Shown here one piece after another: positions 1-64,000 of a stretch of DNA of 64,000 bases. The DNA is taken from the NCBI GenBank assembly GCA_903885795.1, contig CAISJV010000005.1:1-64000 (forward strand), given 5' to 3'. The stretch is from an uncultured delta proteobacterium (lineage in GTDB: Bacteria; Desulfobacterota; Syntrophia; Syntrophales; UBA8958). A program made the position numbers and the translations under genes. Numbering within the stretch: the stretch's first letter is position 1; the number at the start of each line of letters is the position of its first letter. The notes under the pieces were generated by a model. It saw only the letters and a list, made by a program, of their open reading frames with translations, did not search any database and was not told where the DNA came from.

Positions 1-86
1 AACTCCTCAGCAAGAACCGCTGACGAGGAAAGCGAACATCCGCCGCTCACCTCCTGCTCTCAAATGGCCCTCCATTCAAGAACAGC

Positions 87-134
87 AAAAGCGGACAACT
101 CATTTGCTACAAAACCGGACAAGTCTATTTACTC
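87..134. repeat. Tandem IS-end-like repeats at left edge
   Basis: Two imperfect direct repeats of about 24 bp lie back to back, each beginning AAAA followed by a (G/C)CGGACAA core and a TC-ATTT segment. Tandem blocks containing GCGGACA resemble transposase-binding ends of some IS elements as I remember them. No transposase is present in the window, so this could be the end of an element lying to the left, or a remnant. The first 86 bases hold no gene I can support. Confidence 0.35.
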
Positions 135-156
135 TTGACATTAGAAAAAAATATTA

Positions 157-185
157 TTGACAAATTTTCTATGCTTCTATATCAT
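157..185 (+). promoter_or_regulatory. sigma-70-type promoter for fusA
   Basis: A perfect -35 box TTGACA at 157-162 is followed after 17 bp by TATCAT at 180-185. Transcription would start near 192, about 35 nt before the preferred fusA start. A second TTGACA at 135-140 has no good -10 partner. Confidence 0.6.
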
Positions 186-226
186 ACTCGACTTTCATCT
201 ATAAAGAAATGCGGGAAAATATCACT

Positions 227-2314
227 ATGAAAAGAGATTTGACCAGGATCAGGAATATCGGTATCAGCGCTCATATCGATTCGGGAAAGACGACCCTCAC
301 GGAGAGGATCCTTTTTTACACCAAGCGAATCCATGCCATCCACGAAGTCAAGGGAAAGGACGGCGTAGGGGCGACCATGGACTCCATGGAATTGGAGAAG
401 GAACGGGGAATTACCATTGCTTCCGCTGCAACCTATTGTGAATGGGCGGGACATGAGGTCAACATTATTGACACTCCCGGTCATGTCGATTTTACCATCG
501 AAGTCGAAAGATCACTCCGGGTACTCGATGGAGCGGTTCTTGTCCTTTGTTCGGTAGGGGGCGTCCAATCCCAGTCGATCACCGTAGATCAGCAGATGAA
601 GAGATATCAGGTTCCCTGTATTGCTTTCATAAACAAATGCGATCGTAGCGGGGCGAATCCGAGCCGGGTAATTGAACAGCTACGGACAAAACTTGGTCAT
701 AACGCCGTGGCGCTGCAGATGCCTATCGGTCTGGAATCCGATTTTCAGGGTATTGTCGATCTTGTCTCCATGGAGGCCCTCTATTTTGATGGGGCTCATG
801 GCGAGGATATCCGGCGCGAAGATATTCCCGAGAAACTGCTTGCGGAAGCGCGGCAAAAGCGGGAAGAGCTGATTGACCAGGCCTCCGCCTTTTCCGATGA
901 ACTGACCGACGCCATCCTGGAAGAAAAGGAAATAACAACGGGGATGATCATAACGGCCCTCCGCAAGGGAACACTGGAACGTCATATGACCCCGGTGATT
1001 ATCGGCTCGGCATATAAGAACAAAGGCGTGCAGCTTCTCTTGAATGCGGTGACTGAATTACTGCCGTGTCCGGAAGACGTGAAAAATACCGCCCTAAACC
1101 TCGATGACAATGAGGCGCCGACAACGTTAAGCAGCCATCCCGAAGATCCTATCGTTGCGCTGGCCTTTAAGCTTGAGGATGGGGCTTATGGTCAGTTGAC
1201 TTATATCCGTGTCTATCAGGGCACGATCGCAAAAGGTTCGACCATCATCAATATACGTTCCGGTAAGAAAATAAAGGTGGGCCGTCTGGTGAGAATGCAT
1301 GCCGACCAGATGGAAGATATAGATATGATCCAGGCTGGTTACATCGGCGCCCTCTTTGGAATTGAATGCGCCTCCGGCGATACATTCGTTTCTCCCGGCC
1401 TTAATCTGGCCATGACCTCCATGTATGTCCCCGATCCGGTCATCTCCCTCGCCATTGAGCCCAAGGACAACAAAGCGCAAATCAACATGTCGAAGGCCTT
1501 GCAACGTTTTACCAAGGAAGATCCCACTTTCCGTTGTCATGTGGATGGTGAAACGAATGAAACGATCATTGAAGGGATGGGTGAGTTGCATCTCGATGTA
1601 TATGTGGAACGAATGAGGCGTGAATACGACGCCGAGGTTACGACCGGCAACCCGCGCGTCGCTTACCGGGAAACGATCACCCAGCGCGCCGATTTTAATT
1701 ACATACACAAAAAGCAGACCGGAGGCTCCGGACAATATGGCCGGATAGCGGGCTACATCGAGCCTACCACGGAAGGCGATTTTATTTTCGACAACCAGAT
1801 CACCGGCGGCGCCATTCCCACTCAGTATATTCCGGCCTGTGAGAAAGGATTCCGTCAGTCCCTTGCTAAAGGTCCCAAGCTTGAATTTCCCATTACCGGT
1901 ATCAAGGTGGCCATTAATGACGGGGCCTACCATGCAGTCGATTCGTCGGATATGGCATTCCAGGCTGCCGCCCGCGGGGCGTTCCGGGAAGCATACCTCC
2001 GCGCCAAGCCCGTTGTTCACGAACCGATCATGAAGGTGGTCATTGAGTCGCCGACGGAATTTCAGGGCGCCGTTATGGGACTTTTGAATCAACGTCGGGG
2101 CATGATTGTAGGGGCTCAGGATGAAGGACACATGTGTGTTGTCGAGGCGCAGGTTCCCCTTGCGGAGATGTTTGGTTTTTCCACGGTGCTAAGGTCAGCA
2201 ACCCAGGGTAAGGCACAGTTCACCATGGAATTTGCTCTCTATCGCCAGGTTCCTCAATCAATAGCAGAGAAAATCGCTGAAGACATGGCCGCGAAAAAGA
2301 AAAATGCAGCTTAG
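227..2314 (+). CDS. fusA: Elongation factor G, spd/mitochondrial-like type
   Basis: EF-G is the cytoplasmic GTPase that drives tRNA-mRNA translocation. The product is about 695 residues, full length for EF-G. The G1 motif reads AHIDSGKT, then come ERGITI (G2), DTPGHVDF (G3) and NKCDR (G4), followed by domains II to V with the domain IV motif GSGQYGR. Canonical bacterial EF-G has [22 protein letters not shown] is typical of mitochondrial EF-G1 and spd-type EF-G, as I recall the subfamilies. The first ATG is at 209. I prefer 227 because it leaves the short leader usual for the family and has a weak GGGA upstream. The promoter at 157-185 fits either start. No ribosomal protein or tufA genes flank it, unlike the str operon. 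A P-loop protein follows after 12 bp. Confidence 0.92.
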
Positions 2315-2326
2315 GTTAACCAAGAC

Positions 2327-3079
2327 ATGGCAAAAATACTTGATCTTAGAAACAGGAGCATCGCTATGCTGAAAAAGGATTTGATTTTAAGAAATCCCCT
2401 GCGGCAAATGGGCTACGAAAATGATGACATTCTTCCGGAAGGAGGATTTGGTGCGGTTCTGGCCAGGGCCGGGGTGGGGAAAACAGCCCTTCTCGTTCAA
2501 CTGGCTCTCAACACGATGTTGCGGGGCAAAAGGGTCCTTCATGTCAGCCTCCTCGATCCAGTAAACAAGGTTGATCTCTGGTACCGCGAATTATTTAGGC
2601 GCCTTGCCGTTCAGTATCAGATAGGTCAGATCCGGACTCTCTGGGAGGATATGCTTCCCCTCAGGTTCATCATGACCTTCAAGGTGGAAGGGTTCAGCGT
2701 GCCAAGACTCCAGGAACGCCTGAATGACCTCATGGAGCAGGGCATTTTTAAGCCGGATATGATCATCATCGATGGATTGATCTTAGATGACAAGTCAACG
2801 CCGGCACTCGACGTCTTGAAAGACATGGTCGAAAAATTAGGGTTGCGGGCATGGTTTACCGTTAATATTCACCGACAGGTTATGGAAGATGCGGATGGTC
2901 TTCCCAAACCCCTCCTACCGGCGGATGAACTCTTCGATGTCGCTCTGCTACTGGTAACAGAAGGAAACGAGATGCATATTCGGGATCTGAAAACCGGCGA
3001 TATACCGTCGCCCCGTCCCGTTCTTATTCTCGATCCCGCCACAATGCTCATTAAGGAAAACGTTGCTGTGGCTTCGTAG
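2327..3079 (+). CDS. RecA/KaiC-like P-loop ATPase, function unknown
   Basis: This 250-residue soluble protein has a Walker A loop ARAGVGKTALL near residues 46-56 and a Walker B-like stretch DMIIIDGL near 145, the layout of RecA/KaiC-like NTPases. The middle and C-terminal parts give no recognisable motif. It starts 12 bp after fusA on the same strand and is probably cotranscribed, which suggests but does not show a link to translation. A later in-frame ATG at 2369 is possible. It ends 37 bp before the convergent aminotransferase gene. I do not know its function. Confidence 0.7.
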   Translation: MAKILDLRNRSIAMLKKDLILRNPLRQMGYENDDILPEGGFGAVLARAGVGKTALLVQLALNTMLRGKRVLHVSLLDPVNKVDLWYRELFRRLAVQYQIGQIRTLWEDMLPLRFIMTFKVEGFSVPRLQERLNDLMEQGIFKPDMIIIDGLILDDKSTPALDVLKDMVEKLGLRAWFTVNIHRQVMEDADGLPKPLLPADELFDVALLLVTEGNEMHIRDLKTGDIPSPRPVLILDPATMLIKENVAVAS

Positions 3080-3116
3080 GCCCTGCAACTACAGTTTCAG
3101 GAAAGGCGCCGAGAGG

Positions 3117-4226
3117 TTACAATACGCTTTTCAGCGCCGCCAGAAAACGATCGACATTCTCCGGTCTGGCGGTATGTCCCATCAACCCAATACGCCATAT
3201 CTTTCCGGCAAGTGGTCCGAGACCGCCTCCGATTTCAATCCTGTGCTCCGAACGTAGACAGCGTCGAACCGCCAGTTCATCGATACCGGCCGGACATTTC
3301 ACCGTGTTGAGCATAGGCAGGCGGAAGGGCGCCTCCACCAGCATCTCCAGACCCATTCCCTGAAGTCCCGCCACAAGCTTGTGATGATTTTGCTGATGGC
3401 GCAGGATTACCTTGTCCAGTCCTTCTTCAACAATTAGCAACAATGCCTGATAGAGGCCATAGAGCATATTAACGGGAGCTGTATGGTGATAGACGCGGTT
3501 TTTTCCCCAGTAATTGGCGATCATGGAAAGATCGAGATACCAATTTGGAACTTTATTCTGGCGATGGTTGAGCTTGGCCACAGCTTTTTCCGAGAAGGAA
3601 AGCGGGGCAAGTCCCGGCGGGCAGGAAAGGCACTTCTGGGTGCCGCTATAAAGGGCGTCGACCTTCCAGTCGTCCATATTTACCTCGATGCCTCCCAGGC
3701 TGGTCACGGCGTCAACCAGGTATAAACATTCTGAAGCTTTTAAAAGGGCGCCGATTTTCGCCACGGGGTTCCGCACCCCTGTGGAAGTTTCCGCGTGCAC
3801 TATGGCGAGAATTTGATAGTCTGTCTGGAGCAGTTTTTTCCCCACTGCCTCCGGAATAACCGGTGTTCCCCAGGGAAACTCGATGGTGTCAACCTGGGCG
3901 CCAAGTCGGGTGGCGACATCCTGCATCCTCATACCGAACACCCCATTGATCAGGATGAGAACACGATCTCCCGGTTCTATCAGATTGACGAAACAGGCCT
4001 CCATTCCAGCTGATCCGGTACCGGATATCGGGATGGTCGTGTTGTTGCCTGTTTTCATGACCTGCTGTAAAAGCGATTTCAGTTCATCCATGATCTTCAG
4101 AAAATACGGATCCAGATGTCCCAAGGTCGGTTTGCTCAGGGCCTTATAAACCTCCGGGGGAACGCAGGAAGGGCCAGGTCCCATCAATAAGATCTCTTCA
4201 CTGTTATCCAGGAGATTACTCGTCAT
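3117..4226 (-). CDS. Class V aminotransferase (alanine-glyoxylate/serine-pyruvate type)
   Basis: This is a PLP-dependent fold-type I aminotransferase of 369 residues, normal for the family. It opens with the typical MGPGPS segment, carries ISGTGSAGMEA (cofactor phosphate region), a DAVTSLGG stretch with the pyridine-binding Asp, and the Schiff-base lysine in SGTQKCLSCPPG near residue 195. Family members move an amino group between alanine or serine and glyoxylate or pyruvate, and some serve phosphonate or hydrogenase-related pathways; the substrate cannot be fixed from sequence. The start is supported by AGGAGG upstream of ATG at 4226. A transporter gene on the same strand lies 76 bp upstream and may be cotranscribed. 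Confidence 0.85.
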   Translation of the reverse strand: MTSNLLDNSEEILLMGPGPSCVPPEVYKALSKPTLGHLDPYFLKIMDELKSLLQQVMKTGNNTTIPISGTGSAGMEACFVNLIEPGDRVLILINGVFGMRMQDVATRLGAQVDTIEFPWGTPVIPEAVGKKLLQTDYQILAIVHAETSTGVRNPVAKIGALLKASECLYLVDAVTSLGGIEVNMDDWKVDALYSGTQKCLSCPPGLAPLSFSEKAVAKLNHRQNKVPNWYLDLSMIANYWGKNRVYHHTAPVNMLYGLYQALLLIVEEGLDKVILRHQQNHHKLVAGLQGMGLEMLVEAPFRLPMLNTVKCPAGIDELAVRRCLRSEHRIEIGGGLGPLAGKIWRIGLMGHTARPENVDRFLAALKSVL

Positions 4227-4302
4227 TATATTTCCTCCTCCTTTGGATTTCCGCCGCAGTTTACCCGCGCGGAGGTGGTAATGGCGACGTTATGCATAGC
4301 CG

Positions 4303-5229
4303 TCATTTCTTAATAAAGCCTCTAAGTTCCCGGTACTGAATCACTCCCTGAAAGGTAAGGATGGTCAGTCCTGTTACGATAAGTATCATACCCATGGCTT
4401 CAACAAAAGTGGGTCTTTCTCCCAATTGGACGGCGGCGGCAATCATGCCGATGATGGGAGTGGCCAGGGTTCCCATGCTGGCCATCCCCGCGGACAGGAC
4501 TTTAAGAATGTAAAACCACAGGATAAGGGCGAGGGCTTGACTGACAATGGAGCTGAATGTAAGGCCGATAATAAAGTATGGAGTCCATTGCACGGGAGGG
4601 CTGGGAACGACCCTGGCGATAATGATCAGGGGAATACAACCGAAGAACATTTGCCAGGCCGTCAGGGAGATGAGATCAAAGGTGAACTTTTTCCACATGA
4701 TTTTAGTCATGATTGCACTTCCGGCCCAGGCGGTTCCCGACATGACAGCGAGGGTGTTACCAAGCATACTTGACTGAAGATTCCATGGTTCGAGAATGAC
4801 CATCAGGCCGGAAAAGGCGAGAATGACGGCGATCCATTGCACTCCGGCCAGATGTTCTGAAAGGAGCGGCCAGGCCAGAACAAGAACCCAGAAGGGCATG
4901 GTGTAGACCAGGATCGCTGTTTTTCCGACACCTCCATAAAACAGCGCCAGGGTAACAAGGCCTATACATCCCGTGGTCGAAAGCAGCCCCAGAAGAATGG
5001 TCATAAAGATCTCTTTTGGCATTAGGGATTTTCGTTGCAATAGGAGGATGGTAAAAAGACTGAGGGCGCCGATAAATGTCCGCAGGGCGGCAAAATCAAA
5101 AGGCGATGCGTACGACAAACACTCTTTCATGACCACCCAGTTGTAACCCCAGATTCCTGAAAGGGCAATCATGGCAAACATGGCCGGTTTAAGAGAGTTA
5201 AGTGAACGAGGACCGCCTATGCCGTTCAT
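4303..5229 (-). CDS. EamA/DMT-family transporter
   Basis: This 308-residue integral membrane protein has two similar halves, each with about five hydrophobic segments, the duplicated EamA layout of the drug/metabolite transporter superfamily. The first half contains SGIWGYNWVVMKE and the second SGTAWAGSAIMTK, the equivalent repeats at the start of each half. Members export amino acids, nucleosides or other small metabolites; the substrate is not visible here. The start at 5229 has no strong ribosome-binding site, and an internal ATG about 16 codons later is possible. It lies upstream of the aminotransferase on the same strand. Confidence 0.82.
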   Translation of the reverse strand: MNGIGGPRSLNSLKPAMFAMIALSGIWGYNWVVMKECLSYASPFDFAALRTFIGALSLFTILLLQRKSLMPKEIFMTILLGLLSTTGCIGLVTLALFYGGVGKTAILVYTMPFWVLVLAWPLLSEHLAGVQWIAVILAFSGLMVILEPWNLQSSMLGNTLAVMSGTAWAGSAIMTKIMWKKFTFDLISLTAWQMFFGCIPLIIIARVVPSPPVQWTPYFIIGLTFSSIVSQALALILWFYILKVLSAGMASMGTLATPIIGMIAAAVQLGERPTFVEAMGMILIVTGLTILTFQGVIQYRELRGFIKK

Positions 5230-5489
5230 TGTCTGACTGGAGTCACGTTACATTTAGTTGGTCTCGTCAGGGTGGCAATCACCACGGAGACCCTGTCGCT
5301 CTTTTCGTATTCGATTCCAGCTACATAACTCGAAACGCACATCGCAGAACCTCGTTCAAGTGCTATATATCTGCTCTTGGTGTTCTTGTCAAGATATGAG
5401 AAAAAAGATCGGCCCCTGATAAGATCTTGACATTTGCAGACCAATCCATTAGCGTACACCGGAAATTGCACATAGGGGACAAAGAGGAC

Positions 5490-5903
5490 ATGATGATCGG
5501 AGTGCTGATTACAACCCACGGCGGGCTTGGACAAGAATTGGTCAAGGCGGCAGAACTTATTAAAGGACCCTTGAAGGGTGTTATTCATATTTCTGTCGAT
5601 CAAACAAAGGGTCTGGAAGAGCTTAAAAAGGAAATCAGTACGGCAATAAAAAAGTTGGACCAGGGGAAGGGCGTGATAATATTGACGGATCTTTTCGGAG
5701 GAACGCCCTCGAATGTTTCCCTCTCTTTCCTGAAAGAGGGCAAAGTGGAGGTTATTACGGGCGTAAATCTCCCCATGCTTCTCAAACTTACTGATGTTCG
5801 TGAAAATATGACACTGCGTGAATATGCTATTTTTATTAAAGAATATGGCATCAAGAATATTTGCGTAGCCAGTGAAATACTTAATAAAAAGATTGGCGCC
5901 TGA
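5490..5903 (+). CDS. PTS system mannose-type EIIA component
   Basis: The 137-residue cytoplasmic phosphocarrier starts MMIGVLITTHGGLG. The histidine in THGG is the expected phosphorylation site. A second hallmark is the LTDLFGGTPSN stretch near residue 70. In the mannose/sorbose family, EIIA takes phosphate from HPr and passes it to EIIB. I chose ATG 5490, preceded by AAAGAGGA; the same frame stays open upstream to 5427 but has no site there. It is the first gene of a tight plus-strand run ending at 10059. No HPr or enzyme I gene lies in the window. Confidence 0.85.
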   Translation: MMIGVLITTHGGLGQELVKAAELIKGPLKGVIHISVDQTKGLEELKKEISTAIKKLDQGKGVIILTDLFGGTPSNVSLSFLKEGKVEVITGVNLPMLLKLTDVRENMTLREYAIFIKEYGIKNICVASEILNKKIGA

Positions 5904-5907
5904 TCCT

Positions 5908-6402
5908 ATGGAGTGCGTCCTCGTAAGGGTCGACAATCGCCTTGTTCATGGGCAGATCATAGAAGCGTGGGTGCCTTTCCTGAAGGCCTCCAGAATCATC
6001 GTCGTAGATGATGAGGTCGCCAGCGACTTCTTCCGGGAAACGGTTATTAAAATGGCCGTTCCCAGCGATGTTGAGGTGATAATCCACAGTGTCGAAGATT
6101 TTGTGAAATACAATACCATACAGGAGAATGAGAGTAAGGATCGGGTGCGATCCATCATCCTGTTCTCAAATGTATGGGATGCCCTGCGTGCCTATGCCCT
6201 TGGATTTTCATACAGTAAATTAAATATCGGCAATATTTACAATGATGAATGCCGGCAAAAATTGTCGGCCTGTGTTTTGCTCAGCGATCAAGACATCGCC
6301 AGTATCCAGAGCCTTTTGCAGCAGGGAGTCAGGATAGAGATGCGACGTATTCCGAGAGAGCGGCCTTTGAATATCGCCGAGGCATTAAAACCCCTTTTGT
6401 AG
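5908..6402 (+). CDS. PTS system mannose/sorbose-type EIIB component
   Basis: This 164-residue protein begins MECVLVRVDNRLVHGQI. VRVDxRLxHGQ is the signature of mannose-family EIIB, and the His in that motif accepts phosphate from EIIA. The start is ATG 5908, four bases after the EIIA stop, which points to coupled translation; a longer frame from 5872 would add an extension unlike the family. The rest matches EIIB length and includes the VDDEVASDFFRE segment. It sits directly between EIIA and EIIC. Confidence 0.85.
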   Translation: MECVLVRVDNRLVHGQIIEAWVPFLKASRIIVVDDEVASDFFRETVIKMAVPSDVEVIIHSVEDFVKYNTIQENESKDRVRSIILFSNVWDALRAYALGFSYSKLNIGNIYNDECRQKLSACVLLSDQDIASIQSLLQQGVRIEMRRIPRERPLNIAEALKPLL

Positions 6403-6424
6403 AAACATTTGTAGACGCAATATT

Positions 6425-7120
6425 ATGGTTCTAAAAGCGGCCATGGTGTCTCTCATCGGGGGTTTTCTCTGTCTTGATCGGACATGCCTGCAAATCATGA
6501 TCTCTCGACCTGTCGTGATCGGACCGCTGACAGGATTCTTGTTAGGTGATCTCCTGACCGGTCTGAGTATCGGGGCCTTCCTGGAGTTGCTCTGGATTGA
6601 CAAGCCGCAAATCGGCATCTCCGTGCCCCCCAATGATTCACTGCTTGCAGTAATGATCGTGTCCTCTTTACTCCTGACCAGCAGCCAATACGAACAAACC
6701 CGCCATGAGGTAATAACCTTTGCTTTTTTAGTATTCATACCCCTCGGATATATCACTCAAAGGATGGATACGGCGCTTATCCAATCCAATGAGGATCTTT
6801 CAGAAAAGGCCCTCCAGGCTGCCAAAGCGGCCGACCCCAGGGGAGTCACACGACAACATATCTTTGCCATTATGAAAACCTTTACCGTTTATTGTCTTTT
6901 TTTATTCTTTTCCATAATTGCCGGCGTCACAATTATCGAAACAGCTTTTCCACTTCTCCCCGTTTTTGTGTTGAAGGCAATGGGATTCATGTATCTCATC
7001 ATACCGGTGGTCCTTATCGCCGTATGCCTGAATACAATAAAGATTCGCCGCACCGTACCCATCTTCTGCGCCCTGTTTCTGGTAACAATGATTATTATTC
7101 AGCTTGTCCATGCCTTCTAA
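6425..7120 (+). CDS. PTS system mannose/sorbose-type EIIC membrane component
   Basis: This 231-residue polytopic membrane protein has several hydrophobic segments. It contains the GPLTGFLLGDLLTGLSIG and LELLWI stretches followed by GISVPPND, features of the EII-Sor/EIIC family. In working mannose-type systems EIIC forms the channel together with EIID. No EIID follows: the next gene is an acetyltransferase whose start overlaps the end of this one. There is no clear ribosome-binding site at 6425. Without EIID the system may have a regulatory role, or the missing subunits may lie elsewhere. Confidence 0.78.
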   Translation: MVLKAAMVSLIGGFLCLDRTCLQIMISRPVVIGPLTGFLLGDLLTGLSIGAFLELLWIDKPQIGISVPPNDSLLAVMIVSSLLLTSSQYEQTRHEVITFAFLVFIPLGYITQRMDTALIQSNEDLSEKALQAAKAADPRGVTRQHIFAIMKTFTVYCLFLFFSIIAGVTIIETAFPLLPVFVLKAMGFMYLIIPVVLIAVCLNTIKIRRTVPIFCALFLVTMIIIQLVHAF

Positions 7121-7592
7121 TCTCCGTATCCGGCAGATGGAAGTTATTGATATCAAAGCGATAATGGATATCGAAGCCAGGTCCTTTACCTTGCCCTATA
7201 GTGCCGGAATATGGGAAAGAGAAAGCCGTAATTCCCTTTCCCGGACAATCGTAGGCATAGACAACAGGACGAAGGGAGCCCCTGAGTTGCAGGGCTATCT
7301 TAATTTCTGGCTAATTCTGGACGAGGCAGAGATTCATCGGATTGCCGTGAAAGAGGAATACCGGCGTTCCGGCGTCGCAGGCAGACTCCTTCAGGAAATG
7401 TTCAAGGTTCTGAGGGATACGGGAATCGTGTCCATACATCTGGAAGTTCGTCAATCCAATCATGGCGCTATAAAATTATACGAAAAATTCGGATTTATGA
7501 TAAAAGGCCGACGGAAGGGATACTATCAGGAAACAGGCGAAGACGCCCTCATTCTGGAGGCCGACGTGCCGAGGATAACCCAGGCGATATAG
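7110..7592 (+). CDS. GNAT N-acetyltransferase, RimI-like
   Basis: This protein of about 160 residues has the GNAT fold. It carries IHRIAVKEEYRRSGVAGRLL (beta-4 and the acetyl-CoA pyrophosphate loop, R/Q-x-x-G-x-G/A) and then LEVRQSNHGAIKLYEKFGF, the order and wording typical of RimI-type ribosomal-protein S18 alanine acetyltransferases. ATG 7110 overlaps the last 11 bases of the EIIC gene; a TTG two codons earlier is also in frame. RimI-like proteins include many enzymes with other targets, so the substrate is not certain. Confidence 0.75.
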   Translation: MPSNLRIRQMEVIDIKAIMDIEARSFTLPYSAGIWERESRNSLSRTIVGIDNRTKGAPELQGYLNFWLILDEAEIHRIAVKEEYRRSGVAGRLLQEMFKVLRDTGIVSIHLEVRQSNHGAIKLYEKFGFMIKGRRKGYYQETGEDALILEADVPRITQAI

Positions 7593-7612
7593 AAAGTCGA
7601 AGATAATAAATC

Positions 7613-8422
7613 ATGTGGACAGGAAGCATCACCTTTAATAATCAGCTTGCCCCGCAGTGTCTCCATATGGCGGTTCGTCTTCCTGCGGAGTTTCCGGACC
7701 CGGTTCCCGGACAGTTTGTGATGATACGGCCTGCCGGGGGCGATGGACCGCTCCTCTCAAGACCTCTTAGTATCTATCAATTTCACCGGAATCAGGATCA
7801 TGCCATCCTGGAGTTCTTATACCGGGTCGTGGGACGGGGAACGGAGCTGCTTTCCCGGCTGACCCCGGCAGCAGAAATGCACATTCTCGGCCCTTTGGGG
7901 CGTGGCTTCCGCATCGAAAAAACCCGGACCCATCGAATCCTGCTGGCGGGGGGCATGGGTGTAGCGCCGATCACTTTTCTGGCCCAATACCTGAAAGGTC
8001 AGGTTGCGGGTAAGGATGAGTTGAAAATCTGTCTGGGGGCAAAAAACTGCGCAGAGATCGTCGGCGTGGAACGGATAAAGGACATGCCGGGGTCGCTGAA
8101 CATCGCCACAGACGATGGCAGTTTGGGAAGTTGCGGGCTCGTAACGGACTTGCTGCCCGACTTTACGCAGGGGTGTGATCCCCGCAAGACAATGATTTAC
8201 GCCTGCGGACCTATGGCCATGCTGAAGGCCCTTGCCGAACAATTGGCGCCGACCGGCATTCCCTGCCAGGTATCCATTGAGGAGCGCATGGCGTGTGGCG
8301 TGGGCGCATGCCTTGGTTGTGCCGTTACCGTTCATGATAGGCGCGGGAAAAGAGTTAAGAAATCAGTTTGCAAAGACGGCCCTGTTTTCAATATCGAGGA
8401 TATCTGCTGGGATCAACTATGA
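7613..8422 (+). CDS. pyrK: Dihydroorotate dehydrogenase electron-transfer subunit
   Basis: PyrK is the FAD and 2Fe-2S subunit of class 1B dihydroorotate dehydrogenase in pyrimidine synthesis and passes electrons from PyrD-bound FMN to NAD+. The 269-residue protein has an FAD-binding beta barrel with LLSRPLSIY (R-x-x-S/T type flavin motif), the NAD-binding [11 protein letters not shown], an ACGPMAML segment, and a C-terminal cluster motif [13 protein letters not shown] with a later VCKDGPVF Cys, the C-x4-C-x2-C...C pattern of PyrK. It overlaps pyrD by four bases (ATGA), as expected for subunits made in equal amounts. Confidence 0.92.
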
Positions 8423-9357
8423 CGAACCGGAAAGGTAATGACACGCAAGGGAAGCTTGCAGTCGAAATAGGGAAGCTGAAGCTGAAGAATCCTGTAATGA
8501 CAGCGTCAGGAACATTCGGTTATGGCGAGGAATATGCCCCCTATGTTGATCTTAACCGTCTCGGAGCAATCATCGTCAAAGGGTTGTCATTGAAGCCGCG
8601 CCACGGCAATCCCTCACCGCGCATCATGGAGACGAGCGCCGGCATGCTAAATGCCATTGGTTTGCAAAATGTCGGCGTAAAAAGCTTTATCCGGGACAAA
8701 CTGCCCTATCTTAGGCAGTTTGATACCGCTATTATTGCCAATGTTTATGGGGAGACGATTGAAGAGTATCTCCGGGTCAGCGAGATCTTGACGGCAGCGG
8801 ACGGAGTTCATGCTCTGGAAATAAATGTCTCCTGTCCCAATGTTAAAAAAGGCGGTGTCGCTTTTGGAACGGACCCGGATATGATCGCGGAAGTGACAGC
8901 GGGAGTGAAGGGGGTTACCGATCTACCCGTGATCGTCAAACTTTCTCCTAACGTCACGGACATTACCGTCATGGCGAAAGCGGCGGAAGCCGCCGGCGCC
9001 GATGCCGTATCGCTGATCAATACGATTACCGGTATGTCGGTCGATATAGAAAAAAGAATCCCCCATCTGAAGAATGTTACCGGGGGACTCTCCGGACCGG
9101 CCATCAAACCTATCGCCCTGAGAATGGTCTGGCAGGTTGCCACTCAGGTTCACATTCCCGTCATTGGCGTCGGCGGCATCATGTCTGCCCCAGATGCCCT
9201 GGAGTTTTTCATCGTCGGGGCGCGGGCGGTTCAGGTAGGGACGGCCAATTTTGTTGACCCCCGGGCGACCATCCGCATTATTGAAGGCATAGAGGCTTAT
9301 ATGAACAGACATCAAACCGTCACTATGGATGATCTCTTGGGATCATTAAAGATTTAG
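8419..9357 (+). CDS. pyrD: Dihydroorotate dehydrogenase, class 1B catalytic subunit
   Basis: This 312-residue FMN-dependent TIM barrel oxidises dihydroorotate to orotate. It contains [13 protein letters not shown] at the start of the barrel, the active-site loop [12 protein letters not shown] in which Cys is the catalytic base of class 1 enzymes, VKLSPNV, SLINT and [14 protein letters not shown] near the FMN phosphate site. The start is ATG 8419, overlapping the pyrK stop (ATGA). A longer frame from 8368 lies wholly inside pyrK and is rejected. Confidence 0.92.
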
Positions 9358-9375
9358 ATTGAGGAGGAAATTCTG

Positions 9376-10059
9376 ATGGCCGGATACGAGGTCATTGCCG
9401 AAGGCATTTATCTGGTTGGGGGGCCGAATATTTCACGATCCGAGGATGCCACGGTTTTCGTTGTGGATTTTGAAGGCGAACTCATCATGATAGATTCCGG
9501 GTCCGGACGGAGCTCCCGTATTCTCGAAGATAATATTCGCGCCGCCGGTTTGGATCCCCATAAGATCAGCCGTCTTATTCTAACACATTGCCATATTGAT
9601 CATATTGGCTCCGCCCCTTATTTCCGCAACGAATTTGGATGCCTTATACTTGTTCACGAGGGGGACGCGGAAGCCATTGAAACGGGTGACCCAATACGGA
9701 CGGCGGCAAACTGGTATGAAACGGATTTCCCTCCCACGCAGATCGATGAAAAACTGAAAGGCGATGGTGGGTGTCTTAATTTCGGAGAAGACAAACTCCA
9801 TTGGCTCCACACACCCGGCCATACCCCCGGTTCCATTTGTCTTTATCTCGATCGGGGCGGGAAAAGGATTCTTTTCGGCCAGGACATTCATGGACCGTTT
9901 CTACCCAGCTTCGGATCGGATATTGGAAAGTGGCGGGAGTCGATGGAGAAACTCTTGATATTAAAAGCGGATATCCTCTGTGAGGGTCATTTCGGTATCT
10001 TTCAGCCCCAAGAAAGTGTTGTGGCGTATATTAAAAAATACTTGCGCCAGAACAGCTAA
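9376..10059 (+). CDS. Metallo-beta-lactamase fold hydrolase
   Basis: This 227-residue protein contains the metal-binding motif THCHIDHIG near residue 73 and a later HTPGHTPGS, the His ladder of glyoxalase-II-like and related hydrolases. A strong GAGGAGGAA site precedes ATG 9376. It follows pyrD after 18 bp and closes the plus-strand run that began with the PTS genes. Its stop codon TAA shares its last base with the first base of a 126-bp palindromic repeat. The substrate is unknown; hydroxyacylglutathione hydrolase-like and quorum-lactonase-like proteins share these motifs. Confidence 0.8.
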   Translation: MAGYEVIAEGIYLVGGPNISRSEDATVFVVDFEGELIMIDSGSGRSSRILEDNIRAAGLDPHKISRLILTHCHIDHIGSAPYFRNEFGCLILVHEGDAEAIETGDPIRTAANWYETDFPPTQIDEKLKGDGGCLNFGEDKLHWLHTPGHTPGSICLYLDRGGKRILFGQDIHGPFLPSFGSDIGKWRESMEKLLILKADILCEGHFGIFQPQESVVAYIKKYLRQNS

Positions 10060-10184
10060 TTCCGATTCTAAATCATAGCGCTATCTTCTTTGGCATCGGC
10101 AAACGGCTCCTCGACGTATAAAGAATACGCCTGCGTCGCCTCTGCCTTGCCGCCTTGATTTCATCTATGATTTAGAATCGGAAT
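10059..10184. repeat. 126-bp palindromic repeat, family A copy 1
   Basis: The element is bounded by perfect 20-bp inverted arms (10059-10078 and 10165-10184) beginning ATTCCGATTC. The interior carries a small hairpin (CGTAT/ATACG) and the GCGTCGCC and TTGCCGCC segments shared with the copies at 17890 and 29674. It starts on the last base of the upstream TAA and separates convergent genes. It could act as a bidirectional terminator or be a non-autonomous mobile element. Confidence 0.85.
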
Positions 10185-10210
10185 GAGATTGGAAAGGGAT
10201 CCGGTTATCT

Positions 10211-13200
10211 TCAGATAAGATCCTGTATCTCGGCAATCTTTTTCTCAAGCCGTTTTCCGGAAATGGGAAAAGGAGTCTTGATTTCCTGGGCGAAGAGGGA
10301 GACTTTGTACTCTTCGATCATCCAGAAAAGCTCGTTAATAGCTGCTTTTTTTTCGGCTGATGTCACTGCGGAGATATCATTTCTGAGGATTTGCCACTCA
10401 GTGGCGTAAGAATGAATTTCCCGCGTTCTTTCCAGAGCCTTTTCGAGGTGGAAAAGTCCTCTGTTGGCGCGAATTTCCTGGGCGCAGATGTAGCGGCTCA
10501 ATTGCGTTATCCTTTCTTGAGGATAGACCTCGAGAAAATCATGGGGAAGAAGGGCGGCGAGTTCCTGCCTTAACTGGCGGAGATAGGATACGGCCTGTAC
10601 ATGAGATTTATTCTCCTTTTCAAGGCGGTTCAGGGTCTGAATAGTCTGGAAATTAGCCCCCAGGACTGGTGTAGCCATGGAAAGGGTCTCCTGTCCCTTG
10701 GGGATAATTTTTGAGCGTGATATTTTGGCATGTTCAATAAATAGTTCTTTATTTCTTATATATACAAAGAATAGATCATGTATTACTTTATTGTAAAGGA
10801 TCCTGGCTACCGCCCTGGTTCCTCCAAACGTTTCCGCCCATATTTTCAGATTTCCCGTCGGGACCAGGGTTTTTCTCAAATACTTTAATTCTCCCTCAAA
10901 GTGTTTTTCGTAGAGGGCGGCCACCCCGGAACGGTGGGAGGCCTCAGCCTCCCGGACGGTAGGGAAAAGACGCAAATTTATCTTTCCCTCCGCTAATTCC
11001 AGGGCAGGGAAGGCGACACCCGCCGGCTGGCCGGGAGTTCCCAGAGGGACTGATTCCGGCAAGTCACCGAAATCCCAGACGACGATATTTTCACGTTCCC
11101 ATGCTTTGCGGGCCTTTTGGAAACTTTCCGATTGAATCTGACCGAAGAACTGTTCGTGCAAACTGTTTATATCCCTGCTGCTTGCTAAGGTCTGCCCATT
11201 TTCATCGGCGACAACAAAGCGCATCTTCAGTTGGTCTGGCAACGCCGTAAGGGGCCACACGGCAGGGGGAACGGTGACGCCGAATTGCTCCTTCAAGATC
11301 CTGCCAAGAACAATCGGAAGATTCTGTTCGTCGTTCATGTTCATGTTCAGGTTCATAACAAGCGTCTCCGCCACCGTTTTTAAGGGCGGTAATTGCTTGC
11401 GGTAAAGCTTGGGAAGTCCCTTGACCAGGGAATGAACCTGTTCCGGAAGTAACCCGGGCACCGCCATTTCAAAAGAATGGGGAGAAAGGGCCGTGATGAT
11501 GGAAGCAGGAATTTCGGCGGTGACGCCATCTTCCGGTGTTCCCGGTGTGAAACGGTAGGTCAGGGGGATGCGGACCCCATGGACAAACGCTTCATCGGGC
11601 CAGGCGCTCAAAGCCTCGGTATCCGGCGATTGCAGGAGAATATCCTCTTCCTTCATCCGGAGAAAATCTTCGCCTCCCTGTTGGCGGATGTATTTCTGGA
11701 AGGTACGTTCGTCATGTATTGTTGGGAGCTGTCGGCGGTAAAAACTGAAGACGGCCCCTTCGTCGAGGAATACTCCCTGTCGGCGGAGCTTGTTTTCCAT
11801 GATGCGGACCTTTTCGATGACCTCCTCGTTGTGACGGAGGAACGGGTAGTCCCTTTTCATAGCCCCCTGCATGAGCCCTTCACGAATGAAAATATCGTTC
11901 GCGGCAGCGGGATCGATCCGGCCATAGGAAACTATTCTCCGGGGGATGATCAAGAGACCGAAGAGGCTAACCTGGGAGAACGCCTGGACTTCCCCCCGTT
12001 CTTTGCTCCAGTGGGGTTCGGAATAGGTCACCCTGCACAACGGACCGGCGACTTCCTCGATCCATTCCGGCTCAATCGTCGCTACGGTGCGGGCATAGAG
12101 TCGTGATGTCTCCACCCATTCTGCGGCCACGATCCATTGCCCGCCGCGCTTGAATAGTCCCGAACCGGGAAAGATCATTGCCTCCTTCCCTTTGGGTGCA
12201 GTGTACATATTCTTCTCCTTTTTCAAGGCGATACCGGAAAGAAGGCCGCTCAGAATCGCCTTGTGGATGGTTGCACAATCGTCATCACGGCGAAGGCCGG
12301 AATCCAGTACTTTTGTGCTATTACAGGATTTCTGGTCAGGCCCGTAATGAGAAGAGGGGGCGTTATTCAAAGGTCTCCCCGCATGATTAAGCTCCTTGGC
12401 GCTGCGCTGCCTCATCTCTTCAGTGACGATAACCCGGAGCTGATGATGGAGGTCCTGCCATTCCCGCATCCGCCGGTAAGAGAGAAAGTGTTCCCGACAG
12501 AATTTTCGGAGTTGGCCCTGAGATTTATCTTTTTCTCCTGCCTCGTGACAAAAGTTCCAGATCCGCAGTAAAGTCACAAAGTCCGAAGCCGGGTCCCGGA
12601 AACGGGCGTGCATTTGATCAGCCTGGGCGGCTTTCTCCTGGGGCCGCTCCCGGGGATCGACAATACTCAGGGCAGCGGTGATGATCAATATTTCATCGAG
12701 GCAGCCTCGTTTCATGGCCTCGATGATCATCCTCGCAATCCGCGGGTCAAGGGGCAAGCGGGCCATGAGGCGACCAATGTCGGTCAGGATTGGTTTCTCT
12801 TCGATCCGGATGGCGCCCAGCTCCTTGAGAATCTCCATTCCATCGGTGAGCTGTTTCTTGGCCGGGGGATCAAGGAAAGGGAAGGTGTAAACATCTCCGA
12901 TCGCGAGGTAGAGCATCCGCAGAATTACTCCAGCCAGATTGGCGCGGATGATCTCCGGCGGGGTAAAGGCGGGGCGGATCAGGTAATCATTTTTCTCATA
13001 CAGACGGATACAGACCCCGTTACGGACCCGGCCGCAACGTCCCTGCCGCTGATCGGCGCTGCTCCGGGAGATGTTTTGGATGGGCAGGCTGGCCGTGCGC
13101 GTCCGGGGATTATACTGGGCGATCCGCGCCAGGCCCGTATCGATAACATAGCGGATATTGGGAATGGTAATGGAGGTCTCCGCCACGTTCGTGGCGACAA

Positions 13201-14107
13201 CGATCTTTTGCTTTGGCGAAGGTTGAAAAACCCGCTGCTGCTCCGCCCAGGTCAGACGGGAAAACATGGGCAGGATCGTCATGTTCTTACCAAAACGTCC
13301 GGCAAGCAAGTCGCAGGTCTCCCGAATGTCCTGCTCTGTAGGCATAAATATGAGGACGTCTCCCTGCTCACGATCCCCCCGCAGGGCCTCCAGTGCATCC
13401 ACCGCCGCGTCGAGATAAGAGCAGCCGTCTCCATTATTATCCTCACCTTCGAGGGCGAGGGGCCGGTAGCGTAGCTCCACGGGATAGAGCCGTCCGGAAA
13501 TCTGAATGATGGGGGCCTCGTTGAAGGCCTGGGAGAATTTCTCCGTATCGATGGTGGCCGAGGTAATGATGACCTTCAGATCCGGGCGCCGGGGAAGGAT
13601 CGTCCGGAGGATGCCGATGATGAAATCGATATTGAGGCTCCGTTCATGGGCCTCATCGACGATAATGGTGTCATAGCGGCGCAGGAGGTTATCCCCGTGG
13701 GCCTCCATGAGGAGCACGCCGTCCGTCATCAGCTTGATATATGAATTTTGACCCGCCTTCTCATCGAAACGGATCTTGTAGGCGACGGATTGGCCGATCT
13801 GTTCGCCCAGTTCTTCGGCAATGCGCTGGGCGACCGTAATCGCCGCCACCCGCCGGGGCTGGGTGCAGCCGATGAGTCCCCGGATTCCCCGTCCGGCGTC
13901 AAGGCACATCTTGGGGATCTGAGTAGATTTCCCGGAGCCCGTTTCCCCCGCGATGATCAGCACCTGATGCTTCCTGATGGCCGCAATAATCTCCTCTTTT
14001 CGCCTGACAATCGGCAAATCCGGAGGGTACAAGGTCTTGGGGGCCAGGGCCTGACGTTCTTCCCAGCTTTTTTGAAGATCAATACGTCGTCGATTCATGG
14101 CGCCCAT
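10211..14107 (-). CDS. hrpA: ATP-dependent RNA helicase HrpA (DEAH box)
   Basis: This is a large DEAH-box helicase of 1298 residues, close to the usual length for bacterial HrpA. Walker A is GETGSGKSTQ near residue 55, Walker B VDEAHERS near 152, SAT motif TSATID near 190, and motif VI QRQGRCGRV near 360, followed by winged-helix/HA2, OB-fold and the long HrpA C-terminal domain. HrpA acts on RNA and in E. coli is linked to ribosome rescue. Near residues 570-610 an unusual insert replaces the short linker before IHKAILSGLLS; its DNA looks like a dispersed repeat and the frame is intact. The product should therefore still be made. Confidence 0.92.
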   Translation of the reverse strand: MGAMNRRRIDLQKSWEERQALAPKTLYPPDLPIVRRKEEIIAAIRKHQVLIIAGETGSGKSTQIPKMCLDAGRGIRGLIGCTQPRRVAAITVAQRIAEELGEQIGQSVAYKIRFDEKAGQNSYIKLMTDGVLLMEAHGDNLLRRYDTIIVDEAHERSLNIDFIIGILRTILPRRPDLKVIITSATIDTEKFSQAFNEAPIIQISGRLYPVELRYRPLALEGEDNNGDGCSYLDAAVDALEALRGDREQGDVLIFMPTEQDIRETCDLLAGRFGKNMTILPMFSRLTWAEQQRVFQPSPKQKIVVATNVAETSITIPNIRYVIDTGLARIAQYNPRTRTASLPIQNISRSSADQRQGRCGRVRNGVCIRLYEKNDYLIRPAFTPPEIIRANLAGVILRMLYLAIGDVYTFPFLDPPAKKQLTDGMEILKELGAIRIEEKPILTDIGRLMARLPLDPRIARMIIEAMKRGCLDEILIITAALSIVDPRERPQEKAAQADQMHARFRDPASDFVTLLRIWNFCHEAGEKDKSQGQLRKFCREHFLSYRRMREWQDLHHQLRVIVTEEMRQRSAKELNHAGRPLNNAPSSHYGPDQKSCNSTKVLDSGLRRDDDCATIHKAILSGLLSGIALKKEKNMYTAPKGKEAMIFPGSGLFKRGGQWIVAAEWVETSRLYARTVATIEPEWIEEVAGPLCRVTYSEPHWSKERGEVQAFSQVSLFGLLIIPRRIVSYGRIDPAAANDIFIREGLMQGAMKRDYPFLRHNEEVIEKVRIMENKLRRQGVFLDEGAVFSFYRRQLPTIHDERTFQKYIRQQGGEDFLRMKEEDILLQSPDTEALSAWPDEAFVHGVRIPLTYRFTPGTPEDGVTAEIPASIITALSPHSFEMAVPGLLPEQVHSLVKGLPKLYRKQLPPLKTVAETLVMNLNMNMNDEQNLPIVLGRILKEQFGVTVPPAVWPLTALPDQLKMRFVVADENGQTLASSRDINSLHEQFFGQIQSESFQKARKAWERENIVVWDFGDLPESVPLGTPGQPAGVAFPALELAEGKINLRLFPTVREAEASHRSGVAALYEKHFEGELKYLRKTLVPTGNLKIWAETFGGTRAVARILYNKVIHDLFFVYIRNKELFIEHAKISRSKIIPKGQETLSMATPVLGANFQTIQTLNRLEKENKSHVQAVSYLRQLRQELAALLPHDFLEVYPQERITQLSRYICAQEIRANRGLFHLEKALERTREIHSYATEWQILRNDISAVTSAEKKAAINELFWMIEEYKVSLFAQEIKTPFPISGKRLEKKIAEIQDLI
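12276..12400. repeat. Repeat-derived insert inside hrpA (in frame)
   Basis: The segment contains GTCATCACGGCGAAGGCCGG followed by AATCCAGTA and, on the far side, CTGG-TCAGG-CCCGTAATGA. This resembles the widespread proteobacterial palindrome of the GTCATTCC-GGC...GGAATCCAG type. Translated in the hrpA frame it gives a VLDSGLRRDDD-like stretch, the familiar peptide of that repeat. The borders are approximate, inferred from where alignment to the E. coli HrpA sequence I remember breaks down. Confidence 0.5.
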
Positions 14108-14381
14108 ATTTCACAATTAAAAAGGTTCTGTCAATGATCTATAAGACAGTTTAACGCGCCTCAAAAGAGGAAGCGCTATTTGCGGTTACGAATCTGACAG
14201 GAGAGGCGATTGTATGAAATGATGCCACTGAAAAAAATTACTCCGGCGGCGTAAAAATCTTGAACATGGACCAAGATTTTCGGAAGGGAATTCAGAAAAA
14301 CGGGTTCGGGAAGCGCCTGGAAACGCACATCATAAGAAATGGTTCATGAAAATCATGAAATCGGTATAATCCTGCGTGACC

Positions 14382-14771
14382 CTATTTCGGGGCGATGCCG
14401 GTTTCTTTGATAAAGGACTTCAACTGCGCTTGTTCCAGGACGCCCATCCATTTGAACTTCACGCTCCGGCGACGGAATGGTTCCTGCGTTTGCTGGGATT
14501 CGGAGGTTAGTTTGTCGGAAACCGTGTCATAATTCACCTCCTCCAAACCCTGCGCATCGGTTAGTACCTTAAGGACGCCCGATGCTTTGAGCTCTTCCGG
14601 AGATCCCTGGTAAATGAATGCCGCACCGCCCTGGCTGATGTCGATGACTTGTACCCTCTGCTCCTGGTCAGTGCCGGGAGACACGATGACAAAGGTGCCG
14701 CTCTTAACTGCGAAACGCTGGTGCATCCGGCGCTTGAATAACATCCGGAAGAAGTTGATGATGTTGCTCAT
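14382..14771 (-). CDS. PilZ-domain protein
   Basis: This 129-residue protein has the PilZ c-di-GMP-binding pattern: an arginine cluster RRMHQRF near residues 14-20 (RxxxR) followed by DISQGGAAF near 44 (D/N-x-S-x-x-G). Such proteins sense cyclic di-GMP and adjust motility, surface or polysaccharide functions. ATG 14771 is preceded by GAGGAG at a suitable distance and overlaps the stop of a possible small upstream frame (ATGA). A strong promoter lies at 14950-14978. The downstream gap to hrpA (274 bp) shows no gene. Confidence 0.78.
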   Translation of the reverse strand: MSNIINFFRMLFKRRMHQRFAVKSGTFVIVSPGTDQEQRVQVIDISQGGAAFIYQGSPEELKASGVLKVLTDAQGLEEVNYDTVSDKLTSESQQTQEPFRRRSVKFKWMGVLEQAQLKSFIKETGIAPK

Positions 14772-14920
14772 GGCATTGTCTCCTCTAGGGTGAAGCGAGT
14801 CGAGAGCAAAAAATAACCTGTTTCAATTCTCCTCATCCGGTAAGCGTAGTGCAGCCACACCGGAACATCCTCATACCTTTTTACCAAGGCATCTTCTTCG
14901 TAGGGACTGACGAACTCAAT
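14768..14920 (-). CDS. Possible 50-residue ORF upstream of PilZ gene (AUU start)
   Basis: A frame of 50 codons runs from an in-frame stop at 14921-14923 to a TGA overlapping the PilZ start (ATGA). It has no ATG before codon 29, but the first codon ATT follows AGGAG by 7 nt, and the transcript from the promoter at 14950-14978 would begin about 20 nt upstream. The peptide is charged and reads plausibly (for example YEEDALVKRYEDVPVW). AUU initiation is rare but established for infC in E. coli. It could equally be an untranslated leader; confidence is low. Confidence 0.3.
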   Translation of the reverse strand: MEFVSPYEEDALVKRYEDVPVWLHYAYRMRRIETGYFLLSTRFTLEETMP

Positions 14921-14949
14921 TCACAGGCTCCTGTCGCCCGGATGATCGA

Positions 14950-14978
14950 ATCATAAAAGGAAATCGCAATTGTGTCAA
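14950..14978 (-). promoter_or_regulatory. sigma-70-type promoter for PilZ transcript
   Basis: On the minus strand TTGACA (14978-14973) and TATGAT (14955-14950) are spaced 17 bp, a near-consensus promoter. The start point would be about 14943, giving a leader of some 170 nt before the PilZ ATG. Confidence 0.65.
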
Positions 14979-15066
14979 TAACAATATTTTTTGAATGAAG
15001 CTGTATTTTCAGGAGAAAAGGTGTTTCATATTAGTGGTGAGACAAGGTTCTGTCAATTGATTTCCC

Positions 15067-15094
15067 TTGCTAATTACCTGAATATGAGTATCAT
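15067..15094 (+). promoter_or_regulatory. Possible promoter for GH57-GT5 gene
   Basis: TTGCTA at 15067-15072 and TATCAT at 15089-15094 are spaced 16 bp. It lies in the 416-bp gap between the PilZ gene and 15188, which otherwise shows only the PilZ promoter, the possible small ORF and AT-rich sequence. Confidence 0.35.
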
Positions 15095-15187
15095 ATTGTC
15101 ATAACCATTTTCGTTTATCTGCTTGGCTACAGAGGATTTCCAGATGGCTTACATTGAACCATAGAAAGAAATAGGATATTTTTCGCC

Positions 15188-17890
15188 ATGCCGCTTCTCA
15201 CTATTTATTTTCAGCTCCATCAGCCTTTCCGGCTTCATCCGGACCGGGACAAGTTTCTCTGGGAGGAGAAAAACCGGGAAATTTTCATCAAGGTAGCCGA
15301 GAAGTGCTACCTGCCTGCCACCTATCTTTTCACTGAACTGCTCCAGTCGTATCCCGAATTCAAGATCACCATGAGCATGTCCGGGGTCTTTCTTGAGCAG
15401 GCGGAAAATTACCGGCCCGAGGTAATCAAGGCCCTCCAGGGACTTGTCGATGCTGGCAAGGAGAGGGGACAAATCGAGTTTCTTGACGAAACATACTACC
15501 ATTCCCTGACCAGTCTTTTCAAGGACCCGGCGAAACGAGAATTTCGCGACCAGGTGTCTCTCCACCGCGACAAGATGCGCCGCCTTTTCGGCGTCTTCCC
15601 CACTGCTTTTCGTAACACCGAATTGATGTATAACAACAATATAGCCGAAGTCGTCGCGGACATGGGCTACCGGGCCATCCTCTGTGAAAAGCGGGACGAC
15701 ATGTTTATGAATGAACAGGTCCCCATATCTCCGAATGCCGTCTTTCGCGCCCGCAACTTGAATTTGCTGGTCCTGCCGCGCCACCGGGAACTTAGCGACG
15801 ATGTGGCCTTCCGTTTTCCCCACCACCCCGTGACGCCGGAAATGTACGCCTCCTTCATATCCAAGATTGATGGCGAAGCTGTCCTCCTTGGCTTTGATTA
15901 TGAACATATCGGAGAGCACATCTGGGAAGATAAGGGCATCTTTACTTTCTGGCGCTGTCTCCCCGAAGCACTCCGTAAATATCCCGCTATTGTGATGGCC
16001 AATCCCACCGAAATTGCAGACAATTTCAAGGACGCTGCCTGTCCGGATGTGGACATAGACGGACTGGCCACGTCTTCCTGGGCCGACGCCAACCGGGATA
16101 CCTTCGGCTGGTTGGGAAATCTGACCCAGTATGAGTTATTTCAGGATATCGAAGCGATGGAGAACGACGCCCGCCGGGCCGGGGCGGAAGAGATGACCCG
16201 CTGGCGCCATCTGACGACATCGGATCACGTCTATTTTTTGCATGAAAATATCGGTGAAGATCACGCAGTTCACGCTTATTTCAATCCCTATGGAGGATCA
16301 ATCTCCCAACCAACCTATATTCTGACCCGCAAAATAGACCAGTTGCAGATTGCCATCCAGCGCTTCGAAGTGATCAAGAGAAAAGAGAAAACCGCTATTC
16401 TCATCATTACCCCGGAGACAGGACACCTGCCCGAGGAGATGGGCGATCTGGCCAAATACATTTCGGGAAAGAGCGGCGGTTTGGGAGAGGTGGTTTCCGC
16501 CCTGTGCGAGGGCATGACCGAGCGCGGTATCCATGTGCACCTGGCAACGCTGAACCTCAAGCGCCGTTTTCAACGGGAAAGCATGCTGGATGAAAGGGAG
16601 TGGCGCGAGGTTCGCTATCAGATTGATCCGAAAAGGATCCATCTGGTCAGTTCCGCCGTTTTTGCAGACAATCTGGGCGCTTATGACGGTAATCCCCTCC
16701 TGACGGCTGCCGAATTTCAACGGGAGATCATCAACAATGTCATAAAAACCATCCGGGCGCAGCATCAGGGAAAACTGATCATCCACTCTCACGATTGGAT
16801 GGCGGGAGGGGCCATAACCGCCTATGCACGGGAGACGGGGCTGCCTGTTCTTCACACCGTTCACAACGTCTTTACGGCCCATCTCCCACTGGAGTTTCTG
16901 GGGGGGGTTAATCTCAATAATATCAACAAGAATCTCTTCTTATCTTTAGACAATGGCAGGCTATGTGTGGATTGTCAGGCTACAGCCATCAAGAATGCCA
17001 CCATGATCAACTTTGTCGGCGAGCGGTTTCTTAAAGAAGTTGTGGGAGACTTCTTCATGGACCGCCCGATCATTCCTCCGAGTGTTCGCCAGGAAGTGAA
17101 GGCCAAATATTATAATGACGCAGCAAGGGCCATTATCAATGCCCCGGCATCAAACATGTATCCCGAAAACTGCCCCCATCTTGTCAGGCAGTTTGGCGCC
17201 AATGATGACATTATTGAGGTAAAAGCAGAAAATCTTGTGGAGTTTCAACGCCGGATAGGACTGAACATAGATCGTGAGGCCATTCTTTTTTACTGGCCCT
17301 CCCGTCTTGATCCCGTCCAGAAAGGTGTTGAATTGCTGGAAGTAACTGCTCAACGTTTTGTGGATGCCCATCCTGACGTTCAGATTGCCATTGTTGGCGA
17401 CGGGGTAGGAAACGACCGTACCCATGTCGATATTTTGGGCAGGATCGCCTACGCCTCCCAGGGACGGATCGCCTACCATCCCTTTGCGGAAGGCCTGTCA
17501 ATGCTTGGCTACGCGGCAGCCAAAGATGTCTTTGGCGCTTCATTATACGAACCTTGCGGACAGATAGATCAGGTGGGTAACCTGTTTGGGGCCACCGCTA
17601 CAAATCGTGATACCGGGGGGTATCATGACAAGATTCGTGAATTACGACTGAAGGAAGACGGAGCCCCCCAGGACGTCGGAAATGGTTTTCTTTTCCGGGA
17701 TTATGATCCCGGCGGACTCTGGTATGCCTTGGAGAAAAGCGTCCATTTCCATCGTAAACGCGAGGAAATCAGAGAAATGCAGTACAAGCGGATCATGAGG
17801 GAAGCCCGGGAAAAGTACGATCTTGGAAACATGATCGCCGAGTACATCCGGATCTATGAGAGACTCAATGGCGATCAGCCACTAATCTGA
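15188..17890 (+). CDS. GH57 glycosidase - GT5 glycogen synthase fusion
   Basis: This 900-residue protein joins two carbohydrate enzymes. Residues 1 to about 390 are a glycoside hydrolase family 57 domain: FQLHQPFR (motif 1), GQIEFLDET (motif 2), FRNTELMY with the nucleophile Glu (motif 3) and DYEHIGEH with the acid/base Asp (motif 4), matching the alpha-amylase branch. From about residue 400 a GT5 glycogen/starch synthase follows, with KSGGLGEVV near 427 (ADP-glucose binding), HSHDW, HTVHNVF and YEPCGQ with the catalytic Glu. The protein can therefore both build and cleave or transfer alpha-glucan chains. ATG 15188 opens the GH57 domain directly. The stop is followed without a gap by repeat family A copy 2. 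Confidence 0.88.
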   Translation: MPLLTIYFQLHQPFRLHPDRDKFLWEEKNREIFIKVAEKCYLPATYLFTELLQSYPEFKITMSMSGVFLEQAENYRPEVIKALQGLVDAGKERGQIEFLDETYYHSLTSLFKDPAKREFRDQVSLHRDKMRRLFGVFPTAFRNTELMYNNNIAEVVADMGYRAILCEKRDDMFMNEQVPISPNAVFRARNLNLLVLPRHRELSDDVAFRFPHHPVTPEMYASFISKIDGEAVLLGFDYEHIGEHIWEDKGIFTFWRCLPEALRKYPAIVMANPTEIADNFKDAACPDVDIDGLATSSWADANRDTFGWLGNLTQYELFQDIEAMENDARRAGAEEMTRWRHLTTSDHVYFLHENIGEDHAVHAYFNPYGGSISQPTYILTRKIDQLQIAIQRFEVIKRKEKTAILIITPETGHLPEEMGDLAKYISGKSGGLGEVVSALCEGMTERGIHVHLATLNLKRRFQRESMLDEREWREVRYQIDPKRIHLVSSAVFADNLGAYDGNPLLTAAEFQREIINNVIKTIRAQHQGKLIIHSHDWMAGGAITAYARETGLPVLHTVHNVFTAHLPLEFLGGVNLNNINKNLFLSLDNGRLCVDCQATAIKNATMINFVGERFLKEVVGDFFMDRPIIPPSVRQEVKAKYYNDAARAIINAPASNMYPENCPHLVRQFGANDDIIEVKAENLVEFQRRIGLNIDREAILFYWPSRLDPVQKGVELLEVTAQRFVDAHPDVQIAIVGDGVGNDRTHVDILGRIAYASQGRIAYHPFAEGLSMLGYAAAKDVFGASLYEPCGQIDQVGNLFGATATNRDTGGYHDKIRELRLKEDGAPQDVGNGFLFRDYDPGGLWYALEKSVHFHRKREEIREMQYKRIMREAREKYDLGNMIAEYIRIYERLNGDQPLI

Positions 17891-18015
17891 TTCCAGTTTT
17901 AAATCAAAGCGCTATCTTCGTTGGCATCGGCAATCGGCTCCTCGACGTATGAAAAATACGCCTGCGTCGCCTCTTCCTCGCCGCCTTGATATCATCTATG
18001 ATTTAGAACCGGAAT
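17890..18015. repeat. 126-bp palindromic repeat, family A copy 2
   Basis: Same length and interior as the copies at 10059 and 29674. The arms 17890-17909 and 17996-18015 pair at 17 of 20 positions. It begins on the last base of the TGA of the GH57-GT5 gene and separates it from the convergent DUF4139 gene. Confidence 0.85.
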
Positions 18016-18056
18016 TAGGGGCGAAAGATTTCAAATCTGTCCCCAAGAACGATATT

Positions 18057-19625
18057 TCAACGTCTCCAGCCCAAATCAAGGCGCATGTTTTTCGGGGCTT
18101 CGATAACGACACCGGTAGATACGATCTTTTTCTCTCCCGCCGGAATATCCAGCAGCCAGATCTGGCTGGTCGGGCTATTTTCAGATGCCTCCGGGTTGTT
18201 CTTGACGGTGACTTTAATCCGTTCATCCCGGGATTGGGGTAGGGGTTCTTCCATACGGACCCGCACTCCATAAGCACGTCCGTTAGCGACTTCAATCCGC
18301 CATTCCCAACGGTAAGTCTGTTTGTCGGCAAGAAAGGACTTTTCCCCGGCTGCCTGGCTGAGAAGAACAGATGATGCTTTGATTAAGGGATCAGCGCCGA
18401 AATATACGGTCTCTTCCCGTCCCGTCAGGGAAAAGGGTCTTTTCCCGACCAAGGCGCCGTCGATCATGAAGGACGCCGTTCCCTTCGGAATTTCTTTATC
18501 TTCCTGAAATTGAACGGCCCCGCGGATAAATGTCTGATCCCCCTGGGCTGGTCTTGCCAGGTAGGTGAATTCAACGGGCCATGTTTCCTCCTGTACCTGG
18601 ATGCGTTGCTTGATGCCCGCATTCAGAGAGCGTTTGCCCAGGTTCCACATATGAAAGGAGCTTTCCCTGCTCAGGCGAGGCGCCTCGACAGGACTTGCGG
18701 CAAGGGCTAACGGTTCTGCCGCCTCATCGTTCATTTTTTCCTCCATTACCCTGCTGCTGCGCTTGGCTTTATAGACCACCTCCTGGCGGGGTTTGATGAT
18801 CCAGGCGGGCAAATCCTGCGGGGTAATGGTAGTTATAGGCTGAAGAGTCGCCAAACGGATGTTGACCTGACGCCAGTCCTGACCGGAACTCTGCCATATT
18901 TCCGCTTCCCAGGAAAAGAGAATGCGTTTTTTCAGGGGTTGCGCTTCCAGTCGGTAAAGAGACGTCCATCCGCAACCCGACATGGTGTAGGTATAAGTCA
19001 GGGTGGCCTCGGCAGCGGCAGGTCCCGATAGCAGGACCGTTACTTCCCATGCGGACTCTTTTTTACCGACCTTCTGAGTTAAATTATCCTGAAGTTCCTT
19101 GACCTTTTTTGCTATTTCCTCAAGTAGAGGTTCAAGTGCCAGTTTATCCTGAACCATCTTCGTGATATTTCTTCCGATGGCATTGGACATGTTGCCGGCG
19201 TCGGCGATGGTCTTTACCTTGGCCTTGGTCTGCAATTGCCAAAACTGGATTTGTATATCAAGGGCGCGAATACCGGCCTGAAGCCCGTTCTGTTCTTTTT
19301 TTAGCTCATCGAGTTTTTTCCTCATGGCAATAATGCTTTGATCATCCTGGGGGATGATCTGACGCCATGTCTGGTCCATGATGGTCAAAGTGGTTGGACT
19401 TGTGATCTGAGTCGCCAGGGTGTCGGGATCCGCCTGGCCGGGAATGTTAATGGTGGCCTGTCTCAAGCCGTTGTCTATCGGTTTGAGACGAACCTTTTGT
19501 ACCTCTTTGACTTGTGCCGATTGAGGATAAAATGTCACCTCAACCGGAGCGGCAAAGAGATTTAAAGGGACCAGAATAAAGGCCAATAGGGTGGCGAATG
19601 TTATTTTCAGGGTGCTTCTATTCAT
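18057..19625 (-). CDS. Exported DUF4139 (MuiA-like) protein
   Basis: This 522-residue protein has an N-terminal signal peptide (MNRSTLKITFATLLAFIL, then LFAAP as likely cleavage region), so it is exported. After it come a DUF4140-like beta domain, a long coiled-coil (about residues 90-180, with KKLDELKKEQNG and VKELQDNLTQKVGK) and a DUF4139 beta-rich domain containing YTYTMSGCGWTSLYRLEA. This order is that of the MuiA-type mucoidy-inhibitor family; the biochemical role is not known. The start at 19625 is fixed by AGGAGG immediately upstream, by the signal peptide and by a strong promoter at 19657-19685; a longer frame to 19841 would run through that promoter. Confidence 0.82.
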   Translation of the reverse strand: MNRSTLKITFATLLAFILVPLNLFAAPVEVTFYPQSAQVKEVQKVRLKPIDNGLRQATINIPGQADPDTLATQITSPTTLTIMDQTWRQIIPQDDQSIIAMRKKLDELKKEQNGLQAGIRALDIQIQFWQLQTKAKVKTIADAGNMSNAIGRNITKMVQDKLALEPLLEEIAKKVKELQDNLTQKVGKKESAWEVTVLLSGPAAAEATLTYTYTMSGCGWTSLYRLEAQPLKKRILFSWEAEIWQSSGQDWRQVNIRLATLQPITTITPQDLPAWIIKPRQEVVYKAKRSSRVMEEKMNDEAAEPLALAASPVEAPRLSRESSFHMWNLGKRSLNAGIKQRIQVQEETWPVEFTYLARPAQGDQTFIRGAVQFQEDKEIPKGTASFMIDGALVGKRPFSLTGREETVYFGADPLIKASSVLLSQAAGEKSFLADKQTYRWEWRIEVANGRAYGVRVRMEEPLPQSRDERIKVTVKNNPEASENSPTSQIWLLDIPAGEKKIVSTGVVIEAPKNMRLDLGWRR

Positions 19626-19656
19626 TGTCAATCCTCCTAAGAAAATCATGTAGGTC

Positions 19657-19685
19657 ATCATAGGGAGGATGTATCGGCATGTCAA
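19657..19685 (-). promoter_or_regulatory. sigma-70-type promoter for DUF4139 gene
   Basis: On the minus strand TTGACA (19685-19680) and TATGAT (19662-19657) are separated by 17 bp, a near-perfect promoter. The start point would be near 19650, 25 nt before the ATG. Confidence 0.7.
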
Positions 19686-19747
19686 ATAATTATTTAGATA
19701 GAGGAGTGTTGATGAACTCGTAATAAGTCGAAAAATTGTCCATAATC

Positions 19748-19871
19748 GACGGCTTCGTAAAAAAATCCGCGGCAAGACGCGCAAGTCCTGAGGAATGAGG
19801 CGTACTTGGCGTACGCCGCAGTGACGAAGGATGCAGTGCAACGCAGTATCCGGACTTTTTACGAAGCCGTC
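19748..19871. repeat. 124-bp palindromic repeat, family B
   Basis: Outer arms GACGGCTTCGTAAAAA (19748-19763) and TTTTTACGAAGCCGTC (19856-19871) are perfect inverted repeats. The interior contains a GGCGTAC/GTACGCC hairpin. The outer end overlaps two bases of the stop codon of the deaminase gene (TGA at 19872-19870). I recall elements of this sequence as common in deltaproteobacterial genomes; that needs checking. Confidence 0.8.
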
Positions 19872-21207
19872 AGTGTTTTATGTCATGGGAAATTCTTATG
19901 ACTTTATCCATGACCTCTTCAACATCAATCGTCAAAAGTTGGCGGTCCCTCATGACGATTTTGCCATTGATGACGCTCGTCTGTACATCGGCGCCCGAGG
20001 CGGCGTAGACAAGTTGGGAGCAAATGTTATAAACAGGCGTCAAATGCGGTTTTTTTAGATCAACGATGATCAGATCCGCCTTCTTGCCCACTTCGATAGA
20101 TCCGATCCGGCGATCTAGCCCCAGGACCCTGGCCCCACCCATTGTGGCCATATTCAGGACCGTGCGGGCGTCCATGATGGAGGGATCTTTTCTTACAACC
20201 TTGTGTAATTTTGCGGCGGAATCCATTTCGCCAAACATGTCGTGATCGTTGTTGCTGGCGCAGCCATCCGTGCCCAGTCCCACATCGATACCGGCGGCAA
20301 GCATCTCGGGAATCAGACCCACGCCGGCAGCAAGCTTCATGTTGCTCTGGGGATTATGGGAAACCTTTACCCGGTTTGCGGCAAGACAGGCGATTTCTCC
20401 ATCATCGAGCCAATTACAATGGACCGCGACCGTCATGTCGTCAAGCACCCCCAGGGCAGCGAGGTGGCGAACCGGAGTGTTGCCGTAGCGATTCATGATG
20501 ATTTCTTTTTCATCGCTTGTTTCTGCAAGATGGATCAGGAAGGGGAGGGCATGGCGACGGGCGATCTCCTTGATGGCGCGGATCGTTTGGGGAGAACAGG
20601 TGTAAGGAGAATGGCAGAAGAGGGCAGGGGTGATCATGGGTCTTTCGGGCAGCCATTTGCTGAGGAATTTTCCCGCCGCCTGCGAGTGTCTTGCAATCTC
20701 GGCTTCCGTGACCCGTTCCACATCCATGTCCAGGAAACCCATTCCTGCCACGCAGCGTATACCGCTCTCATGGGCGGCCTGGGCTACACTGCTCTCAAAA
20801 AAATATCCATCGCAAAAGGTTGTCGTCCCTGACAACAGCATCTCCGCAATTCCGAGCAGGGCGCCCGCATAGACCATTTCCCGGTTGACATACTTTCGCT
20901 CCGCAGGAAAGATATGGTTGTGGAGCCAGTCCATCAAGGGAAGATCGTCGGCGAGGCCGCGAAAAAAGACCATGGGAACATGGGTGTGAGTATTGACAAG
21001 CCCTGGGATAATTACATAACCATCGGCATTAATGATTTCTTTCGGTGCGTAGAGACTGACCAGGGGGGCATGGGCTTCCTCGATGAAAAGAATCTCACCG
21101 TCCCGAATACCGATGAGGGGGTCTTCAATAATCCTGCTATCTTCGGCGAGAGTGAGGAGTTTGCCGCCCTGAATCAGGATATCAAGAGGTGCGCTGCAAT
21201 GGTTCAT
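19870..21207 (-). CDS. mtaD: Amidohydrolase, MTA/SAH deaminase family (copy 1)
   Basis: This 445-residue metal-dependent amidohydrolase has VNTHTHVPM (metal His pair), FRGLADDLPLMDWL (family signature), HLAET near residue 230, VAVHCNWL, and LGTDGCASNN with the metal Asp. These motifs define 5-methylthioadenosine/S-adenosylhomocysteine deaminases, which convert the adenine moiety to hypoxanthine during methyl-donor recycling; related 8-oxoguanine and chlorohydrolase-type enzymes share them. The gene starts 9 bp after the second copy, so the two form an operon. The stop overlaps repeat family B. Confidence 0.82.
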   Translation of the reverse strand: MNHCSAPLDILIQGGKLLTLAEDSRIIEDPLIGIRDGEILFIEEAHAPLVSLYAPKEIINADGYVIIPGLVNTHTHVPMVFFRGLADDLPLMDWLHNHIFPAERKYVNREMVYAGALLGIAEMLLSGTTTFCDGYFFESSVAQAAHESGIRCVAGMGFLDMDVERVTEAEIARHSQAAGKFLSKWLPERPMITPALFCHSPYTCSPQTIRAIKEIARRHALPFLIHLAETSDEKEIIMNRYGNTPVRHLAALGVLDDMTVAVHCNWLDDGEIACLAANRVKVSHNPQSNMKLAAGVGLIPEMLAAGIDVGLGTDGCASNNDHDMFGEMDSAAKLHKVVRKDPSIMDARTVLNMATMGGARVLGLDRRIGSIEVGKKADLIIVDLKKPHLTPVYNICSQLVYAASGADVQTSVINGKIVMRDRQLLTIDVEEVMDKVIRISHDIKH

Positions 21208-21216
21208 GATAATGTT

Positions 21217-22545
21217 TTATTGCTTTCTCAGGCTTTCCCTGACTTTCAACGCTATCTCGTTGACCCTTTCCATGGCTTCCTGTTCATTGATCGTCAGGAG
21301 GCGGCGGTTTTCCATGACTAACTTGCCGTTGATAATTGAGGTGTCCACATCTGCGCCCGTGACCGCGTAAACAAGGTGGGAGTATGCATTGTACATAGGG
21401 GTCAGATGAGGTTTCCGGGTATTTACCAGAATGACATCGGCCTTTTTTCCTGTTTCCAGGACGCCGGTTAGATGGCCCATCCCCAGTGCCTGCGCCCCGT
21501 TGCGGGTAGCCATTTTGACTACGGTGGGGGCGGGCAGGACGGTGGGATCCAGAGTGGCGACTTTTGCCAGTTTTGCAGCCGTATCCATCTCCTGGAACAT
21601 ATCCAGGTTGTTGTTGCTGGCGCAGCCATCCGTGCCGAGGGCGACATCAAGGCCAAGTTTCAGCATCTGGGCAACAGGGGCGATGCCGGAGGCCAGCTTC
21701 ATATTGCTTTCCGGATTGTGGACGACCTTGCATCCGTGATCTGCAAATATCCGCATGTCCTCTTCATCCATGCAGACGCCATGAAATACAATGAATCTTT
21801 CATCAAGATAACCGATATCCTTGAGAAAAAAAGTTGCTTTCTTCCCATACTTATCTGTCAGTTGCTGAGCTTCGGCGCTGTTTTCAAGAAAATGCATGGC
21901 GATTGGAATTTTATATTCCCTCGCAATGTCTTTAGCGTTCTTGAGTAGGGACGGCGAGCAGGTATAAAGAGCATGAGGCTCGACAACGATCTGGACGAGG
22001 GGGTCACCGGACCATTTTTCAATGAGTTTTCTGGTATAGCTTAATCCTTCCGCAGGAGTTTTGAAATTGGGGGAAGGGAAGTCAAAGAGGACCTCCCCGA
22101 CAAGACATCTCATGCCGGCGCTTTTTGCCGCGGAGGCAGTTTCATCCTCGAAGATGTACATATCGCAGAAAGTAGTGGTGCCGGATTTGATCATTTCGGC
22201 GCAGGCAAGCATACTTCCCCAATAGGCAAGCTCGGGAGATACATTTCTGGCTTCGGCAGGAAAGATATAGTCGTTTAACCAGGTCATGAGATCCATGTCA
22301 TCGGCAATACCCCGGAAGCAGGTCATGGCGGCGTGGGTATGACCGTTAACCAAACCCGGCATGACGATACAGTTACGAGCGGATATTTCCTTTTTCCCCC
22401 GGTACTTCTTTTTTATGTCTTCCGAATGCCCCAAATAAACTATCGTATCATTTTCAATGGCAAGGGCGCCATGATCGTAGATGGTTCCCGAGTTATCCAT
22501 GGTGACGATCAGCCCTTCGGTGATCAAGATATCGACGTCAAGCAT
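21217..22545 (-). CDS. mtaD: Amidohydrolase, MTA/SAH deaminase family (copy 2)
   Basis: This 442-residue paralogue of the next gene has VNGHTHAAM, FRGIADDMDLMTWLNDYIFPAE, HFLEN at the position of HLAET, FHGVCMDEED and LGTDGCASNN. The overall match to characterised MTA/SAH deaminases looks slightly closer than copy 1 in the N-terminal block. HFLEN in place of the usual HxAET is a small departure next to the substrate site. It is the first gene of the pair and starts at ATG 22545 (MLDVDILITEG). Confidence 0.82.
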   Translation of the reverse strand: MLDVDILITEGLIVTMDNSGTIYDHGALAIENDTIVYLGHSEDIKKKYRGKKEISARNCIVMPGLVNGHTHAAMTCFRGIADDMDLMTWLNDYIFPAEARNVSPELAYWGSMLACAEMIKSGTTTFCDMYIFEDETASAAKSAGMRCLVGEVLFDFPSPNFKTPAEGLSYTRKLIEKWSGDPLVQIVVEPHALYTCSPSLLKNAKDIAREYKIPIAMHFLENSAEAQQLTDKYGKKATFFLKDIGYLDERFIVFHGVCMDEEDMRIFADHGCKVVHNPESNMKLASGIAPVAQMLKLGLDVALGTDGCASNNNLDMFQEMDTAAKLAKVATLDPTVLPAPTVVKMATRNGAQALGMGHLTGVLETGKKADVILVNTRKPHLTPMYNAYSHLVYAVTGADVDTSIINGKLVMENRRLLTINEQEAMERVNEIALKVRESLRKQ

Positions 22546-22626
22546 CTGCTTCCCCCTTCAATCCTTCGCTGTTCGGCGAAGTTTGCATATCTCTGATAAA
22601 ATGTCCAGAGGGAGTAGATGAAATTC

Positions 22627-22655
22627 TTGACATGAATTGCGGGAAATAATATTGA
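22627..22655 (+). promoter_or_regulatory. Promoter for tRNA-Leu
   Basis: TTGACA at 22627-22632 and TATTGA at 22650-22655 are spaced 17 bp, placing the start about 10 nt before the tRNA. Confidence 0.5.
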
Positions 22656-22672
22656 GGTGCCGTAAAGATAAT

Positions 22673-22760
22673 GCCTGGGTGGCGGAACTGGTAGACGCAA
22701 GGGACTTAAAATCCCTCGACGCTTGTCGTTGTGAGGATTCGATTTCCTCCCCAGGCACCA
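22673..22760 (+). tRNA. tRNA-Leu (anticodon UAA)
   Basis: The acceptor stem GCCTGGG pairs with CCCAGGC, the discriminator is A at 22757 and CCA (22758-22760) is encoded. The D arm reads TGGCGGAACTGGTAGACGCA, the anticodon stem-loop AGGGACTTAAAATCCCT gives TAA, and a class II variable arm (CGACGCTTGTCG) is present as expected for leucine. The T loop reads TTCGATT. No partner tRNA genes are adjacent. Confidence 0.95.
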
Positions 22761-22766
22761 AATAGT

Positions 22767-22823
22767 AAACTCAAAAAACAAAGGGTTAGGCATTTACAGC
22801 CAGACCCTTTGTTTTTTGAGTTT
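22767..22823 (+). terminator. Long perfect hairpin after tRNA-Leu
   Basis: A 19-bp perfect inverted repeat (22767-22785 and 22805-22823, AAACTCAAAAAACAAAGGG and its complement) with a 19-nt loop lies 6 bp after the tRNA. The stem has runs of A and T on either side, so it can work as a terminator for the tRNA. Confidence 0.65.
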
Positions 22824-23092
22824 GGGTTACTGTGCCTAATTTGTGTCCGTTTTGTCTGAAGTAAGCTTTCCATTAAGAAGATCAAGCAGTGACCAAGTAA
22901 GATCTTCGATCTCATACACTTGTCAAGTTGTTTTGTCAGTGAAGATAACAGACCCTTGCAGATAAGAGGGCAGGGCTACCCTTAATGCATGAAATTTCGA
23001 GTCCTTAAAGAATCCCTTACTGACGTTGTTTCCCTTCAACATAGGCATTAATAGGATCCGTCCAACATAATTAGACAGTACAAAAATATTTC
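22824..23092. other. Intergenic region after tRNA-Leu, possible gene remnant
   Basis: No intact gene is visible. On the minus strand 22919-22836 encodes 27 codons (GTG start, ending LTSDKTDTN and a stop) that read like a protein C-terminus, with stops upstream. Its position beside a tRNA suggests a decayed integrase or passenger gene, but the fragment is too short to identify. Confidence 0.25.
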
Positions 23093-23119
23093 TTGACAAA
23101 TCTATTTGAACAGTATAAA
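23093..23119 (+). promoter_or_regulatory. Promoter for the MerR-cyclase gene
   Basis: TTGACA at 23093-23098 and TATAAA at 23114-23119 are spaced 15 bp, shorter than ideal. The transcript would carry the 13-codon leader ORF at 23144. Confidence 0.45.
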
Positions 23120-23143
23120 TGCCCAGCTAAAGGAGTTCTTCTC

Positions 23144-23185
23144 ATGACCGACCAACCAACAAGCTGTCTAAATATGGAGAACTGA
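23144..23185 (+). CDS. Possible 13-codon leader peptide
   Basis: ATG 23144 is preceded by AAAGGAG at good spacing and encodes MTDQPTSCLNMEN, ending TGA at 23185, two bases before the next ATG. The main gene's own GGAG lies inside this leader, so translating the leader could couple to or control the cyclase gene. The sequence shows no run of one amino acid that would mark classic attenuation. Confidence 0.4.
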   Translation: MTDQPTSCLNMEN

Positions 23186-23187
23186 TT

Positions 23188-24789
23188 ATGTCAGAGCCTG
23201 ATAAACAAGGTTTAATCAGCAGCATTGCCATATTGGCCAAGACAGGTTTGTCGCGAGCAACCCTGAATAACTACATAAAAATGGGAATGATTCCAGCGCC
23301 GATTGTGAAAAAACCGGATGATCCGTCAATCAAGGCGAAACAGATTGGCTATTTCGAGGATTCTGTATGGGATATCATCAACAAAATTAGACTGTATAAA
23401 AAGGAGGGACGTTCCATGAAAGAAATAGGTTCGCTACTGTCTTTGAAAAATAACATGTCGTCCGGAGAGCTCTCTCCCGTTATCCCGGAAAATATTGCGG
23501 GGACTTTCAGCGAGAAAAGATATGCCATAAACGGCACAAAAGAGATCCTTGAAAAAGAACCTTGCAGTGAAGAGATGAAGCAACGAGAATCCCCGGATGT
23601 AGCAATTCCAGAAAATAATGATATTCAATTGACAATCCATGAACTTCAATATCCGTCTTATCTGCTCAACAATAAATTCGAAATTGAATGGATCAATCCC
23701 GAAGCCGAAAAAATTATTTTCAGACGAAGTATCCGCTCTATAAAAATTGCCGATGGAAGAAATATCTTTCGCCTGTTGATCGATATGGGGTCGTCATTAG
23801 AGCCAAACAGACCGATGCTCGATTTCCATATGTCCATATTTGCAAAGAGATTTGAGAAGAAGGAGATCAATAAACTTTACCCTGCCGTCACAAAAAATGA
23901 AATATCCATGCTTGAGGACCTTTATGACCGTATGGATAATCAGGCTTCTCCTGCCGCTTTAAATGCCTATATGAATTTGTCCGGTGATCCCGGAACCGTA
24001 TATCAGGGGCATAAAATACAATTTCGTGAGGGAATGTTATGCGTATACGCCCCTGCAGATCAGATGATGCAGGGTGTTTTGGAATTACTTTCCCGGAGGG
24101 GAAGGCTGATCAATGATCTACTCAAGCAGCGTCTGCCAACCCAAATATTTTTTGCGGTCATGGTTGCAGACCTTCAGGACTCCGTTCGGATTTGTGCTGA
24201 ATTGCCTCCGGAAGAATATTTTTCCCTGATTAACCAGATCTGGAAATGCATGGAAGGTTCTTTTAGAAAATACTACGGCACATACGGGAAGCATACCGGC
24301 GATGGTATGGTTTATTATTTTCTCAGAGATTCAGATTCCAATTATATAATGAATGCGATCCTTTGCGCCATAGAGTTAAGGGAAAGCATGAAGAAGTTGA
24401 GTAATGAATGGAAAATCAACAAGGGATGGTTCAATGAGCTATTTTTGAATATCGGGATCAACGAAGGTGAAGAATATTTCGGAATGATCCCGGCGGCGCC
24501 TTCGATCGAATTTACGGCGCTTGGTGATTCCGTCAATTACGCAGGTCGTCTGTCTGACCTCGCCCGTTATGGTTCCATCTGGACAACCAAGAATCTTATC
24601 AGCCGGTTATGTGAAGAGGAACGAAAAATAATGCGCTACGGTATCCGCCGCAAGCAACAGGATCGTGAAGTAATGATCGAAAATGTTTTCTCGAGAGTTA
24701 TGGATCTTGTTCCGCCGGACAGTCCCAGGTCCAGTAAATTCATGGATATAGCAACACTTGCCGTGACCGAGGTGCTCAGCTTGCGTTAA
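23188..24789 (+). CDS. MerR-like DNA-binding domain fused to class III nucleotide cyclase
   Basis: The 533-residue protein has three parts. Residues 1-85 form a MerR-like winged helix (TGLSRATLNNYIKMGMI, then GYFEDSVWDIINKIRLYKKEG and SMKEIGSLL). Residues about 145-235 look PAS-like (YPSYLLNNKFEIEWINPEAEKI). Residues about 320-500 are a class III adenylyl/guanylyl cyclase domain. Both metal Asp residues are present (VADLQDS near 328; TGDGMVYYF near 372), as are LGDSVNYAGRL near 446-455 with the Asp of adenine-type enzymes and the transition-state Asn and Arg. The enzyme is therefore probably active. A DNA-binding head on a cyclase is unusual; it could tie cyclic-nucleotide production to a promoter or be a dimerisation module. 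No membrane segment is seen. Confidence 0.8.
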   Translation: MSEPDKQGLISSIAILAKTGLSRATLNNYIKMGMIPAPIVKKPDDPSIKAKQIGYFEDSVWDIINKIRLYKKEGRSMKEIGSLLSLKNNMSSGELSPVIPENIAGTFSEKRYAINGTKEILEKEPCSEEMKQRESPDVAIPENNDIQLTIHELQYPSYLLNNKFEIEWINPEAEKIIFRRSIRSIKIADGRNIFRLLIDMGSSLEPNRPMLDFHMSIFAKRFEKKEINKLYPAVTKNEISMLEDLYDRMDNQASPAALNAYMNLSGDPGTVYQGHKIQFREGMLCVYAPADQMMQGVLELLSRRGRLINDLLKQRLPTQIFFAVMVADLQDSVRICAELPPEEYFSLINQIWKCMEGSFRKYYGTYGKHTGDGMVYYFLRDSDSNYIMNAILCAIELRESMKKLSNEWKINKGWFNELFLNIGINEGEEYFGMIPAAPSIEFTALGDSVNYAGRLSDLARYGSIWTTKNLISRLCEEERKIMRYGIRRKQQDREVMIENVFSRVMDLVPPDSPRSSKFMDIATLAVTEVLSLR

Positions 24790-24790
24790 T

Positions 24791-24867
24791 GAAATGCTTA
24801 TCGCGATGGCTTCGTGGAAGTAGATGATACTGTGTTCAAGCTTCCGCAGCATCGTTGCCATCATTTC
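24791..24867. repeat. Imperfect inverted repeat after the cyclase gene
   Basis: Left arm 24791-24820 (GAAATG...GTGGAAG) and right arm 24841-24867 (CTTCCGC...CATTTC) are imperfect complements around a 20-nt loop, directly after the stop codon. It may end the cyclase transcript. The rest of the gap to 25077 is AT-rich without a gene. Confidence 0.35.
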
Positions 24868-25077
24868 GTTCAACCAATTTTTAAAGCTTCATTAAAAAAA
24901 TCTCACCATCGGGCCTGAAAATCCTCACACCGTGCGATCTATGTTTTAATTATATTCCATGAAAACAAGTATATGAAGTCTATTTGAAGCTGTTCACAAG
25001 ATGTGGCACGTATTTTTCATTGTAAAAAGTCAAAGTGATACAAAAAATAAAAAAACATATTTAGGAGGACACAGATC

Positions 25078-25353
25078 ATGAAAAAGACATTAGGAACGAT
25101 GGTGGCGGCTTTGGCAGTGGTTCTTTTGACTGGGACTTTCGCTTTTGCAGAATACGCGATGGCCGGCGTGAGTAACTTCCCCTACTTCCAGCTTGGATGC
25201 CTCATTGTGGGCGGGATGGTGATCATCTCCCTGAAGCACAAGTACGAGAAGATGTACACAGGAGAAGTCGCCGGGGTTTTCGCCCTCTACACAGTGCTGA
25301 TTGCTCTCTTCACCAATCCGGTTATCGACACCATTAAAAATCTGGTTGGCTAA
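25078..25353 (+). CDS. Small membrane protein with signal peptide, unknown
   Basis: This 91-residue protein begins with a lysine pair and a hydrophobic stretch ending TFAFAEYA, a likely signal peptide or first membrane helix. Two further hydrophobic segments follow (LGCLIVGGMVIISL and FALYTVLIALF). AGGAGG lies just before ATG 25078. I do not recognise the family. It is followed 62 bp later by an AtpZ-like gene, and a terminator closes the pair, so they probably form a two-gene unit. Confidence 0.7.
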   Translation: MKKTLGTMVAALAVVLLTGTFAFAEYAMAGVSNFPYFQLGCLIVGGMVIISLKHKYEKMYTGEVAGVFALYTVLIALFTNPVIDTIKNLVG

Positions 25354-25415
25354 AAGAAGTATGATTATTTGATATTACAGAATAATGTGAATAAAGGGAA
25401 AAGGAGGAATGGGTC

Positions 25416-25655
25416 ATGACAACTACACAAAAAACACAGAAACCCATTTACAATCAGTACCATCACATCATGGCCATCAGCGCCTGGGGGTTTGTGATTG
25501 CCTTTGCATCCTTCCTCTTCCTGTACCTGGGATTTAAGATTGATCAGTATTTCGGTACGGCGCCCAACTTCATGTTCGGGATGTTCTTCCTGGCCCTCTT
25601 CCTGACGATCGGCAGGCTCTACCAGGAGGCATGGCAAAGGCGCAAGGATGTTTGA
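25416..25655 (+). CDS. AtpZ/AtpI-like small membrane protein
   Basis: The 79-residue protein has two hydrophobic segments flanking LGFKIDQYFGTAPNF, which matches the pattern G-x-x-(I/L)-D-x-x-(F/L)-G-T-x-P of AtpZ-type proteins. AtpZ and AtpI accompany the F-type ATP synthase and help c-ring assembly or Mg/Ca handling. No ATP synthase genes lie near, so the role here is open. ATG 25416 follows AAGGAGGA, and the gene is followed by a clear terminator. Confidence 0.6.
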   Translation: MTTTQKTQKPIYNQYHHIMAISAWGFVIAFASFLFLYLGFKIDQYFGTAPNFMFGMFFLALFLTIGRLYQEAWQRRKDV

Positions 25656-25711
25656 TGATTCTCAGTACCTGAGACATAAATGCACTGTCTATTAAGATCT
25701 GTGTCCTATAG

Positions 25712-25752
25712 AAAAACCCCCTGATGAAACCGGTTCGTCAGGGGGTTTTTTA
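25712..25752 (+). terminator. Rho-independent terminator
   Basis: A stem of AACCCCCTGA paired with TCAGGGGGTT is followed by a T run. It lies between the AtpZ-like gene and the convergent hypothetical gene and could serve both because A runs flank the other side. Confidence 0.85.
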
Positions 25753-25777
25753 TCTGAAAAGCTTGTTAATAAAAGAA

Positions 25778-26143
25778 TCACGGCAATTTAAGATTGCCGA
25801 CAGAAGGCGATCCGGGCAATATAATGCGGGACTCTTCCTTTCGTTGTAATTCTTTTGCCTCCTCAACCATCTTTTTTATAAAGGCGTCCAAGGATTCCGG
25901 GAATTTGTCGATTGCCTGCTGAAGGTTTTTCGCCTCAATGGGAAAACGTACGGGGAGAGGACCTTGCTGCGTAATCAGTTGGGTATTGCCAATAAACAAG
26001 ACCTTGCGCTGCTTATCAAGTTCGGCGTTCGGCTTGACTGGCGTCATCTGATGAATGGAGCCGACCATCAAATCAGAGAATATTTCTTCCCTGTAAAGAT
26101 TGTTTTGATTGATTCTGATAGTGGCTTGCTTATTTTCTTCCAT
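25778..26143 (-). CDS. Hypothetical cytoplasmic protein
   Basis: This 121-residue hydrophilic protein has no signal peptide or membrane segment and no motif I recognise. It has a helical, charged C-terminal third (FIKKMVEEAKELQRKEE). I place the start at ATG 26143, preceded by GAGGGGGG; an upstream in-frame start at 26185 lacks a site. The 307-bp gap upstream holds only a probable promoter for the next plus-strand gene. Confidence 0.6.
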   Translation of the reverse strand: MEENKQATIRINQNNLYREEIFSDLMVGSIHQMTPVKPNAELDKQRKVLFIGNTQLITQQGPLPVRFPIEAKNLQQAIDKFPESLDAFIKKMVEEAKELQRKEESRIILPGSPSVGNLKLP

Positions 26144-26305
26144 GAAATTCCCCCCTCTATTGAAACTAGCATTCAAGGACGTCATATTTACCGGCGCGTC
26201 ATAGCATAGATAGGAGATAAATCAAATCAGATTTTTGAGTTTTGTGTGAATGGCTACAAACACATTTATAATTGTCTGTAATCATTAACTATGTAATAAA
26301 AAGAC

Positions 26306-26335
26306 TTGCAATTTGTTTTTGATCTTGGCTATACA
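26306..26335 (+). promoter_or_regulatory. Possible promoter for M23 peptidase-bactofilin unit
   Basis: TTGCAA at 26306-26311 and TATACA at 26330-26335 are spaced 18 bp. A leader of about 110 nt follows, with a small CTTGG/CCAAG hairpin near its start. Confidence 0.4.
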
Positions 26336-26450
26336 CCAAGCCACTGCAAGACAGGGCGAAATCCTATCATCGAAGTCAATGCTGTGTTCGTGAGCCACCG
26401 TTGTAATAAGTCCTGACATTGCTTAATGAAGTGCCTATTGGGAGGTCGTC

Positions 26451-27305
26451 ATGTGGAAGATGGATCGGTTGCGGAAATTCCGTAAAAAAATCCTCGCACC
26501 TGTAACTATCATGTTTATTCAGCACCACCAAGCCAAGCATTCATTCAATATGAATATCCCGATGTTTCTTCTTCCCCTCGCCGCAGTTCTGTGTACGCTC
26601 GGGGTAATCTATACCAGTTCCGTTGTCATGGAACTCTTCAGATATCAGTTAATGGAAAGTCAGCTTCGTGATTATTCGGCGAAGGTCGGGGAATTCAATG
26701 CCGCCCTAACTTCGGTGAAAAAAATGGAAAGCGATCTGAGGACTTTGATGTCTTATGGCACTAAAGATAAAATTCTCGAGAATGTGGATACCGCCGATAT
26801 GGGAACGATGGATATTTATCAGATCGAGAAACAGATCCAGGTGTCCATGAAAACCGTAGCCAGTATCAACGAATTCCTCAGAACCCAGAAAGACATATAT
26901 CTATCAACGCCAAGAGGTTATCCTATAGAAGGTAAAATGACATCATTGTTTGGCAGTCGCGCAAACCCGATTACCGGACGTGTGGAGCTGCACCGAGGAA
27001 TCGATATTGCTGCTCCATCCGGTACAAACGTCAAAGCGACAGCGGATGGAGTGGTAAGTTTTTCCGGATGGAATGGAGGCGGCGGAAACACAGTTGTTGT
27101 CGAACATGGCCATGGTTTTTCGAGTTGTTACGCCCATAATCGCGCCAATGCGGTGACTGTGGGGCAAAGAATCAAGAGAGGAGAAACTGTCGGTTACGTC
27201 GGGTCTACAGGTAATGCCACAGGTAGTCATGTTCACTATGAAATATGGCAGGGTGGAAGAGTCATAAATCCGAAACAGCATGTGGAGGTATCTCATGTTC
27301 CATAG
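26451..27305 (+). CDS. M23-family cell-wall peptidase, membrane-anchored
   Basis: This 284-residue protein has a basic N-terminus and one hydrophobic segment (about residues 35-60, FLLPLAAVLCTLGVIYTSSVV) that anchors it in the inner membrane, then a coiled region and a C-terminal LytM/M23 domain. The zinc ligands are visible in ELHRGIDIAA (HxxxD) and SHVHYEIW (HxH). Such enzymes cleave peptide cross-links in peptidoglycan. GGAGG precedes ATG 26451. The last 11 bases overlap the bactofilin gene, a common pairing in which bactofilin localises the hydrolase. Confidence 0.87.
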   Translation: MWKMDRLRKFRKKILAPVTIMFIQHHQAKHSFNMNIPMFLLPLAAVLCTLGVIYTSSVVMELFRYQLMESQLRDYSAKVGEFNAALTSVKKMESDLRTLMSYGTKDKILENVDTADMGTMDIYQIEKQIQVSMKTVASINEFLRTQKDIYLSTPRGYPIEGKMTSLFGSRANPITGRVELHRGIDIAAPSGTNVKATADGVVSFSGWNGGGGNTVVVEHGHGFSSCYAHNRANAVTVGQRIKRGETVGYVGSTGNATGSHVHYEIWQGGRVINPKQHVEVSHVP

Positions 27306-27690
27306 AAGAGCAGACAAGCTACATTTGGTTTTGGGAGAAAACTCGAAAATCACCGGCAATATCGAGTCGCCGGGCGCGGTATTTGTCGACGGGACGATCA
27401 TCGGCAATGTGGAAGGGTCAAAGGTTATCCTCGGCGAACATAGTCACGTTATTGGAAATATCAAGGCCGGCGCCATCATTATCGGCGGTAAGATTGACGG
27501 GCATCTGGCAGGAACCGACAAGGTGGAAGTTAAGGCGACGGGTTATGTTACCGGGGACATTACAACGAAAATACTATCAATTGCGGAAGGGGGAGTATTT
27601 AATGGAACTTCCCGAATGGAATTTGATGCAGAAAAAACGGTAGAAGAAAACGACGGCAAGGTCGTCGAGTTTCTGGCCAAGGAGCAGTAG
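27295..27690 (+). CDS. Bactofilin (polymer-forming cytoskeletal protein)
   Basis: The 131-residue protein has the right-handed beta-helix core of bactofilins, seen as short glycine-punctuated repeats (ENSKITGNIESPGAVFVDGT, GNVEGSKVILG, IGNIKAGAIIIGGKIDG, GYVTGDITTKILSIAEGG) with short tails. Bactofilins assemble without nucleotides into filaments that place cell-wall enzymes. I chose ATG 27295, preceded by GGAGG at 27284-27288, inside the end of the peptidase gene; the in-frame ATG at 27280 lies upstream of that site. Confidence 0.85.
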   Translation: MFHRRADKLHLVLGENSKITGNIESPGAVFVDGTIIGNVEGSKVILGEHSHVIGNIKAGAIIIGGKIDGHLAGTDKVEVKATGYVTGDITTKILSIAEGGVFNGTSRMEFDAEKTVEENDGKVVEFLAKEQ

Positions 27691-27725
27691 CTAACATCCC
27701 ACGTTTCATCCAGTGAGCAATACTA

Positions 27726-28574
27726 TCAAAGGCCTTTGGGAATTCCCGCTTCACAGGGAACGGCGGTCTGACAAAAACCGCATCCGTAGCTGTTAAACCC
27801 GTAATGGCTTTTTGCATATTCAGCGGCTATCTCGAAAAGATATTTCTTGCAGGCATCCTTATCATGCCCCTTTTCCGTAATAGCGCCAGCCGGGCAGCGG
27901 GAGATGCACTTTCTGCATTTTCCGGTTACGTAAAACAGGCAGTAGTCGTGGTGATGGTGATATTTTCTTTTGGTAGGCGGGATCACAATCTTGGCAACCA
28001 ATGATCCGCAGCGCATGGCCTTGCCCTTTTCGGTTATCAGGCCATCACACAGACCAAAGGTACCAAGTCCGGAGATATAGGCGGTGTGACGTTCCGACCA
28101 GTTGGAGGAAAATCCGTATCTTTCTGAAGTTCGCCATCCCCAAGCGGGGGAAAGAACAGGTGCGACAGCGGGATGGCCCTCATTACCAAGCATGTTCACG
28201 AGATGACGGGCGAGGTTGAGATTGGTTTCCTCGCCAAAATTGCGTGATCGCGACCATCTTTCGGCTGGATATTTTTTCTGTCGCCGTTGATCTTCCCTCG
28301 TCGCGGCAGTCTGGGGGAGAACCCAACTGATGACTGTAAGGTCCTCAGGCTGGACGGTGATTTCAGGAAAAGAAAGAGAAAAGATCTCTAATGGTGTCCA
28401 ATAAAAGGATCCGATATCAAATTTGAGATGTTGATAAAGGGGATCGCTGCCGCTGGAAAAACCGATTAGTGCTTCTTCCCATGCCTTTTCACCCGAAATG
28501 GTATGCAGCGAGTTATGGGATGAGGAAAGAAATTCGTTTATTGCCGAGATGATAATCTGGCTTGATGCCGGCAT
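27726..28574 (-). CDS. 4Fe-4S protein, epoxyqueuosine reductase-like
   Basis: This 282-residue protein has a C-terminal ferredoxin-like region with CRKCISRCPAGAI and a separate CGFCQTAVPC, resembling the double-cluster part of QueG-type epoxyqueuosine reductases. The N-terminal half does not clearly show the cobalamin-binding features of QueG, so it may be a paralogue with another role. An unusual KYHHHHDYC stretch precedes the cysteines. ATG 28574 is chosen because AAGGAGGGGCA lies directly before it; five codons upstream another ATG lacks a site. It is divergent from the DUF362 gene 48 bp away. Confidence 0.65.
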   Translation of the reverse strand: MPASSQIIISAINEFLSSSHNSLHTISGEKAWEEALIGFSSGSDPLYQHLKFDIGSFYWTPLEIFSLSFPEITVQPEDLTVISWVLPQTAATREDQRRQKKYPAERWSRSRNFGEETNLNLARHLVNMLGNEGHPAVAPVLSPAWGWRTSERYGFSSNWSERHTAYISGLGTFGLCDGLITEKGKAMRCGSLVAKIVIPPTKRKYHHHHDYCLFYVTGKCRKCISRCPAGAITEKGHDKDACKKYLFEIAAEYAKSHYGFNSYGCGFCQTAVPCEAGIPKGL

Positions 28575-28621
28575 TGCCCCTCCTTTCATTATATGGACAA
28601 ATCACTTGCATTGATCTATAA

Positions 28622-29674
28622 ATGAATCAAAAAAATAATGCAAATAGTGAGATAACAATGAAAGATATTTTCTACACTCCTGTTGATCAATCATCCGGGG
28701 ATCATGTCCCGGTGTTGCGAAGGCTGCTGGAAAAGATGTCCTGTACCTGGGCCGCGGGTGAAAAGGTAGGGATCAAGGTGCATTGGGGAGAACGGGGAAA
28801 CCGATCATTTCTATCTCCCGCTTATGTCAGAGAAATTGTGCAATGGCAGCTAGGAAGAGGCGCCAAACCATATATCTTTGATACGACCGTCTTGTATTCA
28901 GGAGGCCGGCGGACCGCCGAAGAATCCCTCAAGACGGCGCGGGAAAACGGTTATGACGAGAAGTACCTTGGCTGTGAGATAATTGTGGCCGATGGGAGCG
29001 ATGGCCGTTCGGTGACGGATATACCTGCCCACGGTAATCACTTTGCGACCGTCCAGGTAGCCGACGTTTTTAAGGAGACTGACGCCTTCATAATATTTTC
29101 ACATTTCAAAGGCCACATGGCCGCGAGCTTCGGCGGGGCCATCAAGAATCTGTCCATGGGTTTTGCATCCCGGGCGCAAAAACAGCGGATGCACGCCGAT
29201 GTCCATCCGGAATTGATAAGGAAGTCCTGCATCAAATGCGGTTTATGCAGTGAAGTCTGTCCGACGGGTGCCGCCCGGCAAGAGCCGGAAGAGTATCCTG
29301 AGTTCGACCTTGAAATCTGCATTGGCTGCGCCCAATGTATCGGTCTTTGCCCGGAAGTTGCGTTGAGAATTCTCTGGGAAACGGATGACCGCGTCTTCCA
29401 GGAAAAGCTTGTTGAAACAGCGGCGGCGGTCTGGAAAATGATCGCCGGCAAAACGATCCTGATCAATGCCTGTATCCGCATTACTGCCGAGTGCGACTGC
29501 TGGCCCGGGCATAATCCTGTCATCGCTCCCGATTACGGTTTCATCGGCGGGTATCACCCGCTGAGCGTCGATGAAGCCTCCCTGGAGAAGGTCGGCAAGG
29601 CGCCCTTCGAGAAAACCCATCCCCAGGTAAACTGGGAAAGGCAGTTCACATACGCTCGTCAGATCGGCATGTAA
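28622..29674 (+). CDS. DUF362 iron-sulfur protein
   Basis: The 350-residue protein has a DUF362 domain (KVGIKVHWGERGNRSFLSP, HFKGHMAASFGGAIKNL) followed by a two-cluster ferredoxin segment near residues 200-240 (CIKCGLCSEVCP and CIGCAQCIGLCP). Such proteins are common in anaerobes and are presumed to be redox proteins; no reaction is established. An alternative start is ATG 28658 (MKDIFYTP), which fits the family N-terminus. Its TAA stop provides the first base of repeat family A copy 3. Confidence 0.8.
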   Translation: MNQKNNANSEITMKDIFYTPVDQSSGDHVPVLRRLLEKMSCTWAAGEKVGIKVHWGERGNRSFLSPAYVREIVQWQLGRGAKPYIFDTTVLYSGGRRTAEESLKTARENGYDEKYLGCEIIVADGSDGRSVTDIPAHGNHFATVQVADVFKETDAFIIFSHFKGHMAASFGGAIKNLSMGFASRAQKQRMHADVHPELIRKSCIKCGLCSEVCPTGAARQEPEEYPEFDLEICIGCAQCIGLCPEVALRILWETDDRVFQEKLVETAAAVWKMIAGKTILINACIRITAECDCWPGHNPVIAPDYGFIGGYHPLSVDEASLEKVGKAPFEKTHPQVNWERQFTYARQIGM

Positions 29675-29799
29675 TTCCGTTTCCAAATCAAAGCGCTATC
29701 TTCGTTGGCATCGGCAATCGGCTCCTCGACGTATGAAAAATACGCCTGCGTCGCCTCTGCCTTGCCGCCTTGATTTCATCTTTGATTTGGAAACGGAAT
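29674..29799. repeat. 126-bp palindromic repeat, family A copy 3
   Basis: Perfect 20-bp arms (29674-29693 and 29780-29799) begin ATTCCGTTTC. They differ from copy 1 at arm positions 7, 11 and 18, and each change is matched in the opposite arm. It starts on the last base of the DUF362 stop codon and lies between convergent genes. Confidence 0.87.
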
Positions 29800-29810
29800 A
29801 ATAAAATAAT

Positions 29811-30698
29811 TCAAGAACGGACATATTTCCCATCAACTGCTTCTATCAGGCCTTTGCTTAGCAGCCAATCGAGGTGCTTGACCGTCAGGGCCCGCTCACC
29901 GAATTCAAAGAAGGCAAGTGGTTCCCTGGGTTTCCCATAGATAAGCCAGGATTGAACGGTTTCATCTATGCTGTGGGGTGTGGAAAGAAAATTTAACAGT
30001 TTTGCTTCCCGCTGATAAATTACATTTTCATACTGTTGCCAAAGCTGATCTCCATTATCTGTGAAGACGCCGGTGTCGTGGCCGGTAAACCATATATCCG
30101 CAGGCGTTGCCCTTAATCGTCCGAGGGAGTCGATCGTGTCCTCGATACTGGAATAAAGATCACCGTACCAGGGCCCGAATGATGTCATATCGTAATCTCC
30201 GAGAAAGAGAATACCCTGCTCACGGAAAAGAAAAGCCAGATGGCCAGGCGTATGACCGGGGGCGCCGATAACTTCCACCGTTAAATTTTCAAAGGGAACA
30301 GTATCGCCATCTTCAAGAAAAGAAGTAGGCTTACGGGGGCGGAAATGGAAAGTATCCTCAATAAACTTCCGCCAGTAATCCCGGTGCGGGTGTTTGAGAT
30401 TGTACCAGTCGAGAAGGATTTCGATGTCCGTGAGGGGTAGTGTATCCTTCCTGCAAATCCGGATGGGAACATCTCCAAAAAGGTCGAGATAAGTGAAATG
30501 ATCCTCATGCCAGTGGCTCAGCCATACCTCGTTGATTCCTTCCCGATCCCGGATTTCTTTCAGACGATCCTCGTCGGAGGCTGGGTCGATGATGATTCCC
30601 GGTCCCTGGATGTAGACGGAATTGCAGTAGGGGTATCTGCCCCGTTTAACGCCGGGGATGAACCATACGGGCCCAAAATGTTTTTCTTCAGGTTGCAT
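29811..30698 (-). CDS. Metallo-beta-lactamase fold protein
   Basis: About 295 residues. The metal motif LSHWHEDHFTY is followed by APGHTPGHLAF, GDYDMTS and TGHDTGVF, giving the full ligand set of the metallo-beta-lactamase fold. A C-terminal helical region (REPLAFFEFGERALTVKHLDWLLSKG) resembles the winged-helix tail seen in some of these hydrolases. I place the start at 30698 (MQPEEKHFG) because the adk promoter at 30760-30788 lies in the 36 codons that the longer frame to 30806 would add. The substrate is unknown. Confidence 0.75.
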   Translation of the reverse strand: MQPEEKHFGPVWFIPGVKRGRYPYCNSVYIQGPGIIIDPASDEDRLKEIRDREGINEVWLSHWHEDHFTYLDLFGDVPIRICRKDTLPLTDIEILLDWYNLKHPHRDYWRKFIEDTFHFRPRKPTSFLEDGDTVPFENLTVEVIGAPGHTPGHLAFLFREQGILFLGDYDMTSFGPWYGDLYSSIEDTIDSLGRLRATPADIWFTGHDTGVFTDNGDQLWQQYENVIYQREAKLLNFLSTPHSIDETVQSWLIYGKPREPLAFFEFGERALTVKHLDWLLSKGLIEAVDGKYVRS

Positions 30699-30759
30699 CC
30701 CAGAACTATATTGAAGGAAACGGCATGCTGTCAAGGGTAAATGCGGCAATGGTATTTTC

Positions 30760-30788
30760 TTGACCTCCTCGGGAATTTCTCCTATAGT
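30760..30788 (+). promoter_or_regulatory. sigma-70-type promoter for adk
   Basis: TTGACC at 30760-30765 and TATAGT at 30783-30788 are spaced 17 bp. Transcription would start near 30795, 36 nt before the adk ATG. Confidence 0.6.
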
Positions 30789-30830
30789 CCGGCCCTCGAT
30801 TTGCAATCTATTAACGGAGAGGTATAAGCC

Positions 30831-31478
30831 ATGAAGATCATTCTATTAGGCGCCCCTGGAGCGGGTAAGGGCACCGTCGCAAAATTACTGACAGAATATG
30901 ACGGATCGGTGCAGATATCAACGGGGGACATTCTGCGCGGCGCCGTAAAAGCAGGCACGGAAATGGGTAAGCAGGCAAAAAAGTTTATGGACTCAGGAGA
31001 CCTGGTCCCCGATCAACTGATCATGGAATTGATGAAAGAACGATTGGCTGAGCCGGATTGTCGGCAGGGATTCATTCTTGACGGATTCCCCCGCACCATT
31101 CCTCAGGCGGAAGCCCTTAAAGAACTGATGGCCGAGCTTAAGATCAAACTTGATTTTGTCGTCAGCCTGGAAGTTCCCCGCGACGTCATCCTCGATCGTT
31201 TGACCACGAGACGAACCTGTTCCAATTCCGATTGTCAGGAAATATATAACGTCAAGAGCAACCCGCCCCTGCCCGATGGGACTTGCAAGAAATGCGGAAG
31301 CCCGACGATTCAACGGGATGATGAAACAGAAGCGGCTATTCAACACCGTCTGGAAACCTACGCAAAAAAGACCTCCCCCCTCATTGAGTTTTATCAAAAA
31401 GAAGGCCTCCTGAGGCAATTTGCGTCTCTAAACAGCAAAGATACCGTCGAGGCCGTCAAGAAGCAACTTCAAGCATGA
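30831..31478 (+). CDS. adk: Adenylate kinase, zinc-lid type
   Basis: This 215-residue enzyme catalyses ATP + AMP to 2 ADP. The P-loop is LGAPGAGKGT at residues 5-14, the NMP-binding part STGDILR follows, then FILDGFPRT and RRDDxE-like QRDDETE. The long LID carries cysteines in CSNSDC and CKKCG, the four-ligand zinc site of Gram-positive-type and many deltaproteobacterial enzymes. ATG 30831 follows GGAGAGG. The TGA stop overlaps the next start by four bases (ATGA). Confidence 0.95.
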   Translation: MKIILLGAPGAGKGTVAKLLTEYDGSVQISTGDILRGAVKAGTEMGKQAKKFMDSGDLVPDQLIMELMKERLAEPDCRQGFILDGFPRTIPQAEALKELMAELKIKLDFVVSLEVPRDVILDRLTTRRTCSNSDCQEIYNVKSNPPLPDGTCKKCGSPTIQRDDETEAAIQHRLETYAKKTSPLIEFYQKEGLLRQFASLNSKDTVEAVKKQLQA

Positions 31479-33430
31479 TTGATTACGAAAAGGAGCTCAA
31501 CGATGAGCAGTGTCGGGTCGTCCTTGAAAAAGATGGGCCGTTACTGGTCATCGCCGGCGCGGGCAGCGGCAAGACCCGGACTCTGACCTACCGGGTCGCC
31601 CGCCTGATCGAATCGGGCAACCCTCCCGAGCGTATTCTACTTGCCACTTTTACCAACAAGGCCTCGCGGTCCATGATGTCCCGTGTTGCCGCCCTGATGG
31701 AGATAGACGTAAGCCGTTTGTGGGGTGGCACCTTTCATCACTTGGGGCACCGCGTGCTGCGCGCTCATGCGAAACGCCTCGGTTATGAAAATAATTTTCT
31801 CATTATCGACTCCGATGACGCCAAGCAAATGGTAAACCGCTGTATTGCCGAAACGGTCCAAAACGATGGTCCAAAATTTCCGCGTGGGGATGTCCTGCGG
31901 GATGTGATCAGTTACTCCCGTAACACCGACGAAGCTCTTGCCGATGTCGTAGAGGACAGATATCCCTATCTGAAGCCTCATCTGGATGCGATTCTAGCTG
32001 TTGCCCAACTGTACGGCCAGGAAAAGAAGCGCCTCAATGTCATGGACTTTGATGATCTCCTTATCAACTGGCGGCGTCTACTCGTCGAACATCCGGAGGT
32101 GCGGAGCTCATATGCGGAACGATTTCTTCATGTCCTCGTTGATGAGTATCAGGACACGAATGTTCTCCAGTCGGACATTACCGATCTCCTTGCCTCCCAC
32201 CATCGAAACATCATGGTCGTCGGCGATGACGCCCAGAGCATCTATGCCTTCCGGGGGGCAAACTACACCAATATCATGAGTTTTCCTGAAAAATACAAGG
32301 AATGCAAGATTTACCGGCTGGAGGTGAATTACCGCAGTACCCCGGAAATCCTGCATATGGCCAATCTGAGTATCCTAAATAACGAGAAACAGTTCAAAAA
32401 ATCTCTCCGTGCCATTCGTCCCAAGGGTGTCCTTCCGGCGCTGGTTCCCCTCAGAAATGTCCAGATGCAGGCAAATTTTGTGGTTCAACGCATCATCGAG
32501 TTGATCAGGGAAGGCTATCCAATTCAGGAGATTGCCGTACTCTATCGCGCCCACTTTCATTCCATGGACCTGCAGATGGAGATGACCAGACGGGGAATAC
32601 CCTTCACGATCCGGTCGGGAATCCGTTTTTTTGAGCAGGCCCATATCAAAGATGTGACCGCCTACATGCGGATAATCGTCAATCCTGCCGATGAGATGGC
32701 CTGGAAAAGGGTCCTGTGTCTTCATCACCGCGTTGGCAGGCAGACGGCGGACAAACTATGGCAATGGCTTGCCACCCAGGAAGACCCCCTCGTCGCCGCT
32801 ACCGGCGAAACATTTCTTCGCAAGGCATCACAATCGGCAAGACCGGGGCTTACAAAATGTCAGGAACTGCTGAAGGAACTGGTTGCCGTAGAAAACAGGG
32901 ACATCGGGATGATAATCGAAACTATACTGACCAAGGGATACGATAATTATCTACAGGCCACCTTCACCGATGCAACGCAACGAACCGATGACCTTTATCA
33001 GTTGGCCGTATTTGCCGCCAAGTTTGCCTCTCTCGAAGATTTTTTGCAGGAGATGGTTCTTCTTGCCAATATTGGCGAGGAGACAGAGACTGAAGGCAAA
33101 GGGGAAGAGGGACGGGTGATCCTGAGTACCATCCACCAGGCGAAAGGTCTGGAATGGTCTGTGGTTTTCATCCCCTGGTGTGCGGAAGGGATGATCCCTC
33201 TTGGCCGGGCGTTGGCCGATCCGGATGGAGAAGAGGAGGAGCGACGGCTCTTTTACGTGGCCATCACCCGGGCAAAGGACCAATTGTACCTCTGCTATCC
33301 CACCGTCGATTATCGACGGGGAGTGGGGTATGTCCCGGTTAAACCATCACGCTTTATCCGGGAGTTGACACCCGCATTTTCCCATCTTAGGGAAAGGCCT
33401 TATGAACACTGGGCAGTCGATGAAGAATAA
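31475..33430 (+). CDS. UvrD/Rep-family superfamily 1 helicase
   Basis: This 651-residue ATP-dependent 3'-5' DNA helicase has motif I GAGSGKTRTLTYR near residue 27, Ia ATFTNKA, motif II LVDEYQDTN, motif III GDDAQSIYAFRGA, IV VNYRSTPEIL, V STIHQAKGLEW and VI FYVAITRAKDQLYL. It is somewhat shorter than UvrD or PcrA (about 720) and lacks their long C-terminal tail, closer to Rep. Such helicases act in repair and replication restart. The four-base overlap with adk implies coupled expression. Confidence 0.88.
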   Translation: MIDYEKELNDEQCRVVLEKDGPLLVIAGAGSGKTRTLTYRVARLIESGNPPERILLATFTNKASRSMMSRVAALMEIDVSRLWGGTFHHLGHRVLRAHAKRLGYENNFLIIDSDDAKQMVNRCIAETVQNDGPKFPRGDVLRDVISYSRNTDEALADVVEDRYPYLKPHLDAILAVAQLYGQEKKRLNVMDFDDLLINWRRLLVEHPEVRSSYAERFLHVLVDEYQDTNVLQSDITDLLASHHRNIMVVGDDAQSIYAFRGANYTNIMSFPEKYKECKIYRLEVNYRSTPEILHMANLSILNNEKQFKKSLRAIRPKGVLPALVPLRNVQMQANFVVQRIIELIREGYPIQEIAVLYRAHFHSMDLQMEMTRRGIPFTIRSGIRFFEQAHIKDVTAYMRIIVNPADEMAWKRVLCLHHRVGRQTADKLWQWLATQEDPLVAATGETFLRKASQSARPGLTKCQELLKELVAVENRDIGMIIETILTKGYDNYLQATFTDATQRTDDLYQLAVFAAKFASLEDFLQEMVLLANIGEETETEGKGEEGRVILSTIHQAKGLEWSVVFIPWCAEGMIPLGRALADPDGEEEERRLFYVAITRAKDQLYLCYPTVDYRRGVGYVPVKPSRFIRELTPAFSHLRERPYEHWAVDEE

Positions 33431-33435
33431 AAGAC

Positions 33436-35325
33436 CTACAACCAGCGATCTGTCTTCTGTTTTTCATCGTATTCTGCTCGCAGGGCGATCTGGGTTGCTT
33501 CGGCAATATCTTCGACCCTTTTAACCCAATCCTCAAATTTGATATCCACGCCAAAGATTCCCACCATCTCGTCACGTTCATCGATAATTGGCGCCGATAC
33601 GGTAATGCAGAGAGCTCCCGTCATCTTGGAAATATAAAAATTAGTAACGTGGATCTTGCCTGTCTGTAAGGGTTTGATAAACCAATCGCGGTCGGATTGA
33701 TCTGTTCCCACGCCGTAGTTTTCATATTTGGCCCGATCCTGGATGTTCGTTATATTTCGTGTAATTTTGCGACCGTTCATGTCAACGACATAGGCAAACT
33801 GGATGGAGGGGTTTTCCTCAATGCATTTGAACATGACAGGTTCTTGAGACTCCGGTTTCATAGTTTTGATGGCGGGATGTTCGATCACCTGCTTGACGAC
33901 CGCTACAGCGGCCTGAGCAGCCCGGTATTTAATTTTGTCAAGCTCGGACATGAAGAGCTCAGGGAGGTATTTTCGAACCCTCTTTTCGAGTTCATCATTG
34001 GAAATGCTGGTGACCCGTCCGGATTCGTACTCCTCCGTAATCCACTTGTGAATCTTGGAAATTCCGGGATGGCGCTTGTCAATGGCAGCTTCTTCATCAA
34101 GATGGAAATGGGAGTTGATCCAGAAAGCGATCCCCGACTTACCTGATACGTCGGTTATCATGGGGACAATCGGTCTTTTCAGAATCTTGGTAGTATCAAA
34201 GATATTGTAAATCTCCTCACATTTGATCAAGCCATCAAGATGAACGCCGGCGCGGGTGACATTGAAATCAGCGCCTATAAAGGGATAATTGGCAGGAATC
34301 TTGTGACCGATCTCTTTTTCAAAATACCGGGCGATGTCGGTGATCACTGTCGTATCGATGCCGTTGGTCGATCCCGTCAGTCCGATATATTCGATGATCA
34401 GGGCCTCAATGGGGGGATTGCCGGTACGCTCTCCCAGTCCCAATAACGTTGAATTAGCGGCGGCGCAACCATAAAGCCAGGCGGTGGAGGCGTTGATCAA
34501 GGCCTTGTGAAAATCATTATGACCATGCCACTCCAGAAGGTGACCAGGGACGCCGGCGTCATCGATAAAGGCTCGGATCAACTTGTCGACGCTCCGGGGC
34601 AGGGAAGCGCCGGGATACGTTATCCCGTAACCCATGGTGTCACATAGTCTGATCTTGATATTTACTCCCGATTCCTCTCTGAGCTTCATAAGTTCAATAG
34701 CAAAAGGGACGCAGAAACCATAAATATCGGCACGGGTGATGTCCTCAAAATGACAGCGGGGGATAATGCCTTCATCAAGAATGGATCGAACGATATTCAA
34801 ATAGCCATCCATTGCCGTCCGGCGGCTTTTATTCATCTTGAGAAAGATATGGTAGTCCGACACTGAGGTCAGAATGCCCGTTTCCTTCAGGCCCGCTTCC
34901 TTAACCAGGTGGACATCTTCCTTGGCGGCCCTGATCCACCCGGTCACTTCCGGATATTTTAAACCGAGGGCCATGCATTTTTCAACGGCATCCCGATCTT
35001 TCTTGCTGTACAAAAAAAACTCGGTTTGACGAATAACACCATTTTCACCCCCGAGACGACTCATGAGCACAAAAAGATCAAAAATCTGTTTAACTGTATA
35101 AGGCGGCCTTGCCTGCTGTCCGTCCCGGAAGGTTGTATCGGTTATAAACAGATCATCGGCAGGTGAGATTGCCATCAACTTGTGATCAAAATCGATCCTG
35201 CTGACTTCGTCATAAGGAAAGACATCCTTCTGCAGGTTGGGCTCTTCAACATCCTTTAATTCATAGTGCCAGAACTTTGTGTGTTCGTGATCGAGAACCT
35301 TCTTATTCTTGTTCCACTTTGCCAT
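33436..35325 (-). CDS. HMGL-like acyltransferase (Re-citrate synthase candidate) with Cache-like tail
   Basis: 629 residues. After a lead of about 60 residues comes an HMGL-like/alpha-isopropylmalate-synthase TIM barrel: TDTTFRDGQQARPPYT (metal Asp and catalytic Arg), PRCHFEDITRAD, IRLCDTMGYG and LEWHGHNDFH with the metal His pair, then GERTGNPPIE. This wording matches the synthase group that, as I recall, includes the Re-citrate synthases of Clostridium kluyveri and Syntrophus, which join acetyl-CoA and oxaloacetate. The last 130 or so residues read as a PDC/Cache-like sensor fold (FAYVVDMNGRKITRN, DRDWFIKPLQTGKIHVTNFY, TVSAPIIDERDEMVGIFGVD). Such folds normally sit outside the membrane in receptors, whereas no membrane segment is present here. 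Isopropylmalate or homocitrate synthase is the alternative. Confidence 0.7.
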   Translation of the reverse strand: MAKWNKNKKVLDHEHTKFWHYELKDVEEPNLQKDVFPYDEVSRIDFDHKLMAISPADDLFITDTTFRDGQQARPPYTVKQIFDLFVLMSRLGGENGVIRQTEFFLYSKKDRDAVEKCMALGLKYPEVTGWIRAAKEDVHLVKEAGLKETGILTSVSDYHIFLKMNKSRRTAMDGYLNIVRSILDEGIIPRCHFEDITRADIYGFCVPFAIELMKLREESGVNIKIRLCDTMGYGITYPGASLPRSVDKLIRAFIDDAGVPGHLLEWHGHNDFHKALINASTAWLYGCAAANSTLLGLGERTGNPPIEALIIEYIGLTGSTNGIDTTVITDIARYFEKEIGHKIPANYPFIGADFNVTRAGVHLDGLIKCEEIYNIFDTTKILKRPIVPMITDVSGKSGIAFWINSHFHLDEEAAIDKRHPGISKIHKWITEEYESGRVTSISNDELEKRVRKYLPELFMSELDKIKYRAAQAAVAVVKQVIEHPAIKTMKPESQEPVMFKCIEENPSIQFAYVVDMNGRKITRNITNIQDRAKYENYGVGTDQSDRDWFIKPLQTGKIHVTNFYISKMTGALCITVSAPIIDERDEMVGIFGVDIKFEDWVKRVEDIAEATQIALRAEYDEKQKTDRWL

Positions 35326-35342
35326 ATATCCACTACTCCCTA

Positions 35343-35381
35343 AAATAAGAGAGGGCGCACGAGATCTTCTTGCGCCCTCTC
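35343..35381 (-). terminator. Terminator after lysM gene
   Basis: On the minus strand GAGAGGGCGCA pairs with TGCGCCCTCTC (11 bp) and is followed by TTATTTTA. It lies just past the end of the LysM lipoprotein gene and before the synthase start. Confidence 0.8.
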
Positions 35382-35402
35382 GGATAAATCATGTCAGATA
35401 CT

Positions 35403-35885
35403 TTATTTCATCGGGGGCTTGCTTCCTTTTGGCGGTGTGTATGGTCTTTTTGCCCCTGCTTTTTTTCTTGCCTTTTTTATGTCCTTCATACTGAAACCAT
35501 CACGAGGAATTATTAGCTTCTGACCGGGATAAATCCGGTTGGGATTCTTGATCTGGCCCTTGTTTGCCTCATAAATGATCGGCCAGAGGAAGTCGTCGTC
35601 ATAAATATCTTTGTATTTGGCGACAAACCAGAGGCTATCGCCTTTTTTTACGGTATACTCCGTGACGGTCCCCGATGAAGCTGCCGAACCGGACTTGGTT
35701 TCGCTACTTGCTGCTACCGCTGATCCGCTTTGGGCAACCGTCACGCTCTCGGCGATCACCACCTTATCCGAAGCGGTTCCTGGATCGCCACTAACTGCTT
35801 TTTTAGCACAACCGGCAACAGAAAAAATCATCATCAAAGAAAAAAGAATACTGCATAAGGCCATCCACTGATTCTTCCGAGACAT
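35403..35885 (-). CDS. LysM-domain lipoprotein
   Basis: The 160-residue protein has a lipoprotein signal peptide ending in the lipobox VAGC near residue 25, a low-complexity Ser/Ala linker (SGSAVAASSETKSGSAASSG) and one LysM domain (YTVKKGDSLWFVAKYKDIY through YPGQKLIIP). It is probably an envelope protein that binds peptidoglycan. The start at 35885 is fixed by AAAGGAGGATGG and the signal peptide; an upstream in-frame ATG at 35924 is rejected. The end is a basic tail rich in Lys and Pro. Confidence 0.85.
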   Translation of the reverse strand: MSRKNQWMALCSILFSLMMIFSVAGCAKKAVSGDPGTASDKVVIAESVTVAQSGSAVAASSETKSGSAASSGTVTEYTVKKGDSLWFVAKYKDIYDDDFLWPIIYEANKGQIKNPNRIYPGQKLIIPRDGFSMKDIKKARKKAGAKRPYTPPKGSKPPMK

Positions 35886-35941
35886 ATCACCATCCTCCTT
35901 TATTAGAATGAAATATCGAGTCACGACTTATTCGCTATGTT

Positions 35942-35968
35942 TGTATAAAGATGGAGGTCGTTTGTCAA
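35942..35968 (-). promoter_or_regulatory. Possible promoter for lysM gene
   Basis: On the minus strand TTGACA (35968-35963) and TATACA (35947-35942) are spaced 15 bp, shorter than ideal. It lies in the gap after aspS. Confidence 0.4.
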
Positions 35969-35981
35969 TGAAAAAAACTTA

Positions 35982-37763
35982 TTATTGAACGATTTTCAAT
36001 GACAATTCCATAAGCTGCTCAATACTTACCCGCGAGGGGGCTTCAGACAACAGGCATGCGGCCTTCTGCGTCTTCGGGAAAGCAATAACATCGCGGATTG
36101 ACTCCGCCCTGGTCATGAGCATAATGAGACGATCAAAACCGAAGGCTATCCCTCCATGAGGGGGGGTGCCGAACTCAAGGGCGTCAAGAAGAAAGCCAAA
36201 CTTGAGCCGACTTTCCTCTTCATTCAGACCAAGGGTCTCGAATATCGCTGCCTGAACATCTTTTCTGTGGATACGAATGCTGCCGCCGCCGATCTCGGAG
36301 CCGTTCAGGACGAGATCATAGGCCCGGGCCCGCACTTTTCCGGGATCGGTCTTAAGATAATCAAGATCCTCCAAGACCGGTGACGTAAAGGGATGATGGG
36401 TGGACATGAAGCGTTTTTCCGTGTCGCTATATTCCATGAGAGGAAACTCGGTAATCCAGGTAAACGCATAGGCTTGCGGATCAATCAAACCGAGTTTTTT
36501 AGCGACATAGATGCGAAGATTGCCGAGGGAATCGTGGACAATCCGCGGCGTATCGGCGACAAAAACGATCAGATCGTCCGCCCTCGCTTCCATCCTTTCC
36601 TCGATACTTTTGATTTCCTCCGGTTTCAGGAATTTTGCAATAGGCGAGGTCCATCCGTCGGCGTTTATCCGCGCCCAAGCCAGGCCCTTGGCGCCGTACT
36701 CGCTCACGTAATCCCGCAAATGGTCGAGATCCTTACGGGAGAGACTTCGCTTATCCTCGATCTTGATGGCCTTGATAACGCCTCCCGAAGCAGCGACTTC
36801 CTGAAAGAGCTTGAAATCCGCCTCCTTGAGGATATCGGTCAGGTCCCTTATTTCAAGGGCGAAACGAACATCGGGATTGTCCTTGCCAAACCTTGATATG
36901 GCTTCATGGTAAGGAATTCTGGGCAATGGCAGTTTCAGTTCAACACCGAGACAGGCCTTGAACAGATGGGCCATAAAGCCTTCCATAACAAGAATGAGAT
37001 CGTTTTCGTCGATAAAGGACATCTCGATATCGATCTGTGTAAATTCCGGCTGACGGTCGGCGCGGAGGTCTTCATCACGGAAACACTTGACAATCTGATA
37101 GTACTTGTCAAAACCGGAGACCATCAACAACTGCTTGAAGATCTGCGGTGACTGGGGGAGGGCATAGAACATGCCCTGACTCACCCGACTGGGAACAAGA
37201 TAATCCCGCGCCCCCTCGGGCGTGCTTTTTGTCAGAAACGGGGTTTCCACTTCTATGAAACCTTCCCGTTGAAAGTATTCACGGGTGGCGGCGGCTGCCT
37301 TGCTTCTCAATAGTATATTTTTCTGAATATCGGGCCGCCGCAGATCGAGATAGCGGTATTTAAGGCGGACGTTTTCAGATATTTCTCCGGTGGCGCTGTC
37401 GATAAGGAAGGGTGGTGTCCGGGACTCATTGAGAATCTCCAGTTCCTCCACCATAACCTCTATCTGACCCGTCTTGAGCTCGGAGTTTTCCATGTCCGCT
37501 GGTCTCCGACGCACTTTTCCCCGCACGGCCAAAACATATTCACTTCTTATTCTATGAGCTTCCCTATGGGTGTCGATGTCGAACTCAGGGCTGAAAACAA
37601 TCTGGACAAGACCCTCACGATCCCGCAAATCCACAAAGATAACCCCGCCGTGATCACGGCGGCGATGGGTCCATCCCATCAAAATGACCTCCTTACCCGC
37701 ATCGGCAATGGTCAAAGCGCCGCAATAATGACTTCTTTTCTTTTTTGTAATGAAATCAGCCAA
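35982..37763 (-). CDS. aspS: Aspartyl-tRNA synthetase (bacterial type)
   Basis: The 593-residue class II synthetase has an N-terminal OB-fold ([20 protein letters not shown]), the [18 protein letters not shown] motif, [31 protein letters not shown] (motif 2) and [13 protein letters not shown] (motif 3), plus the GAD insertion of bacterial enzymes. It may be nondiscriminating and charge tRNA-Asn too; sequence alone does not settle this. It starts 54 bp after hisS in a comEC-hisS-aspS series on the minus strand. Confidence 0.95.
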
Positions 37764-37817
37764 CTTATTTACCTCTTTCGTTTCAGTAATATTTTAACGT
37801 AAGGCAAAGCAAAAGCT

Positions 37818-39077
37818 TTACGCTATAAGTTTTATCAGTTCGTCAGAATTGTCCAGCCTTACCTTGATCTGCTCCTTGGTCTGCATATCTCTCAAATCCG
37901 CTTCTTTCGACTCCATCTCACGATCGCCGATGATCAGAACTTTTCGGCATTTAAGCCTGTCCGCTCTTTTCATCTGGCTCTTGAGTCCTTTGCCGGTATA
38001 GTCCATTTCGGTTTGAATGCCCTGCATCCGGAAACGATTGCACAGTTGATAGGCAAACTTTTGCGCCTCCCCACCCAAGGCGGCAATAAAGAGACCCGGG
38101 GGCTTTATGAAGTCGTTTCCTTGGTCCCCCGGTATCATGGCAAGAAGACGTTCAAAGCCGATGGCAAAACCGATGCCGGGTATGTCCGGCCCGCCAAGGT
38201 CGCGGATCAGGCCATCGTACCTGCCGCCGCCGACGATGGCATTCTGTGCGCCCAGGAAATCAGTGGTTATTTCAAAGGTTGTCCGGGCGTAATAATCAAG
38301 ACCGCGGACCATCCGGGGGTTGATGGTATAAGCAATTTCAAAAACTGCCAGGGATGAAAGCACCTCGGCAAAGTGATTCCGGCAACCTCCGCAAAGAAAA
38401 TCCTGAATGACCGGCGCCTGAGCGATGATGTGTTTGCAGCTTTCCATTTTACAGTCAAAGACCCGCAAGGGGTTCGTCGAGATTCGTCGCCGGCAATCTT
38501 CGCAGAGATCACCCTCTTTCCCGTGGAGAAACTGGAGAATGGATTCCCGAAATGAAGGCCGACAGGAAGGGCAGCCCAGAGAATTAAGCTCGAGTTGTGG
38601 TGATTTCAGGCCGATGTTATTGAGAAAGTGAATCAGCATGAGAATCACCTCGGCATCAATGCGGGCATCCTCATAGCCCAGGATTTCGACGTCGATCTGG
38701 TGAAATTGGCGATAACGTCCTTTCTGGGGGCGTTCCCTGCGGAACATGGGACCGATTGTATATAGCTTTGCCACCGGATCGGCCGTGTAGAGGTGATGTT
38801 CCAGATAGGCGCGGATTATGGAGGCCGTTGCTTCCGGCCTCAGGGTAATAAGATCGTCTCCCCGGTCGCGGAAGGTGTACATCTCCTTTTCAACGATATC
38901 CGTCGCTTCCCCGATTCCACGGGCAAACAGGTCCGTCTTTTCCAGGATTGGAACACGGATTTCGCGACATCCAAACGCGGTAAAGACTTTTCTGGCCTGC
39001 TCCTCAACATATTGCCACTTGCCGGTTTCGTCAGGCAGAATATCTTTAAAGCCTTTAACGGCAGTGATAATCTCCAT
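37818..39077 (-). CDS. hisS: Histidyl-tRNA synthetase
   Basis: The 419-residue class II enzyme starts MEIITAVKGFKDILPDE, has TLRPEATASIIRAYLEH (histidine site), FRRERPQKGRYRQFHQIDVE (motif 2), the histidine-specific RGLDYYARTTFEI and GGGRYDGL, and a C-terminal anticodon domain. A cysteine-rich stretch near residues 170-215 (CPSCRPSFRE, CEDCRRR, CKHI, CGGC) is seen in some bacterial HisRS. ATG 39077 matches the family start; a longer frame from 39092 adds five residues without a ribosome site. Confidence 0.93.
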   Translation of the reverse strand: MEIITAVKGFKDILPDETGKWQYVEEQARKVFTAFGCREIRVPILEKTDLFARGIGEATDIVEKEMYTFRDRGDDLITLRPEATASIIRAYLEHHLYTADPVAKLYTIGPMFRRERPQKGRYRQFHQIDVEILGYEDARIDAEVILMLIHFLNNIGLKSPQLELNSLGCPSCRPSFRESILQFLHGKEGDLCEDCRRRISTNPLRVFDCKMESCKHIIAQAPVIQDFLCGGCRNHFAEVLSSLAVFEIAYTINPRMVRGLDYYARTTFEITTDFLGAQNAIVGGGRYDGLIRDLGGPDIPGIGFAIGFERLLAMIPGDQGNDFIKPPGLFIAALGGEAQKFAYQLCNRFRMQGIQTEMDYTGKGLKSQMKRADRLKCRKVLIIGDREMESKEADLRDMQTKEQIKVRLDNSDELIKLIA

Positions 39078-39217
39078 AATCGTCCAGACCACAAAATAGA
39101 ATATTTAACGGCCGTCCCGTTAGCATATAACTCCCGGAATGGCAACGGGTAATGTCATGAAGGCTTTTCAATATGTTGCCAGCAATGATTTCCCGATTAT
39201 TGAGATTAGTACATAGC

Positions 39218-41773
39218 TCAAAGATCTGCATCGTCAACAACGGGTTGATATGGATAAATCGATAGTCCCAGTCCATCAGTTGTTGCGGTAACAGCGCCAT
39301 GCAGGTCCGTCCGATAGGTCATTACACCCCGCTGATTTAATCGTTTCAGGACATCGGGATGAGGGAGACGGAAAAGGTTGTCGGCGCCCACGGATATGAT
39401 TGCCGTTTGGGGACGGACGCGCTGCAGAAAGGCCTCTGAGCTCGATGTGCGCCCCCCGTGATGGGGAACGAATAAGAGCTGGCTTCGCAACTCGCGTGAA
39501 TCGGATGCAAGCCGCTCTTCGGTCATAGCTGAAATGTCGCCGGGGAAAAGAAACGATACTTCACCATAGGTCATCCTCATTACCAGTGACCCGTCATTGG
39601 TTTCCGTGAACGTTGCCTCCTCTTCCTTGCGGCTGAGGGGATCGGGAGGATTCAAGTATTCAATGCGCACACCACCGATGACGACGTGGCTGTTGCCTGC
39701 GGACATGCTCCGCCGGATAAGCCCCTTATTCTTGATAATAGCTAGAAATCGCTGGTATTCTTCTGAACCGGACATTTCGCCATTGATCCATACCTCTCTA
39801 ACCGGAAAATTCTCGAGGATGAAAGGCAGGCCATTGAGGTGATCGGGATGGGGATGGGTCAGCACGACGATATCGATCCTGTTCAGGCGGTCGTACCATA
39901 AATAAGGAGCGACAATGTATTTCCCCACGTCAAAGGTGCTGTTAATAAATCCGCCGCCGTCAATAAGCATGGTCTGATCTCCCGGGAAGCGAACCAGGAT
40001 GGAACTTCCCTGCCCGACGTCGATGGCCGTTGCGGAGAAGTCGCCCCGATTGTTGTTTTTTTGGTAAAGATAGACCGCGTCAATACAAAAGAAAAGAAGG
40101 GGGGCTGCCAGGGTATAATGAATCCAGCTTGGACATGATCTCAGCCTGACCAGAAATGAGGCATTGTCAGGTTCTTTATCATTATCATGGCCAGTACCAT
40201 TATAACCGGAAAGGTGCGCCAGGACGTCAAGAAGGCCATAGAGAAATACATAAAAGAACAGGAGCTCCAGGAGTGAGGGAGTAGTCAGGTAAACGGCCGC
40301 CCAGGGGAGAGATGCAAAATAATTATTAAGATCAAGAGAAATCATTACCAGCGTGCCGGCAATATCGAGAAAGAATGCGCTCACCATCGACGAAAATGGC
40401 AGGAAAAAGATCGTGGCCATCGAAACGGGAATAGCCAGAATGCCAAGAATGGGGACAATCACGATATTGGCAAGGAGGGAGATGACGGAGAGCCTGTTGA
40501 AATAAAATGCGATCAGCGGCATCGTGCCCAACATCGCGCTGAGGGAGACGATAATGAACATGGCAAAAGCATACAGACCCTTACTGAATAAGACAGGAAG
40601 CCTGTATGGAGTCCCCGGCACAGGCTCCGGTTTGGGAATAAATGCCGTCAGTACGGGCGTGATGATGAGGATTGCCAGGACCGCTGCGAAGGAAAGCTGA
40701 AAGGAGACATCGAAAAGGGCAGGGGGATAAACAAGGAGGATGATCAGAGCGGCCATCGCCAGGGTGTTATAGAGATCACGGCTCTTTGAGATGAGCAGGG
40801 CGGCCATGAAGGCAAGAATCATCAAAGTAGCCCTGAGCACGGACATTCCGGCCCCGGCGATAAATGTATAGAGGATAACCGGCGGCACGGCGAAAAGAAC
40901 AGAGAGTTTATACAGATCAAAACGGAGCAGCAGATACGGGAATCTCCTGATTATCCCGCGCACGAGATAAATGGAGAAGAAGGCGATCATGCTCATGTTG
41001 AATCCCGAGATGGCGATAATATGTGAGATTCCTGTTTTGCTGAAGGCGTCTCTGAGCTCCCGGGGGATCTGTTGCTGATCCCCAAGGATGCAGGCTTGAA
41101 TAATCTCTTTTTCCGGGGACGGGGCGTTCGTATCGACGAAGGTACGGATTGTACTGCGAAAACCTTCCAGCTTCTGGCGGATGACATTTCCATATCCTTT
41201 CCGGAGCACTACAATGCGGGAATCGTCGGCAACGGAACCACGGAGAAGAACACCCTGATATCTCAGGTATCGTTCATAGTTAAATCCCCCGGGATTGTGA
41301 AAGTTTCTCACTTTACGCAGACGCGTCCGGACGCGGACAACATCCCCGTAATCGAAAGCAAGTGTCCCCCGGAAGCTGAGCAGGATCTTCCCATGCACGG
41401 GAAAGTAGCTGCCTTTGCTGTCCGTCAGGCTATGGGCAGAAATCATTAAGTCCGTCTTTTCCGGAAAAAGCAGTGGCGATTCGACGATTACCCCCTCAAT
41501 GGTCACTGGATTCGTGCGGAGTTGCTCGATGATATGGCCCTTTCCCGGCGGTTGATAAAGATAGGTATTCATCTGCAGCCAGCCGCAGAGAAACAGGGCA
41601 CAGCACAGGAAAAAGAGCGGGGCATTTTTTCGTGCTTTCAGGCGGGACAAGAGGAGGAGGATGAGGACGAACGCAAGAGCCGAAAGAAGAAAGCTATCCT
41701 GCGCCATAAGGAGGGAGGAACATACAATCCCGGCAATAAGTCCTAATAACGGGGCAATGAGCGGACGGGCCAT
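39218..41773 (-). CDS. comEC: ComEC/Rec2-type DNA internalisation protein
   Basis: This 851-residue membrane protein has an N-terminal DUF4131-type region with two or three membrane segments, a central competence domain with about eight hydrophobic segments beginning near HIIAISGFNMSMIAFF, and a C-terminal metallo-beta-lactamase domain with LTHPHPDHLNGLPF and FVPHHGGRTSSSEAFL. ComEC forms the inner-membrane channel for transforming DNA, and the C-terminal domain is thought to be a nuclease. Other competence genes are not seen here. It is the first gene of the minus-strand series with hisS and aspS. Confidence 0.9.
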   Translation of the reverse strand: MARPLIAPLLGLIAGIVCSSLLMAQDSFLLSALAFVLILLLLSRLKARKNAPLFFLCCALFLCGWLQMNTYLYQPPGKGHIIEQLRTNPVTIEGVIVESPLLFPEKTDLMISAHSLTDSKGSYFPVHGKILLSFRGTLAFDYGDVVRVRTRLRKVRNFHNPGGFNYERYLRYQGVLLRGSVADDSRIVVLRKGYGNVIRQKLEGFRSTIRTFVDTNAPSPEKEIIQACILGDQQQIPRELRDAFSKTGISHIIAISGFNMSMIAFFSIYLVRGIIRRFPYLLLRFDLYKLSVLFAVPPVILYTFIAGAGMSVLRATLMILAFMAALLISKSRDLYNTLAMAALIILLVYPPALFDVSFQLSFAAVLAILIITPVLTAFIPKPEPVPGTPYRLPVLFSKGLYAFAMFIIVSLSAMLGTMPLIAFYFNRLSVISLLANIVIVPILGILAIPVSMATIFFLPFSSMVSAFFLDIAGTLVMISLDLNNYFASLPWAAVYLTTPSLLELLFFYVFLYGLLDVLAHLSGYNGTGHDNDKEPDNASFLVRLRSCPSWIHYTLAAPLLFFCIDAVYLYQKNNNRGDFSATAIDVGQGSSILVRFPGDQTMLIDGGGFINSTFDVGKYIVAPYLWYDRLNRIDIVVLTHPHPDHLNGLPFILENFPVREVWINGEMSGSEEYQRFLAIIKNKGLIRRSMSAGNSHVVIGGVRIEYLNPPDPLSRKEEEATFTETNDGSLVMRMTYGEVSFLFPGDISAMTEERLASDSRELRSQLLFVPHHGGRTSSSEAFLQRVRPQTAIISVGADNLFRLPHPDVLKRLNQRGVMTYRTDLHGAVTATTDGLGLSIYPYQPVVDDADL

Positions 41774-41865
41774 GTTCCTTCCTGAAAAGAATTTTTACTT
41801 GCATATGCAGCAAAAAACATTATGATGCAAGCCATTGTCAAAACAGCGATAGGAGGGGCCGTTAC

Positions 41866-43581
41866 ATGTATGAACAGAAGCCTTGGTTAAAATATTATGG
41901 GGATGTTCCCGTTTCCCTCGCCTATCCCCGGGTAACCATGTACCAGGCCCTGTTGCAAACGGCGAATCGCTACCCCGATGCAATTGCCTACGATTTTATG
42001 GGTTATACATCGACGTATAAGCGCTTCATCGCTGACGTCGGTCAGTGCGCCAGCGCCCTGGCGGCATCGGGGCTCAAAAAGGGGGATCGGATAACCATTT
42101 CCATGCCTACGACTCCCCAGGGAATCATTTGCTTTTATGCGGCAAATAAGATCGGCGCCGTCGCCAGTATGATTCACCCCCTCTCCACGGCGAAAGAAAT
42201 TGCCTTTTACCTCAATGTCAGCAAGAGCCGCTTTGCCCTGACCATCGACGCCTTCTACGGAAAATTCCGGGAAGTCATGGCCGAGACATCTCTTGATGTT
42301 CTGATCCTCACAAAAATATCCGATTATCTCGATCTCGTCAAAAAGATCGGGTTTTACCTGACTAAAGGAAGAAAGATTCCTCCCGTGCCGGCAGATCCGC
42401 AGGTCCGCTGGTGGAAGGAGCTTATGGCAGGCGATTTCCCTGCCGCGCCCGAAGTAGCTATGGACACCGACGATCTTGCCGTTATTCTCTACAGCGGTGG
42501 GACAACGGGGACGCCCAAGGGCATCATGCTTTCCAATATGAATTTTATCAGTGAGGGCATGCAGGTATCGGCCTGGGGAGGGCTCTCTAAAAATGACGCC
42601 ATCCTGGCCATTCTTCCCATCTTTCACGGTTTCGGTCTGGGCGTCTGCATCAACGCCGCCTTCATGGGAGGGGCCAAGAGTATACTTGTACCCCAATTTA
42701 CCCCGGAAATTGTCGCTAAATTAATCAAGTCCAAGCGTCCCACCATTGTGGTGGGAGTCCCCACGCTGTTTGAGGCCCTCTGCCGGAATCCGGTCTTCCA
42801 GAACGCAGAATTAAGCTGTCTAAAAGCTACTTTTAGCGGCGCCGATACCCTGCCGAGACCAGTGAAGGATCGCTTTGAAGAGGTTGTGCAACGGCAAGGA
42901 GGAAGCGTCAAGCTCATGGAAGGATACGGTTTGACCGAGGCGGTAACGGCGATCATGGCCACGCCCTTGCAGGAATATCGGGAAGGCAGCGTCGGTATCC
43001 CCTTTCCCGACATGTTAGCGAAGATCGTCAAGACAGGGACAAGTGATGAGGCGACCGTAGGAGAAGAAGGAGAGCTATGTATCCACGGTCCGGCGGTGAT
43101 GCTGGGTTATCTGGATCAGCCGGAAGAAACAGCTCAGACCCTCAAAACACATGCCGACGGCCTTGTCTGGCTCCATACGGGAGACATCTCCACGATGGAT
43201 AGAGACGGGTATTTCTATTTTAAGCTCCGGCTGAAGAGAATGATAAAGTCTTCGGGGATGAATGTCTATCCCGCCCAGGTGGAGGACATCCTCTACAAGC
43301 ACCCGGACGTGAAAGACGCCTGTGTCATCGGCGTCCCCGATGAGGCCCAGGTGCAAAAGGTCAAAGCGTTTGTTGTCTTGAAGGATGCGTCTAAGGCCGG
43401 GGCAGATATGGAAAAGACACTTGTCAAGCATTGCCAGCAGCATCTGATCAAATGGAGTTGCCCCCGGGAGATCGAATTCCGGGCGACACTGCCCTGCACT
43501 CTGGTGGGAAAGATAGCCTACAACACCCTGGAACAGGAAGAAATTGCCAATCTGAAGGCCTGCGGCAAATATTGTGGATAG
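41866..43581 (+). CDS. AMP-forming acyl-CoA ligase
   Basis: This 571-residue enzyme activates a carboxylic acid with ATP and CoA through an acyl-AMP. The P-loop-like motif is YSGGTTGTPKGIMLSNMN near residue 210, the A5 motif EGYGLTEAV near 355, and the A8 region HTGDISTMDRDGYFYFKLRLKRMIKSSGMN near 450, with the final catalytic Lys in TLVGKIAYN. AGGAGGGG lies upstream of ATG 41866. It is followed after 22 bp by two 2-hydroxyacyl-CoA dehydratase-family subunits, suggesting that its product is their substrate. Chain length or aromatic specificity is not readable from sequence. Confidence 0.85.
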   Translation: MYEQKPWLKYYGDVPVSLAYPRVTMYQALLQTANRYPDAIAYDFMGYTSTYKRFIADVGQCASALAASGLKKGDRITISMPTTPQGIICFYAANKIGAVASMIHPLSTAKEIAFYLNVSKSRFALTIDAFYGKFREVMAETSLDVLILTKISDYLDLVKKIGFYLTKGRKIPPVPADPQVRWWKELMAGDFPAAPEVAMDTDDLAVILYSGGTTGTPKGIMLSNMNFISEGMQVSAWGGLSKNDAILAILPIFHGFGLGVCINAAFMGGAKSILVPQFTPEIVAKLIKSKRPTIVVGVPTLFEALCRNPVFQNAELSCLKATFSGADTLPRPVKDRFEEVVQRQGGSVKLMEGYGLTEAVTAIMATPLQEYREGSVGIPFPDMLAKIVKTGTSDEATVGEEGELCIHGPAVMLGYLDQPEETAQTLKTHADGLVWLHTGDISTMDRDGYFYFKLRLKRMIKSSGMNVYPAQVEDILYKHPDVKDACVIGVPDEAQVQKVKAFVVLKDASKAGADMEKTLVKHCQQHLIKWSCPREIEFRATLPCTLVGKIAYNTLEQEEIANLKACGKYCG

Positions 43582-43603
43582 TAAAAAGATTGAGGAGTTA
43601 TTA

Positions 43604-44722
43604 ATGCAAGATCTATTAAGAGAAATGGCAGAGGTTGTGCGTGATCCGTTTGCTTATGGACGGCAGTTAAAGACAGATACGGGAACGAAAGTCGTTGGTT
43701 ATGTCTGTACCTATGCACCGGAAGAAATAATTCTGGCGGCAGGGGCTCATCCCCTGCGTTTGTTTGGAACGACGGGAACCATCGAAAGGGCGGATGCCCA
43801 TCTGCAATCATATTGTTGTTCCCTCGTAAGGGGAGTTCTAGAAGAAGGTCTTAAAGGGGGAACGGATTTTCTGGATGGCATGGTTTTTCCCCATACATGT
43901 GATTCAATTCAACGTCTTTCCGATCTCTGGCGGATGAATGTGACCCAGGGCTTTCATGTCGATGCCGTCTTGCCGGTAAAACTCGACACCCAAAGCGCCC
44001 GCCAATACATGATCGATGTCCTGCACCGCTTCAAGACTGATCTGGAAAGAGAACTCGACTGCTCCATTACTGATGAAAATCTGAGCAAGGCCATCGGGCT
44101 GATGAACGAGATTCGCCGCCTGCTCCGCCGGATTTATGAACTCAGAAGTCATCAGCCCGGACTCATGACGGGGGATGCCCTGTACACCATTGTCAAGGCA
44201 ACCATGATCATGGACAGGGTCCGTTGTTGTGAAATTTTGCGGGAAGTCGTTGGGAAAATGGAGGCGGCAAAATCCCCTCATACCAATACCAAGCGCCTCC
44301 TTATGGCGGGGGGCATCTGCAACCAGCCCCAAATCCATGACCTGATCGAAGCAGCCGGAGGCGCTGTCGTCTGGGATGACTTCTGCACCGGTTCGAGATA
44401 TTTTGAAGCACTTGTTTCCACCGATAAAAATCCCATCACGGCCATTGCGGAACGTTTCCTGCGGCGCGCCGTCTGTCCCGCGAAGCACGCCGGACTGAGA
44501 AACCGGGCGGAAGATCTCATTCGCATGGCCAAGGAAAGAGAGGCCAAAGGCGTCATTTTTCTCTATCTGAAATTCTGCGATCCCCATGCTTTCGATTATC
44601 CTTATCTCAAGGACGCCCTGGACCAGGAAGGCGTCCCCAGCTTGCTCTTAGAGGTGGAAGACCCCCTCCCGGCGGAAGGCCAGTTACAGACAAGATTCGA
44701 AGCATTCTTAGAAATGATTTAA
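43604..44722 (+). CDS. 2-hydroxyacyl-CoA dehydratase/benzoyl-CoA reductase family subunit (smaller)
   Basis: This 372-residue protein belongs to the HgdB/BcrC group: GYVCTYAPEEIILAAGAHP at the start, YCCSLVRGVLEEGL, FPHTCDSIQRL and FLYLKFCDPHAFDYP supply the conserved cysteines likely to hold the 4Fe-4S cluster. With its partner it would remove water from a 2-hydroxyacyl-CoA or reduce an aromatic CoA ester, after one-electron activation by an ATPase. ATG 43604 follows GAGGAG with ideal spacing; a GTG at 43574 overlapping the ligase stop is rejected. The partner follows after 13 bp. Confidence 0.83.
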   Translation: MQDLLREMAEVVRDPFAYGRQLKTDTGTKVVGYVCTYAPEEIILAAGAHPLRLFGTTGTIERADAHLQSYCCSLVRGVLEEGLKGGTDFLDGMVFPHTCDSIQRLSDLWRMNVTQGFHVDAVLPVKLDTQSARQYMIDVLHRFKTDLERELDCSITDENLSKAIGLMNEIRRLLRRIYELRSHQPGLMTGDALYTIVKATMIMDRVRCCEILREVVGKMEAAKSPHTNTKRLLMAGGICNQPQIHDLIEAAGGAVVWDDFCTGSRYFEALVSTDKNPITAIAERFLRRAVCPAKHAGLRNRAEDLIRMAKEREAKGVIFLYLKFCDPHAFDYPYLKDALDQEGVPSLLLEVEDPLPAEGQLQTRFEAFLEMI

Positions 44723-44735
44723 ACAGGAGCGACCT

Positions 44736-45989
44736 ATGCCCGAAAATACTGTAGATGCTGAAAAGACCGAAAAAGACAAAAGGAAGATCAAAGCCATAAA
44801 AAAAATGAAGGAGATCATGACCTTCTATTATATTGACGCCAAGACGGCCACAGAGAACAACAAAAAGGTTGCCTGGATTACCAGCGGCGGCCCCGTTGAA
44901 CCCCTGATTGCCATGGACATCATCCCCGTTTATCCGGAAAATCATGGGGCCATGATCGGGGCCAGCAAAATGGGCGTCGATCTGTGCGAAAAGGCCGAGG
45001 CTATGGGATATGCGAGCGATCTGTGCTCTTACGCACGTTCTGATATCTCCTGCGCGACGGTGAACGGCGGTCCCATTGGAGGCCTGCCCAAGCCCGATAT
45101 GCTGATCTGCGGCAACAATATCTGCGGCACCGTCCTCAAATGGTATGAAATCCAGGCCCGTTATTTCAATGTCCCGTTGTTCATATTCGACACACCCTTC
45201 TGCCATACGGGGTATTATGAAGAGATGCGTCGTTATGTACGCTCACAGGTTGATGAATATATTGAATTTCTTGAGAAAGCTACAGGCAGGAAACTGGACA
45301 GGGACCGGATGGAAGAGGTGGGGCGTCTCTCCGTCGCCGGCCAGCGCATGTGGCAGGCCGTTCTCGATACCACCGTTAATAAGCCAGCTCCCATGAGCGC
45401 CTTCGACGCCTTTTTTCATCTGGCCCTGATCGTCACCCTGCGGGGAACCCAGACGGCCGTGGATTATTATCAGGAATTGCTCGATGAGATGAATGAGCGG
45501 GCAAAAGACGGCATCGGCGCCGTACCCAATGAACGCTACCGCCTCCTTTGGGACAATCTGCCCATCTGGTACCGGACAAAATGGCTCTCTGAAAAATTCG
45601 CCGCCCATGACGCCTGTCTGGTCGCCGACACCTATACCTCCGCCTGGTGCGGATCACTGCGCTACATGGATGAAAATGATTTTCTGAACTCCATGGCCGA
45701 GGGCTATACCCGCATTTATCTCAACATCGGCGTCGATGAAATGGCCCGATCGGTCTGCGACATGGTGGACAAGTACGATGTGGATGGCCTCGTCATCCAT
45801 TCCAATCGGAGCTGCAAGCCATATTCCCTGGGCCAATACGACATCCAGCGCATCGTGGAAGAGAAGAAGGGCATCCCCTCGTTATTGATCGAGGCGGACA
45901 TGTGCGATGAACGCATGTTTTCCGAAAGCCAGATCGAGACAAGAATCGAAGCCTTCATTGAGATGCTCAAACAAAGAAATAGGCGGTAA
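44736..45989 (+). CDS. 2-hydroxyacyl-CoA dehydratase/benzoyl-CoA reductase family subunit (larger)
   Basis: This 417-residue HgdA/BcrB-like protein has a charged N-terminus, then AWITSGGPVEPLIAMDIIPVYPENHGAMIG, LCSYARSDISCA, the ICGNNIC segment and SNRSCKPYSLGQYD, with Cys residues placed as cluster ligands. ATG 44736 follows CAGGAGCG. The operon order of ligase, small subunit and large subunit suggests a catabolic path for one acid. No activase gene is adjacent; the nearest candidate is at 58962. Confidence 0.83.
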   Translation: MPENTVDAEKTEKDKRKIKAIKKMKEIMTFYYIDAKTATENNKKVAWITSGGPVEPLIAMDIIPVYPENHGAMIGASKMGVDLCEKAEAMGYASDLCSYARSDISCATVNGGPIGGLPKPDMLICGNNICGTVLKWYEIQARYFNVPLFIFDTPFCHTGYYEEMRRYVRSQVDEYIEFLEKATGRKLDRDRMEEVGRLSVAGQRMWQAVLDTTVNKPAPMSAFDAFFHLALIVTLRGTQTAVDYYQELLDEMNERAKDGIGAVPNERYRLLWDNLPIWYRTKWLSEKFAAHDACLVADTYTSAWCGSLRYMDENDFLNSMAEGYTRIYLNIGVDEMARSVCDMVDKYDVDGLVIHSNRSCKPYSLGQYDIQRIVEEKKGIPSLLIEADMCDERMFSESQIETRIEAFIEMLKQRNRR

Positions 45990-46183
45990 GGCGGAGCTGA
46001 ATTTATCTGGTAAAAACTCACCTACGGAACATTGTTTTGACCGTACTCATAAGTAGATACCTTTGAAAAATGAGTTCGTCGCGTCTCAAAATCTTTTTCG
46101 CTTGATTCACAGCTTCCGAACCATTTTTCTACGGTTATGTAAAGATCTCAGGTTTTATGTACTCGCGGACGACATCATATTAT

Positions 46184-48097
46184 CTAAATGTCAAGGGTGC
46201 TCGCCATCAGGTCACCGATCGTTTTACTGAATCGGGATGGATTGTCGAGTTTGCCTCCCCCTGATATGACCGCCATATCAAACAATAAGTCGCTGTAATC
46301 CTTCAGGACGGAAGAATCTTTATCCCGCTCATAGATCGCCTTGATCTTCGCGAGGAGGGGGTGATCCATGTTTAGTTCGAGGATCCTCTTGACCTGCGGC
46401 GTTTCCTGGCCGGTAGCTCTAAGAACCTTTTCCATGTAAGCGCTCATGTCGTTGGGGTCTCCGGAAAGACAGGCCACGGAATCCTTCAGATGGGTAGACG
46501 GTTTGACCTCTTTAACTTTCTCATCTAAAGATGTTTTTATGAAATCAAAAAGGGCATGATATTCGTCTTTTCTGGTGTCGTCGATCTTCTCAAAATGGAG
46601 ATCTCCCTTTTCGGCGCTTTTGAAGGTTTTTTTCTCGTATTCATGTAGATCCCGCAAGACCCATTCGTCCATGGGGTCGGTCATGAGCAGTACTTCATAG
46701 CCTTTGTCCTTTAACCGTTCCAGGTGAGGGCTATTGAGAAGGGTGGAAAGATTTTCTCCTGTGATGTAGTAAATGGCCTCCTGATCCGTCTGCATACGGT
46801 TGACATAATCCTTCAGGGAACTGAAGGCGCCATCGGATTTGGTTGTCTTGTAACGGAGGAGATCGGCGATCTTGCCGCGATTATCGAAATCCATGGAGAG
46901 ACCCGCTTTGAATATAGAACCAAATTCCTTGAAGAATTGTTCATACTTATCTTTGTCAAGAGCTTCCAAAAGACTTAAAATCTTCTTCACGAGGTTTTTT
47001 TGGATGTTCCTTACGAGGGCATCCTGCTGGAGTATCTCACGGCTGACATTTAAATTGAGATCAGGGGCATCGATAACGCCCTTGATAAAAGCAAGATAGG
47101 GAGGCATCAGTTCCTTACAGTTTTCCATGATGAAGACACGCTTGCTGTAGAGCTGAATCCCGTGCTTTTGCTCGCCCTGGAACAAATCGAAGGGTGGCCG
47201 GGACGGAATGTACAGCAAGGCGCTGTACTCTGTCGTCCCTTCAAGCTTTACATGAAGGTGAGTAAGAGGCTCATTCCAATCATGAGCGATGTGGCGGTAA
47301 AATTCATTATATTCTTCATCAGAGACCTCTTTTTTGTCTTTCGTCCAGATCGCTTTCATGGAATTAAGCGTTTCTTCCCGGACGACCTTTACTGTCTTGT
47401 TTCCATCCGGTTTACCGTCTTTATCGAGAACCGGTTCCGTTTTCTCAACGTCCATGGCAATGGGATAAGCAACAAAATCGGAGTGTTTCTTGATGATATT
47501 GCGGATCGTCCATTCATCGGTAAAGTCTTGTTCATCCTTTTCCGTCTTTTTAAGCGATAAAATGACTGTTGTGCCCCGGGTCTCCTTGTCTATCTCTTCG
47601 ACGGTGTATGAACCGTCTCCCGTGGATTCCCATTTTGTGGCTTTGTCGCTTCCGGCAGCTCTTGTGATTAGTGTGACCCGATTCGCGACGATGAAAGCGC
47701 TGTAAAACCCGACCCCGAACTGGCCGATCAATTCCGGCGTCAGCATATCCGGCTTGTTTAAAGCAGTTGCCGCTTCCAGGAAACTGGCCGTTCCACTCTT
47801 GGCGATGGTGCCGATATTTTCCACCACCTCGTCGTAGGTCATGCCGATCCCGTTATCCGATATTTCAAGGGTTCTTTTCTTTTTATTGGGAACAATCTTT
47901 ATTTTGAACTCTGTATCTGTACCCATAATGTCGGATTGAGTCTGGGCTTTGAATCTCAATTTGTCGATGGCATCTGAGGCATTTGAGATCAATTCCCTTA
48001 AAAATATCTCTCTGTGAGAATATAGAGAGTTGATGATGATGCTCATCAGTTGCTGGACTTCCGTTTTGAATTGACGTGTTTCTTTCTTTGCTTCCAC
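46184..48097 (-). CDS. htpG: Chaperone HtpG (Hsp90)
   Basis: The 637-residue Hsp90 homologue has the GHKL ATPase motifs [29 protein letters not shown] and [11 protein letters not shown], the middle domain with the catalytic-loop Arg region ([28 protein letters not shown]) and the C-terminal dimerisation domain. No charged eukaryotic linker is present, as usual in bacteria. It lies last in a pta-ettA-htpG series, 40 bp after ettA. Confidence 0.95.
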
Positions 48098-48137
48098 AAG
48101 TGGCTCCTTTTCTAATGTTTTCAGATAATCAAATCCC

Positions 48138-49823
48138 TTAGACCCTTGTCAACGGACGGTACTTGATCCGGTGGGGTTGGTTTGCCTCCATGCCAAGGCG
48201 TCCTTTTCTGTCTTCTTCATATTCCGAGTAGTTGCCATCAAACAAGACAACCCTGCTGTCCCCTTCGAAGGCCAGAATATGGGTGGCGATACGATCCAAA
48301 AACCAGCGGTCATGGCTGATAACAATGGCGCAACCGGCAAAATTCTCGATGGCCTCTTCGAGGGCCCGCATGGTATTGACGTCAAGGTCGTTGGTCGGTT
48401 CATCGAGGAGCAGGACGTTGGCCCCTTCCTTGAGCATGCAGGCCAGATGCACCCGGTTTCGCTCGCCCCCGGACATGAAACCGACTTTTTTCTGCTGGTC
48501 TGAACCGGAGAAATTGAATCTGGCCACATAGGCCCTTGAATTTACTTGCTTGCCTCCCAATTGAACAATGTCCTGACCGCCAGAGATAATTTCCCAGATG
48601 GTTTTATCGGGATCGAGGTGGTCGCGGCTCTGGTCCATATAGGCGAGCTTTACCGTGTCGCCGATCCGGATTGTTCCCGAATCGGGCGTCTCCTGGCCCG
48701 TGATCATCCGGAAGAGGGTGGTCTTGCCGGCGCCGTTCGGTCCAACGACGCCAACGATACCTCCGGGCGGAATAGCGAATGACATGTCCTCCATGAGTAG
48801 TTGGTTGCCGTATCCTTTGCCGACGTTTTCTGCTTCCATGACCACTTTGCCCAGGCGCGGTCCCGGCGGGATATATATTTCAAGCTCCCGGTCCTGCTTT
48901 TCCACTTCCTGCCCCAACAGCGTTTCATAGGAAGTGATGCGAGCCTTTGCCTTGGCGTGCCTGCCTTTCGGCGACATCCTGATCCATTCCAGTTCACGCT
49001 CCAGGGTCTTCTGGCGTTGGGATTCCGTCTTTTCCTCGGAGCGCAGGCGGTTCTGTTTCTGCTCCAGCCAGGAAGAATAGTTGCCCTTCCAGGGGATGCC
49101 GACGCCCCGGTCCAGTTCCAGGATCCAGCCGGCCACATTATCCAGAAAATACCGGTCGTGGGTCACGGCAATAATGGTCCCGGCGTACCTTTGCAGGTGG
49201 TGTTCAAGCCAGGCGACAGTCTCGGCGTCGAGATGGTTCGTCGGTTCATCGAGAAGGAGGATATCCGGTTTCTGCAAGAGGAGGCGGCACAGGGCGACGC
49301 GTCTCTTCTCTCCCCCCGACAAGATCTTGACCGATGCTTCTCCGGGAGGGCAGCGCAGCGCGTCCATCGCCATTTCCAGACGGGAGTCCAGCTCCCAGGC
49401 GTCGAGGTTATCGAGTTTTTCCTGCACCGTTCCCTGGCGCTCGATCAGCGCATTCATTTCATCGTCCGTCATGGGGTCGGCAAATTTTTCGTTGATCCCG
49501 TTATACTCGTCAAGGAGGTCGACAATATCCTTGACACCCTCTTCGACAATCTCCCGAACGGTCTTCGACCCATCAAGAACCGGCTCCTGTTCCAAAAACC
49601 CAATGCTTAGCCCGGGAGAAATTATGGTCTTCCCGTTAAAGTCCTTATCCACACCGGCAAGGATGCGCAGGAGCGAGCTCTTGCCGGATCCGTTCAATCC
49701 CAGGACGCCGATCTTGGCTCCGTAAAAATAGGAAAGGGAAATGTCTTTAATGACGGCCCGTTTGTCGTAAAATTTACTTACCCCGATCATGGAGTAGATA
49801 ATCTTGTTTCCTTCTGTAGCCAT
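48138..49823 (-). CDS. ettA: ABC-F translation factor EttA
   Basis: This 561-residue ABC-F protein lacks membrane segments. The first ATPase has [16 protein letters not shown] and [16 protein letters not shown] then [15 protein letters not shown]; the second has [31 protein letters not shown] and [15 protein letters not shown]. The arm region between conserved blocks and the length match EttA, which binds the ribosomal E site and throttles the first elongation step according to energy charge. ATG 49823 is 21 bp after the pta stop. Confidence 0.93.
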
Positions 49824-49844
49824 AAACTTAATGCCTCTCTTAAT

Positions 49845-51953
49845 TTATATTGTCTGACTCTGGATAGCGGTGATGACAACGGTATTGAAGATATCCCCGA
49901 CCGTGCATCCCCGGCTCAGGTCATTCACCGGTTTGTTCAGTCCCTGGAGCATGGGTCCGATAGCCACAGCGCCCGTTTCCCGCTGGACAGCCTTATAGGT
50001 ATTGTTCCCAGTATTCAGGTCGGGGAAGATAAGGACGCTGGCCTGTCCCGCCACATCCGAACCGGGCATTTTTTGAGCGCCCACAGCAGGGTCCACGGCC
50101 GCATCATACTGAATGGGTCCGGCAATCTTCAGGTCCGGACGTCGCTGTTTGACTATTTCCGTTGCCTTGCGCACCTTTTCTACATCGTCGCCAACTCCGG
50201 ATGCCCCGGAGGAGTACGAAAGCATGGCTATTTTGGGTTCAATGCCGAAAAAGGACGCGCTTTCCGCCGATGAAATGGCAATATCGGCCAGATTTTCGGA
50301 GGTGGGGTCGGGATTGACGGCGCAATCTCCGAAGACACATACCCGGTCCGGCATGCACATAAAAAAGACTGACGATACAATGGCAATCCCAGGTTTGGTT
50401 TTTACGAACTGGAGAGCCGGGACGATAGTATGCTGGGTGGTGTTGATTGCCCCCGAAACCATCCCGTCGGCTTTACCTTTATAGACCATCATCGTTCCGA
50501 AATAGGAGCCGTCGGTCATAAGATCCCGGGCCATTTCCCTAGTCACATTTTTTTCCTTCCGCAGCTCATAGAGGGTATCCACAAATTCCGGATACAATTC
50601 CGACTCGGTCGGTTGGAAAATATGAACATTGTCGGTGGTAAGGCGGATACCCAGACGTTTCGCTGTGGACAAAATCTCATTCCTGTCGCCAAAAATTGTA
50701 AGTTCAACGATGTCCTGTTCGATAAGGCGGGCGGCGGCCGTCAGCACCCGGTCATCATTTCCTTCCGGAAGAACGATATGGCGTTTCTGGCGACGCGCCC
50801 TTTTGACGATTTCATATTGGAACATGTGGGGCGTCATTCCTATGTGCTTGAAGGCTGTCAGCCGCTGTCCCAAGGCTTTAAGATCAACGTGTTCTTCGAA
50901 AGTACGGATAGCGAGTTCGACCTTGCGGGTATTATCGGCATATAGCTCAGAGCGGATAGAACCGATCTGGTTGGCTGTAGCATATGTTCCCGTGGGAACG
51001 ACGCTGATGGGGGCTACCGTTTGCAGTCCTTCGATCAATTTGGAAACGGCTGGCTCCGGCTCAAAACCGCCGGTCAGCATGATACCAGCCAGGCGTGGAT
51101 AATGGCGTGAGAGATTGGCCTGGAGGGCCCCGATGATGATGTCCGAGCGATCTCCAGGGGTAACGATCAGGGTATTGTCTTTGAGGTAATCAAGAAAGTG
51201 ATGCAACTGCATGGCCCCGACGATGGTATGATCCACGGGGTTGTCGTGCCGGTCGATTCCGAATAGGGCTTTGGCCCCCAGGCTTTCATGAACTTCTCTA
51301 AAGGTTGGGCTGTTGAGCTTGCTCTTCTCAGGTATGACGGACAAGATCGTTGGTTGGGGCAAGTAGTTACGGATAGCAGCATCCAATTCCTGAAGCAGGT
51401 CCTCTCGTGCCCGGTTGATCAGGACGGCCAGCACATCAACATTACCCTTTTTAAAGCCTTCGTAGGCAGCAAGGGTAAATTTGGCAACTTCCTCAACAGT
51501 TTTATTTTCTCCGGAGACGACCATAATGAGGGGAATACCGAGGTTCTTCGGGATGAGGATATTTGCGTCAAACTCAAATATGGAGCTTTTCCCGGCGTAA
51601 TCGGTACCCTCGACAATGGTAAAATCACATTTATCTTCAATCTTTTTGTATTTTTCTATCAGGGCGTCAATGACGGCCACATCCGTCTTACTGGCCAGGA
51701 TATCGGCAAGCTCTCTTCCAGAAAATCCATAGGCCTCCTCATAAGACATGGACATATTGAAACGCTTCAAGATTAACTGGATGTGGGGATCCTTCTCTTG
51801 CTTGCCGTTTTCCTTCGCGCCGTTGACCGTTATAATGGGTTTGAAGTAGCCAACATTAGGCAGATGGTTAAGAATCGCGTCCATCATGCCCAGCACGATG
51901 AGGGATTTCCCGCTATGCTCCTCGATTGCCGCAATATAAACGCCTTTAGTCAT
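49845..51953 (-). CDS. pta: Phosphate acetyltransferase, long (DRTGG) type
   Basis: Pta converts acetyl-CoA and phosphate to acetyl phosphate. The 702-residue protein has an N-terminal BioD-like P-loop domain (AAIEEHSGKSLIV), a central DRTGG domain and a C-terminal PTA_PTB catalytic domain (about residues 375-700) with VLPEGNDDRVLTAA, DGMVSGAINTTQHT, SYSSGASG and GPMLQGLNKPVNDLSRGC. This is the E. coli-like long form. The classical acetate kinase partner is absent here; acetate kinase instead appears fused to PduL 5 kb away. Confidence 0.93.
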   Translation of the reverse strand: MTKGVYIAAIEEHSGKSLIVLGMMDAILNHLPNVGYFKPIITVNGAKENGKQEKDPHIQLILKRFNMSMSYEEAYGFSGRELADILASKTDVAVIDALIEKYKKIEDKCDFTIVEGTDYAGKSSIFEFDANILIPKNLGIPLIMVVSGENKTVEEVAKFTLAAYEGFKKGNVDVLAVLINRAREDLLQELDAAIRNYLPQPTILSVIPEKSKLNSPTFREVHESLGAKALFGIDRHDNPVDHTIVGAMQLHHFLDYLKDNTLIVTPGDRSDIIIGALQANLSRHYPRLAGIMLTGGFEPEPAVSKLIEGLQTVAPISVVPTGTYATANQIGSIRSELYADNTRKVELAIRTFEEHVDLKALGQRLTAFKHIGMTPHMFQYEIVKRARRQKRHIVLPEGNDDRVLTAAARLIEQDIVELTIFGDRNEILSTAKRLGIRLTTDNVHIFQPTESELYPEFVDTLYELRKEKNVTREMARDLMTDGSYFGTMMVYKGKADGMVSGAINTTQHTIVPALQFVKTKPGIAIVSSVFFMCMPDRVCVFGDCAVNPDPTSENLADIAISSAESASFFGIEPKIAMLSYSSGASGVGDDVEKVRKATEIVKQRRPDLKIAGPIQYDAAVDPAVGAQKMPGSDVAGQASVLIFPDLNTGNNTYKAVQRETGAVAIGPMLQGLNKPVNDLSRGCTVGDIFNTVVITAIQSQTI

Positions 51954-52008
51954 GTTGTCCTCCCCTGGTAATAGTAATCGGTAACGTCCGGGATGGGATT
52001 GCCTGCGG

Positions 52009-52037
52009 AAAATAGGTGAAATTTACAAAGTTGTAAA
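52009..52037 (-). promoter_or_regulatory. Possible promoter for pta-ettA-htpG
   Basis: On the minus strand TTTACA (52037-52032) and TATTTT (52014-52009) are spaced 17 bp, placing the start about 45 nt before the pta ATG. The rest of the 357-bp gap to typA shows nothing else I can support. Confidence 0.45.
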
Positions 52038-52310
52038 GAGAAAACTGCGATGATCCCGGAATGGTCAATCCGATTGAAGTTGCTTCTCATGAGCGAAGTG
52101 TGATAGTGATCGAAAAAAATAAAACCCCTCAAATTATTGATACCCGCGCAAAAGGTCTAATTCTGTCGTTTCGAGGAGTAAAATGAAGGGAAATCTTTGA
52201 TTATTTCAGGATTTATCCCTTCTATCGGAAAGATATTTAAGTCTAAAATGACTTATAGCGAGTCCGTCAATTATTTAATCAAAGTGGGAGAAAGCTAAAG
52301 GAAATACAGG

Positions 52311-54134
52311 TTGCAGAAACAGAACATACGAAATATCGCCATTATCTCTCATGTCGATCATGGCAAGACCACCCTTGTAGATGGCATGATGAAACAAACC
52401 GGCACTTTTCGGGAACATCAGGTCGTGGAGGAACGGATGATGGATTCCCTCGATCTCGAACGGGAACGAGGCATCACGATCATGGCCAAGAATACCGCCA
52501 TACGATATGGAGGGGTGAAAATAAATATCGTTGACACTCCCGGACATGCCGATTTCGGGGGCGAGGTAGAACGGAGTTTCAATATGGTGGATGGGGCAAT
52601 CCTCCTCGTTGATGCGAGCGAAGGGCCGTTGCCCCAGACACGCTTTGTTCTCAAGAAGGCACTGGCCAAGAAAATTCCCGTCATTCTAGTCATCAACAAG
52701 ATCGACCGCAGTGATGCGAGAATTGAAGAAGTCATCAACGAGGTCTATGATCTTTTCATTGATCTGGACGCTACCGAGGAGCAGATTGAATTTCCCATCC
52801 TCTTCACACAAGCCAAAAAGGGGGTGGCCCATCTCAAACAAGGAGACGACTCGACGGACCTCCGGCCCCTCTTCGATACGATTCTGACGACGATTCCCTG
52901 TCCCGAAGGGGACGATCAGGCGCCACCTCAGTTTCTGCTGACGACTCTCGACTACGATCCCTATGTTGGCCAGATTGCCATTGGTCGCCTTATGAACGGT
53001 ATCCTGGAGATGAATCGGTCTTACACTCTCTGCGGTGAAAAGGTATTGACGCCGGGAATTAAGTTCTCCGCTCTTTACACCTTTGTTGGCATGAAAAGGA
53101 TTGCCGTCGATCAGGTTGAATCCGGTGATATCGTTGCCTTTGCCGGCGTGGCAAACATCAATATCGGCGATACCGTCTCCTCTCTTGAAAATCCTCAACC
53201 CCTGCCGAGAATCAAGGTCGATGAGCCGACGGTTTCGATGATCTTCTATGTAAACAATGGTCCCCTGGCTGGTCGCGAGGGAAAATATCTGACCTCCCGC
53301 CATATCCGTGAGCGTCTGGAACGGGAGACCCTGCGCAACGTGGCCCTCCAGGTCAAACCGACGGAACGGGCCGATGCTTTTGAAGTCTGTGGCAGAGGGG
53401 AGCTGCAGATGGCTATCATCATCGAGACCATGCGTCGGGAGGACTACGAATTCATGGTTTCCAGACCCCAGGTTATTACGAAAGAGGAAGATGGCCGTAT
53501 TCTCGAACCGGTAGAACGACTTTTTATTGATATTCCGGAGGAATTCGTCGGGGTGCTGACGGAAAAACTTTCCGGTCGTAAGGGAAGGATGGCCAACCTG
53601 GTCAACAAGGGCAGCGGCCGCGTAAACATGACATTTCTTATTCCCGCCCGCGGGCTCATAGGTTTTCGCAGCCACTTTCTGACCGATACGAAGGGATCAG
53701 GGGTTATGAACACCCTCTTTGAAGGCTATGAACCCTGGTTCGGCGCTATCCCGCAACGGCAGACCGGTGCCCTTGTCGCCGACCGTGCAGGCCGGATTAC
53801 CGCCTATGCCTGCCATGCGATGTCCGACCGGGGAGAACTTGTCGTAGCGCCCGGAACGGAGGTTTATGGCGGCATGATCGTCGGGGAGCGCAATCGCTCC
53901 ACGGACCTGAACGTGAATATAGTCAAGGAGAAAAAGCTGACTAACATGAGAAGTTCTACCTCGGACGCGACGGTGATTCTACGCCCGCCGAGGCTTATGT
54001 CTCTTGATCAGTGTATCGAGTTCATTGCCGAGGATGAAGTGGTCGAAGTCACCCCTGGCAGTATCCGCCTCCGGAAAAAGGAACTTGACGCCCAACTGCG
54101 GATGGCCCGCTACCGCGAGGAGAAATGGGCCTGA
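52311..54134 (+). CDS. typA: Ribosome-associated GTPase TypA/BipA
   Basis: The 607-residue translational GTPase has [17 protein letters not shown] (G1), [12 protein letters not shown] (G2), [14 protein letters not shown] (G3) and NKIDR (G4), then domain II, EF-G-like domains III and V and the BipA-specific C-terminal domain ([13 protein letters not shown]). TypA acts in ribosome assembly and stress adaptation. The start is TTG 52311, preceded by AAAGGAAA; no ATG lies between the site and the G1 motif, so a TTG start is likely real. Confidence 0.93.
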
Positions 54135-54627
54135 TAAGAGGTGGGTCCATACCACTTAATCTCATCAACATGCAAGGGACAGCATTTTACCAGCACCCGT
54201 ACTCTGGCACGATCCGGGAGGAGAAATCAAACAAGCTTTTGGGTTGATGCACATTGCGGCATGGAGGATACGAAGAATCTCACAGAATTCAAGTGAGCCC
54301 AGCACAAGGCTTTCTGTATGAAATCATTCATTTTCTTCAAATATGACGTTTTGCTGCTTTCAGGAAGACAGAAATCACCCTACCACCTTAAAAACAGCCT
54401 TCCCCAACATGTATGTTAGAACAAGTTAATATGAAAATACTCGGCATGGAGTGCGTTTCGTTAACTCAAGTCAACTTACCGGCGTCAGGTATTTCAACGT
54501 CCCCAGCGTTCCCAATTTCCCCATTGATGAAGGTCCTGGGGGCCGACTGCAGTGACGTCGACCGTCATTATTACTAGATTTTCTACATGTGATAGCCCTT
54601 GAGGAAAGAGAGGCCCTTACCGAGGGA
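54135..54627. other. Intergenic region between typA and lyase gene
   Basis: This 493-bp gap holds no frame with protein-like content and a ribosome site. A weak hairpin (AGGTGG/CCACTT) just after typA may end that transcript. A 22-nt stretch at about 54349 (CGTTTTGCTGCTTTCAGGAAG) nearly recurs at 56284 on the far side of the lyase gene. Confidence 0.4.
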
Positions 54628-56076
54628 TCAAAGTTCGTCGCCAAAATCGGCCTTGAAGGCATCGACAACTTTCTGTCCCCAATCCCCTCCTACAGGTTCA
54701 AGCCTTCCGAAGAAGAAACGCATGACCGGCGGTTCCTCCACAAAACGGAGCCCACCGATAAGTTCTCTATGGCGGTAAAGCCATGAAACACGTTCGGCCA
54801 CATATTCAATCTGACCGATGGTAAAGGCACGGCGGGGTATGGCGATGCGCACGAGCTCCATACGGGCAGTAACTTCGTTGCCGTTTCGATCCCGGTCCTC
54901 CGACATCGTCCCCCTTTCAACTCCTCGTGCTCCAGATGTCAGATACAACGCCGCATTGAGAGCTTCCGCCGGATACTGGAGCGGCGGTATGTCGGGCAGA
55001 AACGCGCGCGCATCAACATGACAGGCCAAACCACCTGGAGGTGTAACGACCGGAACACCATATTTCTGAAGACGCTCGACGAAGTATTGGATGAACTCGG
55101 GACTGCTTCCAGCCACCTCGGTCTGAGTCATTTCATCAAGGCCTACTGCCATTGCCTCTATTTCCTTGGTAGACATGCCGCCGTAGGTCGAAAAGCCTTC
55201 GTAGACCGGAAGCCAGATCATCAGGTGATCGAAGTGCTGTTTGTTATTGGTGGCGATAAGGCCGCCACGGGCACCACCGCTTTTACGCCCAGACATGTAA
55301 AAGATATCCACCATACTCATCATCTCTATCAGGATTTCCTGGATAGACTTATCGGCATATCCGGCCTCTCGTTTCTTGATGAAATAGGCATTTTCACCGA
55401 TCAGACTGCCGTCAAGAACCATAATGATACCGTTCTTCTTGGCGATTTCATTCACATCACGGAGGTTTTGCATGGAGAAAGGCTGGCCGCCGATAAGGTT
55501 GGTGGTGGCCTCCATGCGAACGAAGGCAACGTTCTCCGGGCTATATTCTTCAATTGCCTTCTTGAGCTTTCCAAGATCGATATTGCCCTTGAAAGGATTG
55601 TTCCCCGCCGGTATCAGGGCTTCATCTGCCACCAAATCCAGAATCTTAGAGCCGACAATCTCAACATGAACCCGCGTCGAAGGAAAGTGATAATTGGTCA
55701 GGACAACTTGAGGAGCCTTGAGTAGGACCTTGACGAGAAGATGTTCGGCAGCCCGCCCCTGATGGACCGGCAATGTGTGCTCAAAACCGAAGATTTTCTT
55801 CACAACCTTTGCTAACTTGAAGAAGCTCTCAGAGCCAGCGTAGGCATCATCAGCAACCATCATGGCGGCAAGTTGGTTGTCGCTCATCGCGTTTGTGCCG
55901 CTATCCGTCAACATATCGAGAAAAACTTCTCTCGATGGCAGGAGGAACGTATTGTAGCCCACAGATTGTAGACACTTCAGGCGCTCCGTGGATGGGATGA
56001 GATTAATCTTCTGGACGATCTTAACCCTATGCATCTCTACAGGAACGCGCCGACCGTCAGTCAATGTGATAATCAT
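54628..56076 (-). CDS. PLP-dependent beta-eliminating lyase (tryptophanase/tyrosine phenol-lyase family)
   Basis: This 482-residue enzyme of the TnaA/TPL family has LLPSREVFLDMLTDSGTNAMSD and LPVHQGRAAEHLL near residue 101 (cofactor phosphate loop), NYHFPSTR, LDGSLIGENA (Asp to the pyridine nitrogen) and the Schiff-base lysine in YMSGRKSGG near 265. Known enzymes have S-(A/G)-KKD there, so the neighbouring Lys and Asp are changed. The reaction would be amino acid to pyruvate, ammonia and a leaving group, but which amino acid is uncertain. ATG 56076 follows AAAGGAGGATCTG; a longer frame to 56109 is rejected. Confidence 0.82.
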   Translation of the reverse strand: MIITLTDGRRVPVEMHRVKIVQKINLIPSTERLKCLQSVGYNTFLLPSREVFLDMLTDSGTNAMSDNQLAAMMVADDAYAGSESFFKLAKVVKKIFGFEHTLPVHQGRAAEHLLVKVLLKAPQVVLTNYHFPSTRVHVEIVGSKILDLVADEALIPAGNNPFKGNIDLGKLKKAIEEYSPENVAFVRMEATTNLIGGQPFSMQNLRDVNEIAKKNGIIMVLDGSLIGENAYFIKKREAGYADKSIQEILIEMMSMVDIFYMSGRKSGGARGGLIATNNKQHFDHLMIWLPVYEGFSTYGGMSTKEIEAMAVGLDEMTQTEVAGSSPEFIQYFVERLQKYGVPVVTPPGGLACHVDARAFLPDIPPLQYPAEALNAALYLTSGARGVERGTMSEDRDRNGNEVTARMELVRIAIPRRAFTIGQIEYVAERVSWLYRHRELIGGLRFVEEPPVMRFFFGRLEPVGGDWGQKVVDAFKADFGDEL

Positions 56077-56410
56077 CAGATCCTCCTTTGATCGTATTTT
56101 GCCACACACATAACAGAGGGAAATTCACGTGTCCATCAGATTATATCCAAAAGCATTCTGAATAGGAGCCGATTTATCTTTGGTTCTTCATTCGGCAGTC
56201 TGTAAATAGGGCCATCGGCATTCACTAATCGACAAGGAATCATTGATAACTGATTGATATCCAACGTATTTGTCGAGGCTTACGTTTTACTGCTTTCAGA
56301 GGAAGTTGTCCACGCCCTCAATCAGCCGGGGAATTGCCCTCCAGTATATACATATTTTAAGCTGTTATCATCAAATACTTTGAAAAATCCGATGGATTGT
56401 TTTTGTCTCG

Positions 56411-58741
56411 TCATACATAGTTCCGATGCTGTATGGATTCAATATACCCCACCGTGCCGGATGATATCTGGGCAGCGTTGGCCTCATCGGTATCCAGGTG
56501 CATGTCCATTCGGAAGCTTGGATTGACGCGGGTGAGGACATCGCCAAAAATCAACTCCCGGACACCCTTTACTTTGATCATGACCACGTCTTTATCCCGC
56601 AGCCCCATGCTCAAGGCCTCTTCAGGGGACATGTGGATGTGGCGTTTGGCGCAGATTACCCCTTTGTCCAGATCAACCCTACCAATATCGCCCTCGATCG
56701 TGACCCCAGGGGTGCCCTCAATATCTCCGGAGTCCCGAATAGGGGCGTCAATACCAAGGCGGAATTGTTCGGTCCGGGCAATTTCTACCTGGGATTCCTT
56801 GCGCAGTGGTCCAAGGATGCGTACCTTTTCTATACGACCCTTGGGACCAATCAGGTTTACTGTTTCCGCCGCCGCATACTGACCTGGCTGGCTCAGCTCA
56901 GAGCGTGGTGTCAGGGAGCGGCCGGCTCCGAAAATTATTTCGAAGTCATCCTGGCACAAATGGACATGATGTGCAGAAGTACTGAGAGGAATCGCCTTGG
57001 ATCGAAATCTTTCCATCTCGTTAACAGGCAGAGAACGTCCCAGGGAATGGATGGTTTCCCGGGCAATCATCCTTTCTTCATCGGCGGGAACAACGAGGAT
57101 ACGGATCTTGGCTTCGGTCTCGGATATGTCGGCGATTTGTCCCCGCATGGCAACGGTTTTACGGTTTATCTCGTCGGAGATGGCAATTCCGAAAACCTCA
57201 AGCCCCTGGCAGATGCGGGCGCGAATCTCGGGAGAGTTTTCACCGATGCCGCCGGTAAAAATAAGGGCATCGAGGCCGCCGAGGGCGGCAATATATGATC
57301 CGATGTATTTCTTGACCCGGTAACAGAAAACAGTTACCGCCATTTTGCAACGCATATCTCCTGCTTCCGCCGCTTCCAGGACTTCGCGCATGTCGTTGCT
57401 CTTGCCGCTTAGTCCCATTAGTCCACTGTCCTTGTTGAGAATCTTATCGATCTGCTCGAAGGTCATGCTCGCATGACGCATCAGGTGAAGGAGAGCCCCC
57501 GGGTCTACATCACCGGCCCGGGTTCCCATCACCAGCCCTTCAAGAGGCGTCATGCCCATGCTTGTATCGATGCTCTGCCCATGATCGATGGCGCAGACGG
57601 ATGCGCCGCTTCCCAGGTGACAGGAGATAATTTTCAAGTCTCCGACCGGAACTTTAAGGGCGGTGGCGGCGCTTAGCGAGACAAAGCGGTGGTTGGTGCC
57701 GTGGAAACCGAAACGGCGGATCTGCTCTTTCTCGCATAGATCGTAGGGAAGGGCATAACGAAAGGCTGCCTCGGGCATATTGAGATGAAAGGCCGTATCG
57801 AAGACGGCGACTTGGGGAACCTTAGGCAAAATACTCCTTAACGTTTCGATGCCTTCCAGATTATAGGGATTATGGAGGGGGGCGATGGGTATGCACGCAC
57901 GAATAGCTTCCAGAACCTCATCGTTGATAGGCATGGAACTGGAAAAACGTTTGCCCCCATGGACGACCCGATGGCCAACGGCCGAGATCTCATTGACGTC
58001 GTTCACGGCCCCGTACTCGGCATGTGCAAGGACCTGCACCATGTCATGGAAGGCGTCGCTCACGGTGGCGATATGTTCACCGGGAATGGTCTGCTTTTGG
58101 CCCGATTTTTTAATGACGTGGGATGCCTTACCGGACCCGATTTTTTCCACCAGACCATCTAGTAACGATTCTTTCTTGACAGTGTCGAAGAGGGAATACT
58201 TTAATGAGGAACTGCCGCTGTTTACAACCAGAATCTTCATCGGTTCCGATACGGAGGAAAAGTTCAGATCATAGGGATCTTCATTTTCCCGATGGGCAAG
58301 TCGTCGCCGCATCAACTCTTCTTGAAACTTTTCGTCGTCCAGAAGGCGCTTGGTGATGAATTTTGTCACCTTCATGAGGGTCTTGGGATTCCGGGCGATG
58401 ACCTGAGAGACCATTTCTCTTGGAATTTTAATGACCTTACTGTCCCGGGAAGAGGTTACATTGGCAGCCGCCGGTTCGCCGGAGAGTATCGACATCTCGC
58501 CAAAGAAGGCCCCCCTTTCGAGGGAGGCGATTACCTGTTGTTTTCCCGTTTCATCAGGCAACGAAACGTCAACTTCTCCATCATAGACAATCCAGAGGTA
58601 ACGTCCGATGTCCCCCATCTTGATAATTCTGGTGTTGTCGGGATAATCAATGCTTAGAGAGTTCGCCGTTAAAAAAGCGATATCCTCTGCCCCCAGATCA
58701 GAGAAAATCTCGATGGATTTAAAAAAATGATCTAGTTCCAT
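56411..58741 (-). CDS. Fusion: cyclic-nucleotide-binding domain + acetate kinase + PduL phosphotransacylase
   Basis: 776 residues in three parts. Residues 5-140 form a Crp/PKA-type cyclic-nucleotide-binding fold (GRYLWIVYDGEVDVS, GAFFGEMSILSGEPAAANV). Residues 168-565 are a full acetate kinase: ILVVNSGSSSLKY, GHRVVHGG, VFDTAFH, FGFHGTNH, CHLGSGAS, MGTRAGDVDPG and FTGGIGENSP. Residues 580-776 are a full PduL phosphotransacylase with zinc-type histidines in AHHVHL, AKRHIHMSPEEA and MHLDTDEAN. Together the two enzymes would convert acyl-CoA to acid plus ATP through acyl phosphate without releasing it far, and the first domain could gate this. The binding cassette has Ala-91 where the phosphate-binding Arg is expected. 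ATG 58741 follows AGGAGGTATTATT. Confidence 0.9.
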   Translation of the reverse strand: MELDHFFKSIEIFSDLGAEDIAFLTANSLSIDYPDNTRIIKMGDIGRYLWIVYDGEVDVSLPDETGKQQVIASLERGAFFGEMSILSGEPAAANVTSSRDSKVIKIPREMVSQVIARNPKTLMKVTKFITKRLLDDEKFQEELMRRRLAHRENEDPYDLNFSSVSEPMKILVVNSGSSSLKYSLFDTVKKESLLDGLVEKIGSGKASHVIKKSGQKQTIPGEHIATVSDAFHDMVQVLAHAEYGAVNDVNEISAVGHRVVHGGKRFSSSMPINDEVLEAIRACIPIAPLHNPYNLEGIETLRSILPKVPQVAVFDTAFHLNMPEAAFRYALPYDLCEKEQIRRFGFHGTNHRFVSLSAATALKVPVGDLKIISCHLGSGASVCAIDHGQSIDTSMGMTPLEGLVMGTRAGDVDPGALLHLMRHASMTFEQIDKILNKDSGLMGLSGKSNDMREVLEAAEAGDMRCKMAVTVFCYRVKKYIGSYIAALGGLDALIFTGGIGENSPEIRARICQGLEVFGIAISDEINRKTVAMRGQIADISETEAKIRILVVPADEERMIARETIHSLGRSLPVNEMERFRSKAIPLSTSAHHVHLCQDDFEIIFGAGRSLTPRSELSQPGQYAAAETVNLIGPKGRIEKVRILGPLRKESQVEIARTEQFRLGIDAPIRDSGDIEGTPGVTIEGDIGRVDLDKGVICAKRHIHMSPEEALSMGLRDKDVVMIKVKGVRELIFGDVLTRVNPSFRMDMHLDTDEANAAQISSGTVGYIESIQHRNYV

Positions 58742-58836
58742 AATAATACCTCCTATCGGCTCATAAACTGTTATCTTGCATGTCGCTGTTGACGCAGGAA
58801 AATCATCTGACAGAAGAATACAAAAAACGTTTAGGA

Positions 58837-58865
58837 ATACTAATAAATATCTCAATCAGAGTCAA
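58837..58865 (-). promoter_or_regulatory. Promoter for the acetate kinase-PduL fusion
   Basis: On the minus strand TTGACT (58865-58860) and TAGTAT (58842-58837) are spaced 17 bp, giving a leader of about 90 nt. No second gene is in the unit, as the lyase gene begins 335 bp past its end. Confidence 0.5.
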
Positions 58866-58961
58866 TAAAATATCGTAGTTTTCCTGATGAAAAAAAGCAT
58901 GCTTTATGTTAGAGGTCCGCGAGTCGGCTACGTGAAATAAAACACTGTAGAAAGAAGAGAC

Positions 58962-59732
58962 ATGAATGATCATACGGTAGGAATCGACGTCGGATCCATT
59001 ACATCCAAGGCGGTTTTGATGAAAGATGGAGTGATTATGGCCTCCAGGGTTGTATTTACCGGCTATAACGTTGAAACAGCAGCTCGCAAAGTGTTTGATG
59101 AGGTACTTGCGGAAATCGGCTTGCCGGCGGAGGCTGTTGTAAAAATCGTGGCGACAGGATATGGAAGAAAGAGTGTTTCCATGGCCCATGAATCTCTGAC
59201 CGAAATTCTCTGTCATGCCGCGGGGGCTTATTACCAGAATCGGGAAATCAGGTTTATTATCGATATTGGGGGGCAGGACAGCAAGGCGATCCTGCTGAAT
59301 GATGCGGGGAGAGTTAAAAATTTTACCATGAACGACAAATGCGCTGCCGGAACGGGACGGTTTCTTGAAGTCATGGCCAGGGCCATGGAAGTAAATCTGG
59401 AAGCCTTTGGCGATTTATCCCTCCAGGCAGATCTCCCAGCTAAAATCAGCAGTCTTTGCACTGTTTTTGCCGAATCTGAAGTTATCTCGCTGATTTCCAA
59501 AGGGACGTCCCGGGAAAACATAATTGCGGGTATTCATGAATCCATCGGTGCCCGTGTATCTGCGATGGCAAAGAGGGTAGGGCTGCAGGCGCCTGTCATG
59601 ATGACGGGCGGGGTTGCAAAAAACAGGGGTGTGGTGCATGCTTTGGAAGAAAAACTCGGCCTGCCAATTGAGGTATCGCCTTATGCACAGGTGAACGGGG
59701 CAATCGGGGCAGCTTATCTGGCATGGAAATAA
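58962..59732 (+). CDS. BadF/HgdC-type 2-hydroxyacyl-CoA dehydratase activase
   Basis: This 256-residue ASKHA-fold ATPase has GIDVGSITSKAVLM (phosphate 1), DIGGQDSKAI (phosphate 2), MTGGVAKNRGV (adenosine) and the cysteines of the bridging 4Fe-4S cluster in NDKCAAGTGRFLE near residue 128 and SSLCTVFAES near 167. It would act as a homodimer that injects an electron, driven by ATP, into the dehydratase or reductase. The dehydratase genes are at 43604-45989. A two-component pair follows directly on the same strand. Confidence 0.88.
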   Translation: MNDHTVGIDVGSITSKAVLMKDGVIMASRVVFTGYNVETAARKVFDEVLAEIGLPAEAVVKIVATGYGRKSVSMAHESLTEILCHAAGAYYQNREIRFIIDIGGQDSKAILLNDAGRVKNFTMNDKCAAGTGRFLEVMARAMEVNLEAFGDLSLQADLPAKISSLCTVFAESEVISLISKGTSRENIIAGIHESIGARVSAMAKRVGLQAPVMMTGGVAKNRGVVHALEEKLGLPIEVSPYAQVNGAIGAAYLAWK

Positions 59733-59756
59733 ATGCTGATCGCGGGAAGAAATAAA

Positions 59757-61448
59757 ATGATTGACGAAGAAAATCTGGAAGGAAAAATAAAAGGATTGAT
59801 CTTATCCCGGGTCGCCGTGGCAACCTTTTTGCTGGGTATTTTTATCTTCCTGCAGATAAAAGCCCCGGACTTCTTAAACCAGACATCTATATCTTATTTT
59901 TACGGAATTATTGCCCTGATCTATCTTCTTTCTCTGGTTTTTTCCGTGGTCAGCAGATTCTTTACTAACCACCGTCTCCATATATATTTCCAGACCATGA
60001 CCGATGTGATCATGATTACCGCCCTAATATATGCCACGGGCGGAATCAGATCCACCTATGCTGTATTCTATCCTTTGGTTATTATCTACTCTGTTCTGTA
60101 TCTTGGTAGAGGTGGCGGCCTTATAACCGCTTCGGCGGCATCGATCTTTTACGGACTATTGATTGACCTTGAATATTACCGTGTTATCAACCCCATTTCC
60201 CACCCCTACATATGGGAAATCCCCGATACAGCGGGTCATGTATTTCTCCGCATTTTTGTCAACATCCTTTCTTTTTACCTTATTGCCCTATTGGCCAGTT
60301 TCGTTGTCGAGAAGGAAAAAAAGACGAGAGCCCTCCTTGCCGAGAAGGAATCAGCCTTTAATCAATTGGACTTGCTCCATCGTTCTATCATTGAATCAGT
60401 TGATGCGGGCATTTTGACCATAGATCTGGATGGGAGGATCAAATCATTCAACAGGACCGCAGAAATAATCACCGGATGGAGTTTTGCCTCGCTGGAGAAT
60501 AATCGCATTCAGGATATCTTTCCTGCCTGGGAAGGATTATACGTTAATAGCGTTAATGATGATGGGAGCGTTAAGGGACGCTTTGAAATGCCTGCCGTTG
60601 CGATTCAGAATCGGCGCTTGATTCTGGGTTGCGCCCTCTCGGCACTCCGGGATAACAGCGGTCAGAAAATCGGCGACATTCTTATTTTTCAGGACCTGAC
60701 GAAGGTGAAGGAAATGGAAGCGGTGTTAGAGAGAAACCGTCGGCTTGCTTTCGTGGGCGAAATGGCAGCAGGACTTGCCCATGAGATTCGTAATCCTCTG
60801 GCCTCCATAAGCGGTTCCATTCAGATGTTGATGAAAGAATCCGGCAGGGGAACAACGGAAGGGCGGCTTATGCAGGTAATCATGCGTGGCAAGGATCAAC
60901 TGGAAGGATTTGTCAAAGACTTTCTCCTCCTGGCCCGACATAACCGCGGTCCCCATCAGGAAATCCTGATTGGCAATGTTATCGGGGAGGTTCTGGAAGC
61001 GGCGCGGGTAATGCCAGACTGGAACAGCAATATTGAGATCAGCGACACTCTTGAAGAAGGCAGCGCTATCAAAGGCAACAGGGAAGAAATGCGACAATTG
61101 ATATGGAACCTCATCCTCAACGCTGCCCAAGCAATGCCGGAAGGGGGACGTCTTGCCGTTAATGTCCGAAAAAAGAATCTGGAGACACAAAAGGGACTTG
61201 AAATCATTGTGGCAGATGATGGCGTGGGGATCACAGATGAAAATAAAAAAATGATATTTGAGCCTTTTTTTACCACTAAAGAGCGGGGCACGGGATTAGG
61301 CTTGGCTATTGTGATGAGGATCATCAATAACTATGGAGGAAATTTGTTATTTGAAAGTACTCCAGGTGTGGGGACGAAATTTGCAATCTGGCTCCCCAAG
61401 ACAGGGTTTATCCCAGGAGGTGAAAATGGCAAAGATACTCGTCGTTGA
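59757..61448 (+). CDS. Membrane PAS sensor histidine kinase, NtrB-like
   Basis: 563 residues. About six hydrophobic segments span residues 15-190, followed by a short coiled region, a PAS domain (about 205-320, ESVDAGILTIDLDGRIKSFN), HisKA with GLAHEIRNPLASISGSIQML (phosphorylated His) and a HATPase with NLILNAAQAMPEGG, VADDGVGI and RGTGLGLAIVMRI. ATG 59757 has GGGAAG upstream; ATG 59733 directly follows the activase stop and is the alternative. The end overlaps the regulator gene by 23 bp. Confidence 0.87.
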   Translation: MIDEENLEGKIKGLILSRVAVATFLLGIFIFLQIKAPDFLNQTSISYFYGIIALIYLLSLVFSVVSRFFTNHRLHIYFQTMTDVIMITALIYATGGIRSTYAVFYPLVIIYSVLYLGRGGGLITASAASIFYGLLIDLEYYRVINPISHPYIWEIPDTAGHVFLRIFVNILSFYLIALLASFVVEKEKKTRALLAEKESAFNQLDLLHRSIIESVDAGILTIDLDGRIKSFNRTAEIITGWSFASLENNRIQDIFPAWEGLYVNSVNDDGSVKGRFEMPAVAIQNRRLILGCALSALRDNSGQKIGDILIFQDLTKVKEMEAVLERNRRLAFVGEMAAGLAHEIRNPLASISGSIQMLMKESGRGTTEGRLMQVIMRGKDQLEGFVKDFLLLARHNRGPHQEILIGNVIGEVLEAARVMPDWNSNIEISDTLEEGSAIKGNREEMRQLIWNLILNAAQAMPEGGRLAVNVRKKNLETQKGLEIIVADDGVGITDENKKMIFEPFFTTKERGTGLGLAIVMRIINNYGGNLLFESTPGVGTKFAIWLPKTGFIPGGENGKDTRR

Positions 61449-62796
61449 CGATGATCAGGGAATGAGAGATTTCCTTGAGATCATGTTGACCAAAGAAGGG
61501 TACAAGGTGTCCTGCTATGGAGATCCGGAAAAAGCCCTCATCCGGAGCGGAAAAGAAAAATATGATCTTGTGATTACGGATCTCAAAATGCCTAAAATGG
61601 ACGGTATCGCTTTTCTTAAACGGATCAAGGAAAAGGAACCTGAATGCCAGGTTATTCTGATTACGGCTTTTGCTTCCGGCGAGACCGCCCTTTCCGCCAT
61701 GAAAGAAGGAGCTTATGACTATATCGAGAAGGATTTCGACATCGATGACCTGAAAAAGATAATCCGCGCCGCCCTCGATAAGAAAGGGGTCAAGAACGAT
61801 GACGCCAGATTTCTAAAAGACATCGAGAGCGGAGTTGCTTTTGGCGGTATGATCGGTAAAAGCAAGGAAATGCTTAAAGTTTATAGCACGATCAAAAAAG
61901 TGGCGGAAACCTCCGCCAATATCTTGATTCTTGGAGAGAGTGGCACCGGCAAGGAACTTGTTGCCAAAGCTATCCATGAAAACAGCCCGAGAAAAGACAT
62001 GCCCTTTGTTGTCATCAACTGTGGCGGCATTCCCGAGAATCTTCTTGAATCAGAGTTTTTCGGTTATATGAAGGGCTCTTTTACCGGAGCTTTTACGGAC
62101 AAGGCGGGACTCTTTGAGGTTGCCAGCAAAGGAACAATATTTCTCGATGAAATAGGAGAGTTGCCTACCTTACTTCAAGTAAAACTTCTGAGAGTTGTAC
62201 AGGAAAAAACCTTCAGAAGGATCGGTGGGGCGGAGGACATCAAGGTCGATGTCAGGATTATCTCGGCAACGAATCAAATTCTCGAAAATAAGGTAAAAGA
62301 AGGAAGCTTCCGTGAAGATCTCTACTATCGCCTGAATGTCATCCCCGTCCACTTACCGGCCCTGCGGCATCGCAAAGAGGATATCCCCGTACTGACAAAA
62401 TATTTCATTGAGAAGTATTCTCGTGAATTTTCCAAGGATGTTATAACGATATCAACATATGCACTAGAATTGCTTATTGATTATCCCTTTCCGGGAAATA
62501 TCCGGGAACTTGAAAACATGATTGAAAGATGCGTTGCCCTGGAGACCACCAATATTATCCTGCCGGACAATTTATTCATATGCCATAATACGGAAAAAGA
62601 AGAAAACATTCTTGATTTCAATTTCTCCGAAACGGGTATTCAACTGAACGAGGAGCTGGCAAAAATAGAAAGGCGGCTCATTCAAAAGGCCCTCACAAAA
62701 TCAAATGGTTCCAAGACCATGGCCGCGGAGCTGCTCCATGTGAGTTTTGATTCATTACGCTACCGGATCGAAAAATTAGGAATCGAAAATCAGTGA
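61426..62796 (+). CDS. NtrC-family sigma-54-dependent response regulator
   Basis: The 456-residue regulator has a receiver domain (ILVVDDDQGM; phospho-acceptor Asp in LVITDLKMPKMDG near residue 52; Lys in YIEKDF), an AAA+ domain with GESGTGKELVAKAIH, the sigma-54 contact loop GSFTGAFTDKAG, GTIFLDEIGE and the arginine-finger region, and a C-terminal Fis-type helix-turn-helix (KTMAAELLHVSFDSLRYRI). Together with the kinase it should activate sigma-54 promoters. ATG 61426 follows AGGAGGTGAAA; an upstream in-frame start lies inside the kinase gene and is rejected. Confidence 0.92.
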   Translation: MAKILVVDDDQGMRDFLEIMLTKEGYKVSCYGDPEKALIRSGKEKYDLVITDLKMPKMDGIAFLKRIKEKEPECQVILITAFASGETALSAMKEGAYDYIEKDFDIDDLKKIIRAALDKKGVKNDDARFLKDIESGVAFGGMIGKSKEMLKVYSTIKKVAETSANILILGESGTGKELVAKAIHENSPRKDMPFVVINCGGIPENLLESEFFGYMKGSFTGAFTDKAGLFEVASKGTIFLDEIGELPTLLQVKLLRVVQEKTFRRIGGAEDIKVDVRIISATNQILENKVKEGSFREDLYYRLNVIPVHLPALRHRKEDIPVLTKYFIEKYSREFSKDVITISTYALELLIDYPFPGNIRELENMIERCVALETTNIILPDNLFICHNTEKEENILDFNFSETGIQLNEELAKIERRLIQKALTKSNGSKTMAAELLHVSFDSLRYRIEKLGIENQ

Positions 62797-62942
62797 TCAG
62801 CTATAAAAGAGCTTGACATTCGCCAAAGCATTTATTACTGATGGATCAAAGTAGGAAGTCAAGGTACATAATATAATGAACAGGCAGATCAGTAAAGTAA
62901 CGATTTCAGGTTTCTTTTTTAGCTTTTATAGCTTTTTTGGGG

Positions 62943-63062
62943 AGGTCTGCCGACCGTGCTCGTGATCTGAGATGAAACGAACGAGCCGTGGGCAGACCGC
63001 AAGGATGCTCACGGCTTTCTAATTTATGAAGGCCGTGGATGAAAAACTCCCGGCCTTTTTTA
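62943..63062 (+). ncRNA. Structured leader with alternative hairpins, riboswitch-like
   Basis: Three outer pairings are seen: GGTCTGCC (62944-62951) with GGCAGACC (62991-62998), and inside it GCTCGT (62958-62963) with ACGAGC (62981-62986). Then CACGGCTTTC (63010-63019) can pair with GAAGGCCGTG (63028-63037), or CACGGC with GCCGTG at 62985-62990. The right arm 63029-63035 is also the left half of the terminator. The choice between pairings could control the downstream transporter gene. I do not recognise the class. Confidence 0.5.
63029..63062 (+). terminator. Terminator at the end of the structured leader
   Basis: AAGGCCG (63029-63035) pairs with CGGCCTT (63051-63057) followed by a T run, 45 nt before the transporter ATG. 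It competes with the hairpin 63010-63037. Confidence 0.65.
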
Positions 63063-63106
63063 TTTTCACCGATATGAGGCGAAAATCAACTTGGAGGATG
63101 AAGAAT

Positions 63107-64000
63107 ATGAACAGGCAAACGGGACAAAGATTGCTAATCACTATCCTTGCAGGGATCATGATCCTCTCTTTATCAGGAGTATCCTCTGCAAAAACAATCA
63201 AAATTGGAGCCGCTATAAACATGACCGGACCGGCCTCCACCTGGGGACAGTATCACGCCAAAGGGCAGCAGGACTATTTCCGTTATGTCAATGAAGTAAA
63301 AGGCGGCGTAGACGGGAACCGCATCGAGATGACCCTTGTAGATACGGCCTACAAAGTGCCCGAGGCTGTATCGGCAGTACGCAAATTTGCCGTTCAGGAA
63401 AAAGTGGATATGATTGCCACTTGGGGCGCTGGGGAGGGTCTTGCCGCCAAGCCGATTATTCAGACCTACAAGATCCCGACCATCAATTATTCGACAAGCT
63501 GGGAGATCCTCGAACCCCCTATCAATTACATGTATCTCCCCTTTGGCAGCTACAAGATGGACTGTTATGCCATCCTCGATTATATCCGGGCTATTCACAA
63601 AGGGAAAGAAGCGCCGAAGGTAGGTTTGCTTACCTTCAATAACGCCTACGGGCGTTCTATCCACAAACCAAGCCGTGAATATGCAAAGAAAATCAAGATT
63701 GACATCGTCGCCGTAGAAGAATTCCCACCCAAAACTGTAGATCTGACGACGGAACTTCTCAGGCTGCAAAAGAAGGGGACCCAGTATGTTGTCATGCAGA
63801 TGCTCCCTTCGGCAATTATTACCACCTTCAAGAGCGCCGATCGGATCGGATACAACCCGATGTTTTTCGGGACCTGGACCTCAACGGATCCTGATTTCTT
63901 CAAACTTGGGAAGGGTATTATCAAGGACAGGCTGTTGATGCAATTTCCCGGCGGCCTGCCTTCCGATGGCGCCCCCGGTATGAAGATCATGACGGACCTG
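63107..64000 (+). CDS. Branched-chain amino acid-type ABC solute-binding protein (cut by window end)
   Basis: The first 298 codons of a periplasmic binding protein are present; the 3' end lies outside the window. A signal peptide (MNRQTGQRLLITILAGIMIL, cleavage near VSSAKT) is followed by IKIGAAINMTGPASTWGQ and TLVDTAYKVPEAVSAVRK, the fold-type I pattern of LivK-like proteins. In this group the ligand may be an amino acid, amide, urea or aromatic acid. ATG 63107 follows GGAGGATGAA. The preceding leader suggests transcription is attenuated in response to a metabolite. Confidence 0.83.
   Translation, partial: MNRQTGQRLLITILAGIMILSLSGVSSAKTIKIGAAINMTGPASTWGQYHAKGQQDYFRYVNEVKGGVDGNRIEMTLVDTAYKVPEAVSAVRKFAVQEKVDMIATWGAGEGLAAKPIIQTYKIPTINYSTSWEILEPPINYMYLPFGSYKMDCYAILDYIRAIHKGKEAPKVGLLTFNNAYGRSIHKPSREYAKKIKIDIVAVEEFPPKTVDLTTELLRLQKKGTQYVVMQMLPSAIITTFKSADRIGYNPMFFGTWTSTDPDFFKLGKGIIKDRLLMQFPGGLPSDGAPGMKIMTDL

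Follow-up and report, generated by a model that had tools for sequence, protein, structure and literature searches.

Acetate formation from acetyl-CoA is an important source of ATP for syntrophs. Can one polypeptide carry this whole route, and what would a cyclic-nucleotide-binding (CNB) domain do at its N-terminus? These questions are raised by a gene in a 64,000-nucleotide stretch of DNA from an uncultured delta proteobacterium of the order Syntrophales (positions 1 to 64,000 of contig CAISJV010000005.1, assembly GCA_903885795.1), which we refer to as the window. An initial annotation, made from the sequence alone, described its product as a CNB domain joined to acetate kinase (Ack) and to the phosphotransacylase PduL, proposed that it channels acyl-CoA to ATP under the control of a ligand of the N-terminal domain, and knew of no described protein with all three parts.

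Multidomain proteins that combine Ack with PF06130 (PduL) are already in print, together with a proposal that they channel their intermediate (Erbilgin et al., 2016, PMC4784909). The window protein resembles them in the fusion of Ack to a PduL-type phosphotransacylase, but carries a CNB domain, of which the section on these fusions makes no mention; the same source describes PduL fused to Ack as lacking the encapsulation peptide. The Ack–PduL pair as such is thus known, and only the added CNB domain is new to us. In literature searches that covered titles and the beginnings of abstracts among the papers listed, with subscription papers and database entries outside their scope, we found no three-domain CNB–Ack–PduL protein.

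One reading frame encodes three domains

The gene lies on the minus strand, a detail missing from the initial annotation; on the plus strand, the interval 56411–58741 contains stops in the frame translated. The minus-strand frame runs from an ATG at 58741 to a TGA at 56411 without an intervening stop and encodes 776 residues (CDS 56411–58741, stop included). A longer frame of 814 residues is possible from a TTG at 58855, but we favor the ATG, since an AGGAGG motif, read from the sequence as a likely ribosome-binding site, lies 7 nt upstream of it (58749–58754, minus strand) and since this start is common to the relatives.

Three Pfam families match the product: cNMP_binding at residues 32–118 (69 bits, E = 4.5e-19), Acetate_kinase at residues 169–561 (477 bits, E = 4.6e-143, profile positions 1–392 of 392) and PTAC/PduL at residues 586–759 (248 bits, E = 4.5e-74, profile positions 2–175 of 176). 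Two NCBIfam models, ackA (TIGR00016) and phosphate propanoyltransferase (NF011652), likewise score above their cut-offs. With residue conservation for the two enzymes, and with a structural model and structure match for the N-terminal part, we delimit the CNB domain to residues 1–140 (58322–58741), the kinase to residues 168–566 (57044–58240) and the PduL domain to residues 580–776 (56414–57004), all on the minus strand. The linker between CNB and kinase contains the motif DPYDLNFSS (residues 155–163; 58253–58279, minus strand), which is nearly invariant across members and begins with DPY in 30 of 30. The proposed architecture therefore stands: both enzyme domains, identified over nearly their full profiles, share one open frame with a CNB domain, which makes the protein an Ack–PduL fusion with an N-terminal addition.

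Distribution, descent and decay

The window's genome (4.0 Mb in 95 contigs, estimated completeness 100%) contains a second full-length CNB–Ack–PduL copy on another contig (C38), with 55% identity; the next-best match covers only residues 341–502, a stretch common to butyrate kinases. Within the order, 70 of 155 genomes match the query at E ≤ 1e-50, and, with the rows read by eye, 26 of the 155 have the CNB–Ack–PduL architecture at full length, with 60–100% identity and from eight families. Pieces cut by contig ends occur in six further genomes (G003, G004, G005, G053, G064 and G136), and eight of the 155 have an Ack–PduL fusion without CNB domain (48–52% identity), the copy in G077 with an internal TAG. 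A class-level search took in the same number of genomes (155) and brought no additions. In a phylum-wide sample, 14 of 395 genomes, a number that includes the window's own genome and its order, pass a threshold of E ≤ 1e-120; this sample contributed three further CNB-bearing members from another family (43–48% identity), of which that in G165 shifts frame between Ack and PduL. Our sole reach outside the phylum was a peptide-based scan of named genomes, which finds close relatives; it returned 16 loci, of which 14 carry all or part of the fusion and two match by the CNB domain only. The nearest named relatives come from metagenomes, assembled under the names Syntrophus sp. and Deltaproteobacteria/Syntrophaceae; the nearest two have 93–94% identity. 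The annotation's remark that the protein matters for syntrophs is supported for such a Syntrophus-type organism.

We considered whether the fusion could be a product of chance, misassembly or frameshift and discarded this, as the same domain order is found, stop-free, in assemblies of many other species. Given this recurrence and the second copy in the same genome, an assembly accident is not a reasonable explanation. Elsewhere in the phylum, a 407-codon frame on contig C1 of G184 (L097) matches the kinase end and PduL only (residues 407–774); the 2.5 kb of sequence retrieved there does not contain the front half of the kinase.

A rapidly built tree of 73 AckA domains places every fused form on one side of a branch with moderate SH-aLRT support (86), and the tool warned of meeting long branches. 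The CNB-less fusions form one group (support 100) and the CNB-bearing forms two, whose order relative to the CNB-less group the tree leaves unplaced, again under the long-branch warning. Read most simply, this tree would suggest a single fusion event, after which the CNB domain was gained or lost. Purifying selection acts on all three domains, as seen in comparisons with the two nearest relatives: dN/dS is 0.147 for CNB, 0.058 for Ack and 0.038 for PduL against one (L027), and 0.155, 0.065 and 0.033 against the other (L028). Values for the paralog pair, for which the domain boundaries were off by some 10 residues, are left out of account.

The fusion is also damaged or absent in relatives. In G007, a record labeled Syntrophus aciditrophicus isolate SulCav, the copy at the corresponding place beside bipA and Pta (contig C259 = L039, 4001–4909; also L126) is reduced by large internal deletions to pieces that match residues 1–111, 432–486 and 668–776; a second copy is split between two frames, for which an assembly error is also possible. 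G002, a 100% complete genome of the window's genus, has no fusion copy at E ≤ 1e-50. An AcsA above cut-off is found in G007, and AcsA is present in G002. The decay in the former, and the absence from the latter if it belongs to that species, would agree with the lack of Pta and AckA reported for S. aciditrophicus (PMC4992975).

Two apparently complete enzymes

Conservation was counted over 30 distinct members, 27 from the order and three from the other family. In the kinase, the equivalents of Methanosarcina thermophila N7, R91, L122, H123, D148, F179, H180, P232, R241, G331 and E384, which we take to be active-site or pocket residues, do not vary among the 30 members when mapped by alignment. 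The Val93 equivalent varies (V in 25, A in three, T in two), and the window copy retains the Val, Leu, Phe and Pro (residues 260, 289, 346 and 399) that presumably form the acetate pocket. The Asn211 equivalent is Ser378 in the window copy (Ser in 25 and Asn in five of the 30); we do not regard this as a kinase defect, as Asn, Ser and Ala are all found at this position in fused and stand-alone kinases. The zinc ligands described for PduL, H48, H50, E109, H157, H159 and H204 (PMC4784909), are, when mapped by motif, invariant among the 29 members whose PduL is in frame; R103 is kept as well. With a full profile match above the curated cut-off and the catalytic residues in the kinase, and with a match above cut-off, both zinc-site His/Glu sets and Arg103 in PduL, the two domains are proper members of PF00871/TIGR00016 and PF06130/NF011652, and the complete active sites that the annotation had seen are supported.

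From the conserved catalytic residues and the purifying selection, we infer two working enzymes. The PduL domain would interconvert acetyl-CoA plus Pi and acetyl phosphate plus CoA, and the kinase domain acetyl phosphate plus ADP and acetate plus ATP; a single chain would then complete substrate-level phosphorylation from acetyl-CoA or, running backwards, activate acetate. Judged from sequence, it is likely that one chain catalyzes acetyl-CoA + Pi + ADP ⇌ acetate + ATP, and this part of the initial proposal can be regarded as probable. A full-length AlphaFold model built with 13 close relatives reached a mean pLDDT of 56, too poor a value for judging the contacts between the three domains; channelling between PduL and the kinase is plausible. 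Activity, direction, acetate as the substrate, regulation and channelling are all properties that we ascribe to the fusion by inference.

A CNB fold without its phosphate anchor

The model of the CNB domain alone is good (pLDDT 85, pTM 0.75), and its best solved match is CNB-B of protein kinase G II (5bv6; Z 20.0, rmsd 1.6 over 140). Together with the profile score above cut-off, this fold match places the domain in PF00027, as the annotation had assumed. Mycobacterial Pat (Rv0998; 4avb, Z 17.3), a CNB–lysine acetyltransferase of acetyl metabolism that was solved with cAMP and acetyl-CoA, is alike in having a CNB domain N-terminal to an acetyl-metabolism enzyme. However, Pat transfers acetyl groups and has cAMP bound to its CNB domain, whereas the fusion has ATP-forming partner enzymes and has lost the Arg of its cassette.

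This cassette, FGEMSILSGEPAAANV (residues 80–95; 58457–58504, minus strand), aligns with Ala91 in the place of the Arg. At this position, equivalent to PKA RIa Arg209, the 30 members have Ala (24), Thr (5) or Val (1) and in no case Arg; the canonical cAMP-binding cassette is absent, as judged with an alignment to protein kinase G as well. Among the ten further CNB domains of this genome, taken as a control, eight retain the Arg, one of them (L075) with a one-residue insertion; of the remaining two, L078 has Thr and L081 no recognizable cassette. At the position of PKA RIa Asp170, which adjoins the loop Gly, 27 of 30 members have Arg (Arg47 in the β2–β3 loop; 58601–58603, minus strand), while the ten control domains have Asp in six cases and Arg in one (L081). 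The β2–β3 loop Gly is kept in 28 of 30 members and the cassette Glu (E82), which contacts the ribose, in 29 of 30; residue 84, the counterpart of PKA Ala202, is Ser in 27 and Ala in three. In the second copy of the window's genome, E82 is replaced by Asp and R47 by Asn.

According to Kannan 2007 (PMC2246266), the loop Gly and the cassette Arg are conserved together and set cAMP-binding CNB families apart from the others, and the retention of the Gly with the Arg gone fits poorly with the simple loss of a cAMP site. A precedent is the trypanosome PKA regulatory subunit (6flo, 6h4g), which has V, T, A or N in place of the Arg that holds the cAMP phosphate and is described as binding purine nucleosides instead (PMC6440977, PMC10959531). 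It also has Glu at the Ala202 position, whereas the fusion has Ser or Ala there; the fusion shares the neutral replacement of the Arg with this nucleoside-binding type and departs from it at residue 84.

What the domain may sense and which way the enzyme may run

We consider it probable that the protein is a bifunctional acetate/ATP enzyme whose CNB domain is a structural module or a sensor for something other than cAMP. The N-terminal domain would act as a regulatory or oligomerizing module without the canonical cAMP phosphate anchor, and would probably answer to another small ligand, or to none. The annotation's version, in which cAMP or cGMP gates the enzyme through a working CNB domain, appears unlikely to us. 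It would accord with the strong fold match, the retained E82, a Ser or Ala at the Ala202 position that should not clash with the phosphate, eight class III cyclase matches above the Pfam cut-off in the genome, one of them in the window, and the example of Pat; but the anchoring Arg, a mark of cAMP-binding CNB families (Kannan 2007, PMC2246266), is missing throughout the fusion family and kept in most control domains, which makes gating doubtful and leaves the claim unsupported in the form in which it was made. This loss is no proof against weak binding, since mammalian RIa with this Arg mutated is described as retaining activation by cAMP with an EC50 changed about 5-fold (PMC6440977), and an Arg-to-Lys exchange as lowering affinity about ten-fold (PMC2246266). 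The 'none' half of our preferred reading, a dead sensor that persists as a ligand-free structural or oligomerization module, would explain why the Arg is lost in every member, why dN/dS is higher for the CNB domain than for the two enzyme domains in both comparisons and why the paralog also alters E82 and R47. We hold it to be somewhat improbable, as its dN/dS is still only about 0.15, and as the G-[ED]-M-[SA] cassette and Arg47 are conserved across families beyond what a scaffold would appear to need. Tentatively, and with slightly more confidence, we suggest that the domain senses, in an allosteric manner, a ligand that is not a cyclic nucleotide, such as a nucleoside, a nucleotide, a CoA-type compound or an acyl phosphate. 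The ligand would be held via the relocated Arg (R47) and the conserved E82, and the sensor would determine how fast, or in which direction, a one-chain acetyl-CoA/ATP machine runs in organisms whose life is close to thermodynamic equilibrium.

The enzymatic half of the preferred reading has its own competitor. Acetate kinase and phosphotransacylase are both reversible, the PduL family is named for propanoyl-CoA, and the Val93 equivalent of the kinase varies among members; accordingly, the fusion might work mainly in reverse, on propionate or other short acids, or as two independent activities without channelling. The intact acetate pocket of the window copy speaks against this, and we think such a role rather doubtful.

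Neighboring genes and other routes to ATP

Gene context gave no clue to function. None of the loci inspected outside the genus has a function-pointing neighbor, and the only neighbor recurrence there is a block of seven neighboring clusters shared by L032 and L037. Ten neighbor proteins scanned at seven loci include SufBD, a weak DsbA-like match, two alpha/beta hydrolases, MFS, DUF4147/MOFRL, MltA, SMC-like, RadC and DEAD helicase proteins, and we set operon context aside as a functional indicator. Within the genus, at L128 5844–11010 on C38, the second copy of the window's genome is followed after about 20 nt by a DUF3141 gene (827 bits, weakly PHA-synthase-like) with its own AGGAGG, and then by MlaE/MlaD genes; the DUF3141 link recurs in three other genomes of the genus (L020/G005, L025/G007 and L088/G006). 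Elsewhere in the window, a frame at 23188–24789 encodes a protein whose C-terminus resembles class III adenylate/guanylate cyclases (40 bits), and another at 33436–35325 combines an HMGL-like lyase/synthase with a Cache/PDC-type sensor domain, a pairing of which we know no other example.

At a distance of 4.5 kb from the fusion, the window encodes a separate large phosphate acetyltransferase, Pta (AAA_26–DRTGG–PTA_PTB; 49845–51953, minus strand; Pfam and NCBIfam). It might work together with the PduL domain or in its stead, so that the PduL domain could be redundant in this genome. Counted as TIGR00651 matches at E ≤ 1e-20, with stand-alone PduL and phosphotransbutyrylase genes outside the count, Pta occurs in ten of the 155 genomes of the order, six of them in the window's genus, and in three of the 26 with the full-length fusion. 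Given this rarity, PduL may be the working phosphotransacylase in most carriers.

AMP-forming acetyl-CoA synthetase (AcsA, TIGR02188) scores above cut-off in 105 of the 155 genomes. It does so in 20 of the 26 carriers, with no association (Fisher p 0.36; the test used 104 of the 105 positive genomes), and we reject the idea that the fusion replaces it. The carriers without AcsA above cut-off are G000, G010, G042, G063, G094 and G123, with partial or contig-cut matches below cut-off in G094 and G123. The window's genome has no AcsA above cut-off (best match 187 bits against a cut-off of 725), and contains eight matches that resemble ADP-forming Acs, all below cut-off. Because of the Acs in most carriers and these ADP-forming-Acs-like proteins, the fusion is not necessarily the principal source of ATP; on the genomic evidence it is a good candidate, not the sole one, for acetyl-CoA-derived ATP in the window organism.

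Implications for syntrophic acetate metabolism

The closest physiological parallel comes from the same group of syntrophs: in S. aciditrophicus, the AMP-forming Acs1 likewise makes ATP from acetyl-CoA at substrate level, in an organism reported to be without Pta and AckA (PMC4992975), whereas the window's genome encodes Pta together with two copies of CNB–Ack–PduL but lacks an AcsA above cut-off. A species reportedly without the usual enzyme pair (PMC4992975) has close relatives with a fused, sensor-bearing version of it. The fusion offers an orphan CNB domain, and with it the regulation of the near-equilibrium acetyl-CoA/acetate step becomes directly testable with one purified protein.
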